Positions 1 through 64,000 of a DNA stretch of 64,000 nucleotides are shown here, piece after piece (the first letter of the stretch is position 1; each line of letters begins with the position of its first letter). Under the pieces are notes generated by a model. That model was not told where the DNA came from. It was given only the letters and a program-made list of their open reading frames with translations, and searched no databases. A program made the position numbers and the translations under genes. Source of the DNA: Trichothermofontia sichuanensis B231. GTDB lineage: Bacteria; Cyanobacteriota; Cyanobacteriia; B231. The DNA lies in NCBI RefSeq assembly GCF_026240635.1, contig NZ_CP110848.1:64501-128500 (forward strand). Reading direction: 5' to 3'.

Positions 1-9
1 GATTAGGAA

Positions 10-81
10 TGGGTGACCTGGGATTCGAACCCAGAACCAGCGGATTAAGAGTCCGATGCGCTACCGTTGCGCCAGTCACCC
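10..81 (-). tRNA. tRNA-Lys (CTT)
   Basis: The minus strand folds as a cloverleaf with a 7-bp acceptor stem (GGGTGAC with GTCACCC), a discriminator A, the T-loop signature GGTTCGAATCC and an anticodon loop CTCTTAA, giving anticodon CTT. No CCA is encoded. It is unlinked to the genes that follow. Confidence 0.93.
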
Positions 82-214
82 GTAGTCTTCATTATATCGG
101 TACTTGTCCCCGCTAACGCGATCGGTTCTCAACCCAATTCCGGGCAAAACTGGGTACAACAACAGAAGAAGCCCGATTTCGTCAGTCATTACCCTGCTGC
201 GAGTAAATTTTCCT

Positions 215-695
215 ATGCCTTTAATCTCTTCAGAAAACCTCAGTCCCCCTCTGAAGCAGTCGGCCTTGCAGTCCTTAGCCCAAGGCAATTACGTTGAAGC
301 GATCGCAACTCCAGCAACAGATTGAGGCCACCCCCGACGATCGCAATCAAGTCATTGAGGACCTGACGGCGATTCCGGCTGATCTGCCCTTCCAGTTGTC
401 CCCCTTTAAGGTAAGTTAACCGTTCCTGGAGCAGCGTTTATTTGACATTTTGGCGACGATTAATGCCAAATTGCCCAATGCCCAAATTACCCTCACCTCT
501 AACGCGTCCCCGTTAACCGAATCCCGGCTTAAGCGCCTCCTCTCGATCCAAAACATCAGTTACCTGTGGATTTCCTTCAATGATCATCGCCGGGATGCCT
601 ATGAAGCCACCATGTCCCTGTCCTCTAGCCCCGCAGCCCCATCTGCGAATGGCCACTCCTGCCCATCCAGAAATGCGAACCAGCAGCATCAGTAA
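215..695 (+). pseudogene. Decayed fusion of a TPR-type N-terminus and a radical SAM fragment
   Basis: The reading starts at ATG 215 with MPLISSENLSPPLKQSALQS, which resembles the TPR-bearing N-terminus of cyanobacterial FkbM-type methyltransferases (recalled, not searched). A frameshift near 305 moves it to the frame of LQQQIEATPDDRN. In that frame it runs directly at about 351 into sequence like an internal part of a radical SAM/SPASM protein: an in-frame TAA at 417-419, then PFLEQRLFDILATINAKLPN and NASPLTESRLKRLL, then WISFNDHRRDAYEATM. The end (after about 630) is no longer recognisable. A deletion probably fused two genes and the product then decayed. A real short protein is very unlikely, given the frameshift and the stop. 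Confidence 0.6.
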
Positions 696-789
696 ACCCA
701 GTCAATAATTGCTGATCAATTCGGGGGAAGACAGCGTAGACTAGAAAAAGTGTCAATTTTTCATTGTTGAGCGATCGAGGGGGTAAGCA

Positions 790-969
790 ATGGCCGTTCC
801 CAAGAAGAAAACGTCTAAATCAAAGCGGAATATGCGGCGGGCTAGCTGGAAGCGCAAGGCTGAAGCCCACGCCCAACGGGCACTGTCCCTGGGTAAATCC
901 ATTCTGACTGGACGAGCGACGGGCTTTGTCTACCCACCAGCTGAAGCAGACGCGGAAGATGAGGAATAG
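790..969 (+). CDS. rpmF: 50S ribosomal protein L32
   Basis: This 59-residue basic protein begins [20 protein letters not shown], the typical start of bacterial L32, and ends in an acidic tail (EADAEDEE) seen in cyanobacterial forms. L32 is a component of the large ribosomal subunit. The gene was found by direct reading because it is short. ATG 790 follows a GGGGGTAA stretch that can serve as ribosome binding site. It lacks the zinc-binding cysteines found in some L32 paralogues, so it is the cysteine-free type. It stands alone, bounded by a pseudogene and a repeat element. Confidence 0.95.
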
Positions 970-996
970 GTAAGCGCCGGGTGAGCGTCTGCGGAA

Positions 997-1210
997 TACA
1001 GCCTTTACCTAATTTACTCAGTACACAATTAAGGTTTGGATCTTGATCCAACCGGCAGCCCTCATCCCCCACCCCCTTCTCCCCACTTGGGAGAAGGAGA
1101 GCCGGATGTCCAAGTCCCTCTCCCGCTCTGGGAGAGGGATTTAGGGTGAGGGCCACACCCGCGGGCTGCCCCCAGCCTACCCCTGTAAAACTGTACTTTA
1201 TGATTGAGGG
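997..1210. repeat. Family A interspersed repeat, copy 1
   Basis: It starts TACAGCCTTTACCTAATTTA and contains two hairpins of the type CTCTCCC...GGGAGAGG and CTTCTCCC...GGGAGAAG. It ends near CTGTACTTTATGATTGAG. The same order of blocks occurs at 4451-4682 and, interrupted, at 16306-16692. The right terminal inverted repeat seen in the 4451 copy is missing here. Confidence 0.85.
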
Positions 1211-1251
1211 AGCAACGCTAGGAGTTTCTGGGCCTTGACGGCGCAGAGATC

Positions 1252-2022
1252 TCAAAGGAGAAACTGCATGACCATTGAGCCGATCGACTGAATCACGCTC
1301 TGGATCTGGCGACGGCGGGCAGCATTACGGGCCGCCTTTTCTAGTTCATGAATCTTATCAACAAAGTTTTGAGCAAGCTCCTGCCCCTGCACCTGTCCCT
1401 GATCTTTAAACAAAGCCGCTGCCATTTCCGAATCCTGTACTGCCCCTCTCACATCACTCATCTGGAAGCGAATAATGCTACGGGCGAGATAGGCGGCTGC
1501 AAATTCCGGATCAGTGGCGATCGCCTGGTTGTAATTATGCAGTGCCGACTGATAGTTCCGTTGGCTAGCATCAATCAACCCCCAGTTATAGAACTGGACC
1601 GGCCCGACGGCTTCCACCGGCAGCGCTTGGGCACCCTTAATGTGGGCGGTGGATAGATCGGTGCCGTGGAGGTTAGCATCGGCCAGAAAAGCTTCGCGCA
1701 GATCAGCGCCCTTCAGATTCGCACCCTGGAGATTTGCACCCTGGAGGTTAGCCCCATAGAGGGAAGCTCCAGTTAGATCGGCCCCACTCAGGTCAGCCCC
1801 GCTCAGATCCGCCCGACTCAGGTTGGCAAAACTTAAATCAGATCCCCTTAACCTGGCCCGCACGAGGTTAGTCAGCGTTAGCCCTGCCCCCTGCAGGTCA
1901 CAGTTCTCGCATACCCGGGTTGAGATGAGGCGGCTGGTATGGCTGGGGTTTTCGGCCCGTACCGGCAGGGTCAGCAGGGTTATCATCAGCAAAGCCGATG
2001 AAGTCAGCAGTTTCGACAGCAT
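1252..2022 (-). CDS. Exported pentapeptide-repeat protein with TPR region
   Basis: The 256-residue product has an N-terminal signal peptide (MLSKLLTSSALLMITLLTLP, cleavage probably after VRAEN). Next come about 18 pentapeptide repeats of the A(D/N)LxG type at residues 40-130, which should form a right-handed quadrilateral beta-helix. A helical region with a TPR-like motif (NYQSALHNYNQAIATDPEFA) follows, then a charged C-terminal helix. The reading frame extends to a GTG at 2034, but ATG 2022 has GGAGG six bases upstream and puts the signal peptide at the start, so I chose it. Such proteins are common in cyanobacteria and mostly lack assigned functions; a periplasmic or thylakoid-lumen location is inferred from the signal only. 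Confidence 0.8.
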   Translation of the reverse strand: MLSKLLTSSALLMITLLTLPVRAENPSHTSRLISTRVCENCDLQGAGLTLTNLVRARLRGSDLSFANLSRADLSGADLSGADLTGASLYGANLQGANLQGANLKGADLREAFLADANLHGTDLSTAHIKGAQALPVEAVGPVQFYNWGLIDASQRNYQSALHNYNQAIATDPEFAAAYLARSIIRFQMSDVRGAVQDSEMAAALFKDQGQVQGQELAQNFVDKIHELEKAARNAARRRQIQSVIQSIGSMVMQFLL

Positions 2023-2140
2023 AAGAACCTCCACAGGTCGGTCTTCTCACATCCATTCGGAGGGATGGCGTTATCAATACCCTATCAATGCCCTGAAGTT
2101 CCAGGACGTCCTCTATTGTGCCTGGTTTTGCCAATCTGTC

Positions 2141-2162
2141 AAAAAAAAGGCCGATCGGGCTT
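2141..2162 (-). terminator. Probable rho-independent terminator of the rplJ-rplL unit
   Basis: On the minus strand a near-palindrome AAGCCCGATCGGCCTT (one mismatch) is followed by eight T. It lies about 110 bases after the rplL stop codon and faces the right way to end the ribosomal protein transcript. Confidence 0.55.
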
Positions 2163-2272
2163 AACAATGGGAGCATCCTGTTGGGCCTAACCCCCACTCC
2201 CCGCCCCTTCGCCTGGTCCCCTAGCCCCCCGCAAACAGCGGTTGGGGCCAAGGGGAGCCGGACTATCGAGGG

Positions 2273-2671
2273 CTACTTGATGCTGACCTTAGCACCCGCT
2301 TCTTCCAGTTGCTTCTTGGCGTCTTCGGCAGCATCCTTGGGCACGCCTTCCTTAACCGCCTTGGGCGCAGCTTCCACCACATCCTTGGCTTCCTTGAGGC
2401 CCAAACCAGTGAGCGCCCGCACCACTTTGAGCACGGCAATCTTCTTGTCGGCAGGCACTTCTTCCAGCACAACGTCAAATTCGGTCTTTTCTTCGACTTC
2501 TTCGGCTGCTGCGGCCCCACCACCACCAGGCCCTGCCATCATCATCATGCCGCCGACTGGAGCCGCTGCACTGACCCCAAAGGTCTCTTCGATTTGCTTG
2601 ACCAGTTCAGCCGCTTCCAACAGCGACAGGGTTTTTAACTTTTCCAAAATTTCATCGGTTGCTGCGGACAT
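2273..2671 (-). CDS. rplL: 50S ribosomal protein L7/L12
   Basis: The 132-residue product has the N-terminal dimerisation helix ([20 protein letters not shown]), an alanine/glycine-rich hinge and the conserved C-terminal domain with [31 protein letters not shown] and [12 protein letters not shown]. These bind elongation factors at the ribosomal stalk. AAGGAG lies just upstream of ATG 2671. It follows rplJ after a 124-base gap containing three 14-base tandem repeats. Co-transcription with rplJ is normal, with extra rplL translation giving several L12 per L10. Confidence 0.98.
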
Positions 2672-2681
2672 GACCTGTCTC

Positions 2682-2723
2682 CTTGTGTGAATTTACTTGT
2701 GTGAATTTACTTGCGTGAACTGA
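2682..2723. repeat. Three tandem 14-bp repeats upstream of rplL
   Basis: CTTGTGTGAATTTA occurs twice exactly and a third time as CTTGCGTGAACTGA. It lies in the rplJ-rplL spacer, close to the rplL ribosome binding site. Confidence 0.9.
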
Positions 2724-2795
2724 ATAGGGGGGAGTGGAATACGCCCCATCGATATCAAGCCTAGCGATCGGGCCACGATCGCCTGAACCCATAGG

Positions 2796-3332
2796 CTAGG
2801 CAGCCTCGCTCTGGTTTTGATCGGCCACCGCTTGCAAAGCACGCGCCAGCGAAGCCGGAACCTCGTTGATCCCGATCGCAATTTTGGCCGTTATGGCGTT
2901 GAGTGCGCCCGCAATTTGGGCCATCAATTGTTCCTTCGACGGCAAGTCGCCCAGTGCTTTGATATCTGCCTCGGACAGCTTGCGGCCCTCCATGACGCCG
3001 CCCCGAATTTCGGTTTTTTTGGCGGCTTTCTGGAACGCCTGGTATGCCTTAATGGCAGAGCCAAAATCATCCTTGGCGAAGATGAAAGCAGACGGCCCAC
3101 CCAGGAACTCCTGGAGGGGTTGCCAGTTGTCATCGCCCTCAACCGCAATTCGCATGAAGGTGTTTTTAGCCACCTTGCAGGATGCCTGACTGGGACGGAG
3201 CTGTTGCCGCAGGTTCGTAATTTCCGCAACGCTCAATCCCTGATAGTCAATCACCACCGCTAGTTGCGACTCGCTTAGCGTTTGTTTCAACTCCGCAACG
3301 ATCGCCTGCTTGTTTGCTTTGGTTCTTCCCAT
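2796..3332 (-). CDS. rplJ: 50S ribosomal protein L10
   Basis: The 178-residue protein starts MGRTKANKQAIVAELKQTLS and carries the L10 signatures VIDYQGLSVAEITNLRQQLR, KVAKNTFMRIA and FAKDDFGSAIKAYQAF. It anchors L12 dimers through its C-terminal helix and binds 23S rRNA; with L12 it also represses its own mRNA leader in bacteria. The ribosome binding site AAGGAGGTGAGG upstream of ATG 3332 is very strong. A hairpin with a T-run lies in the leader at 3428-3455. Confidence 0.97.
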   Translation of the reverse strand: MGRTKANKQAIVAELKQTLSESQLAVVIDYQGLSVAEITNLRQQLRPSQASCKVAKNTFMRIAVEGDDNWQPLQEFLGGPSAFIFAKDDFGSAIKAYQAFQKAAKKTEIRGGVMEGRKLSEADIKALGDLPSKEQLMAQIAGALNAITAKIAIGINEVPASLARALQAVADQNQSEAA

Positions 3333-3427
3333 CTCAACCTCACCTCCTTGTGTTTGTGAACAGGGACACCCACTTGATCACCCTGGATTGACAGCCCCTC
3401 GCTGGCTGGGTAGCAATTTCACCTATG

Positions 3428-3455
3428 AAAAACCCCCGGTCATCGCTGCCGGGGG
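3428..3455 (-). terminator. Attenuator-like terminator in the rplJ leader
   Basis: On the minus strand, CCCCCGG and CCGGGGG form a 7-bp GC stem with a 9-base loop, followed directly by TTTTT. It sits in the 316-base rplA-rplJ gap, about 95 bases before the rplJ start. Bacterial L10 leaders commonly hold such a terminator, controlled by the L10-L12 complex; that role is inferred here. Nothing else was recognised in the gap. Confidence 0.7.
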
Positions 3456-3648
3456 CCAAACACGATCGCACGAGCGGGAACATCTCCCAAATCTCGGCCT
3501 CGTGCAGTTCACCTCGGCAGGAAATTAAGCTCAGCGCACCTGCGGTCTACAGTGATCACTGCTGAATGCAGATTCATTTGTGCGGGGAATGTCTTAGGGC
3601 GATATCCTCCAGGGGGTGATCAAAACTTTTAGACTGGGGCCATGAACC

Positions 3649-4365
3649 CTAGGCCGCTTCCGCTAACTTCAGATCCCGTAGGGCGGTAATGTCTACCTGA
3701 ATCGAAGGACCCATCGTCGCCGCAACGTAAATACTCCGCCAGTAACGACCTTTAGCCCCCGACGGACGGTTGCGATCGATCGTCTCCTGGAGAGCCTTCA
3801 GGTTCACCAGCAAATCTTGAGCGGGGAAACTGGCCTTGCCAAACATAACATGAACAATCCCCGTGCGATCGGCCCGAAATTCCACTTTACCAGCCTTGAA
3901 CTCCGCGATCGCCTGGGCTAGATCAAACGTCACCGTCCCGCCCTTGGGTGACGGCATCAGGCCCCGTGGCCCCAACAGCCGCCCCAACTTAGCCACCTGC
4001 GGCATCATATCAGGCGTCGCAATCAGCAGGTCAAAATCCATCATCCCCTGCTGAATCTCATTAATCAGATCCTCCGAGCCAACCCGATCGGCGCCGGCAC
4101 TAGCGGCTTCCGATACCTTTTCACCCCGGGCAATCACCGCAACCCGGATCGTTTGCCCCGTTCCCTTGGGGAGGGCCACCGTCGTCCGCAGTTGTTGATC
4201 CGTATACTTGGGGTCAATCCCTAGGCGAATGTGGGCTTCTGCCGATTCGGGAAACTTGGCCGTCGCCGTCGCCTTCAGCAATTCCAGCGCCTCCAACGGT
4301 TGATAGGCGCGATCTTCCACCTGCTTACGCAGGTCTTGCATCCGTCGTGAAAGTTTTCGTGTCAT
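3649..4365 (-). CDS. rplA: 50S ribosomal protein L1
   Basis: The product is 238 residues, the usual length. It contains the L1 motifs [56 protein letters not shown] and [14 protein letters not shown]1 forms the mobile L1 stalk at the ribosomal exit site and can repress the L11 operon. It lies between rplK, from which it is separated by a family A repeat of 232 bp, and rplJ. The repeat probably entered between two genes that are adjacent in most bacteria. Confidence 0.98.
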
Positions 4366-4450
4366 AGGTCAGATGGGGTCCTTAACGAGGCTGAGCCTCT
4401 CCCCCAGAACAGTGAACAAATCGGTTAATCGTGTGAATTCAGCCAGTTGG

Positions 4451-4682
4451 TACAGCCTTTACCTAGCTTACTCAGTACACCAGTACACCGTTAAGGTTGA
4501 GATCTAGAGCCAACCGGCAGCCCTCATCCCCTAACCCCTTCTCCCAAGTGAGGAGAAGGGGAGCCGGATTTTTAAGTCCCTCTCCCGCTCTGGGAGAGGG
4601 ATTTAGGGTGAGGGCCACACCCGCAAGCTGTCCCCAGCCTACCCCTGTAAAACTATACTTTATGATTGAGGTCAAGGCTGTA
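4451..4682. repeat. Family A interspersed repeat, copy 2 (complete)
   Basis: The left end TACAGCCTTTACCT matches the inverted right end, whose complement reads TACAGCCTTGACCT. The interior has the same hairpin-rich blocks as copy 1 (GCCCTCATCCC, CTCTCCCGCTCTGGGAGAG, CTATACTTTATGATTGAG). The element accounts for most of the 370-base gap between rplK and rplA. Terminal inverted repeats suggest a MITE; I did not find a convincing target duplication. Confidence 0.85.
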
Positions 4683-4735
4683 TCTTGTTGGGTTGGCAGC
4701 CTACCTGCCTGGGTTCCCACAGTCCCAAGCCAATC

Positions 4736-5161
4736 TTAATCGCGCACCGTAATCCCCATATTTCGAGCTGTGCCTTCGACAATGCGCATCGCCGCCTCAA
4801 TGTCATTGGCATTCAGATCGGGCATTTTGGTTTGGGCAATTTCCTGCAACTGGGCACGGGTAATACTGCCCACCGGCGATCGATTGGGTTCCGCCGAGCC
4901 ACGCTCCACCCCTGCTGCCTTCCGGATCAGCACTGAAGCCGGGGGCGTTTTCAGGACAAAGGTAAAACTGCGATCTTCATAGACAGAGATTTCCGCCGGG
5001 ATCACCATCCCCGCTTGATCGGCTGTCCGGGCGTTGTATTCCTTACAAAACGCCATAATGTTAACGCCATGCTGACCCAGGGCCGGACCAACCGGCGGAG
5101 CCGGGTTCGCCTTGCCAGCCGGAAGCGCTAATTTGATTAGAGCAACGACTTTCTTTGCCAT
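4736..5161 (-). CDS. rplK: 50S ribosomal protein L11
   Basis: The 141-residue protein has the proline-rich N-terminal domain ([30 protein letters not shown]) and the rRNA-binding C-terminal domain ([20 protein letters not shown], ending [10 protein letters not shown]). It forms the GTPase-associated centre of the large subunit with 23S rRNA and is the usual partner of thiostrepton. The start follows nusG after nine bases, so translation is probably linked to nusG. Length and sequence are ordinary for the family. Confidence 0.98.
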
Positions 5162-5170
5162 TGATTTTGA

Positions 5171-5854
5171 CTAGCTCTCTTTCTGAACCTGATTAAATTC
5201 CAGTTCGACCGGCGTGTCGCGACCAAAGATCGAGAGAAGTGCCTTGAGCTTGCTACGCTCTGGGCTAACCTCAATTACCTCACCGGCAAAATCCTTAAAA
5301 GGACCGGATAGGACCGTAATCTGATCGCCCACCGCCATGTCGATTTTGACCACTGGTTTGTGTTCCTGGGTCTGACGGAAGATACGCTCTACCTCAGCCG
5401 GACTCAGCGGTAACGGTTTGACGTGCCCCCGCCCGCGCCCATAGCCCCGCCGCTGCTCAGCACCCACAAAGTTGATCACATTGGGGGTACTACGGACAAC
5501 CTGCCAAGCCTCATCGTCAATCTCAAACTTGCCATCCGGCTGTTGACGACAAACCATCTGGATGAGCACGTAGCCAGGAAAGACCTTCTCATCAATCGTC
5601 TGGCGGGAACCATCCTTACGAATACGCACAGAAGCCGTTTGGGGAATGGCAATTTGCAAAATGCGATCGGCCACTGCCAGCGTTTTGAGCCGCTGCTCCA
5701 GATCGGCTTTCACCTTCTTCTCACAGCCAGAGGCAACCTGAACTGCATACCAACGGGTTTGCGTGGGTACAGATGCCCCCGACGGCTCGTCGCGATCGTC
5801 AGCTCGATCGTCAGGATGAGTCGAATATCCAAACTCGTCTGATGCAAAACTCAT
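5171..5854 (-). CDS. nusG: Transcription termination/antitermination factor NusG
   Basis: The 227-residue protein has a 30-residue acidic N-terminal extension, then the NGN domain (RWYAVQVASGCEKKVKADLE, FPGYVLIQM, VRSTPNVINFVG) and a C-terminal KOW domain (VGDQITVLSGPFKDFAGEVI). NusG binds the RNA polymerase clamp and couples elongation to ribosomes or Rho; cyanobacteria lack Rho, so processivity and ribosome coupling are the likely roles (inference). ATG 5854 was preferred; a TTG at 5860 has better spacing to the GGAG upstream and cannot be excluded. It lies between secE and rplK. Confidence 0.95.
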   Translation of the reverse strand: MSFASDEFGYSTHPDDRADDRDEPSGASVPTQTRWYAVQVASGCEKKVKADLEQRLKTLAVADRILQIAIPQTASVRIRKDGSRQTIDEKVFPGYVLIQMVCRQQPDGKFEIDDEAWQVVRSTPNVINFVGAEQRRGYGRGRGHVKPLPLSPAEVERIFRQTQEHKPVVKIDMAVGDQITVLSGPFKDFAGEVIEVSPERSKLKALLSIFGRDTPVELEFNQVQKES

Positions 5855-5982
5855 GCGCAATTGTTCTCCGCTGCCAGCGACACAAAATTGTTACCCAGAT
5901 GGGATAAGCCAGACGCGATCCAATCGACGATCAACGATCAGGGCAAAACCCGGGGCCAGTTGACTGGCTCTGCTGTTGCCAA

Positions 5983-6207
5983 TCAGAACACCTGAGTGGC
6001 TGCCCAACTAAAGAGTTGATCGACTAGGTAAATGAGCAACGCAGACAGACTCACCATCAGAATCACGGCGGCTGATTCGCTAATCAACTGCTGGCGACTC
6101 GGCCACACAACCTTGTCTAACTCCTCTTTAGTCTCCTGGAGAAAAGTCAGGACTTTGAATTGACCCTGGGATTCGGACTGAATCTCGGCGCTATCTTTCT
6201 TGGCCAT
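5983..6207 (-). CDS. secE: Protein translocase subunit SecE
   Basis: This 74-residue protein has a hydrophilic N-terminal part, the amphipathic SecE signature (FLQETKEELDKVVWPSRQQL) and one C-terminal transmembrane helix (AAVILMVSLSALLIYLVDQL). SecE clamps the two halves of SecY in the plasma or thylakoid membrane. The frame extends eight codons upstream to ATG 6231, but MAKKDSAEI at 6207 is the family-like start, with GAAGGA a few bases before it. nusG follows after about 130 bases, and tRNA-Trp lies upstream, the order usual in cyanobacteria. Confidence 0.95.
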   Translation of the reverse strand: MAKKDSAEIQSESQGQFKVLTFLQETKEELDKVVWPSRQQLISESAAVILMVSLSALLIYLVDQLFSWAATQVF

Positions 6208-6348
6208 CACGCATCCTTCGTCTGTAAACAAGCTGCTGCTTCACAGCCAGACACACTATTGTAACCGAAAAGCACACCCCCTTGTCGAGTATAAAACTCC
6301 GGTAAGTAGCTTTTCGGTTGGTCTTGGTGGATTAGGGACAGGCTCCAG

Positions 6349-6421
6349 CGCGCTCTGGAGGACTTGAACCCCCGACATTCGGTTTTGGAGACCGACGTTC
6401 TACCAACTGAACTAAGAGCGC
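6349..6421 (-). tRNA. tRNA-Trp (CCA)
   Basis: The minus strand gives acceptor stem GCGCTCT/AGAGCGC with discriminator G, a GGGTTCAAGTCC T-loop and the anticodon loop CTCCAAA, hence CCA. It lies between rplS and secE, as in many cyanobacteria. No 3' CCA is encoded. Confidence 0.95.
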
Positions 6422-6482
6422 TCGTCAAGACAGAAGGATCTGTTCTTGCTTCTGCCCTATCTTAACATTGGATGGTAGATAA

Positions 6483-6857
6483 CTATTTCAACGGACGATC
6501 GAATCGTTGTTTTAGACGGGTAGCCTTACCGACACGATCGCGCAGGTAGTACAACTTGGCCCGCCGCACCTTAGCCCGTCGCAGGACCTGGATGCTGGCT
6601 ACACGGGGGGAGTGAACCAGGAAAACCCGCTCCACACCAATGCCTTGGAAAATCCGACGAACCGTAATCGTCCGGTTAATGCCGCTGTTGCGCTCGGCAA
6701 TGATCACCCCTTCATAGGGCTGAATCCGTTCCTTGCCCCCTTCACGGATGCGAACGCCGACTTTCACGGTATCGCCAATGTACAGGGTGGGAAGATCGGT
6801 TTTAAGGTGTTCCGCCTCAATTGAGCGGATGATTTCGTTAGCGTTTAGAGCAACCAT
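6483..6857 (-). CDS. rplS: 50S ribosomal protein L19
   Basis: The 124-residue protein shows the L19 core: [60 protein letters not shown], and the basic [21 protein letters not shown]19 sits at the interface of the two ribosomal subunits. The start is [18 protein letters not shown] at ATG 6857. A TTG four codons upstream (6869) would give an atypical N-terminus, and neither has a clear ribosome binding site. It is upstream of tRNA-Trp and divergent from the glycosyltransferase. Confidence 0.96.
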
Positions 6858-6930
6858 AGGAAGGTGCAAAACTCACAATCTCCTATCCTACAGTATGAGT
6901 TGCTATTAAGTCTAGATCCTGTGCCTGATA

Positions 6931-7905
6931 ATGCTGCCGCCGTCTCCTGCGCCGCTGTTTTCGCCCCAGTATTCGATTGTGATCCCCCTCTATAATGAAG
7001 AGGCCATCCTGCCACTCCTCTACCCCCGCTTGCAGGCTGTCCTGGCGCAACTGGCTGGGCCGAGCGAGGTGATTTTTGTCAATGACGGCAGCCGCGATCG
7101 CACGCTAGCCCTGGTGCGACAATTGCGTGAGCAGGACCCCCGGATTTGTTATCTGAGTCTGGCGCGTAATTTTGGCCATCAGATTGCGGTGACGGCAGGA
7201 CTTCAGTATGCACGGGGACAAGCGGTGATTGTTATGGATGCGGATCTGCAAGATCCCCCGGAATTGATCCCGGCGATGGTGGCCCAGTGGCAGGCGGGTT
7301 TTGAGGTGGTTTATGCGCGTCGCACCCAACGCCGTCAGGAGGACTGGTTTAAGCGGCTGATGGCCTACGGGTTCTATCGGCTGTTGCGCCAGTTGGCCGA
7401 TGTTGAGATCCCGGCTGATACGGGGGATTTTTGCTTGATGGATCGGCGGGTGGTGCAGGTGTTGAATGCGATGCCGGAGCGAGGGCGGTACCTGCGGGGC
7501 CTGCGGGCGTGGGTGGGGTTTCGCCAAACCTCCATCCCGTTTCAGCGGGACCCACGGGCGGCGGGGAGTGTGAAATATACCTTTCGTAAATCCCTCGCGT
7601 TGGCGATCGATGGTCTGGTGTCGTTTTCTCGCCTCCCCCTGCGGCTGGCTACCTATTTGGGCCTGCTATCTGCACTGGTGGCGCTGATTATGGCAATTCT
7701 GGTGTTCTATTGGCGTTGGTTTGTACCCAATTCGCCGCTGACCGGGTTTGCTGCGATCGCGATCGCAGTCTTTTTCCTGGGTGCAGTTCAACTGGTCAGT
7801 ATTGGCATTCTCGGGGAATACGTGGGCCGCATTTACGATGAGGTGAAGGGACGACCCCTCTATACCCTGGCGGAGGTGGCCGGCTTTGAGGGGGAAGCAC
7901 GGTGA
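6931..7905 (+). CDS. GT2 family glycosyltransferase, GtrB/DPM1-like, with two C-terminal TM helices
   Basis: The product (324 residues) has an N-terminal GT-A fold with [20 protein letters not shown], the nucleotide-binding NDGSRDRT, the DADLQDPPE metal-binding motif and the downstream [10 protein letters not shown]. Two transmembrane helices follow (about 240-265 and 275-297), ending in the conserved [19 protein letters not shown]. Family members transfer a sugar from a nucleotide donor to undecaprenyl or dolichyl phosphate at the membrane. The donor cannot be told from sequence. A paralogue with the same architecture lies at 37200-38222. It stands alone, divergent from rplS. Confidence 0.9.
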
Positions 7906-8031
7906 GTGATGGTGTTTAAGCCTCGGCAACCCCAGCCGCCAGCAGCAGCCTAGACTACTTGACTTTTAAGATAATCACCAAATCCCTCTCCCAGAGCCGG
8001 AGAGGGATTTAGCGATGAGGATAGAGAATTT

Positions 8032-8147
8032 ATAGTTATTTCAGATTAGTTATTTCAGATTAGAAAGAGATGTCTAAACCCCTCTCCCACAGAGGGAGAG
8101 GGGTTGGGGGTGAGGGGGCTGTTTCAGCCTAAATGGCAATGACTATA
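8032..8147. repeat. Family B repeat (TATAGT ends), copy 1
   Basis: It begins TATAGTTATTTCAGATTAG, includes a short internal duplication, then a CCCCTCTCCC...GGGAGAGGGG hairpin, and ends CTAAATGGCAATGACTATA. It lies in the 390-base gap 7906-8294, which otherwise holds another CTCTCCC/GGAGAGG hairpin (7981-8010) and AT-rich sequence with no gene. Confidence 0.85.
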
Positions 8148-8294
8148 AGAGTGATAATGCAGGAGTAAGAAATGAGGGAAACTAAGTAATTATCTCACTT
8201 CTCGCTTCTCACTCCTCACTTCTAACTCCTTACATCAGGGAAAAAGATTCAAAAAGATTAAAGATTTATTAGTCAACTAAGTGAACAGGACCCT

Positions 8295-8630
8295 TTACCA
8301 GTGCTCTTCTTGCGGTTCGGGGGGGGAGAGGGGCGAAGGGGGACGTTCATCGCTCCAGGCCCACCAGACACAGCCACACTCACACTGGTAAAATTCCTGC
8401 CACTTGCGTCGGTAGTCTTCCATAAAGACGGGCGATCGTCGGTTAATCCAAGCACGCTGGGCAGCCATCGGGCTAGACCGGCAGGTGGGGCAACAAAAGC
8501 CTTGGGCATGGATCGCGGTTTCCGTCCAGGCAGGGGCGATGGGGTCAAAAGCATCCATGCGATTGATTAATGCCAGAAAGGGAGCAGATGACTCAATGCA
8601 GCGTTGACGATTAGATTTTTGACAACTCAT
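8295..8630 (-). CDS. Small zinc-ribbon-like protein, unknown function
   Basis: The product is 111 residues. The C-terminal half has paired cysteines, FCCPTCRSSP and later FYQCECGCVWWAW, likely to bind one zinc ion. Between them lies the conserved-looking WINRRSPVFMEDYRRKWQEF. I recall similar short cyanobacterial proteins of unknown function. ATG 8630 was preferred to a TTG at 8636. A proline-rich tail (PPSPLSPPEPQEEHW) ends the protein. It converges with no gene and is divergent from gatB, so a shared promoter region is possible. No role is assigned. Confidence 0.7.
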   Translation of the reverse strand: MSCQKSNRQRCIESSAPFLALINRMDAFDPIAPAWTETAIHAQGFCCPTCRSSPMAAQRAWINRRSPVFMEDYRRKWQEFYQCECGCVWWAWSDERPPSPLSPPEPQEEHW

Positions 8631-8802
8631 CGTCAATCCAGGCTGATTTTACGATAGGGGTTGTCGCCCGGTAAACCGTTGCCGCAGGCTTTGCCGTCGA
8701 CTGCTGGCAGGAGACCAAGCCCCTGGCGGCGGGTGAAGCCGCGCAAGAGGACGCTAAAATGGAACCCAGTTTGCTGTTTGCACCCATCCAACGGTTGACC
8801 CT

Positions 8803-10293
8803 ATGACCTCTGCCGCACCTGCTAAAACTCGCTACGAAGCTGTGATTGGCCTGGAAACCCACTGTCAACTGAGTACTGACACGAAGATTTTCTCCCCCAG
8901 TTCCACTGAATTTGGTGCACCGCCCAATACCCACATTGATCCGGTGTGTATGGGGTTGCCGGGGACGTTGCCGGTGCTGAACCAGAAGGTACTGGAGTAT
9001 GCGGTAAAGGCGGGGTTGGCCCTCAATTGCCAGATCGCGCCCTACAGTAAGTTCGATCGCAAGCAGTATTTCTATCCCGATCTACCCAAGAATTACCAGA
9101 TCTCCCAGTACGACTTGCCGATCGCGGAACACGGCTGGCTGGAGATTGAATTGCCCGATGCGTCGGGGGCACCCGTGCGCAAACGGATTGGCATTCGTCG
9201 CCTGCACATGGAGGAGGATGCTGGGAAACTGGTCCATGCGGGCAGCGATCGTTTGGCGGGGTCGGCCTATTCATTGGTGGACTTTAACCGGGCGGGGGTT
9301 CCCTTGGTGGAGATTGTCTCGGAGGCCGATCTGCGATCGGGCCAGGAGGCTGCCGAGTATGCCCAGGAGTTACGGCGGATTGTGCGGTATTTGGGAATTA
9401 GCGATGGCAATATGCAGGAGGGGTCGCTGCGCTGTGATGTCAATATCTCGGTACGGCCAGTGGGGCAAGCAGAGTTTGGCACGAAGGTAGAGATCAAGAA
9501 TATGAATTCCTTCAGTGCCATCCAGCGGGCGATCGAGTATGAGATCGAGCGCCAGATTGAGGCGTTGGAAAATGGGGAGACGATCGTCCAGGAAACCCGC
9601 CTGTGGGAGGAGAATAGCCAACGGACGATCAGTATGCGCAGTAAGGAAGGGTCGAGCGATTACCGCTATTTCCCGGAACCGGACCTGATGCCGATCGTGG
9701 TATCGGTGGAGCAGCAGGCGATCTGGCGATCGGAATTGCCGGAGTTGCCCGCCCAAAAGCGCCGTCGCTATGAAGAGGAATTGGGATTATCGGCCTACGA
9801 TGCGCGGGTGCTGACGGACGATCGCGCGATTGCCGAGTATTTTGAAGCCACGATCGCTGCGGGAGCTGATGCCAAACAGGCAGCCAACTGGATCATGGGC
9901 GATATTGCCGCCTACTTGAATAAGGCTAACCGGAAAATTACTGAAATTGCCCTGACGCCAACGGTGTTAGCAGAGTTGATTACTCTGATCGACAAGGGCA
10001 CGATTAGCGGTAAGATTGCCAAGGAGATTCTGCCGGAACTTCTGGAGAAGGGGGGATCGGTGCAGGCCTTAGTTGAGGCCAAGGGGTTAACCCAGATTTC
10101 CGATGCTGGCGCGATCGCGGCGGCGATCGATGCTGTCCTAGCTGCCAACCCCAAGGAGTTGGAGCAATACCGCAATGGCAAAACCAAGCTCCAGGGCTTT
10201 TTTGTCGGGCAGGTGATGAAACAAACGGGGGGACGCGCAGACCCGAAGTTGACCAATCAGCTGCTGCTGCAAAAGCTCAAGGGCGAAGCATAG
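8803..10293 (+). CDS. gatB: Asp-tRNA(Asn)/Glu-tRNA(Gln) amidotransferase subunit B
   Basis: This 496-residue protein matches full-length Gat[78 protein letters not shown] and [10 protein letters not shown]. The C-terminal helical and tail domains include [13 protein letters not shown] and [19 protein letters not shown]. With GatA and GatC it amidates Glu-tRNA(Gln), and possibly Asp-tRNA(Asn), in the cytoplasm, a route cyanobacteria need for Gln-tRNA. gatA and gatC are not in the window. The start ATG 8803 is the only family-like choice. Confidence 0.98.
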
Positions 10294-10321
10294 ATTCCTG
10301 GGCCAGGTCTGTCAGGGGTGT

Positions 10322-10419
10322 TATAGTCATTGCCATTTAGGCTGAAATAGCCCCCTCACCCCCAGCCTCTCTCCCAGAGCGGGAAAGAGGCTTAGATATC
10401 TTCTAGTCTGAAATAACTA
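10322..10419. repeat. Family B repeat, copy 2 (inverted)
   Basis: It starts TATAGTCATTGCCATTTAGG, the complement of the right end of copy 1, and ends in the left-end sequence ...AGTCTGAAATAACTA. It lies between the convergent gatB and VIT/VWA genes. Confidence 0.85.
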
Positions 10420-10491
10420 GACCTGGGTCGGGTGAGGCTTGCGGGGGATCCAGTGGGTATCCCCCTAGGATTGTCCTTGGCGCAATTGTTC

Positions 10492-12927
10492 CTACCGCAC
10501 CTGTACCACCAGCCGCACTGGGCTACGGGTGACCGATCCGGGTACCTGCCAGCGTTGTAGGTGCTGCTTCAGCGTTGTGAAGAACGCCGCGTCCTGGAGG
10601 GTGGACTGCTGATCATCCAGGCGCACTTGGCTCACGCGACCATTGCGGATCACCAATTTCAGGGTCATGTCGCCCGTCAGGTTGGCCGGAACCGTGAGGG
10701 TTTCCAGGTGACGGTTCAAATCGGCGATCGCCGCCGCATCTAATCCATCCGCCCGGATCACCCGAATCGCGGGTTCGGCCTGAGCCGCACTTTCCAGCGT
10801 GCTTTCGTCCGCCTTCCAGAGCGGGGCTGTCTGATTGCGGGATATCCCCGTCATGGGCATCTGGTAGCTCATCACGGGTGCCATTGGGGCATAGGCGGCC
10901 TGGGGCATGGCTCCCCTGTGGACGGCCTCTGCGGAGCCAAAAATTCCCTCGTAGCTTACGCCTTCGGGTAACTCAACCGGGACTTGTACCGTGCGGCGGG
11001 TGCCATCCGGATCAACCCGGACTTCCTCACTGACGGCCACAAACGCGGTGTATTGGGAGAGCAGGCGATAGGCAAGAGCGGTATTGGTGACGGCTTCCAC
11101 GCCCGATGTGGTTTCCATGCCATACATCTGGTTCATCAGTTCCTTGATCCGGGCGCGGCCCCACAGTTGGGCGATCGCGGGATTCCCCGCCTCACCACGG
11201 GACTCAAAGTTCACATCGAGGACCTGTTCGTAGCGCTCACCCCCAGCCGCAACCCCACGAATCCGCAGGCGACCACTCCGGTGATCGTCCTTACGCCCAA
11301 AGAGTACCAGGGGTTGGTTGGCAAATAAATCTGGGGCAACGAGGGGATAGATCGTTGGCTTGCTCCCTTCTCCCAGCCATTCCACCTGGATATTGGTCAG
11401 GACTGGATTGTTGATCTGCCGGAAGAATTTTTCCGCCACGGGACCGCTGGCCTCATCCTGGCGAATCACCTGCATCGTGCCGCGCCCCACTTCCGCCAGG
11501 CGATCGAGCAAGAAGCGGTTCACTGAACTGCCCACGCCAAAGCTATAGAGCCGTACCCCCACGGGTAGGCGTTGCTGGACAGCGGCAATCACCTCGGTAT
11601 CGTTACCAATGTACCCATCTGTGAGCAGGACCACACTGCGTAGCCGTCCTTCTGGAGCTGGGGGAAAATTCAACACGGCGTTGATGCCATTCATCAGTTC
11701 TGTGCCGCCATTGGCATTCAGTTGGTCGATATAGGCGATCGCCTTGGCGCGATTCTGGGCCGTGTTGGGCAGGGGTTGGCTGGATAGCTGGGTGGCCGTA
11801 TTGGCAAAATCAATGATGGTAAATGTATCGTTGGGGTTCAACCCATTGATAAAGCGCCGCATGAGTTCCTGGGATTTCACCAGCGGATCGCCCGACTGGG
11901 ACCCGGAGGTGTCCATCAAGAACACCACATCCTTGGGCACGATTTCGTCGCGGCGATAGGTCAGGGCGGGGATCAGATAAACCGCAAAGTGTCCGCCCCG
12001 ATCGTCGGCCTGGGTTAAGACTGTGGTTTGGGTTTCCTGACCAGCGACCTTGTAGCGCAGGATCAGATCCTTATTGGGAATCGTGTCCTCATTGGCCAGT
12101 TGCACCCGGACCCGATTGCCCTCCGCCTGGACCTGGATCTGGTGCGAAGTGGATTGGACCGATTGGATCGGCACTCCGGCCTCGATCGCCACGGTGACGG
12201 CGATATCATGGCCCGATCGCGTGCCCGGTTTCAGTACCGGCGGTGTAATCCGCGAAGCATCGGGCACCTGGTCAGTATCACCGCTTGGCCCGATCGGCGT
12301 GCCGGGAATATAGCGGGGACCTACCACCATTGGAAAGACAAATTCGTAATCGCCCCCTTCAAATTTCAGCGAATCCGTGTAGCGAATCGTGACTTCAATT
12401 TGTTCCCCCGGACGGATATTCGCCAGGGATTGGGTAAAAACATTATCCCGATCCTGCTCCAGCAAACCAGCAGTCCGGCCCTCTCGTTTGGCTTGTTCGT
12501 AAATCTGTTGGGCTTCCTCTCGTTTCTTAATCTCACCCTTGATAATGCGATCGCCGATCTTGATTTCCATGTCATCCACGGCGGCTTCATCCGGTAGTGG
12601 AAACACATAGACGGCTTCTAGGGGATCGGTAAACGGATTTTCAAAGCGTTGGGTAACCTCAACCCGCGAGAGGTTACCACTAATGGTAGCGTTAACGTTA
12701 GTGTGCTTTAGCGGAAATACCTGGGATTCACCGTCTTTGCTTTGAACCCAAAGTCCCCCAGTGGGACGATCAGCGGGTTTGGTGCGTGTGGGCATCGTTG
12801 TTGCCTCCTTTCCACTCGGTTGAATAACTCGCAGGGCATAGGGTGCCCCAGTTGCTAAATGGGAGCTAAGCCCCACTCCCCCTAATAACAGCAGGGCTAG
12901 GCCGGGTAGTAAATAAGTCGTTTTCAT
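10492..12927 (-). CDS. VIT and von Willebrand factor A domain protein
   Basis: The 811-residue protein starts with a hydrophobic anchor or signal (residues 5-25). A VIT domain covers about residues 60-185 (VNATISGNLSRVEVTQRFEN, YVFPLPDEAAVDDMEIKIGD). A VWA domain at about 332-500 has the MIDAS motif DTSGS (339-343) and a conserved TDG downstream, so it should bind a divalent cation. The last 80 residues look like a small separate domain (LTGDMTLKLVIRNGRVSQVR) resembling the C-terminal part of TonB/AgmX-type proteins. Such VIT-VWA proteins are envelope proteins in many bacteria, with unknown ligands. It is monocistronic and convergent with gatB. Confidence 0.88.
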   Translation of the reverse strand: MKTTYLLPGLALLLLGGVGLSSHLATGAPYALRVIQPSGKEATTMPTRTKPADRPTGGLWVQSKDGESQVFPLKHTNVNATISGNLSRVEVTQRFENPFTDPLEAVYVFPLPDEAAVDDMEIKIGDRIIKGEIKKREEAQQIYEQAKREGRTAGLLEQDRDNVFTQSLANIRPGEQIEVTIRYTDSLKFEGGDYEFVFPMVVGPRYIPGTPIGPSGDTDQVPDASRITPPVLKPGTRSGHDIAVTVAIEAGVPIQSVQSTSHQIQVQAEGNRVRVQLANEDTIPNKDLILRYKVAGQETQTTVLTQADDRGGHFAVYLIPALTYRRDEIVPKDVVFLMDTSGSQSGDPLVKSQELMRRFINGLNPNDTFTIIDFANTATQLSSQPLPNTAQNRAKAIAYIDQLNANGGTELMNGINAVLNFPPAPEGRLRSVVLLTDGYIGNDTEVIAAVQQRLPVGVRLYSFGVGSSVNRFLLDRLAEVGRGTMQVIRQDEASGPVAEKFFRQINNPVLTNIQVEWLGEGSKPTIYPLVAPDLFANQPLVLFGRKDDHRSGRLRIRGVAAGGERYEQVLDVNFESRGEAGNPAIAQLWGRARIKELMNQMYGMETTSGVEAVTNTALAYRLLSQYTAFVAVSEEVRVDPDGTRRTVQVPVELPEGVSYEGIFGSAEAVHRGAMPQAAYAPMAPVMSYQMPMTGISRNQTAPLWKADESTLESAAQAEPAIRVIRADGLDAAAIADLNRHLETLTVPANLTGDMTLKLVIRNGRVSQVRLDDQQSTLQDAAFFTTLKQHLQRWQVPGSVTRSPVRLVVQVR

Positions 12928-13290
12928 CTTATTGCCCCTGTCTTCCTCCTAGCCTCTCTCGCCAGGATAAGTTTGCTGTGGACGTGCCTTTAGCATGGCA
13001 TGGCAATACGGATGCGATCGCGCAGTTACCATTTTGGTAACCGGACTGAAGCGGTAAACCTAAAAGCGGGACAATGCTAGAAACCCCACCCAAAATGATG
13101 CTAGGGACCACCAAGACACGCAGGCACAAAGGTGGCATCAGCTCGTGGCATCAGCTCGTGGTTACAGTCGGGGGTTAGTGCGGACGCGTTGCCCCGCAGT
13201 GCGATATGGAATCTCCCTAGACTCGTGGCAGGTGCTCACAGATTCAAACTGCTGCCACGATCGCCGCCACCTTAAAAAACGATACAAAAC
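12928..13290. other. Intergenic stretch, no gene recognised
   Basis: This region upstream of the VIT/VWA gene should hold its promoter. It also has a short direct duplication (GGCATCAGCTCGTGGCATCAGCTCGTGG at about 13134-13161, unit about 14 bases). Short reading frames here have no family-like sequence. Confidence 0.5.
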
Positions 13291-13402
13291 GGCTCTTCTG
13301 AGTTTATGGTGGGGGCGCGTAGCGCCCCCACCATAAACTCAGCATTTGCGATCGTTTATTTGTAGCTGCTGATACTGCTTACCCAAAAATCCCAGAAGAA
13401 CC
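13291..13402. mobile_element. 112-bp MITE (family C), copy C1
   Basis: The element is 112 bp, with ends GGCTCTTCTGAG and CCCAGAAGAACC (imperfect inverted repeats). A 41-base perfect hairpin lies at 13300-13340 (19-bp stem, loop GTA), followed by a constant 62-base segment. It is flanked on both sides by TACAAAAC (13283-13290 and 13403-13410), an 8-bp target duplication. The right duplication touches the stop codon of the next gene. No coding capacity. Confidence 0.93.
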
Positions 13403-13409
13403 TACAAAA

Positions 13410-13679
13410 CTAAAAGTTATACAACACCTTACCTTGGCGCTCAATCTGAACTGTCTGGATAGGTAACTGCAATCGCCTGATGGCTTGCCAGAGATCACAC
13501 TGGTGTTCGTCAAACTGCCACGTGGTTTCATAGTCTTTGCAGTTGATGACCAGGGCCTTGTCAGTTGCAAATGCATAAATCACATTGTGAGGGATCAGGC
13601 TGCTCACGGCCAAAATCTTTTGCCCCAACCATTGCGCCTGTTTCACCTGATCAAGTAATTGTTCTGTAATAGTTGCCAT
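13410..13679 (-). CDS. Hypothetical protein, 89 residues
   Basis: The protein is MATITEQLLDQVKQAQWLGQ followed by a mixed alpha/beta segment with KALVINCKDYETTWQFDEHQ and WQAIRRLQLPIQTVQIERQG. It has no signal peptide or membrane helix. GGAGG lies ten bases before ATG 13679, which supports a real gene. The stop codon TAG abuts the target duplication of the C1 MITE, so the element inserted exactly at the 3' end of the gene and left the coding frame intact. I do not recognise a family. It lies upstream of the VIT/VWA gene on the same strand, but 480 bases apart. Confidence 0.65.
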   Translation of the reverse strand: MATITEQLLDQVKQAQWLGQKILAVSSLIPHNVIYAFATDKALVINCKDYETTWQFDEHQCDLWQAIRRLQLPIQTVQIERQGKVLYNF

Positions 13680-14078
13680 AAAAAATCGCCTCCAAATTCA
13701 CAAAAAACATCCCGTTTGCGAAATATGGATAGAGGCGCGTTCCTTCGGGTATTTCCCCTACTTCCGTCTCTCAACTGAGAGATGAACGGTGATTTTCTGT
13801 ATCCACAGCTACAAAATACCATCAATTCAAGCTGAACAATATTAAATTTTTATAAAAATCTTGAATGGCTGACAATTTTCCCCCAAGGCTAGAGGTGGGA
13901 ACAGGGGCTGGGGACAGTGCGCTGGCTTATTAGCTAGTGATCTTGGTAGATAACTGCAAATTAATATCATCAGGAAGATCATCAGGTCAGCGCCAGGCAT
14001 CATCACATTTGCCAGAAGCCGCGATCGGGATATTATCTAGATACTGTCCATGACTGTCCGTGCTGCTACTTAGCCATC
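13680..14078. other. Intergenic stretch between divergent genes
   Basis: This 399-base region separates the 89-residue hypothetical gene from recJ. It has an AT-rich patch (about 13820-13875) that may hold promoters. A weak hairpin CTCTCAACTGAGAG occurs at about 13776-13789. No gene was seen. Confidence 0.5.
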
Positions 14079-16292
14079 GTGTCAACCTTGCCGCCTGCTG
14101 TCCCGCCCCTGCGCCTTCCCCGCCAACGTTGGCAGCTTGCGCCGGCACAACCGGAGCGGCGGGACACTTTGGCAACAGCGACGGGGCTTCCCCCGCTTTT
14201 GGCCCAAGTGTTGCTGAATCGGGGAATACTAACCCCGGCTGAGGCGATCGGCTTTTTAGAACCGGATGCTGTCAGTCTACCTTCCCCCCTGACTGAGTTT
14301 CCAGACTTAGCCTTGAGCCTGGACTTGTTGGCAACTGCGATCGCCCAAAAACAGTTGATTGCGATCTGTGGGGACTATGATGCCGACGGGATGACCAGTA
14401 CGGCCCTATTGCTACGTGCGTTTAAGGCATTCAACGCCAATGTCCATTTTGATATTCCCAGTCGCATGGCCGAGGGCTATGGGTTAAATGAGCGGATTGT
14501 TGAGGATTTTTATCAACTAGGTGTCCAAATTATTCTGACGGTAGACAATGGGATTGCCGCCCATGCCCCGATCGCGCTTGCCCGTGAATTAGGGTTAACT
14601 GTCATTGTTACCGATCACCACGACCTGCCGCCAGAACTACCCCAGGCTCATGCCATTTTGAACCCAAAACTCTTGCCCGCAACTTCACCTTATCGGGGAT
14701 TAGCTGGGGTGGGGGTAGCCTATGTCCTAGCACTGGAACTGGCGAAAAAGTTACAGAAAAAGCGTCAATTAGAAGTGCCACTGTTGGAACTCTTTACCTT
14801 GGGCACGATCGCCGATCTGGCGCCGTTGACAGGGGTTAACCGTTGCTGGGTAAAACAGGGTCTGAAGTTACTGCCCAATTCGCAGCTAGTGGGCATTCAA
14901 GCCTTGATTAATCAATCCGGTATTCACATTAACACAAATGGGTCAGAGCACGATTATCTGAATGGCAATGATCAGGGGGATACCGTTAATAATAATCGTC
15001 GTGCAAATCCCCATCCTCATCAAAACTCGGCTTCCCTTAAACCAGAGGATATTGGCTTTCGCTTGGGTCCCCGCATCAATGCTGTGGGGCGGATTGGGGA
15101 GCCGCCGATCGTGATTGAATTACTCACAACTGATGATCCAGAAATTGCCGCAGCGCGGGCGGCTGAATGTGAAGCCATTAACCAGCGACGGAAGGATCTT
15201 TGTGCTCAATATGAAGCCGAAGCGATTGCGTGGGTAGAAACCCAGGATTTAGGACGTCTTTATCAACAGGAACGGGTACTGGTGGTTGTTCGACCGGGCT
15301 GGCATCATGGGGTGATTGGGATTGTGGCTTCCCGCCTAGTAGAGCGTTATGGGGTGCCCGTATTTATTGGCACCTACGAGGGTGAGAATGACGAAATGGT
15401 GCGGGGGTCAGCTCGTAGTATTCCTGAATTTCATGTGTTTGAAGCCTTAGAATTTTGCAAAGATCTCACGGAAAAGCACGGGGGGCATCAAGCAGCCGGT
15501 GGATTTAGTCTGAAGGCGAGTCATTTACCCGCTTTTCGCCAGCGATTACAAACTTTCGCCTGTCAATGCTTACAACCAGAACACCTGAAGCCCCTAATTG
15601 CGATCGATGCCCAGGCAAATTTTGCCGACTTGACGGTTGACTTGGCCACACAAATTGATCGGTTACATCCCTGTGGTATCGATAATCCTGAACCCCTCTT
15701 TTGGACACCGAATGTTCAGGTCCTAGAGCAACGTTTAGTGGGACAAGGCCAGAATCATCTCCAACTGACCCTAGCTCAAGTGGCAACCGACACAACCACT
15801 CCCGATAGGCAGTTACCGGGCTTAGTACCGCTCAAGGCGATCGCCTGGCGCTGGGGGGACTTTTTCCCCTTGCCTAAGCAGGTGGATATTGCCTATCGTA
15901 TCGGCTTAAATTATTGGAATAACCAAACAACAGTAAAATTGGAATTAATTGGGGTACGCTTGCCTAACTCTGTGCCCAAAACCACCAGTACCTCAATGCA
16001 TAGCCCCGCGAATCCCCTACTCTCGATGTCAACGGATACCCCGACAGATGCACCAGTTGATTTCTACTACCGCGATCGTCACTATCGTTGTCGGATTATA
16101 AAGCAAGATACGGGCCAAGAATTGCGAATTCGTAATCAGCAAGGTCATGTTCTAAGTATTATCAAAGGGCAAAAGATTGGGTATTTAACCACCAGCAGTC
16201 ACGATTGTCAAGAAGTTGATGTCTCACAACCCTTTTTCTTTCACCTGATTAAGGCTGCAAAACAAGCCTTACAAATGAAAAATCGTCTCTAG
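14079..16292 (+). CDS. recJ: Single-stranded-DNA-specific exonuclease RecJ
   Basis: The 737-residue protein has the DHH phosphoesterase motifs DYDADGMTST (99-108), TVDNG (154-158) and TDHHD (178-182), and the DHHA1 motif GGHQAAGGF (468-476). These coordinate two metal ions for 5'-3' degradation of single-stranded DNA in recombination and mismatch repair. Start is GTG 14079 (MSTLPPAVPPLRLPRQ). Residues about 282-322 form a polar insertion rich in Asn, Gly and His that interrupts the DHH domain and is probably a disordered loop. A C-terminal extension after about residue 620 is typical of cyanobacterial forms. It converges with the FemAB-like gene. Confidence 0.93.
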   Translation: MSTLPPAVPPLRLPRQRWQLAPAQPERRDTLATATGLPPLLAQVLLNRGILTPAEAIGFLEPDAVSLPSPLTEFPDLALSLDLLATAIAQKQLIAICGDYDADGMTSTALLLRAFKAFNANVHFDIPSRMAEGYGLNERIVEDFYQLGVQIILTVDNGIAAHAPIALARELGLTVIVTDHHDLPPELPQAHAILNPKLLPATSPYRGLAGVGVAYVLALELAKKLQKKRQLEVPLLELFTLGTIADLAPLTGVNRCWVKQGLKLLPNSQLVGIQALINQSGIHINTNGSEHDYLNGNDQGDTVNNNRRANPHPHQNSASLKPEDIGFRLGPRINAVGRIGEPPIVIELLTTDDPEIAAARAAECEAINQRRKDLCAQYEAEAIAWVETQDLGRLYQQERVLVVVRPGWHHGVIGIVASRLVERYGVPVFIGTYEGENDEMVRGSARSIPEFHVFEALEFCKDLTEKHGGHQAAGGFSLKASHLPAFRQRLQTFACQCLQPEHLKPLIAIDAQANFADLTVDLATQIDRLHPCGIDNPEPLFWTPNVQVLEQRLVGQGQNHLQLTLAQVATDTTTPDRQLPGLVPLKAIAWRWGDFFPLPKQVDIAYRIGLNYWNNQTTVKLELIGVRLPNSVPKTTSTSMHSPANPLLSMSTDTPTDAPVDFYYRDRHYRCRIIKQDTGQELRIRNQQGHVLSIIKGQKIGYLTTSSHDCQEVDVSQPFFFHLIKAAKQALQMKNRL

Positions 16293-16343
16293 ATCTTCGG
16301 GAAAGTACAGCCTCTACCTAATTTCTAATTTACTTAGTACACA

Positions 16344-16455
16344 GGCTCTTCTGGGATTTTGGGGTAAACAGTATCAGCAACTACAAATAAACGATCGGAA
16401 ACGTTGAGTTTATGGTGGGGGCGCTACGCGCCCCCACCATAAACTCAGGAGAGCC
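16344..16455. mobile_element. 112-bp MITE (family C), copy C2 (inverted)
   Basis: Exactly 112 bp, in the opposite orientation to C1. The hairpin is at 16406-16446 (19-bp stem). The flanks are AGTACACA on both sides (16336-16343 and 16456-16463), an 8-bp target duplication that is unique to this site. It lies inside a family A repeat. Confidence 0.93.
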
Positions 16456-16545
16456 AGTACACAGTTAAGGCTTGGATCTCGATCCGACCGATAGCCCTCA
16501 TCTCCCAACCCCTTCTCCCAAGTGGGGAAAAGGAAACCCTCACCC

Positions 16546-16648
16546 TATAGTCATTGCAATTTAGGCTGAAACAGCCCCCTTACCCCCAACCCCTCTCCCA
16601 CAGGGGGAGAGGGGCTTAGACATCTCTTTCTAATCTGAAATCACTATA
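16546..16648. repeat. Family B repeat, copy 3 (inverted, nested)
   Basis: It runs from TATAGTCATTGCAATTTAGG to CTGAAATCACTATA, with the hairpin CCCCTCTCCC...GGGAGAGGGG inside. It interrupts family A copy 3 between CCCTCACCC and AAGTCCC. Its TA-rich ends suggest insertion at a TA dinucleotide. Confidence 0.85.
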
Positions 16649-16703
16649 AAGTCCCTTCGCCCCTGGTGGGAGAAGGGATTTAGGGATGAGGGGAAAAGAT
16701 TGG

Positions 16704-16810
16704 TCAGTCCACCAGAGTGGGAGTGCTTAATGCCTCTACCATAAACTCAGCATTTGCGATCGTTTATTTGTAGCTGCTGATACTGCTTACCCCAAAATCC
16801 CAGAAGAACC
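16704..16810. mobile_element. Degenerate family C MITE, copy C3
   Basis: The right 73 bases (from ACCATAAACTCAG to CAGAAGAACC) match the 112-bp element closely. The left arm is diverged and its hairpin is lost. The flanks AAGATTGG (left) and AAGATTGT (right) look like an old 8-bp target duplication with one mismatch. It ends eight bases before the FemAB-like gene stop. Confidence 0.75.
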
Positions 16811-16817
16811 AAGATTG

Positions 16818-18002
16818 TCAAGAATCCGGGACTTGTCGGAAGGGGAGATCCCGATTGATTGCGTCAATTTCCTGTTGCTCCATCCCATTAATTTCATGAA
16901 TATAGGCTTTGAGAATTTGCTGCATCCGATTGTGATAAAAGCGATGCAAACTGTAGTTGGGAGTTGCCAGGAAACCACGGCGTTTTTTATGCTGGCCTCC
17001 TGCACCAGGATCAAAAAGCTGAATACCGTTGCTAATCGCCCAATCAATGGGTGTGTAGTAACAGGCGTCAAAATGCAGACAATCAATTTCCCGATCGCTC
17101 CCCCAATACCGACCATACAAGCGATCGCCCTTGGTAATACAAAAAGACATCCCAATGACATGATGTGGATCAGTCTCTTCTGAGGCTACAACCAGTAAGA
17201 CGCGATCGCGGTAATTGGGATAGAGTTGTTCAAAAAAATGACGCGTGAGATATTTACTCCCCCACATAAACTTGTCACAAGTATTGCTATAGAAATGATA
17301 AATTTTTGGGAAAAGGGCATGGGAGATTTGCTCACCTAGCAGCGTTTTTATTTGAAGTCCTGCTTGTGCAACTGCTTTGCGTTCGCGTTTGATATTACGA
17401 CGTTGATTAGCATTGAAACTATGTAAATAGTCATCAAAAGTTTCATAGCCCTGATTCTGCCAGATATAACTATAATGTAACCAGGGTAAACAACCGGCTT
17501 GTTCAGCGAAGGGTTGCCAGTCCGGATCGACGAATAAAAAATTACAACTACTGATCTGGTTGCGATCGCAAAAATGATCAATCTCGTTCAACATCAGGGC
17601 TGTTAATTCAGCTTCATCCTCACTTGGAGCGATTAAGAACCGATAGCCGATCGCCGGGGTGAAGGGGGTCATCCCTAAAAGTTTGGGATAGTATTGAATA
17701 CCTAAGCGATAGGCCAGATCGGCCCACTGGTGATCAAAGACGAATTCCCCATAACTATGGCCCTTAAGGTACAGAGGCGCGGCGGCGACCAGGGTGCGAT
17801 CGCGCCAAACAGTTAGATGGTTGGGTAACCAACCTGTCCGCGCCGTGGCACTACCAGAAGTTTCGAGATTATTCAACCATTGCCACTCCAGAAATGGGGT
17901 TGGAAGGGGTATGGCTAGGGCATCCCAAGCAGATTGAGGGATCTCAGCCATCCGGTTAACCCAGGTAAAACGATAGTCAGGATGGGGAGGTTTACGCAGC
18001 AT
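16818..18002 (-). CDS. FemAB-like peptidoglycan-related N-acyltransferase family protein (DUF482 type)
   Basis: The 394-residue protein has the GNAT-fold features of the FemAB-like family. These include TPFLEWQWLNNLETSG, NHLTVWRDRTLVAAAPLYLK, SFNANQRRNIKRERKAVAQA, YGRYWGSDREIDCLHFDACY and the C-terminal FDPGAGGQHKKRRGFLATPN. Related Fem proteins add amino acids to peptidoglycan precursors from aminoacyl-tRNA; the substrate of this branch is not known to me. ATG 18002 was chosen; the open frame reaches a TTG at 18014. It is cytoplasmic, without TM segments, and monocistronic. Confidence 0.85.
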   Translation of the reverse strand: MLRKPPHPDYRFTWVNRMAEIPQSAWDALAIPLPTPFLEWQWLNNLETSGSATARTGWLPNHLTVWRDRTLVAAAPLYLKGHSYGEFVFDHQWADLAYRLGIQYYPKLLGMTPFTPAIGYRFLIAPSEDEAELTALMLNEIDHFCDRNQISSCNFLFVDPDWQPFAEQAGCLPWLHYSYIWQNQGYETFDDYLHSFNANQRRNIKRERKAVAQAGLQIKTLLGEQISHALFPKIYHFYSNTCDKFMWGSKYLTRHFFEQLYPNYRDRVLLVVASEETDPHHVIGMSFCITKGDRLYGRYWGSDREIDCLHFDACYYTPIDWAISNGIQLFDPGAGGQHKKRRGFLATPNYSLHRFYHNRMQQILKAYIHEINGMEQQEIDAINRDLPFRQVPDS

Positions 18003-18199
18003 AGTTTCTGCCAAACTGAATTGCAGAGTCTCTGCCGATGGCCGAATGCCACCAGGGCAAGTTCAATTGTTAAGCTGACCTCACTGTCAGTTCGCAAGCA
18101 ACAACATAGGTGCATTAGAAACAGAGGAGGTGCAAACAGAGCGAGGGACGTTGGGCATGGCCGGCCTAACCACAGCGGTGGTCATAATACGAGAGCATG

Positions 18200-18502
18200 T
18201 CAACGAATCGGATTATGGACCGTTACTAATTTGGTCCCATCGGGGAAGGTCGCTTCCACCTGCACTTCAGGCAGCATTTCCGCAATCCCATCCATGACGT
18301 CATCCTTGGTCAGGAGGGTGGTGCCATAGCTCATCAGTTCGGCGACCGATCGCCCCTCCCGTGCCCCTTCCAGGATTGCTGCCGATAGGTAGGCCACTGC
18401 CTCTGGATAGTTCAGCTTCAACCCGCGCGCTTTCCGCCGCTCCGCCAGCAGGCCAGCGGTAAAAATGAGTAATTTATCCTTTTCCTGGGGAGTTAGTTGC
18501 AT
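18200..18502 (-). CDS. ureA: Urease subunit gamma
   Basis: The 100-residue protein is full length and typical: [80 protein letters not shown] and [13 protein letters not shown]. It forms the nickel urease with UreB and UreC, which hydrolyses urea to ammonia and carbon dioxide. No ureB, ureC or accessory gene lies within the window on either side, so the locus is split, as in several cyanobacteria. The ribosome binding site CAGGAGACATCC lies upstream of ATG 18502. Confidence 0.96.
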
Positions 18503-18641
18503 CTGGATGTCTCCTGTTTACTGCTGCGGTACAGTCTACAAGGGAAGTGAGGCTAACAACGCTTGCCTTCCGGATTGTGTCGGATCACCTTGATGGGATC
18601 AAGTCAAGCATGACCTATCCCCCTGCCAACTTCAGTTGCGC

Positions 18642-18797
18642 TTAGCCGATATGGATTAACCAAATACCCAATGATTCGATAGGAGCCGGGAGCATTTCCC
18701 CCCGCAGATCTAGTAATTGCACCAGCACCAGATACACGATCGCCAGCCCCACGGAAATCACCCCCGTCACGATCGCCACCACCTTTTCACGCCCCAT
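18642..18797 (-). CDS. Small single-pass membrane protein, 51 residues
   Basis: This was found by direct reading. The protein begins MGREKVVAIVTGVISVGLAI and has one transmembrane helix (about residues 6-28: VAIVTGVISVGLAIVYLVLV), then QLLDLRGEMLPAPI and a hydrophobic tail. GAGGGGTAA precedes ATG 18797 as a ribosome binding site. The sequence looks like a conserved small cyanobacterial membrane protein, but I cannot name it. It lies between ureA (same strand, downstream) and the divergent CCB1-like gene. Confidence 0.6.
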   Translation of the reverse strand: MGREKVVAIVTGVISVGLAIVYLVLVQLLDLRGEMLPAPIESLGIWLIHIG

Positions 18798-18911
18798 CAC
18801 GGTTACCCCTCAGCCTCTAACGTCAGACCAGTGTTTGTAAAGATTTGCAACTAATTATAGGATGCAAGTAGGGACATTGCTGGCACACTGGACGGAGTAT
18901 CCTCTGGCGAT

Positions 18912-19448
18912 ATGATAACGACCCCCCTGGCTTCGACTTTGTTGTTAACCCTACTGATGGCGATCGGCCTGTTTTTTTTCATCCGGGCCTCGGTCAAGGA
19001 TCGCACGGAATCTGAAACCTTGCTATCGACCCAACCAGAAGACGCCCTCCTTACCCAACTAGAGCAGTATTTCACGACACGGGCCTATCGTATTGTTCAA
19101 CTAGACCCAGCAAAAAAGCAGGTCACCTTCAGCGGTGTCGTTGCCCCTAGCCTGGGGTTGGCAATCTTTTTGTCCTTGTTGGCGGCGATCGGGTTGCTTT
19201 GTCTGGCCCTAGTGATGTCGATGGCGCTGCCCCAAGTCGGTTCGCTGTGGTGGAGCTTAGTCCTATTGGCCCCGATCGCAGGCCAGTTCTATTGGCAAAA
19301 GGCCAAACGTTCAGAGCAGGTGCAGGTTCGGATAGAATCCTTAACCGCGCTCCCGACAGGTCAGCAAAGTGCAGTCACGATCGTGGCTCACCGGGACGAA
19401 CTCATCACCCTCCGCAACACCTTACCTCTGCAACCCCATGCCAATTAA
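18912..19448 (+). CDS. CCB1-like cofactor assembly of complex C subunit B protein
   Basis: The 178-residue protein has an N-terminal TM helix (LASTLLLTLLMAIGLFFFI) followed by RASVKDRTE, a motif I associate with the CCB1/DUF3529 family. A soluble segment then contains EDALLTQLEQYFTTRAYRIV and KKQVTFSGVV. Two further TM helices follow (about 85-110 and 115-135) and then a C-terminal beta-rich domain. In plants and cyanobacteria CCB proteins attach heme c-i to cytochrome b6 in the thylakoid membrane. The assignment rests on motif memory and topology, not a search. It is monocistronic. Confidence 0.65.
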   Translation: MITTPLASTLLLTLLMAIGLFFFIRASVKDRTESETLLSTQPEDALLTQLEQYFTTRAYRIVQLDPAKKQVTFSGVVAPSLGLAIFLSLLAAIGLLCLALVMSMALPQVGSLWWSLVLLAPIAGQFYWQKAKRSEQVQVRIESLTALPTGQQSAVTIVAHRDELITLRNTLPLQPHAN

Positions 19449-19669
19449 TTCTGAACTCTCAATCCTGGGATCTCAAGCAGAGTAGAAGACAACAATAAAC
19501 AAAGGGAGGCATCGTGTGATCCCTCCCCGTGGTTTTGATTATTCTTGAGTTTTTGGCGCAGGTGTTGCATTTGCTTGCGGTGCTGACGTTGGCGGGCCGA
19601 GCCACCACGCCCTTTGTGGTTACGCCCTTCCTGCCGGGGCGACTCCCACCGCTTCAATTGTCGAGCCAT
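19445..19669 (-). CDS. Small basic protein, 74 residues, doubtful
   Basis: MARQLKRWESPRQEGRNHKG is followed by an arginine, glutamine and histidine-rich stretch, then a hydrophobic tail SLCLLLSSTLL. GAGGA lies a few bases before ATG 19669. The start overlaps the end of the integrase remnant by 16 bases. The composition could reflect a small nucleic-acid-binding protein, or chance coding in decaying DNA next to the integrase scar. No family recognised. Confidence 0.3.
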   Translation of the reverse strand: MARQLKRWESPRQEGRNHKGRGGSARQRQHRKQMQHLRQKLKNNQNHGEGSHDASLCLLLSSTLLEIPGLRVQN

Positions 19670-20061
19670 AAATTGTCCTCGTTAATCTGGCTTCTACGGT
19701 AATTGGTGTAACGGTCCCAGTGTTCAGACAGATCTAAGGGAGTGTCGGGTTTATCATCCCTAGTCTTGTTTTTCTGAGGTTTGTACTTGGCTAGGGTGAA
19801 GTCGAACGCATTGTTCAGGATGTCTAGCTCAATTGTACTAGCGGTCAACTCTGCTTTTTTCCGATTGATCGCGTTGTCATCCAATCCTAGCGTTAGGTAT
19901 TTATGCTTGCCACCATACAGCGATCGCGGTAACCGAAGTCGTAACTTTCCCTGAACTGCTTCTACACCGACAGATCCTTTCTTAGCGCGGGATTGGGTAG
20001 CAGTCGCTTTACTCACCATGGAACGATCCTCCATAGCCAAAATCATAGGCAGAATCGTCAA
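19654..20061 (-). pseudogene. N-terminal remnant of a tyrosine-type site-specific integrase
   Basis: The 135-codon frame carries the arm-type DNA-binding part of cyanobacterial integrases: KKGSVGVEAVQGKLRLRLPR, KYLTLGLDDNAINRKKAELT, ASTIELDILNNAFDFTLAKY and KPQKNKT. It then stops shortly into the core-binding region (LSEHWDRYTNYRRSQ). The catalytic domain with Arg, His and Tyr is missing. It lies 98 bases from the 3' end of tRNA-Leu, the usual place for an integrase of an element inserted in a tRNA gene. It is best read as a relic of an integrative element. Confidence 0.7.
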
Positions 20062-20158
20062 TCGAGCGACTACAGGATAGCGTTAAGTTAAGAATTCTCA
20101 GCTTGTCCTAAAGCTGTATCCTTTATGTAGTAAGCATTTTAGAGCATTTTAGAGCTTA

Positions 20159-20240
20159 TGGGCGGGGCGAGGCTCGAACTCGCATGACCGAAGTCGCTAC
20201 ATTTTGAGTGTAGTGCGTCTACCAATTCCGCCACCCGCCC
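20159..20240 (-). tRNA. tRNA-Leu (CAA)
   Basis: The minus strand has acceptor stem GGGCGGG/CCCGCCC, discriminator A, the Leu-type D-arm GTGGCGGAATTGGTAGACGC, anticodon loop CTCAAAA (CAA) and a class II long variable arm. The T-loop is GAGTTCGAGCCTC. It is flanked by an integrase relic on its 3' side and gene fragments on its 5' side. Confidence 0.95.
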
Positions 20241-20317
20241 TTGGGGTAAGCTTTCCTATTATACCGAATCTTGTCCGCTTGGATCAGGGATATCCCCAAC
20301 TGCTCTCGACTACCTGA

Positions 20318-20647
20318 CTGTGTTAGACTGCACGGTTGGCTCAGGAGGCCAATCATAGCAAGGCCCTCGATCTTGGAATCAGGCAAGCCCTGCACATTCC
20401 GCAACTATTTCGAGATGACCTACGAGCCGACATTCTGGCTGAATTTGACTCCTCGCTCCGACGCACCAACCTTGCCCTGCCCAGAGCTAACCTGGCTTTA
20501 GAGCCACTGACAGTTCTGAAAAACAGTATCGAGCGCCGATTGCCCTACGTTAGCCTAACCAGTGAAGCCGCCTGCCGAGAAATCCTCATTGCCCCACTTG
20601 TCCTTACGTTAATTGATTACACCCAGGCAGGCACACTTGCGTATTGA
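20318..20647 (+). pseudogene. Fragment of an unidentified protein gene
   Basis: The frame with HSKALDLGIRQALHIPQLFR has no good start. It ends at TSEAACREILIAPLVLTLID followed by YTQAGTLAY and a stop. The end resembles the N-terminal half of cyanobacterial PD-(D/E)XK-like hypothetical proteins (SEAACREFLIAP-type motif, from memory). It sits between tRNA-Leu and a tRNA-like fragment, in a scar region, so I read it as a truncated gene. Confidence 0.35.
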
Positions 20648-20675
20648 GTATCCCATCAACCTCAGGCAATCTCCA

Positions 20676-21551
20676 CTACCAGTTCCGCCACCCCCTCTTA
20701 GGAGTCGCGTTTCCCGGTTGCCGTAGCCGGTCTCCCTGAATCAAACTGTGATAGGCCGGACTATTGGCCCAGCGATCAATCTCGCGCGCGCGCAAAACCG
20801 GAACCGGATGGGTGAGGGAGGTAGTATGGGCTTGCCGCAAGGCTTCACCGATCGGCGTTTGGGTTGCCGCGTCATAGGCCCGTGCCTGAGCCAGGAAGGC
20901 ATCCACATTCAGTTGGTTCGCCAGACTCGGAGACCCGCCGGTCAGTTTCATCAGCAGGGAAATAATGATTTTGGGATCACGAGTCACCAGCAGGGCGGCG
21001 CGATCGCAGGTCAATTCCGCACAGCGTAGCCATTCCATAATTTGAGCTTGCAGGTTTTGGGCGATCGCCCCCCCCAGACTCGGCAACTGGCCAGCAGCCA
21101 AAATCATCAAGTTAGCCAGGGTCAGATAAACCCCATGATCACACTTAAGATGTCCTAGTTCGTGGGCCATGACCGCCTGGATTTCGTCAGGATTGAGCAA
21201 TTCCAGGAGGGAAGTATGGATGACCATAAACGGCTGCTTCCCCCGCATGGCGAAGGTATAGGCATTGGGCACCGGATTTTGGCGCACGTAAAGCTGGGGC
21301 GGTTCCAACTCCAGGATGCGACAGGCGTCCAACAATAGCTGGTATAAATCGGGCAACTGCTGTTCGCCGACCAAAATCCCCGACGCGATATTGTCCAGAT
21401 AGAGGAACTGCTCCGCCATTGGCCCTAAAAAGCTACGAATGACCAGATCCAGCCCCGGCAACTGTTTAAGCGCATTGGTTGCTTCTAAATCCAGAGGATG
21501 GCGAAATTGGTTCGCGCTCAAGCCGATTAAGGGGGATTTGACAGAAGACAT
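20676..21551 (-). CDS. M48 family zinc metallopeptidase
   Basis: The 291-residue protein has the zinc motif HELGH in AVMAHELGHLKCDHG (about residue 137), with a second zinc ligand expected in CAELTCDRAALL. Preceding motifs are NPVPNAYTFAMRGKQPFMVI and HTSLLELLNPDEIQ, and LTHPVPVLRAREID follows. It has only a weak hydrophobic stretch (LANLMILAAGQLPSLGGAI) and may be a peripheral membrane protease. The start MSSVKSPLIGLS at 21551 was chosen; the open frame extends 30 codons upstream without family-like sequence. The last residues GWRNW and the stop are encoded by tRNA-Leu-like sequence. Confidence 0.88.
   Translation of the reverse strand: MSSVKSPLIGLSANQFRHPLDLEATNALKQLPGLDLVIRSFLGPMAEQFLYLDNIASGILVGEQQLPDLYQLLLDACRILELEPPQLYVRQNPVPNAYTFAMRGKQPFMVIHTSLLELLNPDEIQAVMAHELGHLKCDHGVYLTLANLMILAAGQLPSLGGAIAQNLQAQIMEWLRCAELTCDRAALLVTRDPKIIISLLMKLTGGSPSLANQLNVDAFLAQARAYDAATQTPIGEALRQAHTTSLTHPVPVLRAREIDRWANSPAYHSLIQGDRLRQPGNATPKRGWRNW
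20678..20697 (-). repeat. Partial tRNA-Leu 5'-end sequence
   Basis: GGTGGCGGAACTGGTA on the minus strand matches GGTGGCGGAATTGGTA of the intact tRNA-Leu 440 bases away, with one mismatch. It could be an att-like duplication, a remnant tRNA or a chance match. It overlaps the last codons of the M48 protease gene. Confidence 0.5.
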
Positions 21552-21856
21552 AGGCAAGTGGGAAACAAGACGCCAAGGGAACCCATATTTATATGTACTG
21601 TACTCCATTCCCCAGAAGACTGTCCGACCCGCTGGTTGCAACTGGTAGTGAGGATGACTGCCGGTTAAAGTTGCGTTGTATGTCTATCCATGTCGGATTA
21701 TTGCATTTCAGTAATCTTTACCAGACCTTTATTTTTGCTCATTAGCGTAGAAATAGTAGATTCACTCGCATACTAACCTCCCTTTCAACCAATACCCCTC
21801 TCACGTGATCTTTCCGTGCTGAATTGCTTTTTTTCAAAACCGAGGTAAAAGACATT

Positions 21857-22111
21857 ATGACCTGCTGCCCTTGCTGTTCAAGTTTGATGCTCCGTCGTGT
21901 CCGACAGGGGAAAGTGTACTGGTTCTGTCGAACCTGTTGGCAGGAAATGCCTGTACTGACGGTTGAGGGGCAACCCCCTAACTCAACCGTACCTGCTCCC
22001 GCACGCCATGCCGTGACACTTAATTCAGTCAAAGAGGGTGATTTGCAACACTTTTTCAATCGCATTGAGAAAAGCAGCTTAACTCGGAAACAACTAGCTC
22101 TAGCGCTTTAG
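21857..22111 (+). CDS. Small zinc-ribbon protein, 84 residues
   Basis: The protein starts MTCCPCCSSLMLRRVRQGKV and continues YWFCRTCWQEMP. Two CxxC pairs (CPCC and CRTC) should form a zinc ribbon at residues 3-30. The remainder is polar, with a C-terminal helix ending KQLALAL. I recall similar cyanobacterial zinc-ribbon proteins of unknown function. ATG 21857 has AGGTAAAAG upstream and places the cysteines at the start; an ATG 11 codons earlier is less likely. The 305-base region before it shows no gene. Confidence 0.7.
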   Translation: MTCCPCCSSLMLRRVRQGKVYWFCRTCWQEMPVLTVEGQPPNSTVPAPARHAVTLNSVKEGDLQHFFNRIEKSSLTRKQLALAL

Positions 22112-22199
22112 AAATCACCTATGTTGAGCGTTGTCCTAACACAGATAGGCAAGCTAACGCTAAAGGGGGATAGGGGATTCCTCTATCCCCAAATTTTTT

Positions 22200-22257
22200 G
22201 GCTCTCCTGAGTTTAGGGTGGGAGCGCTACAGGTCACTACCCTAAACTCAATGTTTC
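22200..22257. mobile_element. Truncated family C MITE arm
   Basis: The sequence GGCTCTCCTGAGTTTAGGGT, a decayed hairpin and CCTAAACTCAATG resemble the left arm of the 112-bp element. The complete copy C4 starts eleven bases on. Confidence 0.6.
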
Positions 22258-22267
22258 CAATCTTGTG

Positions 22268-22379
22268 GGCTCTTCTGAGTTTATGGTGGGGGCGCTACGC
22301 GCCCCCACCATAAACTCAGCATTTGCGATCGTTTATTTGTAGCTGCTGATACTGCTTACCCCAAAATCCCACAAGAACC
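22268..22379. mobile_element. 112-bp MITE (family C), copy C4
   Basis: Exactly 112 bp, in the same orientation as C1, with the perfect 19-bp-stem hairpin at 22277-22317. It is flanked by ATCTTGTG on both sides (22260-22267 and 22380-22387), a perfect 8-bp target duplication. The hairpin loop is TAC, whereas C1 has GTA, so the hairpin centre is inverted relative to the element ends. Confidence 0.93.
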
Positions 22380-22399
22380 ATCTTGTGCTGGTAGTTCCT

Positions 22400-22518
22400 T
22401 ATGGTCAATCCAAATAAGAACGATACAGTTTTTCACTCCCCTATCACGCTCTGGGAGAGGGGCTGGGGGTGAGGGGGCTGTTTCAGCCTAAATGGCAATG
22501 ACTATGGCAATGACTATA
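22400..22518. repeat. Family B repeat, subtype 2, copy 4
   Basis: It begins TATGGTCAATCCAAATAAGA and ends GGCAATGACTATA, with the last 13 bases duplicated. The inner hairpin is CTCTGGGAGAG. The same left end occurs at 59083 and 60458. It lies between convergent genes together with C4; the gap has no gene. Confidence 0.85.
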
Positions 22519-22570
22519 GTCTGTGGGCAGGCGCCTGTCCTAGTTTCGCCTCCATGCTGCGCAAGTTTCT

Positions 22571-23302
22571 TTATCTGCCATGTAAGTGGCTGAGTGCAAG
22601 CTGGGCCTCGCGGCGCAAATTGGCAGCGATACGAAACAATTCTTGACCTGTGTGTAGGTGCTGATCGTTGTAGTTGAAGGGAAAGGCTTCTAATTCATCA
22701 AGGCCATCACCCAGACGATCGAGACAATAGTACAAATGAACGGCAACACCAGCGGCATGTTTGGGATTGGGACACGATCGAAATTGGCGTTGCGCAACCT
22801 GCCAATCCCCTCGACAGGATTCCAAATAGCCTTGAAACGCCAGCATTAGATCATCGTCAAAGGGATCAGCCGCTAATTCATCAATTTGGGTACGCAGGGA
22901 GGTCAAGATACCCTCAACCAGGCGATCGACGGGACCATACACCTGCTGGAGCCAATCTTGTAGGTATTGAGCACTGGCCTGGTTTTGCTGGCGTTGTTGC
23001 TGATGCTGCCGTTGGGCAGTCGCTGTGCGCTGGGATTGGCTCGCCCAAGCTGACCCGTCGCTGGGTTCTGTCCCGTTGGAGTTTCCCAAGCTCTGAAGTT
23101 GCCGATCGTAGATCGATCGCTGACGGGGATTGCTTAACACTTCATAAGCCGCATTCACCTGGGTCAGACGGACTGGGTCTGCGGTTTCCCGATTATTATC
23201 CGGATGAATACGCCGGACTAATTGACGATAGGCTTGCTTGATCTCTGCCTGAGTCGCGGTGGGGGCGATCGCTAAGACCTCGTAATGGGTTGGGGCTACC
23301 AT
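22571..23302 (-). CDS. DnaJ-domain protein
   Basis: The 243-residue protein has an N-terminal J domain (THYEVLAIAPTATQAEIKQA, YRQLVRRIHPDNNRETADPV, with the HPD at about 34-36). A glutamine-rich segment follows (TATAQRQHQQQRQQNQAS). The C-terminal region is unrelated to classical DnaJ (QDWLQQVYGPVDRLVEGIL, ACCREDGE-free) and has no zinc-finger cysteines. It would recruit a DnaK to a specific client through the C-terminal part. It starts 11 bases after the Rrf2 gene and is probably in the same operon. Confidence 0.85.
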   Translation of the reverse strand: MVAPTHYEVLAIAPTATQAEIKQAYRQLVRRIHPDNNRETADPVRLTQVNAAYEVLSNPRQRSIYDRQLQSLGNSNGTEPSDGSAWASQSQRTATAQRQHQQQRQQNQASAQYLQDWLQQVYGPVDRLVEGILTSLRTQIDELAADPFDDDLMLAFQGYLESCRGDWQVAQRQFRSCPNPKHAAGVAVHLYYCLDRLGDGLDELEAFPFNYNDQHLHTGQELFRIAANLRREAQLALSHLHGR

Positions 23303-23313
23303 AGCACGACAGA

Positions 23314-23766
23314 TTAGATGTAATACATCAAATTACGTTGGCGTCTGGCATCCCGTTGGGTGGCTAAATCCTGCAAGGTATAGCGCTGGAAAACCGAATC
23401 CACCGCCGATTGGGCCTCTTGCCAAACCTCATGAATAATTGTACCCTCAACCGTCTGGCTGGCCTGCTTGGTATCGGCTGCCTGGGAGTCCAGTCCCTCA
23501 ATACAATTGATCACATCCAGTAGGCTAATTTGCCAAGGATCCCGGGCTAAGGTGTAGCCCCCCTTCGCCCCCCGCTGCGATCGCACAAACCCACCCCGGC
23601 GCAGGGTCGCTAGCAATTGCTCTAGATAGCGATCGGGAATGTGCTGTTGGGCAGCAATCTGGCGGATTTGCAGGGGTTCCCCACTCTGATAAGTCCTCGC
23701 CAACTCCAACAGCGCCAAGAGCGCGTATTCACTTTTACAAGACAGTTCCACGGCCTGTTCTATCAA
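23314..23766 (-). CDS. Rrf2 family transcriptional regulator
   Basis: The 150-residue protein has the Rrf2 winged helix: VELSCKSEYALLALLELART, PLQIRQIAAQQHIPDRYLEQ, LLATLRRGGFVRSQRGAKGG and YTLARDPWQISLLDVINCIEG. The three-cysteine cluster of IscR is not present; I see only one cysteine in the C-terminal half. So it may not carry an Fe-S cluster in the IscR way. The downstream DnaJ-like gene is separated by 11 bases. Such Rrf2 proteins in cyanobacteria are linked to Fe-S or redox regulation, but the targets here are unknown. Confidence 0.87.
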   Translation of the reverse strand: MIEQAVELSCKSEYALLALLELARTYQSGEPLQIRQIAAQQHIPDRYLEQLLATLRRGGFVRSQRGAKGGYTLARDPWQISLLDVINCIEGLDSQAADTKQASQTVEGTIIHEVWQEAQSAVDSVFQRYTLQDLATQRDARRQRNLMYYI

Positions 23767-23829
23767 TGTGCCCCTATCAGTATATCCCGGTTCTCCACTG
23801 GGGTATGCAGGTTTAAGATTTATGCCATG

Positions 23830-23859
23830 AAAAAACCTCCCTCAGGGGTCAGGGAGGTT
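23830..23859 (-). terminator. Rho-independent terminator of the porin gene
   Basis: On the minus strand AACCTCCCT and AGGGAGGTT form a 9-bp stem with an 8-base loop, ending in a T-run of six. It follows the porin stop at 23907 by 48 bases and precedes the Rrf2 gene on the same strand. Confidence 0.85.
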
Positions 23860-23906
23860 GCGAATTGAACTCAAAACTAGACACAATCGCTAGCTCTGGT
23901 TGGGGT

Positions 23907-25703
23907 TTAGAACTGGAAGGTGGTGCGCAGCGTGCCCACCCAAACCGTATCGTTGTTACTGTTGTGATTGGGGTTAGTAATCACATAAACACCCGGCGTG
24001 ATGGCAATAAAGTCATTCACCTGGAACTTGTAGAAGCCCTCAATGTGCAGCGAGGTATCTTCATCTTCAAAGCGGCTACGATCGTTATAGCTGACCTTCG
24101 GCGGCATCCCAATCACCAGACCACCCAGGTTCCCTTCCTTACCCAGATCAGGGAAAGCTAGTACGGCTGCCCAAGTCCAGAGATCAGCGTTGCGGCTAGC
24201 CCCTGACTGATTGTGGGCATCCCCAAAACCAACCCAGCCGCCAAAGGCAAACTTCGGCGAAATCCGCCAGTTCAGCATACCGTTGTAGGTATTCATCGAC
24301 GTTGCGCTGCGGCCAAAGGGAGCATTGGCATTCCAACTACCCGTCAGCGCAGACAAACCTGGCAGATCCCCACCGGGGTAGTAGGAGTGGGTGTAGGCAA
24401 AGCCCAATTCCAAACTCTCGCTGGGGGCAAACATTAACTGGCCCACAATGGTGTTGTCACCGTTGAACAGGCCGTTCTTATCGGCGGGATTACCCGCATC
24501 GCTCGCCAGGTAAGCTGCTGTCAAAGCAACCTTGCGATCTTTACCAAACCAGAAGTTAACCCCAGCCCCCGCATTGGACCCGGTACCGGCACGGTAAACA
24601 AACGGGTTGCGATCGGCGAACCGGGAAATCGCATTGATGCCATCCCCATAGATTGGGTTGAACGTGGTCGGCGAGATATCGTCAAAGTCCAAGCCAGCCG
24701 TACCAATGGTCACCTGGACGCGATCGCCCATCGGGAACTTGTAGTACAACTGGCCAAGCTGAATGTCGTTGCCATTATCGTAGGCATAGCTCAGCGTTGC
24801 CATTGGCGTCCCCGTTGCCCGGAGGAAATCATTGGTATTCCCTGCATCAAGCCGGGTCCACAACAGATCTTCCCCTGTAAAGGTGGTGGCTAAACCTAAA
24901 CGCAGACGGTTGCTGAAGACAGTATTGTCGTTTACACTGCGACGATTCAGGTCATTGCTTTCAAAACCAAAATCAGCCGCTTGGTCCAAGGGTGGATAAG
25001 CTTTTCCATCCCCAAACGCATTACTGAGACCGAAGATGGCTTCCCCCCGTAGCTTGGTGGTGGTGGAGAATTGGGTTGCTTCCAATTGGGCAGTCCGCGC
25101 TTCCAAGTTGTCAACCCGACCGCGCAGGGTAGCCAGTTCAGCGGCAAACTCTTCTTGCAGTTTTTGCAGGACCGCCAGATCTTCCTTAGTAGCCAAGTCA
25201 GCGGTAGCAGCCGCAATCAATTCATTGACCCGATCCATACAGGCGTTCAGACCAGCGGCAAATTCATACCGGGTGAGCGCTCGCTGACCGCGATAGGTGC
25301 CATCGGGATAACCCACAATACAGCCATACTTTTCAACCAGGGACTGCAACGCTTGGAAAGCCCAGTCAGTCGGTTTAACATCCGATAATTGGGTAACCGA
25401 GGTAACCTGGCCAATACCTTGCCGGCCCTGACCTTCGCGGCTGTAGGTCCGAACTTGGTCAAGGGTTGAGGTGTCCAGTTGGGCAACCGGCTCAACTCTG
25501 GGCTGGGCAACCACAGTATCTGTAGACAGGGTGGGTAAGGCTTGGGCTACTTCCAGAGGAGCAGCCGTTTCAACCGTCGGAACCAGGATTGTCCCTTCGG
25601 TAGGAGTTTCGTTGGCCAAGGCCGTCGTCGACAGTGCCAGGCTAGCACCGAGAAGAGCAGGGGCCGCCAGCAGCGAATTTCTTAAAAACTTGGACGTCAT
25701 CAT
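23907..25703 (-). CDS. Outer-membrane porin, SLH domain plus OprB-type barrel (Som family)
   Basis: The 598-residue protein has a signal peptide (MMTSKFLRNSLLAAPALLGA, cleavage near ALANE). An SLH domain at about 105-170 includes SVTQLSDVKPTDWAFQALQS and YGCIVGYPDGTYRGQRALTR. A coiled coil follows (DLAVLQKLQEEFAAELATLR). The C-terminal beta-barrel, about 220-598, ends in F (TLRTTFQF), as outer-membrane barrels do. The SLH domain binds pyruvylated cell-wall polymer. Cyanobacterial members are annotated as iron or small-solute porins. A paralogue lies at 38703. It has its own promoter region and terminator. Confidence 0.93.
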   Translation of the reverse strand: MMTSKFLRNSLLAAPALLGASLALSTTALANETPTEGTILVPTVETAAPLEVAQALPTLSTDTVVAQPRVEPVAQLDTSTLDQVRTYSREGQGRQGIGQVTSVTQLSDVKPTDWAFQALQSLVEKYGCIVGYPDGTYRGQRALTRYEFAAGLNACMDRVNELIAAATADLATKEDLAVLQKLQEEFAAELATLRGRVDNLEARTAQLEATQFSTTTKLRGEAIFGLSNAFGDGKAYPPLDQAADFGFESNDLNRRSVNDNTVFSNRLRLGLATTFTGEDLLWTRLDAGNTNDFLRATGTPMATLSYAYDNGNDIQLGQLYYKFPMGDRVQVTIGTAGLDFDDISPTTFNPIYGDGINAISRFADRNPFVYRAGTGSNAGAGVNFWFGKDRKVALTAAYLASDAGNPADKNGLFNGDNTIVGQLMFAPSESLELGFAYTHSYYPGGDLPGLSALTGSWNANAPFGRSATSMNTYNGMLNWRISPKFAFGGWVGFGDAHNQSGASRNADLWTWAAVLAFPDLGKEGNLGGLVIGMPPKVSYNDRSRFEDEDTSLHIEGFYKFQVNDFIAITPGVYVITNPNHNSNNDTVWVGTLRTTFQF

Positions 25704-26045
25704 TTCGTTTCCTCACACCTTAACCGAGACAGCTCCGAGGAAGATACCTATTGAGTATATAACTCCTCTGAGAATCCTGCACCCATCTTAGCCGATTTTT
25801 CCCAAAATCTGACATCTGTTTTACAGTAAAGTACTACCGGGACAGCTAGCAGAGGGCTAACCTGAGGGCTTGGCCTGCAGGAACAATAAGCCTTGCTACC
25901 ACGCAAGAACACGCCTACTGTATGCCAATTACTGGTAATTGCTAACTCTCCAAATACTAGGGCCGCCAGGGCTACTGCAATGCTCGTGCTGCCATGCGTT
26001 TGTGTATAGATAGCGCTGCCAGATTCAGGCGATATCAAGATAAAA
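25704..26045. promoter_or_regulatory. Divergent promoter region, porin and bioF
   Basis: This 342-base gap lies between the divergent porin and bioF genes and must hold both promoters. It contains ATTGAGTATATAACTC near 25750 on the plus strand, a possible AT-rich box. I could not find a clear Fur or BirA-type operator. No gene was recognised. Confidence 0.4.
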
Positions 26046-27299
26046 ATGAGTAAACTATTGGAGTACCTTGACGATCGCTTTAGCTTTGTTGAGAAAATTC
26101 AAGCTGAGCGACAACAGGCCCAATGTTGGCGATCGCTGCGGGTTCTGGGTCCACCACCGAGTTTAAAGAGGGGGAGTTTCAGGGCTGGGGCTGGGGTCCC
26201 CAAGGGGGGCGGTTATGTTGAACCGGTTGATGCAACAGCGTCTTCGCCGGCCAAGCGGTGGTTGTTGAATTTCAGTAGCAATGATTATCTCGGTTTAGCG
26301 ACCCATCCGGCTCTGATTGCGGCGGCCCAGGACTATGCCCAACGCTATGGTGTCGGGGCAACGGCTTCGCGTCTGGTTACGGGGAATTATGACATTCATG
26401 AAGCGTTGGAACAGGCATTAGCCCAAGCCTGTGGCCGGGAGGCGGCCTTGCTTTTTAGTTCTGGCTTCCAGGCTAATGCAACGATCGTGCCTGCTCTGCT
26501 GACCCGGCATTCCTTGATTTTGGTCGATCGCCTGAGCCACCACAGTGTGTTACACGGGGCGATCGCCAGCCAGGCGCGGCTCAAACGCTATCGTCACAAT
26601 GATCTTAATCATCTGGAAAGCTTACTCCAACAGGCGGCCCAACAGTCCTACGATCGCGTTCTAATTGTCACAGAAAGTGTCTTTAGTATGGATGGGGATC
26701 GCTCAGATCTGGATGGGTTGGTTCAAGTGGCTGATCGCTATGGTGCGCTTCTTTATATCGATGAGGCCCATGCCTGGGGGATACTCGGACCGGGGGGGAT
26801 GGGATTAGCGAGGCAGCAACCGCGGGTGGATCTGGTGTTAGGAACTTTTGGCAAAGCCTGGGGCAGCTTTGGGGCGTTTGTGGCCTGCTCCCAAGCCCTG
26901 CGGGATTATCTTATTAATATGTGTCCTGGGTTTATCTATACAACCGCCCTGCCCCCGCCGATCGTTGGCAGTTTGCACGCAGCCCTCAATCTGATGCCTC
27001 AGCTAGAGCCAGATCGTCGTACCGTTTTGGCCAATGCAGCCACCCTGCGGACACGCTTGCAGGCACTGGGATACGATACGGGCCAGTCAGATACCCAGAT
27101 TGTCCCCATCTGGCTCGGCGAGGAGGAGCGGGCGTTGGGGCTGGCCCAGTGGTTAGAAGCACAGGGCATTCTAGCGATCGCGATTCGTCCGCCTACGGTC
27201 CCGGCTGGCACCTCGCGATTACGGCTCGTCGTGACCGCCCAGCATCAGGCACAACACCTTAATCTATTATTAGAGGCGATTGGCGCTTGGTCAGGCTGA
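26046..27299 (+). CDS. bioF: 8-amino-7-oxononanoate synthase
   Basis: The 417-residue protein is an alpha-oxoamine synthase. Motifs are NFSSNDYLGLATHPALIAAA, YGVGATASRLVTGNYDIHEA, LLFSSGFQANATIVPALLTR, VIVTESVFSMDGDRSDL-like VTESVFSMDGDRSDLDG, LLYIDEAHAWGILGPGG and GTFGKAWGSFGAF, whose lysine should bind pyridoxal phosphate. The C-terminus has IRPPTVPAGTSRLRLVVTA. It condenses pimeloyl-ACP with alanine in biotin synthesis. A 40-residue insertion rich in Gly and Pro near residues 38-75 is unusual. It is first in an operon with a BioH-like hydrolase and bioC. Confidence 0.95.
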   Translation: MSKLLEYLDDRFSFVEKIQAERQQAQCWRSLRVLGPPPSLKRGSFRAGAGVPKGGGYVEPVDATASSPAKRWLLNFSSNDYLGLATHPALIAAAQDYAQRYGVGATASRLVTGNYDIHEALEQALAQACGREAALLFSSGFQANATIVPALLTRHSLILVDRLSHHSVLHGAIASQARLKRYRHNDLNHLESLLQQAAQQSYDRVLIVTESVFSMDGDRSDLDGLVQVADRYGALLYIDEAHAWGILGPGGMGLARQQPRVDLVLGTFGKAWGSFGAFVACSQALRDYLINMCPGFIYTTALPPPIVGSLHAALNLMPQLEPDRRTVLANAATLRTRLQALGYDTGQSDTQIVPIWLGEEERALGLAQWLEAQGILAIAIRPPTVPAGTSRLRLVVTAQHQAQHLNLLLEAIGAWSG

Positions 27300-27308
27300 C
27301 AAAATGGC

Positions 27309-28073
27309 ATGGGAAGATTGCTGGCAGTGATGGCCTATCATGGCTGGGGGTTTACGGCCCAGTGTTGGCAGGGTTGGCAGTCCCGGTTTCTGGCGTTGGG
27401 CCCGTGTCAATGGTACAGCTACGATCGCGGCTATTGGGGGGATGCACTGCCGGCAACGTCAGGTGAACGGCCAACTCCCTCGTTTTCGACCCCGGATAGC
27501 CAGCGGATTCTATTGACCCATTCCTATGGCCTGCATTGGGGTCTCGCGGATGGGCAAGCGTCGGGATGGTTAACGGATATTGACCTGCTGGTGATTTTTG
27601 GGGGCTTTCAGTCTTTCCATCCTTCGGAACCAAAGGCCCAGCGGCGATCGCAATTAGTCCTGCGCCAAATGCTCAAGCAGTTGGAACTGGACCCCCTGAC
27701 GGTTCTCCGCCAGTTTTACCAAAATTGCGATTATCCGGAATCCCTTCCAGACACCCGAATGCCGACCCTTAACCACGCCCTGCTCCTGCGTGACCTACAG
27801 GCCCTAGACCAAGCCCAGTTAGCGGTGGCCCTCCTGGCGCAAATTCCCAGAATTGTAATTTTTCAAGGATTACAGGATCGGATTGTACCTGTTACCCAGG
27901 CGGAGCAGCTATGGCAACAGGTGCGATTGGCCAGGGGAGACGGGAGGCGATCGTGCCCCTCAGGGGCCTGCCGATATATCCCGCTGGCTGGGGGCCATGC
28001 CCTCCCCTTTACCCACTTGGATGCGTGTTGGTCGCTCCTCCAGCCGACGTTATCGGCCATCCGGGCAGTATGA
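27309..28073 (+). CDS. Alpha/beta hydrolase, probable pimeloyl-ACP methyl ester esterase of BioH type
   Basis: The 254-residue protein starts MGRLLAVMAYHGWGFTAQCW, with the oxyanion-type HGWG. The nucleophile motif is LLTHSYGLHWGL (Ser72), the acid LQDRIVPVTQ (Asp190) and the base AGGHALPF (His230), a full catalytic triad. Its place between bioF and bioC argues that it cleaves the methyl ester of pimeloyl-ACP to end BioC-dependent chain synthesis. The gene is not clearly BioH, BioG or BioK by sequence alone. The start lies nine bases after bioF, and the stop overlaps the bioC start by ATGA. Confidence 0.75.
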   Translation: MGRLLAVMAYHGWGFTAQCWQGWQSRFLALGPCQWYSYDRGYWGDALPATSGERPTPSFSTPDSQRILLTHSYGLHWGLADGQASGWLTDIDLLVIFGGFQSFHPSEPKAQRRSQLVLRQMLKQLELDPLTVLRQFYQNCDYPESLPDTRMPTLNHALLLRDLQALDQAQLAVALLAQIPRIVIFQGLQDRIVPVTQAEQLWQQVRLARGDGRRSCPSGACRYIPLAGGHALPFTHLDACWSLLQPTLSAIRAV

Positions 28074-28918
28074 AGTTGTCAGCAATGGTGGGTAAGTCTG
28101 ATGGGGAGACGGACCGCAAAGCGCAGATCGCGGCTACCTTTGGACAGGCTGCTGTTCGGTATGACCAGTATGCCCATGTGCAGCGCGAGTATGCAATCAA
28201 GTTGATGATGTTTTTGCAGCGTTTTTTGGCGGACCAGCCCAGAGCTTTGCCGCCGGGGCGAATTTTGGAAATTGGGTGTGGAACTGGCTTGATTACCCAA
28301 CAGTTACTCGCGCATTTCCCCGATCGCACGTTGGAAATTACGGATCTATCCCCCGCCATGCTGGCCTTTTGTCGGCAACAGGTGCAGCCGGACGATCACC
28401 CAGCCGCCAACCTCCACTTTCGGCAACTGGATGGCGAGGCCCCGATCGGGGTTGCTGCTCCCTATGCCCTGATTGTCACAGGGTTTACGATTCAATGGTT
28501 TAGTGATCCCCTGGCGGCTTTGCGACGCTATCTCCAGTGGCTTGAACCGGGTGGGATTTTATTAGTCGCCTTCCCTGACGATCGCAGTTTTCCGGAATGG
28601 CGGCTAGCCTGCCAGACCCTCGCCCTACCCTTTACGGCCAATCCGTTACCGCATACGGCGTCCCTAGTTCGGGGTCTCAGTCATCCGGCGATCGCGTTAC
28701 AGTGTCAGCAAGAGATGTCATCCGGCACTTATCCCTGTGCAGCAGATTTTTTCCGGGGCTTAAAAGCGATCGGTGCCCATTCCCCAGCCCACGATCGCCA
28801 GTTAACAACGACCCAATTCCGCCAGTTGCTTCGCTACCTCGATCAACACTCCCAGCCGGTCATCATCAGCTATGGAGTTACCCTCCTCCTCGCTCAGGTT
28901 CATTCCCTGGTTGACTGA
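28070..28918 (+). CDS. bioC: Malonyl-ACP O-methyltransferase
   Basis: The 282-residue protein begins MKLSAMVGKSDGETDRKAQI, then ATFGQAAVRYDQYAHVQREY. The SAM-binding motif ILEIGCGTGLITQQLLAHFP (about 70-90) and the DLSPAMLAFCR loop are clear. Downstream are LIVTGFTIQWFSDPLAALRR and LEPGGILLVAFPDDRSFPEW. It methylates malonyl-ACP to start pimelate synthesis. ATG 28070 forms an ATGA overlap with the hydrolase stop. The last residues (LVD) and the stop are encoded by the start of a family D repeat (GGTTGACTGA), so the original C-terminus may have been altered. Confidence 0.92.
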   Translation: MKLSAMVGKSDGETDRKAQIAATFGQAAVRYDQYAHVQREYAIKLMMFLQRFLADQPRALPPGRILEIGCGTGLITQQLLAHFPDRTLEITDLSPAMLAFCRQQVQPDDHPAANLHFRQLDGEAPIGVAAPYALIVTGFTIQWFSDPLAALRRYLQWLEPGGILLVAFPDDRSFPEWRLACQTLALPFTANPLPHTASLVRGLSHPAIALQCQQEMSSGTYPCAADFFRGLKAIGAHSPAHDRQLTTTQFRQLLRYLDQHSQPVIISYGVTLLLAQVHSLVD

Positions 28919-29058
28919 TCAATCTTTTGCCCTCGCGTGAGGAGTGAGGAGCGGGAAGACAGAAAAGAGAAGACAGAAAAGAGAACAGAGATGAGCACAC
29001 CGCCCGCGCTGGGAGAGGAGTTGGGGTGAGGGCAGTCGGAGTTTTTTCAGGCAATCAG
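28909..29058. repeat. Family D repeat, copy 1
   Basis: It starts GGTTGACTGATCAATCTTTT, has purine-rich GAAGACAGAAAAGAGAA runs and a GCTGGGAGAGGAGTTGGGG-type block, and ends TTTTTTCAGGCAATCAGG. Related copies lie at 33506 and 53871. The left end overlaps the bioC stop codon. Confidence 0.75.
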
Positions 29059-29117
29059 GGGTGATTTCTGATCTAACCTTGTTCCATTGCATTACGATCA
29101 ATCTCAATTCTCCAATC

Positions 29118-31652
29118 CTAAATGCTCCAATCCAAATGCTCATCCTTCAAAACAGTTGGGTGGATAGGAATTTTAATTGTAAACTCGGTCCCCTCATGCA
29201 ATTGGGATTGGCAGGTCAGGCTGCCGCCGTGGCGATCGACCACAATTTGGTAACTAATCGCCAGCCCTAGCCCCGTCCCTTTGCCAATGGGTTTGCTGGT
29301 AAAAAACGGGTCAAATAACCGTGCCTGGTCCTCTGGGGGAATACCGGTTCCATTGTCTTGAATCCGGATGTGAATTGCATCATCATCCGTGGTCTCGGTA
29401 ACCACTCGAATCTGGGGACCACTGGCTGATTCGGCAAGATCACGGGGCCATTTACCGCGATCGACCGCTTCTTCTAGGGCATCGATCGCATTACTGAGCA
29501 CATTCATAAACACCTGGTTGAGCTGGCCAGCGTAACACTCGACCAGGGGTAAATCACCATACGCTTTAATGACTTGAATTGCGGGGTGTTCGGGTTTAGC
29601 TTTTAAGCGGTGTTGCAAAATCATCAACGTGCTATCAATACCCTCATGAATATCGACGGGTTTTTTCTCCGCCTCATCCAGTCGGGAGAAGTGCCGCAGG
29701 GAGATTATAATTTTCTGAATGCGATCGACCCCAACTTGCATGGAGTTAATCAACTTAGGCAAGTCTTCACAGAGGAACTCCCAATCTATCGCTTCCAGAT
29801 AGGACTGGATATCTGGATCATCACCACATTTCTGTAGACAGTGATTCACTAAAGCTAATAGATCTTGCGTATACTGATTGGCATGTTCCAGGTTGCCATG
29901 AATAAAATTGATCGGATTATTAATTTCATGGGCAATGCCCGCGACCAACTGACCAAGACTGGACATTTTCTCGGTTTGCACCAGTTGCGCTTGGGTTTGC
30001 TGTAATTCATGGAGAGCCGTCTCTAATTGCTGGGCCTTGTTCCGCAAAATGGCTTCCGATCGTTGCAAACGGGCGTTGAGTTGCGCCAGTTCTGCGGCTT
30101 GGCGCAGGACGATATCGATAATCTCCTGGCGTAGGGCAAGGGCTGCCTCTAGTTCACAGGGTTTCCAGGGGTAGGCTTGGCGCTCGACGATTTCCTGCCA
30201 CCGGGCAAACGATCGCCGGGGTGATAGGCGAAAGGTATCCCCCGTTGGCACCACTTCCACTGGATGCTGGGGGTCACCCGCCCAGTCAACCGTGCGCACC
30301 ACTTCCGGACGAAACCACAACACGTAATTATGCGGTGGAGAGGAGATAGCGATCGCCAACAGGCCACTCGCCGTCTCCTTAAAGGCTGCGGCATCCGGAT
30401 AAGCATCGCTCAGGCAGTGGGTGGCAAAGAGGCCATCGGGACACTGCTGTCCCAGCCAAGTTCTGAGTTGTTGAATTTGAGCCACAGTCGGCGTTTCCCC
30501 GATCGTCGTGATGCGATCGTCAAAACAAATGGCGGCTCCCTGGGCACGGACTAGCTCTAGGAGCGTAGGTTGGTGTTGGGTAAGGCCATCAATAAAATTC
30601 GCTTCTGTCGCCATCCATTCTAAAAATTGACCAGGCAGTGATTTCAGGAACATGCGATAGTCCACATCAGCCATTGCCTCCTTTGCCGCTAATTCCATCG
30701 ACATCACCTGCCCCAGAAATTCACAGGCAAGACTTAACTGATAGGGAATATAGCGAGGGGAATAATGATGGCAAGCAATTAAACCCCACAAATCCCCCGC
30801 TTTGAGCAAAGAAATGTTTAGGGTCGCCCTAACCCCCATGTTCTTTAAATATTCAATATGGATCGGTGACACACTGCGTAAAATTGCATCGCTTAAGTCA
30901 AGAGGAGTATTATTAAGGGGATAATTAACTGGGAAAAGTGCAGCCGGTTGGTAGTTGACATCCGGGATAAGACGAATCCAGCGACGCTGGTAGAGCGATC
31001 GAGCGCGGCGAGGGATATCAGCTGCTGGATAATGCAGATGGAGCCAGGATTCTAAATCCTCTCGTTTTTCATCAACAATGACCTCGCCATTTTTCTGTTC
31101 ATCAAATCGGTAGATCATGACCCGATCGAAGCCCGTAATTTTCTGAACTTCCTGCGCTGCTACCTGACAGAGCTCTTCCAGATCAGTGGCATTTTGAAGA
31201 TGATGCGTAGCGGTCTGGACCAAATGGAAAAAGTCAAAGAAAGAAAGGTCAGCAAGGGTTGGGGCTGTGGGATGGGTTGTCGGCAATAATTCCAGAATCA
31301 AAATCTGATCCGGATTACGGTGAATCACACCATCCAAAGTAACCTCAATCTGGGTCTCAAGGCCAAACTTTAACGGATTAGCAGACTGGCAATCAGCCCG
31401 TCCCAGTGCCTGGGTCAGCAGGGCCATGTGTGGCTCATTGAGCAGCTTACTAATCGATTGACCGATCAGGCTTGCGGGAGACTGCCCCCAAAAAAGCTCG
31501 GTATTACCACTGATTTGTAGAATCTCAAGACTGGGTTCTGCCAACACCACCAGCAGGCCATGCGGTTGAATTGAACCTGGAATGTGAATGGGTTCTTCCT
31601 CGCAGGTGCTGAGATCAAATGGGAGGTCTGCTAAGGATACTTCTGGATTCAT
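29118..31652 (-). CDS. Bacteriophytochrome-type histidine kinase (CphB-like)
   Basis: The 844-residue protein is a PAS-GAF-PHY photosensor with a kinase. Cys17 precedes EEEPIHIPGSIQPHG, the position of the biliverdin-binding cysteine of bacteriophytochromes. The GAF domain has PAADIPRRARSLYQRRWIRL (209-), and at the Cph1 chromophore position Ile264 replaces Cys (SVSPIHIEYLKNMGV). The PHY tongue has SPRRSF (477-482). After a coiled coil come HisKA with His575 (HEINNPINF), the N box NVLSNAIDAL and DNGTGIPPEDQARLFDPFFT plus GTGLGLAI. It should autophosphorylate in a red/far-red-dependent way. No response regulator gene is nearby. Confidence 0.93.
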   Translation of the reverse strand: MNPEVSLADLPFDLSTCEEEPIHIPGSIQPHGLLVVLAEPSLEILQISGNTELFWGQSPASLIGQSISKLLNEPHMALLTQALGRADCQSANPLKFGLETQIEVTLDGVIHRNPDQILILELLPTTHPTAPTLADLSFFDFFHLVQTATHHLQNATDLEELCQVAAQEVQKITGFDRVMIYRFDEQKNGEVIVDEKREDLESWLHLHYPAADIPRRARSLYQRRWIRLIPDVNYQPAALFPVNYPLNNTPLDLSDAILRSVSPIHIEYLKNMGVRATLNISLLKAGDLWGLIACHHYSPRYIPYQLSLACEFLGQVMSMELAAKEAMADVDYRMFLKSLPGQFLEWMATEANFIDGLTQHQPTLLELVRAQGAAICFDDRITTIGETPTVAQIQQLRTWLGQQCPDGLFATHCLSDAYPDAAAFKETASGLLAIAISSPPHNYVLWFRPEVVRTVDWAGDPQHPVEVVPTGDTFRLSPRRSFARWQEIVERQAYPWKPCELEAALALRQEIIDIVLRQAAELAQLNARLQRSEAILRNKAQQLETALHELQQTQAQLVQTEKMSSLGQLVAGIAHEINNPINFIHGNLEHANQYTQDLLALVNHCLQKCGDDPDIQSYLEAIDWEFLCEDLPKLINSMQVGVDRIQKIIISLRHFSRLDEAEKKPVDIHEGIDSTLMILQHRLKAKPEHPAIQVIKAYGDLPLVECYAGQLNQVFMNVLSNAIDALEEAVDRGKWPRDLAESASGPQIRVVTETTDDDAIHIRIQDNGTGIPPEDQARLFDPFFTSKPIGKGTGLGLAISYQIVVDRHGGSLTCQSQLHEGTEFTIKIPIHPTVLKDEHLDWSI

Positions 31653-31909
31653 GGGCCTTACGAAGGGTTAGCGATCAGTGTTAGATATCCGGCATGGGGA
31701 TACGGCGCAGGAGATATTCTGGGTTACCTGAAAGCAGCCATACTCCTTTCAGCTTTCAGCCAGCACTACGCCCTATCAGGAAGCGAAGGCAGGCCAAGTC
31801 GCTTTCGCGGCGGTTTTTGGCGTGGAAGATGCCTATCCCTGATTGACAAGATGTTCAACCATCCCTAGCTCTCCCTCACCCCCTCAGCAGGGCAATCAAC
31901 CTCTGGGTA
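31653..31909. other. Intergenic stretch, no gene recognised
   Basis: This 257-base region upstream of the phytochrome gene holds an inverted CTGAAAG/CTTTCAG pair around 31727-31756 but no coding sequence I can support. Confidence 0.4.
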
Positions 31910-32419
31910 TTAGCGATCGCGGCGATCATCAGCAGCATCAAGCGCATCCAGTGAGTCAGAGGGACGCATCGCTTCCCGGCCCAGCATAAACATCCCCGCC
32001 ACTCCCAAGCACACGGAGAAGATATAGGGATACCAATCCTGGCGGATCTGATCCGCCAGGATCAGATCCGGACGCAGGCTGTGGGAATAGAGCATGAGGA
32101 GGGTCAGCAGCAGGGCGGCAAACCCTACAAAGCCTAACCCAACATAAATCCGAGCAGGACGCAAATCGGTATCACTGAGGGTATCGAGGTCGATCGCCGC
32201 CAGATCTTGCCAGGTTTCATCGGCCTGTTCCGCCGTTTTGCGAAGCTTAGCTGCGGCTGGGGGGGAGAGCAGGGGGAGTACGGTCGCGATCACTTTACGC
32301 CGCCAGGGCTGCTCCCATTCCCGCAATTGGGCAAACCAAGTTGGAGCAGAGGCAGAGGCCAAGGGATCGGGATCGGGCAAGGGCGGCGGTGTCGTCGCTG
32401 TCATTTCCTCTACGTCCAT
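31910..32419 (-). CDS. Predicted membrane protein with two TM helices, unknown function
   Basis: The 169-residue product has a proline-rich acidic N-terminus (TATTPPPLPDPDPLASAS), then an amphipathic helical part (LREWEQPWRRKVIATVLPLL, AAAKLRKTAEQADETWQDLA). Two TM helices follow (about 93-116, IYVGLGFVGFAALLLTLLML, and 132-150, YPYIFSVCLGVAGMFMLGRE). The C-terminus is charged. ATG 32419 was chosen over an upstream TTG. No family recognised. It is divergent from nothing nearby and lies alone between the phytochrome and ispD genes. Confidence 0.6.
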   Translation of the reverse strand: MDVEEMTATTPPPLPDPDPLASASAPTWFAQLREWEQPWRRKVIATVLPLLSPPAAAKLRKTAEQADETWQDLAAIDLDTLSDTDLRPARIYVGLGFVGFAALLLTLLMLYSHSLRPDLILADQIRQDWYPYIFSVCLGVAGMFMLGREAMRPSDSLDALDAADDRRDR

Positions 32420-32695
32420 GCTCAAGACCTGACCAAGCGGATAGCTGTACCTATTGTAGCGATTTGTAGCGACTCACCGGCTCGGTTCCCCCCAATCCCC
32501 AGCTATCCAGAGGGTGGAACAGCGATCATGACGGCTTGTGCGGCTGCGCCCCCTCCCACGACCAGTCCGCCCCCCTCAGTACTCGCCCCCGTGAATAATA
32601 ATGCCAAGGATGTGGCAGGGAAAGTCCAACAAAAAGGGTTACAACTTGAGCGCATAGGGGCTGATCTGTCTAATTTTTCTAGACTCAATCGCTGG

Positions 32696-33385
32696 TTATT
32701 CCTGAAAACGGGTTTGCAGAATCCATGCGGCGATCGCCAGATCGCTGGGCGTGGTTACTTTCAGGTTGGTTTCTTCCCCAGGGACAATCTTGACGGGTAA
32801 CTGGCAGCGTTCCAATAGGGCGGCATCGTCAGTAACTTCCCACCCCTGGATGCGAGCGCGTTCGTGACAGGCTTTAAGTTGGGCCACCGTGAACCCTTGG
32901 GGGGTTTGGGCAGCCCACAGTTGGCTGCGATCGGGGGTATGGTCGATCCAACCCTCAGCATTGACGACCTTAATGGTGTCTTTGACGGGAATAGCGGCAA
33001 TCAGGGCGGCACCATCGCTAAGCAGGCTGGTGGCGCAGCGGTTGAGTAGATCGGGGGTGGCTAAACAGCGGGCACCGTCATGGATCAGGACATGATGGGC
33101 ATCGGCAGGTAGGGCTTGCAGACCGCGCTCAACGGATTCTTGTCGCGTGCTCCCCCCATCTACCAAAACCACGGGTTTTGACAAGCTAAGATCTTGCAGC
33201 AGAACTTGAAAAGCGGGTTGATCAACGGGTTGGCTAATAATTCCAATCCACGTAATCTGGTCTGCCGCCGCAGCACTGAGTAGGGTCCAAGCCAGGATCG
33301 GTCTGCCATGTAGGGGCAATAGCAATTTGTTGCGATCGCTGCCCATGCGTTTACCACTGCCAGCGGCGGGAATGAGTAAATGCAA
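32696..33385 (-). CDS. ispD: 2-C-methyl-D-erythritol 4-phosphate cytidylyltransferase
   Basis: The 229-residue protein has the IspD signatures LLIPAAGSGKRMGSDRNKLL, LHGRPILAWTLL, VLVDGGSTRQESVERGLQAL, HVLIHDGARCLATPDLLNRC, AIPVKDTIKVV, TPQGFTVAQLKACHERA and VTDDAALLER. It makes CDP-methylerythritol in the MEP isoprenoid pathway. The start is probably TTG 33385: GAGAGG lies six bases upstream and the product then begins MHLLIPAAG as in other cyanobacteria. The ATG at 33421 would add 12 residues. Monocistronic. Confidence 0.94.
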   Translation of the reverse strand: MHLLIPAAGSGKRMGSDRNKLLLPLHGRPILAWTLLSAAAADQITWIGIISQPVDQPAFQVLLQDLSLSKPVVLVDGGSTRQESVERGLQALPADAHHVLIHDGARCLATPDLLNRCATSLLSDGAALIAAIPVKDTIKVVNAEGWIDHTPDRSQLWAAQTPQGFTVAQLKACHERARIQGWEVTDDAALLERCQLPVKIVPGEETNLKVTTPSDLAIAAWILQTRFQE

Positions 33386-33505
33386 ACTGTACCTCTCAAC
33401 CAGAGACCCAATGATTAGCACTGTTATTTTGCCCTAGAAGGGGGACATCCGGGTTGACTGCTTGAGGAGAGAGAAGAGAGGTAAGCAGGAAAACTCTTTT
33501 CTCCA

Positions 33506-33737
33506 GGTTGACTGACCAATCTTTGCCCCTGGCGCGAGGAAAGAGGAAAGAGAGAGGAGTGAGGATAGAGAACGGAGATAGTCACTCAGTTTCCCTCACT
33601 TCTCACTCCTCTATCCTCACTCCTATCTGCTCCAAGGGGCGAAGGGACTTTAACCTAAAAACTTGGTTTGCAGGCCCCTCTCCTGCTCTGGGGGCGGGGT
33701 GGGGGTGAGGGCCGTTCGGGCTTTGTCCGGCAATTAG
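33506..33737. repeat. Family D repeat, copy 2
   Basis: It starts GGTTGACTGACCAATCTTTG, continues with purine-rich GAGGAAAGAGGAAAGAGAG and pyrimidine-rich CTCACTTCTCACTCCTCTAT blocks that are inverted relative to each other, and ends CTTTGTCCGGCAATTAGG. A shorter related start (GGGTTGACTGCTTGAGG) lies at 33452. It makes up most of the 512-base gap before the DUF3124 gene; the rest has no gene. Confidence 0.75.
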
Positions 33738-33897
33738 GAGGAACATCTCCCAAGGCTGAGGAGGGGGTGAGACGCTTCCCCCGTAATCTATGGCATCTGG
33801 AGCGGGACAGTGGATCAGGTCTAGGGCACCTTCACGCCAATGATAGAATCGTCGCAACGATCCGATAGACAGGCCCAAATGGGTCAATGTAGATTCA

Positions 33898-34527
33898 ATG
33901 TTGTCGCTTAAACCAGCATTCCCCCAGTGGTTGATCGCACGGGCCTTCATGGGGGTAATGCTCGCGATTGTGCTCATAGCCTGCGCTGCATCCTCTGACC
34001 CCAATCAACCCACCGGGGTTAACCAGCACATTCGCCAACTGGCCACCGTTACCCTCGACCCCACCAAAGTCACAGTCGGACAAACTCTTTATGTCCCCGT
34101 CTACTCCTATATCTATCACCACAATCGTCCGGATCAAATCATCAATTTAGCTACCACCCTCAGCATCCGCAATACGGATTTAGAGCATCCCATTACGCTG
34201 ACCTCAGTGCGTTACTACGACACCAATGGGGTATTTATTCGCCAATATACTGAAGCACCTGTAGAACTGCCCCCCTTAGCGTCAACGGAGGTTTTTATCC
34301 AAACAGATGACCTCACCGGCGGAACTGGGGCCAATTTCATCGTTGAATGGGTGGCGACTACCCCGGTCTATGCTCCCGTGGTTGAAGCCGTGATCATTAG
34401 TACCGCTTCATCCCAAGGAATTTCGTTGATCACATCAGGGCGGGTACTGCGACAATTTGGGCAACTGAAGCCGTTAGAACAGCCTGCCGCGAACAAGCCT
34501 GCTGCGCAGCAGCCTGTCGCTAACTAA
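33898..34527 (+). CDS. DUF3124 lipoprotein
   Basis: The 209-residue product has an N-terminal signal with the lipobox-like LIVLIACAA (Cys about 27), so it is probably a lipoprotein. The body matches DUF3124: TVGQTLYVPVYSYIYHHNRP, NLATTLSIRNTDLEHPITLT, SVRYYDTNGVFIRQYTEAPV, LPPLASTEVFIQTDDLTGGT and GANFIVEWVATTPVYAPVVE. The family has a beta-sandwich look and no known function. The tail carries an alanine/proline/glutamine repeat (EQPAANKPAAQQPVAN). It is convergent with the pentapeptide gene. Confidence 0.85.
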   Translation: MLSLKPAFPQWLIARAFMGVMLAIVLIACAASSDPNQPTGVNQHIRQLATVTLDPTKVTVGQTLYVPVYSYIYHHNRPDQIINLATTLSIRNTDLEHPITLTSVRYYDTNGVFIRQYTEAPVELPPLASTEVFIQTDDLTGGTGANFIVEWVATTPVYAPVVEAVIISTASSQGISLITSGRVLRQFGQLKPLEQPAANKPAAQQPVAN

Positions 34528-34546
34528 GGGTAGGGCTACTATTGGT

Positions 34547-36118
34547 TTAGGATTGAAGACTTTCGTTGCCGGTCAACTGCATCGTCTTCATAAAATTGAG
34601 GGCTTGCTGGCCCAATGGGAGTGGGGGTGGGGGCACCTGCAGCCGAGTATTGCTTTTGAGCGTCTTAAGTAGGGAGGCATCTGCTAGGCGTTTACCAAAA
34701 AGGAAGTGTTGGTGGAGCGTCAGGCGCTGTTGGCTAATGTTCGTCAGCATCGTTTGCGTAGGAGCTTGGAAGAACAGGGCACGCGGTAGATGACTGAAGG
34801 GTTGGAAGTTCACCACTTGATCCGCCAGATGACTGAGGTGTGTATGCAGGGCTTGAATCCGACTTAAGGCACGGACACTCAACTGATCAACCCGTTGCGA
34901 TTGCACACTCTGGAGCAGGCGGGCCAGGTTACGGTGGGTGGCGGGTGCATCCCGGAAGGGTAAAATCGCCAGATAGGCAACGATAAATAACTGGTCATCA
35001 CTAGATACCGGAAAACTCAGGCAGGTGCGACGCCGGTTGAGGGTCAGATTAGGGGACTGTCCCAATTCTGGCCAACGCTGGGCAATCCGGTGATAGGCCG
35101 TAGCCAGAGCAACGTGGGCACTGGTACTGAGGTGTGTATCCACCACAATTTGCACGGTAGGAACTGTTTGGCTAAAAAAAATAGGCAACTCATCCTGGTC
35201 TAGGGGGCGGACCTGGGAGCGATCGCCTTGGGGACTGAGATCAACCCATTCGCAAGCGATGCCCTCTACCTTCAGACCATAGCGGCAGGTGGCGTACAGC
35301 TTGGCTCCCGTGAGCACAGATCCCCGCAGATCGGCCCCATTCCAGTCGGTCATCATCAGGTTGGCCCCCGTGAGATCGGCCTGGATGAGACTCGTCCTGA
35401 GCACATTGGCATGGCTGAGGTTGGCTTCACTCAAATCGGCTCCACTGAGTTTGGCGTCGCTGAGGTCACTCCAGGCTAGGTTGGCCTGTTGTAAATTGAC
35501 CCAGCGGAGATTCGCCCCCGTCAAATTCGCCCCGTTCAGGTTAGCCTGATAAAAGTTCACTTGCTTGAGTTCGGTATAGCGCAGATCTGCCCCGATTAAC
35601 ACCGCTTCCACGAGATTGGCCCCGGTTAAGGTTGCATGGGTTAGGGTGGCGATCGTCAACACCGCCCGACGTAAATCGGCATCCTTGAGCATGGCCCCCG
35701 TTAAATTAGCCTGTTGTAATTGAGCCTCGCGCAGGTCCGCGCCACTGAGATCCACTAATCGTAAATCGGCTTCACTGAGATCACAGCGGATCATCTCGGT
35801 TCCAACCAGGTTAGCCTGCATGAGATTGGCTTTGCGCAGGTTCGCCCGGGCCAGATTGGCAACCTTCAGGTTGGCTCCCTGAAGGTTGGCTTGGAGCAGA
35901 TGGGCCCCACTGAGTCGTGCCACGTTAAGTTGAGCATGGCTTAGGTCAGCTCCTGCTAGGTTGGCTCCGGTCAAATTGGTGAGACTCAGGTTGCTCCCAC
36001 TTAGATTAATACCGGTGAGATCGGCCTGACTGAGGTTACCTTCCTGAAGGTCCAGGTTTGGGAAGTCCCGGCGTCCGGCAGCATACTGGGCGAGCAGTTC
36101 CTCTCTATCCATATCCAT
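34547..36118 (-). CDS. Large pentapeptide-repeat protein with C-terminal domain
   Basis: The 523-residue protein starts MDMDREELLAQYAAGRRDFP. It has pentapeptide repeats in almost unbroken order from about residue 18 to 310 (ADLTGINLSGSNLSLTNLTG, LRKANLMQANLVGTEMIRC, and so on), about 55 to 60 copies, a long beta-helix. A C-terminal domain of about 200 residues without repeats follows (PTVQIVVDTHLSTSAHVALA, RRTCLSFPVSSDDQLFIVAY, HFLFGKRLADASLL). The frame extends 36 codons upstream, but ATG 36118 gives a family-like N-terminus. There is no signal peptide, so it is cytoplasmic. Function unknown. Confidence 0.82.
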   Translation of the reverse strand: MDMDREELLAQYAAGRRDFPNLDLQEGNLSQADLTGINLSGSNLSLTNLTGANLAGADLSHAQLNVARLSGAHLLQANLQGANLKVANLARANLRKANLMQANLVGTEMIRCDLSEADLRLVDLSGADLREAQLQQANLTGAMLKDADLRRAVLTIATLTHATLTGANLVEAVLIGADLRYTELKQVNFYQANLNGANLTGANLRWVNLQQANLAWSDLSDAKLSGADLSEANLSHANVLRTSLIQADLTGANLMMTDWNGADLRGSVLTGAKLYATCRYGLKVEGIACEWVDLSPQGDRSQVRPLDQDELPIFFSQTVPTVQIVVDTHLSTSAHVALATAYHRIAQRWPELGQSPNLTLNRRRTCLSFPVSSDDQLFIVAYLAILPFRDAPATHRNLARLLQSVQSQRVDQLSVRALSRIQALHTHLSHLADQVVNFQPFSHLPRALFFQAPTQTMLTNISQQRLTLHQHFLFGKRLADASLLKTLKSNTRLQVPPPPLPLGQQALNFMKTMQLTGNESLQS

Positions 36119-36271
36119 AAGCGTTACCCTGTGCAGATGCACAACGAATGCACAACGAATGCACGACTGATGCCTCACTGAATTCTCGGCGGCAGGACCC
36201 GACACCCCCCGTTGTTTCCCAGCCAAGCAGCCCCTATGCTGAAAGGGCTATTGGGAAATGGGGACAGTGAT

Positions 36272-37120
36272 ATGCAGATTGGGATTGTCGGACTAGGGCT
36301 GATCGGTGGCTCCTTAGGGCTGGACCTGCGGGCCTTGGGACACCGGGTTATTGGCGTTAGCCAGCGGCCTAGTACCTGTGAACAGGCGATCGCCCGTGGA
36401 GCCGTGGACCAGGCTAGCCCTGATCCCAGGCTTTTGGCTAATACGGATGTTGTTTTCCTCTGCACCCCCTTAGGCATGATGGAGACCGTTGCTCAGCAAC
36501 TGTGCCCCCACCTCCATCCTGAAACCATTTTGACGGATGTGGGTTCTGTCAAAGCCCCCATTGTGGCTAGCCTCTCCCTGCTCTGGACTAATTTCGTGGG
36601 GGGGCACCCGATGTCCGGAACTGCAGAACAAGGGATCAATGCGGCTCTTAAGGGGTTGTTTGTCGGCAATGCCTATGTCCTAACCCCAACGTCTGAAACT
36701 CCAGTGGCTGCTGTCGATACCGTTACGGCGTTAGCCCGTGCGCTGGGTTCCAGGGTGTATCACTGTACACCAGAAGTCCACGATCGCGCTGTCGCCTGGA
36801 TTTCCCACTTGCCGGTTATGGTCAGTAGTAGCCTGATTGCAGCCTGTAGCCACGAGGCGGATGGGGCTGTCCTAGAGATGGCCCAGAAATTAGCAAGCTC
36901 TGGCTTCCGCGATACCAGTCGGGTTGGGGGAGGCAATCCGGAGTTGGGGGTCATGATGGCCCGGTATAATCGGGACGCGTTACTCGCAGCGCTGTACCAA
37001 TATCGCGATCGCCTTGATCAAGTGATCACTCAGATTGAACAGCAGGATTGGGGCAGTCTCGAAACCCACTTGCAAGCCACCCAGCAACAGCGTTCTTGTT
37101 TTCAATTTCAACCCCAGTAA
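36272..37120 (+). CDS. tyrA: Prephenate/arogenate dehydrogenase
   Basis: The 282-residue protein starts MQIGIVGLGLIGGSLGLDLR, a classical Rossmann GxGxxG. Further motifs are DVVFLCTPLGMMETVAQQL, ILTDVGSVKAPIVASL, VGGHPMSGTAEQGINAAL, HDRAVAWISHLPVMVSSSLI and GFRDTSRVGGGNPELGVMMA. It makes tyrosine; cyanobacterial members prefer arogenate and NADP. ATG 36272 has GGGGACAGTGAT before it and gives the family start; an ATG at 36239 is also open. Its 5' region overlaps the upstream extension of the pentapeptide frame, another argument for the shorter start of that gene. Confidence 0.95.
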   Translation: MQIGIVGLGLIGGSLGLDLRALGHRVIGVSQRPSTCEQAIARGAVDQASPDPRLLANTDVVFLCTPLGMMETVAQQLCPHLHPETILTDVGSVKAPIVASLSLLWTNFVGGHPMSGTAEQGINAALKGLFVGNAYVLTPTSETPVAAVDTVTALARALGSRVYHCTPEVHDRAVAWISHLPVMVSSSLIAACSHEADGAVLEMAQKLASSGFRDTSRVGGGNPELGVMMARYNRDALLAALYQYRDRLDQVITQIEQQDWGSLETHLQATQQQRSCFQFQPQ

Positions 37121-37199
37121 CCCGGTGGCGTGTTGCTTCCCTATCGGGTTGGCACAGAACTAACCCTCTATCCTTTTGGACAATAGCCTTAGCTATCCC

Positions 37200-38222
37200 A
37201 TGAACTCACCGCTTCCCTTGGAATCCTCATCAGCATCTTTGGTATCGGGTCCCGCGCTCGCTCCCGCAGTTTCGGTGGTTGTGCCTATTTACAACGAGAT
37301 TGAGAGTATCCCTTCCCTGCTCAGTGCGATCGCCACCACCCTGCAAGCGGAGGGATTACCCTACGAAATTGTGTGTGTTGATGATGGGTCCGAGGATGGG
37401 TCGGCAGAGTTGCTCAAACAGGAAGCCCAGCGACGATCGGACCTGCGTGCTGTCCTGCTCCGCCGCAACTATGGCCAAACCGCTGCGATGGCTGCTGGTT
37501 TCCATTACGCCCAAGCCCCCGCGATCGTCACCCTAGATGGCGACCTCCAGAACGACCCGGCTGACATCCCCCTGTTGCTCAGTAAGCTCAACGAAGGGTA
37601 TGACCTCGTGAGTGGCTGGCGCAAAAACCGCCAAGATGCAGCCTTAACCCGCTTGCTACCGTCAAAAATTGCCAACTGGTTAATTGGTCGGGTAACGGGG
37701 GTGACTCTCCATGACTACGGCTGTTCCCTCAAAGCCTACCGGGCCGAACTGGTGGCAGATATGAACCTTTACGGCGAGCTCCATCGGTTCCTACCGGCGC
37801 TGGCCTTTATTGAAGGGGCCAGGATTACCGAGTTACCGGTTCGCCACCATGCCCGTCGCTTTGGCCGCAGTAAGTATGGTCTGGGGCGTACCTTGCGCGT
37901 CGTGATGGATTTGGCCACGGTCTTTTTCATGAAAAAATTTCTGACCCGTCCCATGCATGTGTTTGGACTCCTGGGGCTGGGGTCGATCGGGCTGGGGACC
38001 TTGCTGGGGCTGTATTTGACTTTTCTTAAATTAGGCTTGGGGCAAAGTATTGGCGATCGGCCCTTGCTCATTTTGGTGGTCGTGTTGCTGCTCACAGGGG
38101 TCCAACTGTTCAGTTTTGGCCTATTGGCCGAGTTGCTCATGCGTACCTATCACGAATCCCAAGGACGCCCCATCTACCGAGTCCGGGAGGTGGTGAACCG
38201 GGGAGCAGGTTCGCCAACCTAA
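37200..38222 (+). CDS. GT2 family glycosyltransferase, DPM1/GtrB-like
   Basis: The 340-residue protein has AVSVVVPIYNEIESIPSLLS, the nucleotide-binding VDDGSEDGSAELL, RRNYGQTAAMAAGFHYAQ, the DLQNDPADIP metal motif, DYGCSLKAYRAELV and VRHHARRFGRSKYGLGRT. Two C-terminal TM helices follow (about 256-280 and 293-318), ending MRTYHESQGRPIYRVREV. It has the same architecture as the 6931-7905 protein, but is clearly different in sequence. It likely loads a sugar on a polyprenyl phosphate. ATG 37200 was chosen; a TTG at 37176 is possible. It follows tyrA by 79 bases on the same strand. Confidence 0.88.
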   Translation: MNSPLPLESSSASLVSGPALAPAVSVVVPIYNEIESIPSLLSAIATTLQAEGLPYEIVCVDDGSEDGSAELLKQEAQRRSDLRAVLLRRNYGQTAAMAAGFHYAQAPAIVTLDGDLQNDPADIPLLLSKLNEGYDLVSGWRKNRQDAALTRLLPSKIANWLIGRVTGVTLHDYGCSLKAYRAELVADMNLYGELHRFLPALAFIEGARITELPVRHHARRFGRSKYGLGRTLRVVMDLATVFFMKKFLTRPMHVFGLLGLGSIGLGTLLGLYLTFLKLGLGQSIGDRPLLILVVVLLLTGVQLFSFGLLAELLMRTYHESQGRPIYRVREVVNRGAGSPT

Positions 38223-38340
38223 GTAGAGTGGCCCTGATCGGCCCCTGATCGGTCTATTGGCTCGGTGAAAAGTATCCTAGATCACTAAACTTGGGTAGAC
38301 ATTAGGGCTATACCTTTTAGAGCGATGGCCAACAACGGCT

Positions 38341-38477
38341 ACTAGTGCTCTGTCAAACTTACTTGGGGTAGGTTGGGGCAACCGCAGTGCGACCCAGCAA
38401 AGTCAGTGGGCGCGTTGGGTCCGGCAGACTCGGCCCTAACCGGCAGCCCGTGGTTGTAAGCCTGACAGTCCACTAGC
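38341..38477. mobile_element. 137-bp MITE-like element with 22-bp terminal inverted repeats
   Basis: The left end ACTAGTGCTCTGTCAAACTT (38341 onward) matches the complement of the right end (GCTAGTGGACTGTCAGGCTT, to 38477) in about 17 of 22 positions. The interior has no coding sequence. No second copy was seen in the window. It resembles a short non-autonomous derivative of an insertion sequence. Confidence 0.6.
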
Positions 38478-38702
38478 GATGGACCACCCTATAGCCATGT
38501 TGTGATCGTGCTTGGGTTAATGATCACGCTGGTAGCGTTTTCTGCTACGGCTATGGGGATTGACTCAGTGATGGGGCTTGAACCTGCCGGGAAGACGCAC
38601 TCCGGTGCCAGCATCTCCCCTTGATCAGGTTGCCCGCTTGGCGTATGCACCGCTTTTGAGCGTGTGCAGTTTTGGAATGTGTGTAAGTGTGAGGATACGA
38701 TT
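38478..38702. promoter_or_regulatory. Upstream region of the second porin, possible structured leader
   Basis: The stretch holds a hairpin GTAGC/GCTAC (38532-38548) and a longer-range pair AACCTG/CAGGTT (38581-38586 and 38626-38631) enclosing CCGG repeats. These could form a structured 5' leader of the porin mRNA. There is no coding sequence before the GTG start. Confidence 0.35.
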
Positions 38703-40541
38703 GTGCGACAAAAAACCTTCTTGAAATCATTACTGGGTGCACCGACGCTGGTGGGTGCGTCCTTGTTGATGGCCGCCGCAACGGTGGCTGCTGAATCCCC
38801 GACGACGGACGAGCTGCTGTCCCCGGTCGCTGATGTGAAGGTAGAGGCCGAAGCAGCACTAGAGAGTACGCCCTTGGATGCTTCTCTGGATCAGGCTCCG
38901 ATCGAAGATTTGAAGCTGGATACCCCTGATGCAGGAACCAGCAGTCTCCGGCTAGCGCCCCCCCAACCACTGCACCTACATCTAGCTGGCCTTTCCCAGG
39001 ATACGGCGGCGATCGCCGCCCTTAGCACAACCTCAGGGGTTAACCTGGAGCAGATTAACCAGTACAGCAACCTCCCCACCGTTGCGGCTCTCGATCACCC
39101 GCTGGGGGGTGCCCTCGATCAGGTAACCTCGGTCACCCAGTTGTCGGATGTGAAACCGACGGATTGGGCCTTCCAAGCGCTGCAATCCCTGGTCGAAAAG
39201 TATGGCTGTATCGTGGGCTATCCCGACGGGACCTTCCGGGGCCAACGGGCCATGACCCGCTATGAGTTTGCCGCCGGTTTGAATGCCTGTCTCGATCGCA
39301 TCAATGAACTGATTGCAGCAGCTACCGCTGATTTAGCGACCAAGGAAGACTTGGCCACGCTGCAACGCCTGATGGAAGAGTTTGCGGCAGAACTCGCTAT
39401 GATTCGCGGTCGGGTGGAAAACCTGGAGGGTCGGGTAGCGCTGCTGGAAGGGAGCCAATTCTCAACCACTACCAAGCTACAAGGGGAAGCCGTATTCGGT
39501 CTGGCTGACGCCTGGGGAGGCGGTAACCTTGACCTGGACAACAACCAAACCGTTTTTCAAAATCGGGTTCGTCTCGCCTTTGTCACTAGCTTTACGGGTA
39601 AGGATACTCTGTATACCCGTTTTGATGCGGGCAATGCTCGCTTCTTCGATAACCTTGACCAGGGGGCTTTTACCTACAGCTTTGACAGCGATAATGATGT
39701 TGTGCTTGGCTGGTTGGCCTACTACTTCCCGATCGGCAAAAAGATCCAGGTTTATCTACCGGCAGCCTACCCTCTATGGGCCGATTTCGTCCCGACCATT
39801 AGCCCCTACTTTGATGGCTTTACGGGAGGAACGCGGGCCATTTCTAGCTTCGCGGAATCCAGCCCAATTTATAAGATCGGCCTAGCGGCTGGGGGTGGGA
39901 TTGGTTTTAATTACAACCTATCTGAGAAAGTGACCTTTTCAGCAGGCTATTTTGGGGGAAATTCCTTCAACCCAACACCCAAGAATGGCCTTTTTGACGG
40001 TGAGTACTCCATCCTGGCCCAGTTGACTTTCAAGCCTACGGATGCCCTCCAGATTGGTCTAACCTATGGCCATGCCTATTTCAATGGGCTAGTGGGTGAT
40101 GGTAGTGATAATGTCATCTTTGATCTGGGGGTGGGGACAGCCAATGCGAAAGATCCTGGCTTTGGCACGGCAGTGACCAACTCCTACGGGATTCAGGCGT
40201 CCTATCAATTCTCACCACGGTTTGCGATTAATGCCTATGGCGGATATACCAATGTACAGCAAACAGGGGGACCAAGGGATGCCGAAATCTGGTACTATGC
40301 TTTGGGACTTGCCTTCCCTGACTTAGGCAAGGCAGGTAACCTGGGTGGTTTGCTGGTGGGTGCGGAACCCTACGTGGGGGGTGTGGACGATACGGCTCTC
40401 CATATTGAAGGGTTTTACAAATTCCAACTCAATGACAATATCTCGATTACCCCCGGTCTAATTGTGATCACGGCTCCCTTTGGAAATAAGGACAATGACA
40501 CGGCGGTGGTAGGGGTTGTCCGGACAACGTTTACGTTCTAG
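38703..40541 (+). CDS. Outer-membrane porin, SLH domain plus OprB-type barrel (Som family), second copy
   Basis: The 612-residue protein begins MRQKTFLKSLLGAPTLVGAS at GTG 38703, with GAGGA eight bases upstream, and has a signal peptide. The mature protein starts with an acidic and proline-rich region (about 30-110). The SLH domain (SVTQLSDVKPTDWAFQALQS, YGCIVGYPDGTFRGQRAMTR) and coiled coil (DLATLQRLMEEFAAELAMIR) are almost the same as in the 23907 porin. The OprB-like barrel ends in F (VRTTFTF). The frame is open for 13 more codons upstream, without signal-like sequence. A terminator follows. Confidence 0.92.
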   Translation: MRQKTFLKSLLGAPTLVGASLLMAAATVAAESPTTDELLSPVADVKVEAEAALESTPLDASLDQAPIEDLKLDTPDAGTSSLRLAPPQPLHLHLAGLSQDTAAIAALSTTSGVNLEQINQYSNLPTVAALDHPLGGALDQVTSVTQLSDVKPTDWAFQALQSLVEKYGCIVGYPDGTFRGQRAMTRYEFAAGLNACLDRINELIAAATADLATKEDLATLQRLMEEFAAELAMIRGRVENLEGRVALLEGSQFSTTTKLQGEAVFGLADAWGGGNLDLDNNQTVFQNRVRLAFVTSFTGKDTLYTRFDAGNARFFDNLDQGAFTYSFDSDNDVVLGWLAYYFPIGKKIQVYLPAAYPLWADFVPTISPYFDGFTGGTRAISSFAESSPIYKIGLAAGGGIGFNYNLSEKVTFSAGYFGGNSFNPTPKNGLFDGEYSILAQLTFKPTDALQIGLTYGHAYFNGLVGDGSDNVIFDLGVGTANAKDPGFGTAVTNSYGIQASYQFSPRFAINAYGGYTNVQQTGGPRDAEIWYYALGLAFPDLGKAGNLGGLLVGAEPYVGGVDDTALHIEGFYKFQLNDNISITPGLIVITAPFGNKDNDTAVVGVVRTTFTF

Positions 40542-40603
40542 TGAGTGTGACGCCCTTTCCCCAATCGGGTTGAATCTAGCTTGCCTAAAACTCAGTTGAC
40601 TTC

Positions 40604-40626
40604 AAGGGGCGATCGCCCCCTTTTTT
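40604..40626 (+). terminator. Rho-independent terminator of the second porin
   Basis: AAGGGGC-GATC-GCCCCC is followed by a run of six T. The loop contains a HIP1-type GCGATCGC core. It lies about 65 bases after the porin stop. Confidence 0.8.
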
Positions 40627-40713
40627 AGGCATTAGAAAATGTCGCATGATGATTCTGGGGGGGCAATTGTTTTTGCCGAATTCAAGCGGCGATCGCGGGG
40701 GTAGAATCGGCGT

Positions 40714-41631
40714 ATGTACGACAATGTTTGTAAATTTCTTGCCGAAACCTATAGCCAGGACTTTGCCCAGTGGCTTCTGGGTGAAGCGATCGGCTTGACC
40801 CAAATTAGCCCCTCGGAGCTATCCGTGGAACCCATTCGGGCGGATACCTTGATTTTGCTGGCCGCTCAGCAACTCATCCTTCACCTTGAATTTCAGACCC
40901 AACCCCAGGTCAACATCCCCTACCGCATGGCGGAGTATCGGCTGCGGGGCCACCGCCGGTATCCCGATCAGCCCATGCGCCAAGTCGTGATTTACCTCAA
41001 ACCTTCGCGATCGGAACTGGTCTACCAAACCGTCTTTGAGATTTCGGGCCTGCGCCATGAGTTTGAAGTGATCCGGCTCTGGGAATGTGCACCGGAGGAT
41101 CTGCTATCGTTTCCAGGCTTACTGCCATTAGCGATCCTGTGTGGTACCCCTGATAAAGTCCAGACACTCCACCAAATTGCCCAACGGATCACGCAATTGC
41201 CCGATCGCAACACGCAGGGGAGTGTTGCCGCTGCCACTGCCGTCTTAGCTGGCTTAGTATTGGAAAAAGCGATTGTTCAGCAAATCCTGCGGGAGGAGAT
41301 TGTGAAGGAATCCGTTATCTATCAAGACATCCTGGCCCAAGGGCTGCAACAGGGACTGCAACAGGGACTGCAACAGGGACTGCAACAGGGACTGCAACAG
41401 GGACTGCAACAGGGACTGCAACAGGGACTGCAACAGGGACTGCAACAGGGACTGCAACGGGAAATATCACTGATCTTACGATTGCTCAGGCACCAATTGG
41501 GTGATCTGGAACCAGGGTTAGAAGCTCGCATTCGATCGCTATCCGTCGATCAACTCGAAGCGTTGGGGGAAGCCTTGTTAGATTTCCGCCATCCCGAAGC
41601 CCTAACCGCCTGGTTAGATCGCCATACCTAA
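40714..41631 (+). CDS. Rpn-like recombination-promoting nuclease family protein (PD-(D/E)XK) with GLQQ repeat
   Basis: The 305-residue product begins MYDNVCKFLAETYSQDFAQW. The nuclease-type core has ILLAAQQLILHLEFQTQPQV (HLEFQT as part of the PD-(D/E)XK site), YRMAEYRLRGHRRYPDQPMR and QVVIYLKPSRSELV. The middle has LCGTPDKVQTLHQIAQRI. Ten exact four-residue units (nine GLQQ and one GLQR) lie at 41341-41460. The C-terminal part (QLGDLEPGLEARIRSLSVDQ, LEALGEALLDF) matches the DUF4351-type end. These proteins are related to RpnA and are widely repeated in cyanobacterial genomes; their targets are unknown. Confidence 0.85.
   Translation: MYDNVCKFLAETYSQDFAQWLLGEAIGLTQISPSELSVEPIRADTLILLAAQQLILHLEFQTQPQVNIPYRMAEYRLRGHRRYPDQPMRQVVIYLKPSRSELVYQTVFEISGLRHEFEVIRLWECAPEDLLSFPGLLPLAILCGTPDKVQTLHQIAQRITQLPDRNTQGSVAAATAVLAGLVLEKAIVQQILREEIVKESVIYQDILAQGLQQGLQQGLQQGLQQGLQQGLQQGLQQGLQQGLQQGLQREISLILRLLRHQLGDLEPGLEARIRSLSVDQLEALGEALLDFRHPEALTAWLDRHT
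41341..41460 (+). repeat. Ten tandem 12-bp repeats in the Rpn-like gene
   Basis: Units of GGACTGCAACAG (first unit GGGCTGCAACAG, last GGACTGCAACGG) are repeated ten times without interruption. The period is 12 bases, so gains or losses keep the reading frame. They encode GLQQ, a likely helical linker. Confidence 0.97.
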
Positions 41632-41686
41632 CCTGGGTTGATCGCGATCGCCTGCATGAAGGTTGCAGCGCTCTCCTGCATAGCTT

Positions 41687-43414
41687 CTAGTACTTCCGTT
41701 CTTGAGGTTGGAACATCGTGATCGTCACCGGCATATATTGCAGATCAACACCTGCTGGGGAATAGTAGGCTAGGGTATGTTGGAGAAACTGGGTGTCATC
41801 CCGGTCGGGATAATCCTCACGGGCATGGGATCCCCGACTTTCGCGTCGATTCAGCGCCGCTGTCAGAATGATTTCCCCCACTACCATCAGGCTACGCAGT
41901 TCTAAGGCTTCAATAATTTCCGTATTCCAGCAGGTACCGCGATCGTCAAGGCGGATTTGCTGATAGTGTTGCTTCAAGACTTGAATCTGCTCCATCCCTG
42001 CCGTCATACTGTCGTGGGTCCGAAAAACCCCACAGTGCTCAGTCATGCAGTCCTGAAATGCCTGGCGAACCTGGTGAATACGATAACTCCCGGCTTGATC
42101 CAGCAAGGCTTGCAGTTGTTGCTGCGCTTCAGTGAGATAGGCTTGGGCATGCAGGGCCGGAAGTTTGCGGTTGTGTACATAGTGGGCGATCGCTGCCCCC
42201 GTGCGGCGACCATAGACCACACATTCGAGTAGGGAATTACTCCCCAGCCGATTGGCTCCATGTACCGACACACAGGCCGTTTCCCCCGCCGCAAAGAAAC
42301 CGTCAACCAGGGCATCGGCACTTTGGCGGACTTGGCCATCGGTGTTGACCGGGATCCCCCCCATTGAGTAGTGAACCGTGGGGCGCACCGGTATGGGCTG
42401 CTCAACGGCATCGATACCCACCAGGCGATAGGCCTCCTCCCAGCAGAAAGGAATCCGGCTCATGATCTTTTCCCGGCCCATGTGGCGCAGGTCTAGGTAG
42501 ACAAAGGGACCGCCTGCACGGCCATCGGGATGAATGCCCCGTCCTGCCCGAATTTCCCGCGCGATCGCCCGTGAGGTGATATCCCGTGGCGCGAGTTCCA
42601 TGCGTGAGGGTGCATAGTTGGCCATAAACCGCTCGCCGTCGGCGTTGATCAAATAAGCCCCTTCCCCGCGTACTGCCTCAGAAATCAAGACGCCTACGGG
42701 ATACAGGCCCGTGGGATGGAACTGGACAAACTCCATGTCCTCCAGGGGAAGTCCGGCCATCGCCGTCATGGCCAACCCATCGCCCGTGGAGGCAAAGTCA
42801 TTCGACGTGGTGTTATAGACCCGGCCATAGCCACCCGTGGCAAACATGATCGCCTTGGCCCGCACGATCGCTAACTGACCATCCCGCAGGCGATACATGA
42901 CAATTCCCTTTGCTTGCCCATCTTCAACAATCAGGCGCAGGACGTACCATTCTTCATAGAGGCGTACGCCATAACGTTTGAGATTACACACCAACTCATG
43001 CAAAATGGCATGGCCGGTTTTATCGGCGGCGTAGCAGGTGCGCCGATAGGCATGACCGCCAAAGGCACGTTGGGCAATACGCCCATCCGGCAGGCGCGAG
43101 AATAGGACGCCCAAATGTTCTAGATCGATCACCACCTGGGGGGCCTCCTGGGTCAGAATCGCCACGGCATCCTGATCCGCGAGGTAGTCTGATCCCTTGA
43201 CGGTGTCAAAGGCATGGGTTTCCCAGCTATCCTCGGCATCCACGTTGTTGAGGGTAGCAGCGATGCCCCCCTGGGCTGCGACGGAGTGCGATCGAATCGG
43301 ATGGGTTTTCGCCACCAGTGCAATATTAAGACTGGGATCAATCCGGGCAATTTCTAGGGCTGCCCGACAGCCCGCTAACCCCCCACCAACAATCACCACA
43401 TCGTGATCCAACAT
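41687..43414 (-). CDS. sdhA: Succinate dehydrogenase/fumarate reductase flavoprotein subunit
   Basis: The 575-residue protein has the FAD-binding DVVIVGGGLAGCRAALEIAR, the covalent-FAD histidine motif RSHSVAAQGGIAATL, FGGHAYRRTCYAADKTGHAI, MFATGGYGRVY, EFVQFHPTGLYPVG, SEAVRGEGAYLINADGERFM and RDITSRAIAREI. The C-terminal capping region includes GMPI-like HYSMGGIPVNTDGQV and ANRLGSNSLLECVVYGRR. In cyanobacteria this enzyme feeds electrons from succinate into the thylakoid plastoquinone pool. ATG 43414 is the start; no sdhB lies nearby. Confidence 0.94.
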   Translation of the reverse strand: MLDHDVVIVGGGLAGCRAALEIARIDPSLNIALVAKTHPIRSHSVAAQGGIAATLNNVDAEDSWETHAFDTVKGSDYLADQDAVAILTQEAPQVVIDLEHLGVLFSRLPDGRIAQRAFGGHAYRRTCYAADKTGHAILHELVCNLKRYGVRLYEEWYVLRLIVEDGQAKGIVMYRLRDGQLAIVRAKAIMFATGGYGRVYNTTSNDFASTGDGLAMTAMAGLPLEDMEFVQFHPTGLYPVGVLISEAVRGEGAYLINADGERFMANYAPSRMELAPRDITSRAIAREIRAGRGIHPDGRAGGPFVYLDLRHMGREKIMSRIPFCWEEAYRLVGIDAVEQPIPVRPTVHYSMGGIPVNTDGQVRQSADALVDGFFAAGETACVSVHGANRLGSNSLLECVVYGRRTGAAIAHYVHNRKLPALHAQAYLTEAQQQLQALLDQAGSYRIHQVRQAFQDCMTEHCGVFRTHDSMTAGMEQIQVLKQHYQQIRLDDRGTCWNTEIIEALELRSLMVVGEIILTAALNRRESRGSHAREDYPDRDDTQFLQHTLAYYSPAGVDLQYMPVTITMFQPQERKY

Positions 43415-43628
43415 AACCAAGCGCCTTTAACCCGACACGATCGGAACTACACGATCGGAATATGCTGAGGGGCCAAGCCTCTTGTTTGCATGGTACGTGT
43501 ATAGGCGAATCGCTGCCTGCTGCCACGCCGAGGTGCCCCCCCAGTCCTAACCCTGCTTTAGTGTACTCAGTTGTACCCAGGATCAGGCCATCTGTAACTG
43601 AAATTTCGTAATTGCGGTCCTCCTGGGT

Positions 43629-44750
43629 TTAATCCTCTACCCAACTCGATCGCCACGCTGCTTCGGCTTCAATAATCGCCCACTCCCGTTGTTTTTTGCG
43701 GTAGGTGCGGCGGAGTTGCTTGAGGCGGTTGGTCAGTTCACGAATTTTATTGCGCCAACTCATGACGGTAGGATCGATAAATTCGATTTCGGCAAGCCGC
43801 AGGTTAAGGGCAATGAGATGGGTGAGGGCGGGTTGGCGATGGCCCGGTTCATTGTCGTCTTCGTCTTCATCCAGGTTTTCTTCGTTGATATTAGCTGAGT
43901 CGGCTGAACGCGGTTGTTGATCGTTGCTGTCTGGTTCGGTGGGGCGTTCTTGGCCTTTGGTTTCAACAAGGAGGTTGAGGATATGGGGAGAGTGAGTGCT
44001 GCCTTCGGGAGCATCAGCACGGGCAATTGCGCTAAAAACTTGTTCAGGCAGGTGTTGGTGTAGGATATTGAACCGTTGCAGCAGGCGGTTAGCTTGGTAT
44101 GAAGTACGCTGAAGCTGATCGACGATCGCGGCTTCCTGGCGTTTTTGCCAGCGGGCGAGCTGCTCGACAGGGGAAATATCAGTAGTTTCAGCCGCCTGGG
44201 ATTGTTTAAAGAAAGCACGCATCATGGCAGAAAGTTCCCTAGCGTCGATGCCTTCGGGAAGACGGTTTTCGGTTTGAGCCTGTTCGAGGGCGGCTTTCAT
44301 CCCCGCGGCAAGGGAGGAGAGCATTGCTTCTTGATCCCAGTGCGGCCCGGGGTTGGGATGAGGGTCTAAGGGAGACGCGCTGCCATCGTTGGCTCCTGAT
44401 TCAAGAGCGGCGGGGCGATCCGGTTGGTCTGGATGATTGGGTTCGCCCAGATCAGCGGACGGGCTGGGGGTAGGGTTAAGCAGATGGATCAGGCGATCAG
44501 CAGTTTCAGCCCCCAGTTGGCGCAGGGCCTGTTGGAATTGTTGCCGTTGGGTAAAACCCAGACGCAGGAATGCTTCAGGGTAGCCCTGGGTACACAGCCG
44601 ATAGCAGGCCAAGATGAGTTGTCGCTGGGCAGCGGGACCAAGGACGGCCAAGTAGTTGCTATAGAGGGTTTTCATTTCAGCGGATAGGTCAGCAACAGCC
44701 TGATCCAGAGCGGCCATTTCCTGTTCAACGCGTTTGAGTGCTCCAGCCAT
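43629..44750 (-). CDS. Conserved hypothetical coiled-coil protein, 373 residues
   Basis: The protein starts MAGALKRVEQEMAALDQAVA, a predicted coiled coil, then a helical domain with QRQLILACYRLCTQGYPEAF and LGFTQRQQFQQALRQLGAET. A polar proline-rich linker (about 95-145) follows, then another helical segment (LSAMMRAFFKQSQAAETTDI, LARWQKRQEAAIVDQLQRTS) and a basic C-terminal coil (NRLKQLRRTYRKKQREWAII). I recall cyanobacterial homologues without function. No signal peptide or TM segment, so it is cytoplasmic. It stands alone between sdhA and metH on the same strand. Confidence 0.72.
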   Translation of the reverse strand: MAGALKRVEQEMAALDQAVADLSAEMKTLYSNYLAVLGPAAQRQLILACYRLCTQGYPEAFLRLGFTQRQQFQQALRQLGAETADRLIHLLNPTPSPSADLGEPNHPDQPDRPAALESGANDGSASPLDPHPNPGPHWDQEAMLSSLAAGMKAALEQAQTENRLPEGIDARELSAMMRAFFKQSQAAETTDISPVEQLARWQKRQEAAIVDQLQRTSYQANRLLQRFNILHQHLPEQVFSAIARADAPEGSTHSPHILNLLVETKGQERPTEPDSNDQQPRSADSANINEENLDEDEDDNEPGHRQPALTHLIALNLRLAEIEFIDPTVMSWRNKIRELTNRLKQLRRTYRKKQREWAIIEAEAAWRSSWVED

Positions 44751-45040
44751 AGGGATCTCGGTGGGTGATACGCTCCGTTTTTTACTGTTTTTACTGGGGT
44801 TGACGGACGTATAGTTATCCTAGCCTGTTCTCTGAGCACGATCGTGGCTAGGGCATGGGGTAAATCCCGTAATTGCAGGTCTCTATCACCACGGCTAGGC
44901 GGTCTAGCTAGATATCAATCTTTTGCTGGATAATATGCTGGATAGTTTTGAGAGCGATGACATTTCCTAAATACTAGAAATACCCACAAAGACGACCACA
45001 ACTTTGCAATACGCTGGCTTACTGCTAAGTGGATGGATTG

Positions 45041-48000
45041 CTAGGCACTGAAATACTTAGCTGTGGGATGGTAAGCAATGATCGCGGTCGTTGATTGCTC
45101 TGGATACAACTGTTCGCTCTCGTCCATATACATCCCAATGCGATCGCTTTGCAGTAATTCCAACAGGGTGTATTGATCCTGGATATTGGGACAGGCAGGA
45201 TAACCAAAACTGTAACGAGACCCCTGGTAGCGTTGGGCTAAGATGTCGCGTAGGTTGTCGGGATCGCGATCGCCAAACCCTAATTCGCGGCGAATGCGGG
45301 CATGGGTCCATTCGGCTAGGGCTTCGGCCATTTGTACCGCCAGACCATGAAAATAGAGGTAATCGGTGTACTGGTTGGACTCAAAGAGTGTTTTAGCGTA
45401 TTGGGTGGCAATTTCGCCAACGGTGACGGCCTGCATCGGGAAGACATCGATTATCCCGGAGGCCTTGGGGGCATAGAAATCGGCAATACAGAGCCGTCGT
45501 AGGGATTTCTGGCGCGGGAATTTGAAAGTAGCGATCGGGGTTTGGGTGTCGCCATTGGGTGCATACAGATAGACGGTATTACCTTCGGACTGACAGGGGA
45601 AATAGCCGTAAATTACCTGGGGATGGAGCAGATTCTCCGCAATAATTTTTTGCTTCCAGGTCTCCAAAATTGGATAAACCTTTTCAGCCAAAAACTGATC
45701 ATATTCCTCACGGGATTGCTCCTTGGGTTTGCGGAATTGCCATTGCCCCGCGATCAATGCCTGGAGATCCAGATACTCGAACAGTTCAGCTAGGGGAATA
45801 TCCTGGGGTTGGAGGACCTGGGTACCCCAAAAGGGTGGGGTGGGGCGATCGATGTCAATCGCAACCGCATCCGATCGCTCGGTATCTTCGACGGCTGGCA
45901 CTTGAGTGACTAGCGCCGTATCTGGGGACGTTGTCACCTCTGGTTTCACCGTTACCTGACCATTGCCGCTATCCACTTCATCTAAAAAACCCTTCAGATC
46001 ATCCCACTTGCCAGCCGCCTTGGCGGGCATTAACTTATCCATGAAATGCAGATCGGAGAAAGCATCTTTGCCGTAAATCACTTGGCCGTGGTAGGTATTC
46101 TGGCAATCTTCGTAGACAAATTTAGGTGTGAGGGCTGCTCCGCCCAGAATCACCGGGACGGTAATACCGCGTTCGTTAAACACCTCCAGATTTTCCTTCA
46201 TAAAGGCTGTTGATTTTACCAGTAGTCCACTCATAGCAATGCAATCTGCCTGGTGTTCTTCGTAGGCCGAGATGATGTTATCCACGGGTTGTTTAATGCC
46301 CAGGTTGATCACACGATAACCATTGTTGGAGAGAATAATATCCACCAGGTTCTTGCCAATATCGTGGACGTCCCCCTTAACCGTGGCAATGACAACTGTC
46401 CCCTTGGCGTTATCAGTAGCCTCGGATTTTTCCATGTAGGGTTCCAGAAACGCGACCGCCGCCTTCATCGTTTCCGCCGACTGCAACACAAACGGTAACT
46501 GCATTTGTCCTGAACCAAAGAGTTCACCCACCACCTTCATGCCATCCAGCAAAAAGGTGTTGATAATTTCCAGCGGCCCATATCGGGTCAGGGCTTCGGT
46601 GAGGGTGGCTTCTAACCCGATTCGTTCGCCATCAATAATGTGTTGCTTCAGGCGTTCCTCCAGGGTGAGATTTTGGGTAGACTGCGATCGCGCTTCCTTG
46701 GCACTCACCCCCTCAAACAAAGTTGTCAATTTTGTGAGGGGATCATAGACACAGATATCCCCTTCAAATTGGCGTTGATCATAGATCAACTGTCGGCAAA
46801 CTTCCTGATGTTCTGGTTCAATTTTGGCTAGGGGTAGAATCTTTGCGGCACTGACGATCGCGGCATCCATCCCTGCTGCCATTGCCTCATGTAAAAACAT
46901 CGAGTTCAATACAATGCGGGCAGCAGGACTCAGGCCAAAGGAGACGTTGGAAATGCCCAGGATAATGTGACAGCCAGGTAATTCCTCACGAATGTAGCGG
47001 ATGGCCGTAATCGTTTCTTTCGCATTCACCCGATCTTCTTCAATCCCGGTGGAGATTGGCAATGCTAAGGGATCAAAAAAAAGTTCATGGGCGGGAATGC
47101 CATATTCCAAAGCATCGCGATAGGCCCGCTGGGCAATGGCGAATTTTTGCTCCGCCGATCGCGCCATGCCATTTTCATCAATGGTACCCACCACCACCCC
47201 GGCTCCGTAGCGTTTAGCCAAATCCAGAATTTGGAAAAAGCGCTCATCTCCATCTTCATAGTTGGTGGAATTGAGCAAACATTTGCCGCCGGTGACCTTT
47301 AACCCAGCCTCCATCTTTTGCCAGTCAGTGGAGTCGAGCATGAGTGGTAACGTGACATTGGTGACCAAGCGGGAAACCAATTCCCGCATATCGCGCACCC
47401 CATCCCGACCCACGTAATCAACGTTGACATCGAGGATATGTGCCCCCTCTTTCACCTGCGATCGAGCCAGGGCTACCAACCCATCCCAATCTTCAGCATT
47501 CAACAGTTCACGACATTTTTTGGAGCCGCTGGCATTGAGACGTTCTCCCACAATTAAAAAGGAATTATCCTGCTCATAGGGTTGGCTGGAATAGATCGAC
47601 GCAGCAGCAGGAATGTAACGCAAAGGCGGACGATTGGCAGCCCCCGTGGCATCGTAATGCCGGACGGGCCGTTCTTTAGGGGTTAAGGTTTGAGCAATTT
47701 CCACCAGTTGGGCAATATGATCGGGTTGAGTGCCACAACAGCCGCCAATCACTTGAACCCCATAGTCTTCGACGAAGCGTGTCAATGCTAAGCGCAGTTC
47801 CATTGGCGTCAATTTATAGTGGGCATGACCACCAATGTTTTCTGGAATCCCAGCATTGGGGATACAAGATACAACAAAGGGCGAATATTCCGCCAGATAG
47901 CGAATATGTTCCGCCATGCGATCGGGGCCTGTCGCACAATTTAAACCTAAAATATCAATGGGATAGGGTTCTAAAATCGTCAGCACACTACTGATATCTG

Positions 48001-48619
48001 ACCCCACCAACATGGTGCCCGTGGTTTCCATTGTCACCGACACCATCAAAGGTAGGCGTTGACCTTTAGCTGCAAATAAGTCAGCGATCGCATTCAAAGC
48101 CGCCTTAATTTGCAACACATCCTGACAGGTTTCTACAATTAATAAATCTACCCCGCCGTCGTATAGTCCTGATGCCTGTTCATAAAAGGCCGCTTTTAGG
48201 GTATCAAAATCAATATGACCGAGGGTGGGCAGTTTCGTCGTCGGCCCGATCGAACCGGCCACAAACCGAGGTTTTTCCGGCGTGGAAAATTCTCTGGCGA
48301 TGGTTTTTGCCAGTTCGGCTGCGGTTTTATTTAAGTGATAGGCTTGATCGGCTAAGTCGTATTCCGCTAGGACGATCGAGGTCGCCCCGAAGGTATCAGT
48401 TTCAATCACATCGGCGCCAACTGCTAGAAAATTGCGATGCACAGTTGCCACGGCTGCTGGCTTGGTCACCACCAGGTACTCGTTGCAGCCCTCATATTCT
48501 GGCCCGCCAAAATCTGCTGCTGTCAGGTTTTGGCGTTGCAGTGAAGTCCCCATCGCGCCATCAAACACAATCACGGGACGCTTGGGATCATGCAGTCGGG
48601 TGAGGAAGGGGTGAGTCAT
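45041..48619 (-). CDS. metH: Cobalamin-dependent methionine synthase
   Basis: The 1192-residue protein has all four MetH modules. The homocysteine domain has [12 protein letters not shown] and zinc cysteines in GLNCATGPD and [11 protein letters not shown]. The folate domain has [32 protein letters not shown] and [15 protein letters not shown]. The B12-binding domain has [13 protein letters not shown], whose His ligates cobalt. The C-terminal activation domain has ELFGYLDL-like [30 protein letters not shown] and YHPTAKYF. It transfers a methyl group from methyltetrahydrofolate to homocysteine. No B12 riboswitch was seen in the 82 bases to the divergent leuA. Confidence 0.97.
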
Positions 48620-48701
48620 GGGGATGAAGGCAGTTGGTGAGTTTCCGCAGTAATATCAAGAGAGGTTGTCTCTTTTTCTCAGTATGACCTAATACCGACC
48701 T

Positions 48702-50330
48702 ATGAATACTCAGTCACAGACCAGTCCGTCGCAACCCGATCGCATTATTATCTTTGACACCACTCTGCGGGATGGGGAACAGTCCCCTGGGGCCACGCTG
48801 AATGTGGACGAAAAACTGACGATCGCACGGCAACTGGCACGACTGGGGGTCGATGTCATTGAAGCTGGGTTCCCCTTCGCCAGCCCTGGTGACTTTGAAG
48901 CGGTGCAGAAAATCGCCCAACAGGTGGGTACGGAAGATGGCCCCATCATCTGCGGTCTGGCACGGGCAACGAAGCAGGATATCCAAGCTGCCGCTGAAGC
49001 CGTCAAACCCGCCGCCAAGGGCCGTATCCACACGTTTATTGCTACCTCGGATATTCACCTGGAGCACAAGCTGCGCAAGACTCGTGCCGAGGTGTTGGAA
49101 ATCGCGCCGGAAATGGTGGCCTATGCCAAGTCCTTTGTCAACGATGTGGAGTTCTCGCCGGAGGATGCCGGACGATCGGACCCGGAATTTCTGTATCAAG
49201 TTCTGGAACGGGCGATCGCGGCAGGGGCGACCACGGTCAACATTCCTGATACGGTGGGCTACACAACGCCAGAGGAATTCGGGCGTTTGATTCGGGGCAT
49301 TAAGGAAAATGTGCCCAATATCGACCAGGCGATCATCTCGGTTCACGGTCACAATGATTTGGGTCTTGCTGTTGCCAACTTCTTGGAAGCGGTGAAGAAT
49401 GGGGCGCGGCAGTTGGAATGTACGATTAACGGGATTGGTGAACGGGCTGGGAATGCTGCGCTGGAAGAGTTGGTGATGGCGCTCCATGTGCGACGGCAGT
49501 ATTTCAATCCTTTCCTGGGTCGTCCGTCGGAGTCAGAAGAACCCCTCACCCGCATTGATACGCGGCAACTCTACAAAACTTCGCGCCTAGTCTCGAACTT
49601 GACGGGGATGTTTGTGCAGCCCAATAAGGCGATCGTTGGGGCGAATGCCTTTGCCCACGAGTCGGGCATTCACCAGGACGGGGTGCTCAAGAACAAGCTC
49701 ACCTACGAGATCATGGATGCCCAGTTGATCGGCCTGACCGACAACCAAATTGTCTTGGGCAAGCACTCTGGCCGCAATGCCTTCCGCACCCGCTTGCGGG
49801 AGTTGGGCTTTGAGTTGAGTGATACTGAACTCAATAAGGCGTTTGTGCGCTTTAAAGAACTGGCTGATAAGAAAAAGGAGATTACCGATTGGGATCTCGA
49901 GTCGATCGTCAATGACGAAATCCAGCAACCGCCAGAATTTTTCCGTTTGGAACTGGTGCAGGTTTCCTGTGGTAACCAGTCTCGCCCAACAGCGACGGTG
50001 ACGTTGATAACACCCGAAGGCCAAGAACTGACGGACGCGGCGATCGGGACGGGGCCAGTGGATGCGGTCTACAAGGCGATTAACCGGGTGGTAAATGTTC
50101 CCAATGAGTTGATCGAGTTCACGGTGCAGTCGGTGACGGCGGGGATTGATGCGATCGGGGAGGTGACGATCCGGTTACGCCAGGGCGATCGCGTGTTCTC
50201 CGGTCATGCGGCCAATACTGATATCATCGTGGCCTCGGCCCATGCCTACATCAACGCCCTCAATCGGCTCTATGCGGCCACCCAAACGGAACCCCGCATC
50301 AGTGCCCAACATTCCCAGTTGAGTGCCTAG
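48702..50330 (+). CDS. leuA: 2-isopropylmalate synthase
   Basis: The 542-residue protein has the HMGL-type barrel with [25 protein letters not shown]-like [73 protein letters not shown] and [20 protein letters not shown], plus [16 protein letters not shown]. The C-terminal LeuA regulatory domain at about 390-520 binds leucine ([20 protein letters not shown]). It makes the first committed step of leucine synthesis from acetyl-CoA and 2-oxoisovalerate. It is divergent from metH and ends before a small hairpin of the CCCTTCTCC/GGAGAAGGG type. Confidence 0.96.
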
Positions 50331-50492
50331 GGGGACATCCCCCGGCTGCAACCTTCGCCCTTCTCCCAAGCCAGGAGAAGGGGGCCGATCTGATTCCCAT
50401 TAGACCGGCACCTATCCCAGTTCGCTTGCGTTTCTTCCAAACTGGAAGCCGCGAGACTGCTCTGGTTCGCATTGCCCGACTCCGCGCGCGAT

Positions 50493-51278
50493 TTAAACTG
50501 TGCTAAGGCTGACCAGTTCCTCATCCATTTCAAAATTGGCTGTCAAACTCTGAACATCATCAAGGGCATCCAGCGCGTCCATCAGCCGCAGGAGCGATCG
50601 CGCCTGACTGGCATCGGTCACTTCAACCGTGTTGTTAGGAAACCAGCGAGCTTCGGCACTGTCGATCCGGTAGCCCTGGGCTGTCAATACCTGACTCAGG
50701 TCGTTGAGGTTAGCCACAGTGGTATACACTTCGGCACCAGGGATATTGCCGTCTTCTCCCAAAGTGACTAATTCATAGGTATCGGCGTTGGCTTCGACAC
50801 AGGCTTCCAAAAGCTGCTCCTCATCGATCGCCTTACCATCAGGTCGGCACACGGTCACCACTCCCTTTTGGGTAAACATCCAGCCGACACAGCCCGTTTC
50901 CCCTAGGTTACCGCCATACTTGTTAAACGCTGCCCGAATATCCCCCGCGGTGCGATTCCGATTGTCGGTCATCGCCTCAATCAGAATCGCCACGCCACCA
51001 GGACCATAGCCCTCATAGCGAATCTCCTCCAGGGTGTTCCCGTCGGTCCAGGTGCCTGCCCCTTTAGCGATCGCTCGTTCAATGTTCTCATTCGGAACCC
51101 CGGCAGCCCTAGCTTTGTCGATCGCCGCCCGCAGTTGGAAATTACCAGCGGGATCGGGAAGGCCGGTCCGTGCGGCGACAATGATCGCACGGGAGAGGCG
51201 GGTGAAGGTGCTACCTCGTTTGGCATCAACCCGTGCCTTTTGACGCTTAATGTTGGCCCACTTACTATGTCCTGCCAT
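50493..51278 (-). CDS. YebC/PmpR family DNA-binding regulator
   Basis: The 261-residue protein starts MAGHSKWANIKRQKARVDAK, the hallmark of the family. It continues with RGSTFTRLSRAIIVAARTGL, NIERAIAKGAGT, YEGYGPGGVAILIEAMTDNR and NRTAGDIRAAFNKYGGNLGE. YebC-like proteins are DNA-binding regulators or, as shown for some members, help ribosomes at proline stretches. Length and motifs are ordinary. The start has no upstream gene on its strand within 200 bases. Confidence 0.95.
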   Translation of the reverse strand: MAGHSKWANIKRQKARVDAKRGSTFTRLSRAIIVAARTGLPDPAGNFQLRAAIDKARAAGVPNENIERAIAKGAGTWTDGNTLEEIRYEGYGPGGVAILIEAMTDNRNRTAGDIRAAFNKYGGNLGETGCVGWMFTQKGVVTVCRPDGKAIDEEQLLEACVEANADTYELVTLGEDGNIPGAEVYTTVANLNDLSQVLTAQGYRIDSAEARWFPNNTVEVTDASQARSLLRLMDALDALDDVQSLTANFEMDEELVSLSTV

Positions 51279-51492
51279 ATTACTTCAAGTGTGCGATCGC
51301 GTGACTGATCATTATTGTTAACTCAATTGTTAACGTATCTTGATGGTTAACCTATCCCCAATAGTCCATCCATCCTGGTGAGTTGGCCCGTGGGATCGTG
51401 CGTGAGATTCCCAGGGAGTTACCCGTTGGCGTGAGCGAGGGATAGACTGAACGGGAGTTTTCCCACTCACGGATCTTGACGGCAACAAAATC

Positions 51493-53715
51493 CTAGCGTT
51501 CTATCGGTTCCGTTCGGGTTGGCACCATGCCACCAGCGGCGGTGGGGGGTGGCGATATCGGATGGGGGGACGGAACTGAGGTGAAATCCGGGATGGGGGG
51601 AGGCGTTAATAAGCTCTGCCAGCGTTGGATACGGCCCTGAGCTTCACTATAAGCCGGGGTATTGGCGGGGATCTGACGCGCGATCGCAATCGCCCCGGCC
51701 AGGTCGTAACCAGAGCGATTATCCGCGATCGCTAACATTTGATAGCTCCACTGCTGAATAGCCTGCTCCGCATCTGCCCGCAGACCACTCTTTTCCGTGA
51801 CACGATCCGCTGTACGGATAGCGGCAGCCAGAGAAGCTGGCGTAGGTACACTGGCCTGCTGGTAAGCACTTTGCAGGTTTTGCCGTGCCTCGACCGTCGC
51901 CTGCCAATCCCGAATATTGGCCTGGGCCTCCTCATAGAGCGTGCGCTGGGACTGGATCTGGTTGGCGATCGCGATCGCACGGGGCAGATCACCTTGATTG
52001 GCCAAGGAACGGGCCTGGGCTAAGATCGGTTCATCTTCCAGGCGCTGGATGGCCGTTGTCCACGTCCAAATCCGATCCTGGGCTTCATCATAAAGACTCC
52101 GTCCTGGCCCGATCTGGCTGGCCTCATTAATCGCAGCCCGGAGATCCGCCATCTCACCCGATCGCGCCAATTGTTCTGCCCGCTCCAGGTAGGGTCGATC
52201 TTGGATCGTTTGGATCTCCCGGGTCCACTTCCGGATGTTATCCTGAGCCTGCTCCCAGCGGGGATGATCACTGGGGATCCCCTGCAATTCCGCAATCGCT
52301 GCATTCAGATCGGAAATCAAACCTGATTGAGCATAGCGTTCCGCCCGTTCCAGACGGATCACATCCTGAATTTCCCGTTGCCAACGGCTGATGAGGGCCT
52401 GTGCTTTACCATAGTAGGGTCGATCAGGACGCAATTTTTGCACCTGGGCGATCGCTCGCTCCAATCCCGTCGTATTCCCCAACCACGCATCGGCTTGGGC
52501 CTGAGCAAGGGTGATAAAGTCCTGCTTCTCCTGTTCCAGTTGGGCCGACGCGGGAATTTTACGGGCAATATCGAGGGCTTGGTCAAGGTCCTGGCGATCG
52601 AGGGCGGATTGAGCTAACTCCAGCATCTGATTCCCAAAGTTTTTCAGTTCTGTCTGGGCTTCCTGGTAGTAGAAGCTATCGGCAGACAACTCCTGAGCCA
52701 GTTTGATCGCCTTGAGCAGATTATCGAGGCCACCCGCTTCAGCCAGGGAACGGGCTTCGGCTAATTTTTCCCCATCCTCACGGGCCGCCTGAATCGTCTG
52801 ATTGAGTTCGTCATATTTGACCGTTTCCCAGTAGGTATTGCCCACGAACAACAGCCCCGTAGCGACCCGAAACCCAGCCCGCCAGTTCTGTTTGCGCAGT
52901 TCGGCCTTAGCCTCGGCATAAATGGTTTCCGCATCAGACCAAATGCGTCGCCACCGTTGAATCTGGTGTTGGGCGACATCTCCTAACGTCTGGGTCTCAT
53001 CCTCCGGATCAGGTACTTCTGCCGGAACTTGCTCCGCGATCGCGATCGCCTCGGACAGATTCCCCTTCTGGAAGGTATCCTCCGCCACCTTCAGCAAATC
53101 TAGGGACCATTGGCGAATGTTTTGATTAATCTCCGTACGGAGGGGGTGATCTTTGGGAAGGCTGTTGACCAACTCGATCGCTTCTAGTAAATCCTTTGCC
53201 GTTTGCTTACTCGCTGCCAGTTGGGCACAGTAGAGTCGCAACGAGGCTGATGCCGTTGGCCAGAAGATGCGCGGGCAGTTGGGTAGCGCTGGTAACTTGA
53301 GCAGCATCGCCAGGGCTAACATCGTCAGTCCACCCGTGGTCACGAGTGATGCGGTAATCCAAAAACGCCAGCCCGGTTGCCAGCGGCCACTGGTGAGTTG
53401 CTCCTTCACCCATCGGCGACGGGGGCCTGCATCCTGAGCTGGCACGATCGGCGTCGCAGGGGAGGATGGCCAGAGATCCATTTCGATCGCCGAGGTCGGT
53501 TGCCCATAGTCAGATGAGGCCGTTTCGGGGGGCTTATCAGGAATGGACGAGGGTATAGGGGAACCACTGCGCCGGGGAGCGTTACCATGCCTAGACAGAC
53601 GGACATCCGGTGGCATGACACCACCAGTCGGCTGAGAAGTCTGGGGGGTGGGCTGCCGATAGGGGTCAGAGGCAGGCCGCTGCTCGTAAGAGTCACGTTG
53701 CGGATCGCGCGTCAT
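51493..53715 (-). CDS. Membrane-anchored repeat protein, unknown function
   Basis: The 740-residue protein has a disordered N-terminus rich in Pro, Ser and Gln (1-105), one TM helix (about 118-140: WITASLVTTGGLTMLALAML), then the motif LPNCPRIFWPTASASLRLYC. From about 165 to 690 it is all helix: about 12 loose repeats of the type AIxxAxxIxxxRPxYxEAQxxIxxW (for example AIAELQGIPSDHPRWEQAQD, AINEASQIGPGRSLYDEAQD). It probably has the repeats in the periplasm or lumen if the N-terminus is inside (inferred). I recall cyanobacterial homologues of unknown function. A proline-rich tail ends it. Confidence 0.75.
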   Translation of the reverse strand: MTRDPQRDSYEQRPASDPYRQPTPQTSQPTGGVMPPDVRLSRHGNAPRRSGSPIPSSIPDKPPETASSDYGQPTSAIEMDLWPSSPATPIVPAQDAGPRRRWVKEQLTSGRWQPGWRFWITASLVTTGGLTMLALAMLLKLPALPNCPRIFWPTASASLRLYCAQLAASKQTAKDLLEAIELVNSLPKDHPLRTEINQNIRQWSLDLLKVAEDTFQKGNLSEAIAIAEQVPAEVPDPEDETQTLGDVAQHQIQRWRRIWSDAETIYAEAKAELRKQNWRAGFRVATGLLFVGNTYWETVKYDELNQTIQAAREDGEKLAEARSLAEAGGLDNLLKAIKLAQELSADSFYYQEAQTELKNFGNQMLELAQSALDRQDLDQALDIARKIPASAQLEQEKQDFITLAQAQADAWLGNTTGLERAIAQVQKLRPDRPYYGKAQALISRWQREIQDVIRLERAERYAQSGLISDLNAAIAELQGIPSDHPRWEQAQDNIRKWTREIQTIQDRPYLERAEQLARSGEMADLRAAINEASQIGPGRSLYDEAQDRIWTWTTAIQRLEDEPILAQARSLANQGDLPRAIAIANQIQSQRTLYEEAQANIRDWQATVEARQNLQSAYQQASVPTPASLAAAIRTADRVTEKSGLRADAEQAIQQWSYQMLAIADNRSGYDLAGAIAIARQIPANTPAYSEAQGRIQRWQSLLTPPPIPDFTSVPSPHPISPPPTAAGGMVPTRTEPIER

Positions 53716-53870
53716 AGGTTAATGGGTCAAGCAGTACCACCATAATAAGTCGCAACCTCAAGTATCCCCATCAACGGTTCTAGATCAGTTCACGCTAATA
53801 GCCCCCTGTCTGTCCCTGAGCCGAAACAACTGGGAGCATACCCATTGACCTGAGCACCCCGCATCCCCCC

Positions 53871-54047
53871 GGTTGACTGACCCATCTTTGCCCCTTTGAC
53901 GAGGAGAGAGGAGAGGGAACAGAGAACAGAGATAGTCGCTCAGTTGCCCTCGCTTCTCACTTCTCTATCCTGACTCCTCTTAACCCTCACCTGCTCTGGG
54001 AGAGCAGGGTGGGGGTGAGGGCAGTGCGAGTTTTGTCAGTCAATCAG
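53871..54047. repeat. Family D repeat, copy 3
   Basis: It begins GGTTGACTGACCCATCTTTG and ends TTTTGTCAGTCAATCAG, so TTGACTGAC recurs inverted at the other end (GTCAGTCAA). The interior has the same purine then pyrimidine blocks as copy 2. This is the most complete copy. Confidence 0.8.
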
Positions 54048-54866
54048 CCGCATCTCCTTGCTGCTTCTTGCCGTCAGCACCCGGAAGCCAGATGGGGAAG
54101 CCTGAGAACATTTTGTCACTCCCTTGTAGCAAGTTATCCGGATCAGTCGAAACTAGCCGCGTTATTAGAAGTGGTCGTTATTTATATTGATGTAGGTGCC
54201 AGCAAACACTCATGCCTGAGAAACGAAATATCAAGATCAGGCGTGTTTTGGCTTCAGGGTTGCTTGCATTACCCCCTTTCCCAAAAATTCAGTGTTAGGA
54301 TAGCATCGCTACCCCCGATCAACCCCAGATTCAGGGGGTGCCGACTGCCAAAGGGACAACCTTGGTCCCTCGTCAGTGCACAATCTCCTTGGCAATCTGT
54401 AGTGTTTTGCCACTTGGTTTTCTGCCACTGGTGCGGCGATTAATCAGTATCAGGCATCGACACGATGAGTTGTTGCCAGGGAGGGTAACACAGGTCCTGG
54501 TTTCTGGCAGCGTTGGACGATCGGATGCAGCGATCGTGGCTAAATTGTGTAAATGATTATTTCAAGGTGGGATTAAGCGTTCAAAGGTTGTCAATACTGA
54601 TACTAGAAGTATCTTGAAATGCCGATCTAGGCGGGATGCATCTAGTCAGTTTAGTGAGGAATCTATCGTTAATCCTAATTAGCTTCTAAGTTGTCGTTGG
54701 GTAGTAATCCTATAATTTTATAGGATAACTATTCGCGATTTTGTTATAGCTGAATTTCTATTTTTGCAGCCTATCCTTTCGTGGGAGAGAGGCTGATGCT
54801 GGGTGCTTTCCTCACTTGGCTAGCGCCTTGACCGGTGCTCTGAACTACTGGATCAAGGAGAGCGAA
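54048..54866. other. Long intergenic region upstream of gvpA
   Basis: This stretch of about 0.8 kb has no ORF with family-like sequence; reading frames at 54009-54443 and 54338-54556 look like chance. It is AT-rich after 54600 and should hold the gvp promoter. The region contains the palindrome listed separately. Confidence 0.45.
54707..54726. promoter_or_regulatory. Perfect 8-bp palindrome upstream of the gas vesicle genes
   Basis: ATCCTATA and TATAGGAT are separated by ATTT. It lies about 285 bases before gvpA and 140 before the 33-codon ORF. It could be an operator or the stem of a transcript leader; no promoter boxes were assigned. Confidence 0.35.
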
Positions 54867-54968
54867 ATGTACAGGGAAGGTCTGAAATTAGTGGATCAAA
54901 ACCTCGAATTTCTTCTCAAATTTCATCCGGAACAGATGAGCGGGTCGGCGTTAAATCGAGAGAGGTGA
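54867..54968 (+). CDS. Possible 33-residue leader ORF before gvpA
   Basis: ATG 54867 follows AAGGAGAGCGAA, a strong ribosome binding site. It encodes [20 protein letters not shown] and stops at TGA 54966, 43 bases before gvpA. The peptide has no recognisable family. The good ribosome binding site and its place directly before gvpA make it a candidate small gene or leader peptide; chance is still possible. Confidence 0.35.
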
Positions 54969-55011
54969 CGTACACCCATTTCCGAACCCTTATTTTTGGA
55001 GACGTAAAGAC

Positions 55012-55230
55012 ATGGCTGTTGAAAAAGTAAACTCTTCGTCGAGCTTGGCAGAAGTGGTCGATCGCATCCTGGACAAGGGGATTGTGGTTGATGCCTGGGT
55101 GCGGGTTTCCTTGGTAGGGATTGAACTGCTCGCCGTTGAGGCGCGGATCGTGATTGCTTCCGTGGAAACCTATCTGAAGTATGCCGAAGCGGTTGGTTTG
55201 ACGGCCCAAGCGGCGGTTCCCGCTGCCTAA
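55012..55230 (+). CDS. gvpA: Gas vesicle structural protein GvpA
   Basis: The 72-residue protein starts [20 protein letters not shown] and continues [40 protein letters not shown] and [12 protein letters not shown]. This is nearly the universal GvpA sequence, a helix-beta-beta-helix unit that polymerises as ribs into the gas vesicle wall. GGAG lies before ATG 55012. It is followed after 409 bases by gvpC. Only one gvpA copy is present here, while some cyanobacteria have several in tandem. Confidence 0.98.
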
Positions 55231-55639
55231 GCTCAGATCTGGGGGAGCCAGTCCTGGCGAGAGCGTCCCACTTTTGCTACCCTCACGCTCAATCCCTCAC
55301 GCCTAGGGCTAGGGAGATTGATCCGGCTCCCCTTCGTCCTGTGGGCGAAGGGGCGGGGGAGGGGGGGATATCCTGGCTCTCCTGCTTTAGGGAGCTTTAT
55401 CGCTATCATCAGGCGTATCAGGACCCATCACAACCCGCGATCGCATTGCGTTTCCAAGGGGAAATTGCATTGCGTCTCCCTTGGCGCATCGCCCACGGGT
55501 GGGGGGATGCGCGATCGCACCCATCAATTGCACCTACTCAATTGCACCTACCAGTCAATTGCACCTACCAGTCGCAACAATGGCAACAGCAATCTTCATC
55601 ACGGCATTCACGGTTCACGTTTAGCGGGGGGAAAGGATT
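55231..55639. other. gvpA-gvpC spacer with short tandem repeats
   Basis: This 409-base gap includes three near copies of CAATTGCACCTAC spaced 17 bases apart (about 55526-55575), and GC-rich runs (GGGGCGGGGGAGGGGGGG). No terminator could be assigned with confidence and no gene was found. A weak gvpA terminator here would explain the usual excess of GvpA over GvpC; that is inferred. Confidence 0.5.
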
Positions 55640-57112
55640 GTGGCTCTCAAGGATGTATGGCAGGCTGCACGGCAACAACGACAACAGGAAGTCCAAACGC
55701 GGCAAGCAGAGGTTCGTCAGCAGTTAACGACGATTCAAGCCCAACTGCAACAGGAGGCGGAGCAACTGCGGACCGATTTGGGCCTGTTTCGGTTGGGGCT
55801 GGCTAGTGAAAATCGGGCACGACAGACCCAATTCCAGCAGGTGCGCAACGCTTTACAACAGTTTCGCCGATCGCTCCAGCAGGAAACCCAGGCATTTCTG
55901 GGTGATGCACACCAGCAACGGCAGCAGCAGGCGGCGATGACAGCCCGAGATTTGGATGAATTTGTGCGTCTCCTTAAGGCTGACACCGCCCAGTTCCTAT
56001 CCGATTGCGCCGCTGAACGGCAGGCCGCCGCCGCCGCCGTTGCCAAACAACTGCAAGCCTTTGTGCAAGCCCTCAGACAGCAAACAGCGGAGTTTCTGGC
56101 GAGTGCGGCGGCCAATCGGCAAGCGATGGCGGCAGCCCTGCTCCAACAACTGGATGACTTTGTGCGATCGCTCCAGGTCCAAACCGCCCAATTCCTTACC
56201 TTGACAGCCCAGGAACGGGCGCAAATGGCCGAAGCGCTGATGCAGTCTCTAGGGGATTTTCGCGCCCGCTTGCGGGAGACAGTGGCGGATCTGCGCCAGG
56301 ATTTGCAATTGGATATTACGGAAATCCAGGCCCGTGTGGCCGTGTTACGGGCTGAGACCCAAACCTTTCTGACTGATACTCACGCAAAACGGCTCAAAGA
56401 TCAGGCCGAATTGCTCCAAACTCTGGCCACCTATTACCAATCCCTGCAAACCGATGTTGAGGATTATCTGGACGAACTGGCCCTGATCCGGCAAGCACGG
56501 GCTAATCAGGTCCACCGCTCCCTGGCCCAAAGCCGCCGCGATCGCGAAGCTGCTGTTGCTGAGCTGTTCGATCGCTTTGCCCGATTCCGGGCCGAGCTGC
56601 AAGCCTTCCGGGCCAACTTGGCTCACTACGTGTGGGGAACGGGAACCCCCCTGCCCGAACCGCCCCCCCTACCGCCCAAGGCAGCAACCAAACCCGTGGT
56701 CTCTGCCCCACCGGCTCAGGCCCAAACCCCGCCGGCAGCCCCTGCCAAACCTGCTCCGCCTCCTTTGACGCCGCCCCCTGCCAAAACAGTTACCCCACCC
56801 CAGCCAGAAGCTGTGACCCAGGTAGAATTTACGCCCCCGCCTACCCCGAACCCTGCATCGGCAGCCATCGCTCCGGAGCCGCCCCCGGCCCCGGCTCCGC
56901 CTGCTGCCCAGTCAGACTCCGCTAAGTTAGACTCTGCCAATGCTGTTTACGATTATCTGAAAGCTTGCCAGGGGGCGCGGTTGGCCCAGATTGAAGCAGC
57001 CCTAGGAGCTAGCCGGGTGCAAACGGTGAATGCGTTGCGATCGTTGATTGAACGCGGCATGGTTACCCAGCGTGATCGGATTTACTATATCAACGGAGGA
57101 GCTGAAGCGTGA
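55640..57112 (+). CDS. gvpC: Gas vesicle protein GvpC with proline-rich linker and C-terminal winged-helix-like domain
   Basis: The 490-residue protein starts [20 protein letters not shown] at GTG 55640. Four contiguous 33-residue repeats run 82-213 (starting ETQAFL, DTAQFL, QTAEFL, QTAQFL), with a fifth at 239-271 and diverged ones around them. GvpC repeats bind the outside of the GvpA ribs and stiffen the vesicle. Residues about 345-427 are a Pro/Ala linker. The last 55 residues ([47 protein letters not shown]) look like a winged helix, matched at the end of GvpN. Classical GvpC is about half this size and lacks the tail. The stop overlaps gvpN as GTGA. Confidence 0.88.
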
Positions 57113-58617
57113 CCACGATTCTGCAAGCGCGATCGCGCGGATTTGTCAGCACACCGTCAATTGAACGGTTAGTCACCCGCGCCCTACGGTACTTACAATC
57201 GGGATTTTCCGTGCATCTGCGGGGTCCTGCGGGTACGGGTAAAACCACCCTCGCCATGCACTTGGCTGATCTCCTCGGTCGTCCGATCATGTTGGTGTTT
57301 GGGGACGACGAGTTCAAGACCTCGGACCTGATTGGGAACCAGTCGGGTTATACCCGCAAAAAAGTTGTCGATAACTATATTCACAGCGTCGTCAAACTCG
57401 AAGACGAATTACGTCAGACCTGGGTGGATGCTCGGTTAACCCTGGCCTGCCGGGAAGGCTTTACCCTCGTCTACGATGAGTTCAACCGCTCCCGCCCGGA
57501 GGTAAATAATGTGCTCCTGTCGGCGTTGGAGGAGAAGCTGCTGGTGTTGCCGCCGACGGCCCAGCGCAGCGAGTATGTGCGGGTCAATCCCCACTTCCGG
57601 GGCATTTTCACCTCGAATCCAGAGGAATACTGCGGTGTGCACGGCACCCAGGATGCCCTGATGGACCGGTTGGTGACGATTAGCGTCCCAGAACCGGATG
57701 AACTGACCCAGCAGGAAATTCTGGTGCAAAAGGTGGGCCTCGATCGCCCCGGTGCCGCCACGATCGTGCAACTGGTAAAAGCCTTTCGCAACCAGGCCAA
57801 GGTGGAAAAATCCTCCGGCCTGCGGTCCTGCCTGATGATCGCCAAGGTGTGCCACGAACACCAGATCCCGATTACACCCCTCAATGCGGACTTCCGTGAC
57901 ATTTGCAGTGATATTCTGCTGTCCCGCACTGGCATTAGCCTGGAAGAGGCCACCACCCTGCTGTGGCACTGCTTGAATGAAATGGCGAGGCAGGAAACTG
58001 AGGCCACACAGGTACCCGGACGTTCGTTGGAGTTGGAAGCTCCCCAGGAGCCAGGTCTGGCTCTGGTCAACACGGATAGCGAGGATGAGGATCTCGAAAA
58101 CGAGGATCGCAACGCGGACCTGGCGGACCTGGATGGAGAGCCGCTGGCGATCGCCCATGAAACCCCAACCCCTCCCCCCCCCGAGCCCGAGCCAGCCCCC
58201 GTTGCCCAAAAACCTGCTAAACGGACCTCACCAACACCCAAACTGGCGTCGGCTGTGCCCACAGAACCGAAGCCGCTTGCCCCACCAGCGGTGGCGACTG
58301 AGACAGTAACTGAGACAACGACGATCGCCCCAACAGCGGTTGAGCCAGCGGCTGAGCCAGCGGTTGCTTCGGAAGTTCCACCAGCAGCCATCCCCGATTA
58401 TCCCCAGGCCGTTTATGAGTACCTGATTCAGCAGCGGGAGGCCCGGTTAACCGATATTGAGCAGGCGTTGAAACTTAGCCGTGTCCAGGTTGTGGATGCA
58501 ATTCGCACCCTGTTGGCAACCGACCTGATCTTGAAACATCGGGATGGGCCGGAAACGCGGGAGGGGGGAAAAACTCGATACCGTGTTAATGTTGCTCCAG
58601 AGGATACGGAGACGTGA
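57109..58617 (+). CDS. gvpN: Gas vesicle AAA+ ATPase GvpN with proline-rich linker and C-terminal winged-helix-like domain
   Basis: The 502-residue protein starts [20 protein letters not shown] at GTG 57109. The AAA+ core has Walker A GPAGTGKT (39-46), [20 protein letters not shown], Walker B TLVYDEFN (119-126), [20 protein letters not shown] and the sensor region [20 protein letters not shown]. It ends near 300. An acidic then Pro/Ala/Thr-rich linker follows, and a C-terminal domain at about 434-495 ([40 protein letters not shown]), like that of GvpC. GvpN is usually 300-370 residues. It acts in vesicle assembly and enlargement. Confidence 0.92.
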
Positions 58618-59066
58618 GCACCGTGACCCAAGCCCGATCATCGACTGCGACCCCGCGTACCATTACCACCGCCACCCAAGGGTCTACCCTGGCGGACATT
58701 TTGGAGCGGGTTCTGGATAAAGGGATTGTGATTGCGGGGGATATTTCAGTGTCCGTCGGTTCGACCGAGTTGCTCAGTATTCGCATTCGCCTGCTGGTGG
58801 CCTCGGTTGATAAGGCGCGGGAAATGGGGATCAACTGGTGGGAAGGCGATCCCTTCCTGAGTCACCAGAACCAAACCCTGCTGGCGGAAAATCAGCAGTT
58901 ACAGCAACGCTTAGCGGCGTTAGAGTCGCAGCTAAAGGCATTGCAACAGGCCAGTGAAACTCCGTTAGCAGCAAATCCAGCCGCAGTGGCGACAATGACC
59001 GAATCTGCCCAAGCGGCTCCCCCGCGATCGCCCCCCTCAGAGGCATCTTCACCGGACATGGGATAA
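58614..59066 (+). CDS. gvpJ: Gas vesicle protein GvpJ
   Basis: The 150-residue protein has the GvpA-like core [40 protein letters not shown] and [20 protein letters not shown] at 22-85. The WW after the core is typical of GvpJ. A coiled coil follows ([20 protein letters not shown]), then a Pro/Ser/Ala tail. GvpJ is a minor shell protein probably in the conical caps or in nucleation. Start GTG 58614 overlaps the gvpN stop as GTGA, so the three genes are translationally linked. Confidence 0.95.
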
Positions 59067-59082
59067 TCGTCGCAGCGATTGT

Positions 59083-59187
59083 TATGGTCAATCCAAATAA
59101 GAACGATACAGTTCTTCGCTACCCTCTCCCGCTCTGGGAGAGGCTGGGGGTGAGGGTGCTGTTTCAACCTAAATCGCAATAACTATA
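59083..59187. repeat. Family B repeat, subtype 2, copy 5
   Basis: It begins TATGGTCAATCCAAATAAGA and ends AATCGCAATAACTATA. It lies inside the gas vesicle cluster, 16 bases after gvpJ, and separates gvpJ from the following small ORFs. Confidence 0.85.
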
Positions 59188-59295
59188 CTTTGTGATCGGT
59201 GTTGGAGCCTATCAAAGACGCAACGATTTCTGGGGTGCTGGTATCTTGGTTTTAGACTATGGTTCAGTGTTCAGTTGGCAAGTCTGGAAATTCCT

Positions 59296-59493
59296 ATGAT
59301 CACGGTAAAAACCCTCCGTCATGTGGCTAATGCCCGTGTGATTCGCAGTTTCCGATCGTGTCCTAGTTGGCGGCGCTTAGATACCCGCAGCAGCGATCGT
59401 GCCCGCATGGCAGCCGGTATGGCCCAGATCCTTGCCCAGGAAGCCCGTCGCCAATGGTGCCAACTCAACTGGCAACAGCGGCCCAATAATTAG
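59296..59493 (+). CDS. Small basic protein, 65 residues, within the gas vesicle cluster
   Basis: The product starts MITVKTLRHVANARVIRSFR and continues SCPSWRRLDTRSSDRARMAA, GMAQILAQEARRQWCQLNWQ. It is rich in Arg and Trp and predicted helical in the second half, without membrane segments. The frame opens at a TTG 21 bases upstream, but ATG 59296 is more natural. It is not clearly related to known Gvp proteins; a small basic protein in a gvp operon may be an accessory factor. No strong ribosome binding site was seen, so its status is open. Confidence 0.5.
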   Translation: MITVKTLRHVANARVIRSFRSCPSWRRLDTRSSDRARMAAGMAQILAQEARRQWCQLNWQQRPNN

Positions 59494-59608
59494 AGAATCG
59501 TGTCTAGTTTTGAGCACATTAGTTTTGCCTTTTGCCTTTTGACTTCAACCCCCTATTACCTGTTCCCTGTCCCCTATCCCCTATCCCCTTCTCCCTAGAG
59601 GTTACGCC

Positions 59609-59887
59609 ATGAGTGCTAAAAATCCCCCCCTTTCCTCCGAAGCCTATCGACAAATGCTGGTTAAAGATGGCGAACGGCGGTTTCGGGAATGGCATGGTGA
59701 TTTTTTGCGCCATCAACAGGCATTTCGGGCTTCTCTGGCCGCCCAGCGCGATCGCTATATTCCGTCAGAAACCTATCGGCAGATGCTGGTTAGAGATGGC
59801 GAACGGCGGTTTCGGGAATGGCATCAGAATTATCTGAACTATCAAAAGCAATATCTGACTGAATTGGCCGCAAGTCGTCGCTCGTGA
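59609..59887 (+). CDS. Two-repeat protein in the gas vesicle cluster, position of gvpX
   Basis: The 92-residue protein consists of two 43-residue repeats. The first is SSEAYRQMLVKDGERRFREW with HGDFLRHQQAFRASLAAQRD, the second PSETYRQMLVRDGERRFREW with HQNYLNYQKQYLTELAASRR. The DNA of the two repeats is almost identical over about 60 bases (59644-59703 and 59773-59832), so the duplication is recent. Each repeat should be a pair of helices, with conserved YRQML, ERRFREWH and an aromatic heptad. As I recall, Anabaena has a gene named gvpX between gvpJ and gvpK; this may be its counterpart, but I cannot show homology. It overlaps the gvpK start by GTGA. Confidence 0.7.
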   Translation: MSAKNPPLSSEAYRQMLVKDGERRFREWHGDFLRHQQAFRASLAAQRDRYIPSETYRQMLVRDGERRFREWHQNYLNYQKQYLTELAASRRS

Positions 59888-60363
59888 TCCCCATGAGTGC
59901 TTCCCTGGATTTATCAGAATCTACCCCCCTGGCCACGCCCCGTCAAAATCAGGAGGCTGGCTTAGCACCTTTGTTATTAACGGTGGTCGAACTCATCCGG
60001 CAATTGATGGAAGCCCAGGTGATTCGGCGCATGGAGGCAGGACTATTGTCGGATGCGGATTTGGAGCGGGCTGCCGATAGCCTGCGGCAATTGGAAAATC
60101 AGGTTATCCAACTCTGCGAAATTTTTGACATTGATCCGGCTGATTTGAACATTGATCTAGGTGAAGTGGGATCGCTCTTACCAAAAGAAGGGGGGTACTA
60201 TCCTGGCGAAACGAGCGATCAGCCTTCGTTGTTGGAATTGCTCGATCGCCTACTGCATATCGGCGTTGTCCTCGAAGGTGACATTGACCTTGGACTTGCC
60301 GAGTTGAGTTTAATTCAAGCCAAGCTCCGCCTAGTCTTGACCTCCCGTCCTGTTGGGGCTTAA
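59884..60363 (+). CDS. gvpK: Gas vesicle protein GvpK
   Basis: The 159-residue protein has the full GvpK core: GLAPLLLTVVELIRQLMEAQ, VIRRMEAGLLSDADLERAAD, SLRQLENQVIQLCEIFDIDP, ADLNIDLGEVGSLLP and SLLELLDRLLHIGVVLEGDI with DLGLAELSLIQAKLRLVLTS. GvpK is an essential minor protein of vesicle formation. A start at GTG 59884 overlaps the previous stop by GTGA, the same arrangement as in gvpN and gvpJ; ATG 59893 is the alternative. It is the last gvp gene seen. No gvpF/L or gvpG follows within 3 kb. Confidence 0.95.
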   Translation: MIPMSASLDLSESTPLATPRQNQEAGLAPLLLTVVELIRQLMEAQVIRRMEAGLLSDADLERAADSLRQLENQVIQLCEIFDIDPADLNIDLGEVGSLLPKEGGYYPGETSDQPSLLELLDRLLHIGVVLEGDIDLGLAELSLIQAKLRLVLTSRPVGA

Positions 60364-60457
60364 ACCCTTGTGTGCCTTCATGCCTTTTTGTGTGCTGATG
60401 GTGACTTCACCATCTGGGAGAGACTGGCGGTGGGGGCCATCGCTGCTCCTTACAGTT

Positions 60458-60564
60458 TATGGTCAATCCCAATAAGAACGATACAGTTTTCCCCTCCCCT
60501 CTCCCGCGCTAGGAGAGGGGCTGGGGGTGAGGGGGCTGTTTCAGCCTAAATGGCAATGACTATA
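60458..60564. repeat. Family B repeat, subtype 2, copy 6
   Basis: It begins TATGGTCAATCCCAATAAGA and ends GGCAATGACTATA, with the hairpin CCTCTCCCGC...TAGGAGAGG inside. Directly after it, at 60567-60594, a piece of family A (TACAGCTTTTACCTAATTTA) is found. Confidence 0.85.
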
Positions 60565-60645
60565 ATTACAGCTTTTACCTAATTTACTCAGGGATTAACA
60601 GAGTACAGGGAGCAATCGGGGTGCGTCATCCTTAGATGTGAGTTG

Positions 60646-60858
60646 TTAGTAGCTATCGTTACCATCCGTTACTTGGATACCCAACAATCGGTTGGCATAG
60701 TTGAGGCGATCCGAGATGGCTTGACGCCAGTTAAGGCTAATGTCGGGATCGGTAATTGCTTCCTGCGCTAGTTCCCGGTAAACAGCACTGGTGGCAGCAT
60801 CAACCCGCTCAAGCAGATTCAGGTTGTGATAGATCACTTTCGGCGACGTTAGCATCAT
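60646..60858 (-). CDS. Small hypothetical protein, 70 residues
   Basis: The protein starts MMLTSPKVIYHNLNLLERVD and continues AATSAVYRELAQEAITDPDI, SLNWRQAISDRLNYANRLLG, IQVTDGNDSY. It is predicted mainly helical and soluble. GAGGG precedes ATG 60858 at a good distance, supporting the start; the frame runs five codons further upstream. I do not recognise a family. It lies downstream of gvpK on the opposite strand. Confidence 0.6.
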   Translation of the reverse strand: MMLTSPKVIYHNLNLLERVDAATSAVYRELAQEAITDPDISLNWRQAISDRLNYANRLLGIQVTDGNDSY

Positions 60859-61052
60859 AATTCTTACCCTCAAAATGGGGACCTATGATTAATCTTCGGT
60901 TATGACACGGGAAAACGTCCAAGGATTAACAAAATTAGAGATGTCGCGACATGTTTCTACATAAGATCAACAACAATCAAAATTTATCAATACTTCTACA
61001 TCAAAATACCCTCCGAGATGGCTAGGTACCTCCACCTGGTTAGTAACATCGG

Positions 61053-62072
61053 TTAGCGATCGGGCGATCGCCCCGCTTCCACTGCTTGGGTATCTGCGCT
61101 CGTCAGGTTGCTTGCTTGCAGGGTTTTGACAAAAAATTCCTCCAGGGTGGGGCGAGCCAAGTTAAGGGTGACAATTTGCGCATTCATCAGGCGCAGGCTG
61201 GCCAGAAAGTCTTGGGGTTCCCCCTGCAGGTGACCTTGCCAATAGCTATCCTGGTAACTCAGATCCGGCACCCATTGCTTCAGCACCGTGGGATTCCCAT
61301 TGCGGCCCTTAACCGCATAGGTGTCCGTGGTTCCCAACAATTCATCTAAGGACCCTACACAGAGCAGTTCCCCCGCCGCTAGGACGGCCACCCGATCGCA
61401 GATTTGTTCGACGTCTGAGAGGACATGGCTATTGAAGAAAATCGTCTTTCCCTGGGCCTTGAGGGCCAGAATAATCTCCCGAATTTGCCGTCGTCCCAAG
61501 GGATCTAAGCCAGACATGGGTTCATCTAAAAACACCACTTCGGGATCATTAATCAGGGCTTGGGCAATTCCGATCCGTTGCAACATCCCCTTGGAATATT
61601 TGCGCATCTGGGTTTTACGAGCAGCTTTTTGGGAGAGGCCCACCAGATCCAGGAGAGCAGGAATCCGTTGCCGCGAGACACGCGTCGGAATTTGGAACAG
61701 ACCCGCTGTCAGTTGCAAGAATTCCCACCCGGTCAGAAAGTCATAGAAATAAGCATTTTCTGGCAGATAACCCACCCGTTGCCGCGTCGCCTGGTGACCG
61801 AGCGATCGCCCCAGTAATTGGCCTTGCCCCCGACTCGGTCGCACGATGCCCAAGAGTAACTTCAACAGGGTGGTTTTGCCAGCCCCATTGGGTCCTAGCA
61901 GGCCAAAGGTTTCTCCCCGGTACACCTGAAGCGAGCAGGATTTGAGCGAGTGGATTTTCTGCGTTAGCCAAAAACCTGTGCGATAGGTTTTCGATAGGTT
62001 ATCGGTTTGGACCACGATCGCGGGTTCTGGTACAGATGGTGTTTCGGGAGACAACGGAGCAGCAGCGTTCAT
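61053..62072 (-). CDS. ABC transporter ATP-binding protein
   Basis: The 339-residue protein has Walker A GPNGAGKTT (about 60-68), Q-loop GYLPENAYFYDFL, signature SKGMLQRIGIAQAL (YSKGM), Walker B PEVVFLDEPMSGLDP and the H-loop FFNSHVLSDVE. A C-terminal extension (after 240) holds VKGRNGNPTVLKQWVPDLSY and ends with LEEFFVKTLQ. This layout is that of the CcmA/NatA-like exporters and ABC-2 type transporters. The permease gene is not adjacent in the window. The start MNAAAPLSPETPSVPEPAIV leaves a flexible 20-residue N-terminus. Confidence 0.9.
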   Translation of the reverse strand: MNAAAPLSPETPSVPEPAIVVQTDNLSKTYRTGFWLTQKIHSLKSCSLQVYRGETFGLLGPNGAGKTTLLKLLLGIVRPSRGQGQLLGRSLGHQATRQRVGYLPENAYFYDFLTGWEFLQLTAGLFQIPTRVSRQRIPALLDLVGLSQKAARKTQMRKYSKGMLQRIGIAQALINDPEVVFLDEPMSGLDPLGRRQIREIILALKAQGKTIFFNSHVLSDVEQICDRVAVLAAGELLCVGSLDELLGTTDTYAVKGRNGNPTVLKQWVPDLSYQDSYWQGHLQGEPQDFLASLRLMNAQIVTLNLARPTLEEFFVKTLQASNLTSADTQAVEAGRSPDR

Positions 62073-62317
62073 GGCACCAAAGGGATTCCTGATGACTCAA
62101 TAACAACTCAAGATCAACTGCCCCCAACCTACCTGATTTTTTGACGTAAAGATCACCGCTTGCTTGATCAAGCCCTTTCGGGGGTTTCACCCACCCAGGG
62201 AACGACCCCCTATAATAAACACAGATTCGCAGATTCATAAATACGGTTCTCATCGGGTCAAGGCAGGATCAGGATGAATCGCCCGAACCCGTGCTGTTGC
62301 TGGGGGCGCAGGAAAGC

Positions 62318-63640
62318 ATGGTTGATAGCCTAGGCTCGAAGTCTATTTTAGACACCCTCAAACAACGGCTGGGAATCACTGCCCAATTGGAGCGTCGTTT
62401 GCACAGCCAGTCTGATGCGGCGGTTTATCGAGTTTGGCAACGAAAGTTTGTGTGGATACGCACGGGATTGGCCCTCAAGCTGGCGATCGTATCCTACTCC
62501 ACATTTTTGATCCTGGGACTGCTCTTGCCTTTCAATTTTGGTCAACTTCTAATCCCCTGGCAGGGCATGGCTGGGGTGACGCTGCTGAGCCTCATCCTCA
62601 TGGCGATTGTCCACCGCACGCGGCTGGGACGGCGATTTCCCAGCCTGATTTTTCTGGCGACTTCCTGGTCCATTACCCTGATTGAACAAGTCTGGGCAAC
62701 GCTGAATGGGTTTGCCCTTCAGGGTCTCTTTGCCTGGACTCTGGTCTTTTTAGTCCAGGCGACGATCGTTCCCGTGCGCTGGCCCCTCCATGTGATCGCC
62801 CAGGGGGGGGTCTTAGCCTACTACTGCCTGGTCAATCTGGGTTTGGGGCTAACCCTGACGGAGGCTAAACCCCTGTTAGATGTGGGCACGGGTCTATATC
62901 TGTTCTGGTTTTGCACGATCGCCACGCTGACTGTCTTTCGGTATGAACAACTCCAGCAAGCCCAATTTCGCACCCGCCGCCAACTGGAGGCCGCCTATAG
63001 TCGACTCGAAGTCGAGAAGGCCCAATCCGAGCGCCTCCTGCTGAATATTCTGCCAGCGACTGTAGCCCAAAAGCTGAAGCAGGAAACCACGACGATCGCC
63101 GAAAGTTTTCCGGAAGTTACCGTTTTGTTCGCTGATATTGTTGGTTTTACCCAACTCTCTGTGACCTTACCCCCTACCCAACTGGTCGGTTGGCTCAACC
63201 AGATTTTTTCGGCCTTTGATCAACTGGCAGAAAACCTACAACTCGAAAAAATCAAAACTATTGGTGATGCCTATATGGTGGTGGGGGGATTACCGATTGC
63301 CCGGCCCGATCATGCTGAAGCCGTGGCGGAAATGGCCTTGGGGATGCAACAGGTTGTTAGGGCCTTCAATGCCGAACACAACCAGAGCTTTAGCCTGCGG
63401 ATTGGCATGAATACGGGTCCCGTGGTGGCGGGCGTCATTGGCATCAAAAAGTTTATCTATGACCTCTGGGGTGATACCGTCAATATCGCCAGCCGGATGG
63501 AATCGCAGGGCCTAGCCGACTGCATCCAGGTGACTGAGGCCACCTTCCAGCGCCTGCACGATCGCTACCAGTTTAGAAAACGTGGCACCATCACTGTCAA
63601 AGGGCGCGGGGAGATGACAACCTACCTTTTGATTGGATGA
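62318..63640 (+). CDS. Membrane-bound adenylate cyclase, class III
   Basis: The 440-residue protein has six or so TM helices at about 45-205 (KLAIVSYSTFLILGLLLPFN, VTLLSLILMAIVHRT, and others), a short coiled coil (LEAAYSRLEVEKAQSERLLL, NILPATVAQKLKQE) and a C-terminal cyclase domain. The metal aspartates are in VLFADIVGFTQLS and KTIGDAYMVVGG. The adenine-specifying Lys (EKIKTIGDAY) and Asp (LWGDTVNIASRMES), and the transition-state Asn and Arg in NIASR, are present, so it should make cAMP. ATG 62318 has AGGAAAGC before it; the frame opens at a GTG 27 bases upstream. No receptor domain besides the TM module. Confidence 0.92.
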   Translation: MVDSLGSKSILDTLKQRLGITAQLERRLHSQSDAAVYRVWQRKFVWIRTGLALKLAIVSYSTFLILGLLLPFNFGQLLIPWQGMAGVTLLSLILMAIVHRTRLGRRFPSLIFLATSWSITLIEQVWATLNGFALQGLFAWTLVFLVQATIVPVRWPLHVIAQGGVLAYYCLVNLGLGLTLTEAKPLLDVGTGLYLFWFCTIATLTVFRYEQLQQAQFRTRRQLEAAYSRLEVEKAQSERLLLNILPATVAQKLKQETTTIAESFPEVTVLFADIVGFTQLSVTLPPTQLVGWLNQIFSAFDQLAENLQLEKIKTIGDAYMVVGGLPIARPDHAEAVAEMALGMQQVVRAFNAEHNQSFSLRIGMNTGPVVAGVIGIKKFIYDLWGDTVNIASRMESQGLADCIQVTEATFQRLHDRYQFRKRGTITVKGRGEMTTYLLIG

Positions 63641-63694
63641 TGAGGGGGCCTGCCGAAGTTTATTTAGAATTCATGGAATACTCGGACCTTTGGA

Positions 63695-63786
63695 CGGAGA
63701 GGGAGGGATTCGAACCCTCGGTACGGCCTTACGATCCGTACAACAGATTAGCAATCTGCCGCTTTCAACCACTCAGCCACCTCTCC
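63695..63786 (-). tRNA. tRNA-Ser (GCT)
   Basis: The minus strand has acceptor stem GGAGAGG/CCTCTCC with discriminator G, D-arm GGCTGAGTGGTTGAAAGCGG, anticodon loop TTGCTAA (GCT) and a class II variable arm (GTACGGATCGTAAGGCCGTAC). The T-loop is GGGTTCGAATCCC. Confidence 0.95.
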
Positions 63787-63921
63787 AGCTAAGTTGAGAT
63801 CTTATCATAGCAGACTTAACGGCTTGGGGGGTGCTCAAATTGGAATTTCAGCGTGATGGGACTTTGGGAGAGACCTTAGGGTATCCCGCTGCACCGTGGC
63901 TAGGGCGAGGCCGACAGCATG

Positions 63922-64000
63922 TCAAAGCGATGGAAACGCATACTGCCAGCCTGATCGTTGTAAGCGGGCGATCGCGGCCTGTTGCCATTGCTGCAGCAGG
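63922..64000 (-). CDS. Possible C-terminal end of a gene running off the window
   Basis: On the minus strand, an open frame enters at 64000 with LLQQWQQAAIARLQRSGWQY and ends AFPSL and TGA at 63922-63924. Such a sequence could be the last 25 codons of a gene starting beyond the window. No family can be named, and chance is possible. Confidence 0.3.
   Translation of the reverse strand, partial: LLQQWQQAAIARLQRSGWQYAFPSL

Follow-up and report, generated by a model that had tools for sequence, protein, structure and literature searches.

A winged-helix domain shared by the C-terminal tails of cyanobacterial GvpC and GvpN, and its possible role in docking at the gas vesicle

Introduction

The structure and genetics of gas vesicles have been studied mostly in Anabaena, Microcystis, Bacillus or Halobacterium. 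The canonical GvpC of Anabaena, as described, consists of repeats and short termini. On the vesicle surface GvpC was placed at approximately 900 molecules per modelled vesicle (PMC10185304), and in haloarchaea, in work on Halobacterium, GvpN was found to bind the C-terminal part of GvpC (PMC9372576).

A C-terminal likeness of GvpC and GvpN such as that analyzed here was recorded in Planktothrix in 2017. The C-terminus of the 40-kDa GvpC was reported to resemble a 60-amino acid (aa) C-terminal stretch of Geitlerinema GvpC, and one sentence stated that 28 residues of it had 64% identity with GvpN (PMC5259702). The text of that account gives no domain, fold, census or function. It also reported that Planktothrix strains with a 40-kDa or a 28-kDa GvpC had aerotopes of the same abundance and size (PMC5259702). 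Our literature search, whose coverage mostly stopped short of subscription journals, found no fold, survey or function for the tail. The present analysis concerns a gvp cluster of Trichothermofontia sichuanensis B231 in which both GvpC and GvpN carry such a tail, and cyanobacterial gvpN loci at large.

Gene cluster and protein architecture

Within the window, which is the whole 64-kb stretch of DNA analyzed, G000:C1:64501-128500 of a 4.44-Mb single-contig genome, gvpA, gvpC, gvpN, gvpJ and a gvpK fusion were all encoded in the same direction (+ strand). The gene of the main shell protein, gvpA (72 aa; 55012-55230), matched NCBIfam NF006874 with 136.5 bits (cut-off 100). The gvpC gene (490 aa, GTG start; 55640-57112) matched TIGR02641 in 5 stretches (26.9 bits; cut-off 18.8), and gvpN, encoding an AAA+ ATPase (502 aa, GTG start; 57109-58617), matched TIGR02640 (395.8 bits; cut-off 266.8). 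Both open reading frames (ORF) were found on the + strand where an earlier note on this DNA had placed them, and overlapped by 4 bp: the GTGA at 57109-57112 is common to the gvpC stop and the gvpN start, so that translational coupling of the two genes is possible. A gvpJ-like gene followed (58614-59066; PF00741 56.8 bits; best NCBIfam model GvpJ), and a 159-aa ORF (59884-60363) matching PF05121 (111.9 bits; residues 19-99) and then the GvpA/J-type family PF00741 (46.4 bits; residues 115-153) is apparently a GvpK-GvpJ fusion.

In the interval between gvpJ and gvpK, a 92-aa ORF (59609-59887, + strand) had two similar halves with the motif YRQMLVxDGERRFREWH, and matched no Pfam family above cut-off. 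Two GvpF/GvpL-type genes of the same genome were remote from the gvpACNJK cluster (G000:C1:1626110-1626823 and 2218566-2219234).

The two proteins have the 33-residue repeats and the AAA+ core in common with Anabaena flos-aquae GvpC and Anabaena PCC 7120 GvpN, respectively. Residues 76-207 of GvpC (55865-56260) form four 33-residue repeats in a row, which scored 45 to 65 in ungapped matches to the published Anabaena repeat consensus and were followed by weaker repeats; the score against Pfam PF01304 was 15.8 bits, under the cut-off of 21. A Pro/Ala-rich linker of 98 residues (residues 334-431; 56639-56932; 36% Pro, 20% Ala) then led to a predicted C-terminal winged-helix domain (56933-57109). 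In GvpN, the AAA+ core (residues 12-273; 57142-57927, the TIGR02640 match range) was followed by a 138-residue linker, first acidic and then Pro/Ala-rich (residues 293-430; 57985-58398; 19% Pro, 17% Ala, 14% Glu), and by the corresponding predicted domain (58399-58614). Alignment, profile comparison and composition all bore out the observation of the earlier note that both proteins have a like C-terminal segment after a Pro-rich linker.

Homology and fold of the two tails

Local alignment of the two window tails scored 92, against 23 ± 4.4 for shuffled sequences (Z ~16). Profiles built from 46 GvpC and 49 GvpN tails of cyanobacterial gvpN loci matched each other over 64 columns (profile-profile comparison with hhalign, probability 99.9%, E 6.7e-32). 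On this sequence evidence, the GvpC and GvpN tails are homologous domains of approximately 55 residues. The tail profile found two copies only in the own genome, those on GvpC and GvpN. Identity between GvpC and GvpN tails was 0.403 within genomes and 0.394 between genomes (p 0.04, a difference of negligible size). Gene conversion between the two tails in this genome was rejected on these values, and the likeness around SRVQ to which attention had been drawn is not special to it, the tails being as alike between genomes (0.39) as within them (0.40).

AlphaFold2, run separately on each tail alignment, predicted three helices and two strands, with the wing between the strands (core pLDDT ~90), and the winged helix-turn-helix topology H1-H2-H3-strand-wing-strand was present in both models. 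For the window domains, the order of elements was H-H-H-E-E in GvpC (pLDDT 81.9) and H-E-H-H-E-E in GvpN (pLDDT 79.8). The GvpC tail exceeded the Pfam HTH_IclR cut-off by approximately 1 bit (22.8-22.9 vs. 22); the GvpN tail was under the TrmB cut-off (20.2-20.3 vs. 25.6) and over the cut-off of none of the curated models. Compared with solved structures by VIA-align, the tail model matched ADAR1 Z-alpha (Z 11.4, rmsd 1.3, 66 aligned) and the winged helices of IclR, ROK, MarR and ArsR (Z 10 to 11), and many families aligned over 58 to 73 residues. Such similar Z values across families are normal for winged helices and give no indication of the ligand. With Foldseek alone, no solved structure reached E < 0.001. 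Taken from the AlphaFold2 models, the structure matches and the curated HMM scores, the winged-helix fold predicted for both tails is well supported, with no one family of the superfamily standing out, and the structure prediction that the earlier note had proposed as a check on its winged-helix reading returned a confident winged helix for each tail. The tails share the fold and weak HMM matches with the TrmB, IclR, MarR and Z-alpha families; unlike these, they hang on a shell protein and an ATPase by a long linker.

Distribution among cyanobacteria

GvpN was over cut-off in 171 of 390 Cyanobacteria-class genomes searched. From the best-scoring matches listed, 80 gvpN loci spread over families and genera were taken as a non-random sample, and both tails were scored at every locus, those without an obvious GvpC being judged by eye. 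Both tails were present at 48 loci, the GvpC tail only at 10, the GvpN tail only at 7 and neither at 15, two of which had no recognizable GvpC. With the window added, the tail was carried by 59/81 GvpC and 56/81 GvpN. Winged-helix tails on cyanobacterial GvpC and GvpN are thus real and widespread. The earlier note had regarded the tail as unusual against classical GvpC and GvpN, which does not hold for cyanobacteria, where it is common; neither is it a described feature of all cyanobacterial GvpC and GvpN, being absent from part of them and mentioned briefly once, in Planktothrix. The check for co-occurrence that it had suggested found both tails together at 48/80 loci, the GvpC tail alone at 10/80 and the GvpN tail alone at 7/80.

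Six plasmid-borne clusters from Pseudomonadota and haloarchaea had no tail, with GvpN of approximately 330 to 350 residues, and the Halobacterium and Natronorubrum clusters gave no winged-helix tail match in GvpC or GvpN. Among 38 other genomes, the only non-gvp matches to the tail profile were two ORFs with weak E-values. These two candidates for gvp-unrelated carriers of the tail, in G017 and G036, were rejected because they proved to be primase/helicase-like and their winged helix an ordinary one. An 878-aa GvpC (L217:714-3350, - strand) had a very long Ala/Glu/Lys-rich segment ahead of its winged-helix tail.

Duplication, losses and relics

The tree of GvpN cores had a strongly supported split, with families f23, f5 and f33 on the side without tails. 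On the tail-bearing side, the GvpC tail was inferred to have changed 4 times and the GvpN tail 14 times, and by this tree the two tails were lost independently of each other. At the majority of f23 and f5 loci lacking the tail, GvpC ended in another conserved helical segment after a similar Pro-rich linker (...RDxVRDLLAxGAxxLxxDPSxILxxLxxM; L186-L190), which had no Pfam match over cut-off, and GvpN had no tail. The tail tree (60 columns, 6 label changes) was poorly resolved and placed GvpC and GvpN tails mostly in separate groups. From the homology of the tails, the adjacency of the genes and this mostly GvpC-versus-GvpN split, we infer one old duplication of the domain between gvpC and gvpN.

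Losses were seen on both genes. Planktothrix sp. PCC 11201 carried both tails (L102). In Planktothrix rubescens PCC 7821 (L096:5520-7900), the GvpC copies stopped just before the winged helix and the GvpN tail was intact; a linker remnant was noted there on a short ORF at ~6509. In Arthrospira sp. PCC 9108 (L106:7794-8189), a stop codon fell in helix 3 of the GvpC tail, the remainder of the domain was still readable past the stop, and the GvpN tail was intact. Family f32, which looks Nostoc-like by its repeats and GvpN, had GvpC without a tail, either lost or never present, and GvpN with a diverged tail, a relic beyond the stop codon, or none; Nostoc-type loci as sampled had GvpC without a tail and GvpN tails diverged or lost. 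Just past the gvpN stop, fragments matching the tail profile were observed at L117:965-1089 (- strand, E 4e-4) and L121:4870-4962 (+ strand, E 1e-2); they are likely decayed GvpN tails. Frameshift artefacts were rejected as the source of missing GvpN tails, with tail pieces in another frame at L079 only, and a search of the ten GvpC-only loci for a displaced GvpN tail returned no convincing piece.

These losses bear on whether the tails pair directly with each other, joining the GvpN ATPase to shell GvpC, or GvpC to GvpC. The same domain on two coupled genes, the presence of both tails at 48/80 sampled loci and the interaction of haloarchaeal GvpN with the GvpC C-terminus (PMC9372576) are what such pairing would lead one to expect. 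However, the GvpN tail was repeatedly lost where the GvpC tail was kept (10 loci), the reverse occurred at 7 loci, and the numbers of changes on the GvpN tree differed (4 vs. 14). An independent-pairs test of co-loss, with few informative pairs and little power, gave no coupling of the tails, and co-variation of the tails beyond that of the GvpN core was not detected within limited power (partial distance correlation 0.08, permutation p 0.16). Independent losses and no excess co-variation weaken an obligate pair of GvpC tail and GvpN tail, and with it the dimerization linking ATPase to shell protein that had been proposed, if taken as a required pairing. The loss and co-variation evidence applies to pairing of GvpC with GvpN and not to that of GvpC with GvpC; direct pairing as a whole appears distinctly unlikely.

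Conservation, charge and possible ligands

The GvpC tails had 53% mean column identity. Conservation was concentrated in helix 3 (Arg37 100%, Gln39 92%, Asp42 84%, Arg45 89%) and in the wing (Asp57 91%, Arg58 93%, Tyr60 100%), beside linkers whose length varied freely from 25 to 192 residues. A nearly fixed helix 3 and wing next to a free linker resembles a domain with a specific ligand. In the GvpN tail, Arg35, equivalent to Arg37 of GvpC, was conserved at 97%, and the wing was poorly conserved, so that the two tails may see different ligands.

Frequent losses, the relic GvpN tails downstream of stops and the broken GvpC tail of Arthrospira are compatible with a neutral passenger, or with a module for stability or solubility without a specific ligand. 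The identity of the GvpC tails and the invariance of helix-3 and wing residues beside such variable linkers speak against it, and we regard it as improbable.

Binding of DNA or RNA by the tails, whether as a tether to the nucleoid, in mRNA-coupled assembly or in autoregulation, would be the commonest use of a winged-helix fold, and the nearest curated HMMs are the DNA-binding families TrmB, IclR and MarR. The invariant Arg opening helix 3, the conserved basic wing and the helix-3 net charge of GvpC (+2.2, vs. +2.1 in ArsR) agree with it. Against this, the tails are single domains, placed on a vesicle-surface protein and an ATPase; the pI of the whole tail is 6.4 in GvpC and 5.3 in GvpN; an acidic residue lies within helix 3; and the GvpN wing is variable. 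In Z-alpha, an Asn and a Tyr of helix 3 contact Z-DNA. In alignment to PKZ Z-alpha, these contacts were absent from the tails, which have Val and Arg at the two sites and retain no more than the basic residue that opens helix 3. Net charge of the tail and of helix 3 was like that of cyanobacterial MarR and ArsR DNA binders in a small control (13 and 9 sequences); TrmB was dropped as a control because it was present in 2/39 genomes. Charge was rejected as a test of DNA binding, the controls giving similar and hence uninformative values, and protein docking gains nothing from it over nucleic acid. Nucleic-acid binding by the tails seems to us somewhat unlikely. That cyanobacterial gas vesicles display hundreds of tethered nucleic-acid-binding winged helices, with a matching one on GvpN, and are assembled upon DNA or RNA or anchored to it, is rather unlikely.

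Proposed role and significance

The most probable reading, held tentatively and at a little under even confidence, is that an old, duplicated docking domain tethers GvpC and GvpN to a partner at the gas vesicle by its helix 3 and wing. A winged helix on a flexible tether would have been copied between the neighboring gvpC and gvpN at an early stage of the main cyanobacterial clade that bears gvp genes. GvpC, wound round the vesicle in hundreds of copies, would hold the domain away from the surface; the ATPase GvpN, present at low abundance, would bear a diverged copy of it. The helix 3/wing face would then bring both proteins to an assembly or positioning partner of the vesicle. Docking, the protein nature of the ligand and the same or related ligands for both tails are what we infer; a protein is preferred because GvpC lies at the vesicle surface (PMC10185304) and because, in haloarchaea, the C-terminus of GvpC is a binding site for GvpN (PMC9372576).

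The tail would be accessory, with vesicle formation possible in its absence. The like aerotopes of Planktothrix strains with 40-kDa and 28-kDa GvpC argue that it is dispensable for vesicle formation (PMC5259702), as do the P. rubescens GvpC that ends before the domain and the broken Arthrospira GvpC, both beside intact GvpN tails.

The tail domain of GvpC and GvpN has so far largely gone undescribed, because the best-studied species lost it or never had it. Most sampled cyanobacterial genera carry this tethered, well conserved domain on GvpC or GvpN. It offers a concrete handle on how GvpN reaches the shell, and a natural end-domain for the engineering of vesicle surfaces.

Follow-up and report, generated by a model that had tools for sequence, protein, structure and literature searches.

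EWH, a candidate family of small helical gas vesicle accessory proteins in cyanobacteria

A short gene in the gas vesicle cluster of Trichothermofontia sichuanensis B231 belongs to a cyanobacterial protein family that is probably undescribed and missed by present flotation-gene lists. We name the family EWH, after the invariant E-W-H of its repeat unit, for which the consensus is SExYRQMLVRDGxRRFxEWHxxFLxYQxxFL. Its members are probably functional gas vesicle accessory proteins that have been overlooked and that often lie outside the cluster. That EWH is a gas vesicle protein of some kind is very likely; the particular reading preferred here, a helical module that docks on the shell or on the complex assembling it, would have a probability of about 0.5. 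The two-unit repeat of the protein in this genome is incidental, and the valuable finding is the family.

The window, a stretch of 64,000 nucleotides, comes from the single 4.44-Mb contig of this genome, the sole representative of its order in our sample. It carries, all on the forward strand, gvpA, gvpC, gvpN, gvpJ, a small reading frame here called ORF Y, the EWH gene and gvpK. Pfam and NCBIfam scanning identified gvpA (55012–55230) and the GvpA-like gvpJ (58614–59066). The gvpC gene (55640–57112) matches TIGR02641 above the cut-off (26.9 bits) and encodes degenerate 33-residue repeats followed by a C-terminal winged-helix-like tail, and gvpN (57109–58617; TIGR02640, 8.8e-119) likewise ends in such a tail. 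ORF Y (59296–59493, 65 aa) is GvpX-like, sharing the N-terminus MITVKTLRHVANARVIRSF with the Microcystis protein encoded between gvpJ and gvpK. The EWH gene (59609–59887) starts with ATG behind a GAGG-like stretch (TCCCTAGAGGTTACGCCATG) and encodes 92 residues. Downstream, gvpK (59893–60363) includes a C-terminal Gas_vesicle domain (PF05121, 1.6e-32; PF00741, 4.3e-12). The place of the EWH gene between gvpJ and gvpK, recognised by PF00741 and PF05121, agrees with a preliminary description of this DNA, made from the letters alone, that put it within a gas vesicle operon. The same description had the gene overlapping the gvpK start by GTGA, which depends on a GTG start at 59884 and is probably wrong. 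Because an ATG lies 7–15 nucleotides past the EWH stop in 8 of 16 other loci whose post-stop stretch was inspected, and because in the window the ATG at 59893, the probable start, opens gvpK with MSASLDLSES, a gap of five nucleotides is likelier than an overlap.

Several minor features accompany the cluster. The tails of GvpC and GvpN give HTH_IclR and TrmB matches and are similar in sequence, which hints at a common or copied C-terminal domain. Frames that join gvpK to an A domain, as in the window, recur in other genomes. Two gvpF/L-type genes lie far from the cluster, at 1626110 and 2218566 of the genome, and a C-rich, tandem-like short stretch (CCCTATCCCCTATCCCC) occupies 59545–59596 between ORF Y and the EWH gene.

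As had been described, the 92-residue protein consists of two 43-residue units, and ERRFREWH and YRQML are present in both. In the DNA the units correspond to two direct copies of 112 nucleotides on the forward strand (59631–59742 for unit 1 and 59760–59871 for unit 2), offset by 129 and 77% identical. The two units share the same residue at 24 of 41 positions over their whole length. Over 34 residues their identity is 59%, against 76% between unit 1 and unit 2 of Microcystis and 85% between unit 2 and a Halothece unit. Since each unit is nearer to one from another genus than to its sibling, the duplication is not called recent here; the earlier wording to that effect is weakly founded, and, judged by sequence, the two first halves are nearly identical mostly through family constraint, the whole family keeping that half. 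The DNA copies are nevertheless more alike than the protein sequence forces. At 22 positions with a shared degenerate residue, the codon is the same at 15, whereas local codon usage would predict 8.2 (P = 0.0025), a hint of copying or local conversion.

No Pfam or NCBIfam model matches the window protein, and no consistent family was found among the 42 aligned members scanned. A search of a class-wide sample of 388 genomes gave matches in 60 with the single window protein and in 64 with a profile of 31 units; both window units match the profile (1.3e-24 and 2.2e-22), of which they were themselves rows. We count the 59 genomes with strong matches (E < 1e-15), thus excluding the weak matches in G029, G043, G056, G153 and G226 (E 0.002–0.01) and in G269 (E 0.0047, single-protein search). 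A short-pattern scan of named genomes returned 57 loci, partly on the same contigs as the class sample, in Microcystis, Planktothrix, Pseudanabaena, Trichodesmium, Okeania, Rhizonema, Hassallia, Scytonema, Iningainema, Leptolyngbya, Halothece, Roseofilum and others. Ten columns (S, E, Y, R, V, D, G, R, E and W) are invariant in 31 aligned units, and the same pattern of conservation is seen across 94 distinct units. Purifying selection acts on the Pseudanabaena gene (mean pN 0.078, mean pS 0.44, pN/pS 0.18), with pN equal to or above pS in none of 231 pairs. Its shortness and the lack of a family model would suit a chance open reading frame at 59609–59887, but the 94 distinct units, the ten near-invariant positions and the pN/pS ratio leave that explanation a negligible probability.

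A five-unit Trichodesmium protein reaches 23.9 bits against FRAT-87 (NF045479), for which the cut-off is 50, and the match was taken as chance; none of the 42 aligned members and none of the 388 class genomes matches that model, with the controls silent too, and the term FRAT-87 was not found in the literature searched. No EWH relatives were found among the viral contigs, plasmids and phages searched. The openly accessible literature on gas vesicles, Microcystis and Pseudanabaena, which takes in few of the subscription papers, yielded no description of an EWH protein. No homology to a characterised Gvp protein was detectable either, and the earlier description was right that no function is known for this family.

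The co-occurrence of EWH with gas vesicle genes is near-absolute. Genes of the Gas_vesicle family are present in 58 of the 59 EWH-positive genomes and GvpN in 57, and each is present in all 52 with completeness of 90% or more and contamination no higher than 5%. GvpK occurs in 56 of the 59, as against 175 of the 388 genomes in the class sample (Fisher P 1e-18, not corrected for phylogeny). The exception is G259, an EWH-positive genome, 85% complete, in which no gvp gene was found. Gas vesicles themselves can do without EWH, as no match to it is seen in 119 of the 175 class-sample genomes that carry gvpK.

Physical linkage is less regular. It was scored over 59 EWH loci (58 fetched, plus the window) as the presence or absence of a gvp gene within 8 kb. 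Such a gene is present in 17 loci and the window, one of them (L118) having only a lone extra copy of gvpA, and absent from 41; a linked copy is found in 13 of 26 genera, counted by hand. The preliminary description had held that homologues lying mainly outside gvp clusters would tell against its view of the family. Taken literally this is the case, in 41 of 59 loci, yet this does not refute a gas vesicle role, since gvp genes, mostly scattered, are still present where the EWH copy is unlinked and since the gene decays where gvpN is gone, as set out below. Where both gvpK and gvpN could be placed in genomes with an unlinked copy, they are on different contigs (in a draft genome no proof of distance) or far apart in 28 of 29, the exception being G006, and the gvp set itself is therefore scattered. 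In the one-contig genomes G004, G051 and G078, EWH, gvpK and gvpN are hundreds of kilobases apart. Unlinked copies have no constant non-gvp neighbour across genera, their neighbours being ordinary housekeeping genes. Two separate EWH loci (L144 and L150) of Planktothrix rubescens PCC 7821 encode near-identical proteins, with gvp genes near neither.

Pseudanabaena, in which serA and prmC flank the EWH gene and gvp genes lie elsewhere, offers a natural test. Among 26 genomes searched, 22 carry EWH and 23 carry GvpN, and the three that lack GvpN (G184, G218 and G238) all lack EWH (P 0.0015); the fourth without EWH, G314, has GvpN and is 82% complete. G218 is identical to G184 over the inspected serA–prmC stretch, and as the two are apparent sisters, the losses look like two events rather than three. 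The serA–prmC sites of G238 and G184 retain broken EWH remnants and the terminator, with local alignment scores of 87–134 against a shuffled maximum of 30, to which serA and the terminator contribute part. Absence and remnants of the gene in gvpN-lacking genomes therefore indicate a real gas vesicle role. EWH is thus found in genomes that carry gvp genes and seems to disappear when these do, with G259 and G245 as exceptions. G245 combines an intact EWH gene with a gvpN interrupted by an internal TAA and a partial gvpK; the cluster seems to be decaying, and the case is either one of recent decay or an exception to co-loss. The same evidence bears on the reading that EWH is a regulator or a general factor of the buoyant lifestyle that merely co-occurs with gvp genes. 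In favour of that reading are its frequent position beside housekeeping genes, unlinked to gvp genes, and the tyrosine/dual-specificity phosphatase domain fused to it in G289 and G305; the near-absolute co-occurrence, the decay with gvpN loss within one genus and the lack of any predicted DNA-binding fold make it highly improbable.

Among linked loci no gvp gene is a constant partner of EWH. The order J-Y-EWH-K is found in the window and in several Leptolyngbya-like genomes, whereas Nostocales loci read A-(C)-N-Y-EWH and have K and J divergently oriented, on the opposite strand. In Microcystis a two-unit EWH gene lies upstream of gvpA, and in G127 and G188 the cluster is split, EWH-K-F standing together apart from gvpA-C-N-J. 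EWH is directly 5' of gvpK in the window and in at least ten loci. These arrangements raise the alternative that EWH may be an assembly adaptor whose partner is an accessory protein (GvpK, GvpJ, GvpN or GvpF) rather than the shell. The company of gvpK and gvpF in the split clusters and the recurrent position before gvpK point that way, as do the prevalence of single-unit proteins of low mass and the charged invariants (RDG, RR and E), which suggest a specific partner. The Nostocales loci, where EWH follows gvpN and Y with K and J on the opposite strand, and the Microcystis gene, which precedes gvpA, count against it, and on balance we take the adaptor to be possible, if on the unlikely side. 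In the Rhizonema and Scytonema loci L130, L131, L132 and L142, gvpA is directly followed by gvpN, with no gvpC match between them, and then by Y and EWH.

The number of units per protein varies. Counting them by genome, as proposed in the preliminary description, gives single-unit proteins only in 53 of 59 and two units in six, a minority form spread over several lineages, with both in one protein in the window, G007, G087, G097, G265 and G270; G326 has two single-unit genes, and weak extra matches in G075, G097 and G271 were inspected. Named Halothece records have two units, one of them cut short, and Trichodesmium MAGs have arrays of two, four and five, those of four to five units (L163, L170 and L178, the last with masked bases inside the array) having a period of 35. 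The number is one in Pseudanabaena and Planktothrix, two in Microcystis and the window, and four to five in these Trichodesmium MAGs. The periods observed are 35, 36, 43, 46, 47, 49, 51, 54 and 55, that of the window being 43. In Nostocales and Okeania-type proteins the one unit precedes a long conserved tail; the tails of the Okeania and Hydrocoleum proteins score as a degenerate second unit. Two MAGs of a single genus have the unit N-terminal to a tyrosine/dual-specificity phosphatase domain (L117, 5170–5973, and L119, 7923–8639, the latter with a PTP-SAK match of 5e-16). G097 also encodes a weakly related EWH-like paralogue (L180, 2201–2638) with four repeats of exactly 33 residues, away from gvp genes.

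AlphaFold predicts helices at residues 10–49 and 53–91 of the window protein, one for each unit (mean pLDDT 88.7, pTM 0.40), and five helices of 31–38 residues in the five-unit Trichodesmium protein, at low confidence (pLDDT 63). Conservation and hydrophobicity of the unit show a modest periodicity matching the helix (P 0.03 each). Searches of solved structures gave nothing convincing with the EWH profile (best E 0.2) or with the GvpC of the window, and a fold search gave one meaningless match (E 8.9). The predicted helices and the modest periodicity are the basis on which we propose the docking module. Each unit would be one long amphipathic alpha-helix of about 35–40 residues, with a capped start (xSE/DSE) and a strongly conserved aromatic face (Y, L, F, W, F, Y, F), lying on a conserved and repeated surface of a gas vesicle component. 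The most likely target would be the shell of GvpA/GvpJ type or the complex that assembles it, and docking may help shells to form, grow or hold, with two or more units giving stronger, multivalent binding. What the computations show is the family, its conservation and purifying selection, its co-occurrence with gvp genes, its decay in genomes lacking gvpN and the predicted helices; binding to a Gvp protein, the identity of the partner and the effect are what we infer. Against the proposal count the 41 loci with no gvp gene nearby, the gvpK-positive genomes that have no EWH, the intact EWH gene of G245, the want of a constant gvp partner, the low pTM, the lack of a homologue among solved structures and the modest periodicity. 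A more specific version, in which EWH is a second, GvpC-independent class of shell-binding repeat, one helix per unit clamping the GvpA lattice and unit number tuning strength or width, and in which the family was omitted from gene lists because it is often far from the cluster, is tentative and would have to be called rather unlikely as it stands.

GvpC, which strengthens the shell from outside (TIGR02641, PF01304), invites comparison with EWH. Both are helical (EWH by AlphaFold prediction) and found in gvp clusters, EWH being small, with a repeat number that varies by lineage and with helices in tandem in the multi-unit forms. EWH differs in its period of 35–55 as against 33, which is seen only in the weakly related G097 paralogue, and in its unit, which is far more conserved, often single, and coexists with a separate gvpC. 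TIGR02641 and PF01304 match neither the window protein nor any of the 42 aligned members. EWH might still be a true relative of GvpC, a circularly offset and shortened form of its repeat that coats the shell. Both consist of helical repeats of variable number, the period is 35 in the Trichodesmium MAGs and equals that of GvpC in the G097 paralogue, and by eye the EWH pattern H1xxF4...F11L12...R19...F/L30, W/F33 can be aligned with the Anabaena/Calothrix consensus given in the accessible part of PMC5259702. Four sequence tests nonetheless fail to support this attractive register. The hhalign probabilities are only 1.2 and 1.0; a doubled GvpC model matches no EWH protein at E 1e-2; the predicted register ranks second of 33 offsets, with permuted columns doing equally well (P 0.36); and a reversed profile scores higher. 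A separate gvpC moreover stands beside EWH in several genomes, the window included. Kinship with GvpC is accordingly improbable, and the docking module, as a family of its own, is preferred.

EWH shares its operon with the GvpA/GvpJ/GvpM family (PF00741) but has no match to that model. The GvpX, GvpY, GvpZ, GvpW and GvpV of Serratia, as described in the accessible part of PMC4982088, are likewise accessory proteins of gvp clusters with function unknown, the likeness drawn here being one of description.

Gas vesicles serve as engineered ultrasound reporters, and in the accessible part of PMC10344784 many gvp genes are said to have little or no annotation, to lie possibly hundreds of kilobases from the cluster and perhaps to be uncloned. 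EWH fits that description: its conservation extends from Pseudanabaena to Microcystis, Planktothrix and Trichodesmium, half of the genera have it unlinked, and no family model covers it. The Planktothrix study PMC5259702, in its accessible part, lists gvpA, C, N, J, K, F/L, G, V and W, with no EWH-like gene among them; the EWH gene is present in three Planktothrix genomes. Should EWH have a part in assembly or strength, its addition could explain or remedy the poor expression of cyanobacterial clusters. The question of a gas vesicle role is directly testable with the family and with Pseudanabaena strains that carry or lack it.

One further comparison leads to ORF Y. The preliminary description had suggested setting the window protein against Anabaena GvpX; in the accessible part of PMC9501494, a table shows no gvpX for A. 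flos-aquae and gvpJXK for Microcystis. The Microcystis counterpart, identified by position from the accessible parts of PMC6362013 and PMC9501494, resembles ORF Y and not EWH. Like it, EWH is a small gene between gvpJ and gvpK in the window, but Microcystis carries one of each, with GvpX between J and K and EWH upstream of gvpA. EWH as a GvpX of the Microcystis type was therefore rejected, the GvpX match going to ORF Y, in the form of a weak N-terminal match (E about 1e-3 in a small database). ORF Y, with the N-terminus MITIRTMKQIATSRTIPSFRS, represents a second undescribed small family linked to gvp genes. Its place in many loci is after gvpJ or gvpN and before EWH; in L041, L045, L048, L049 and L055 it occurs without EWH.
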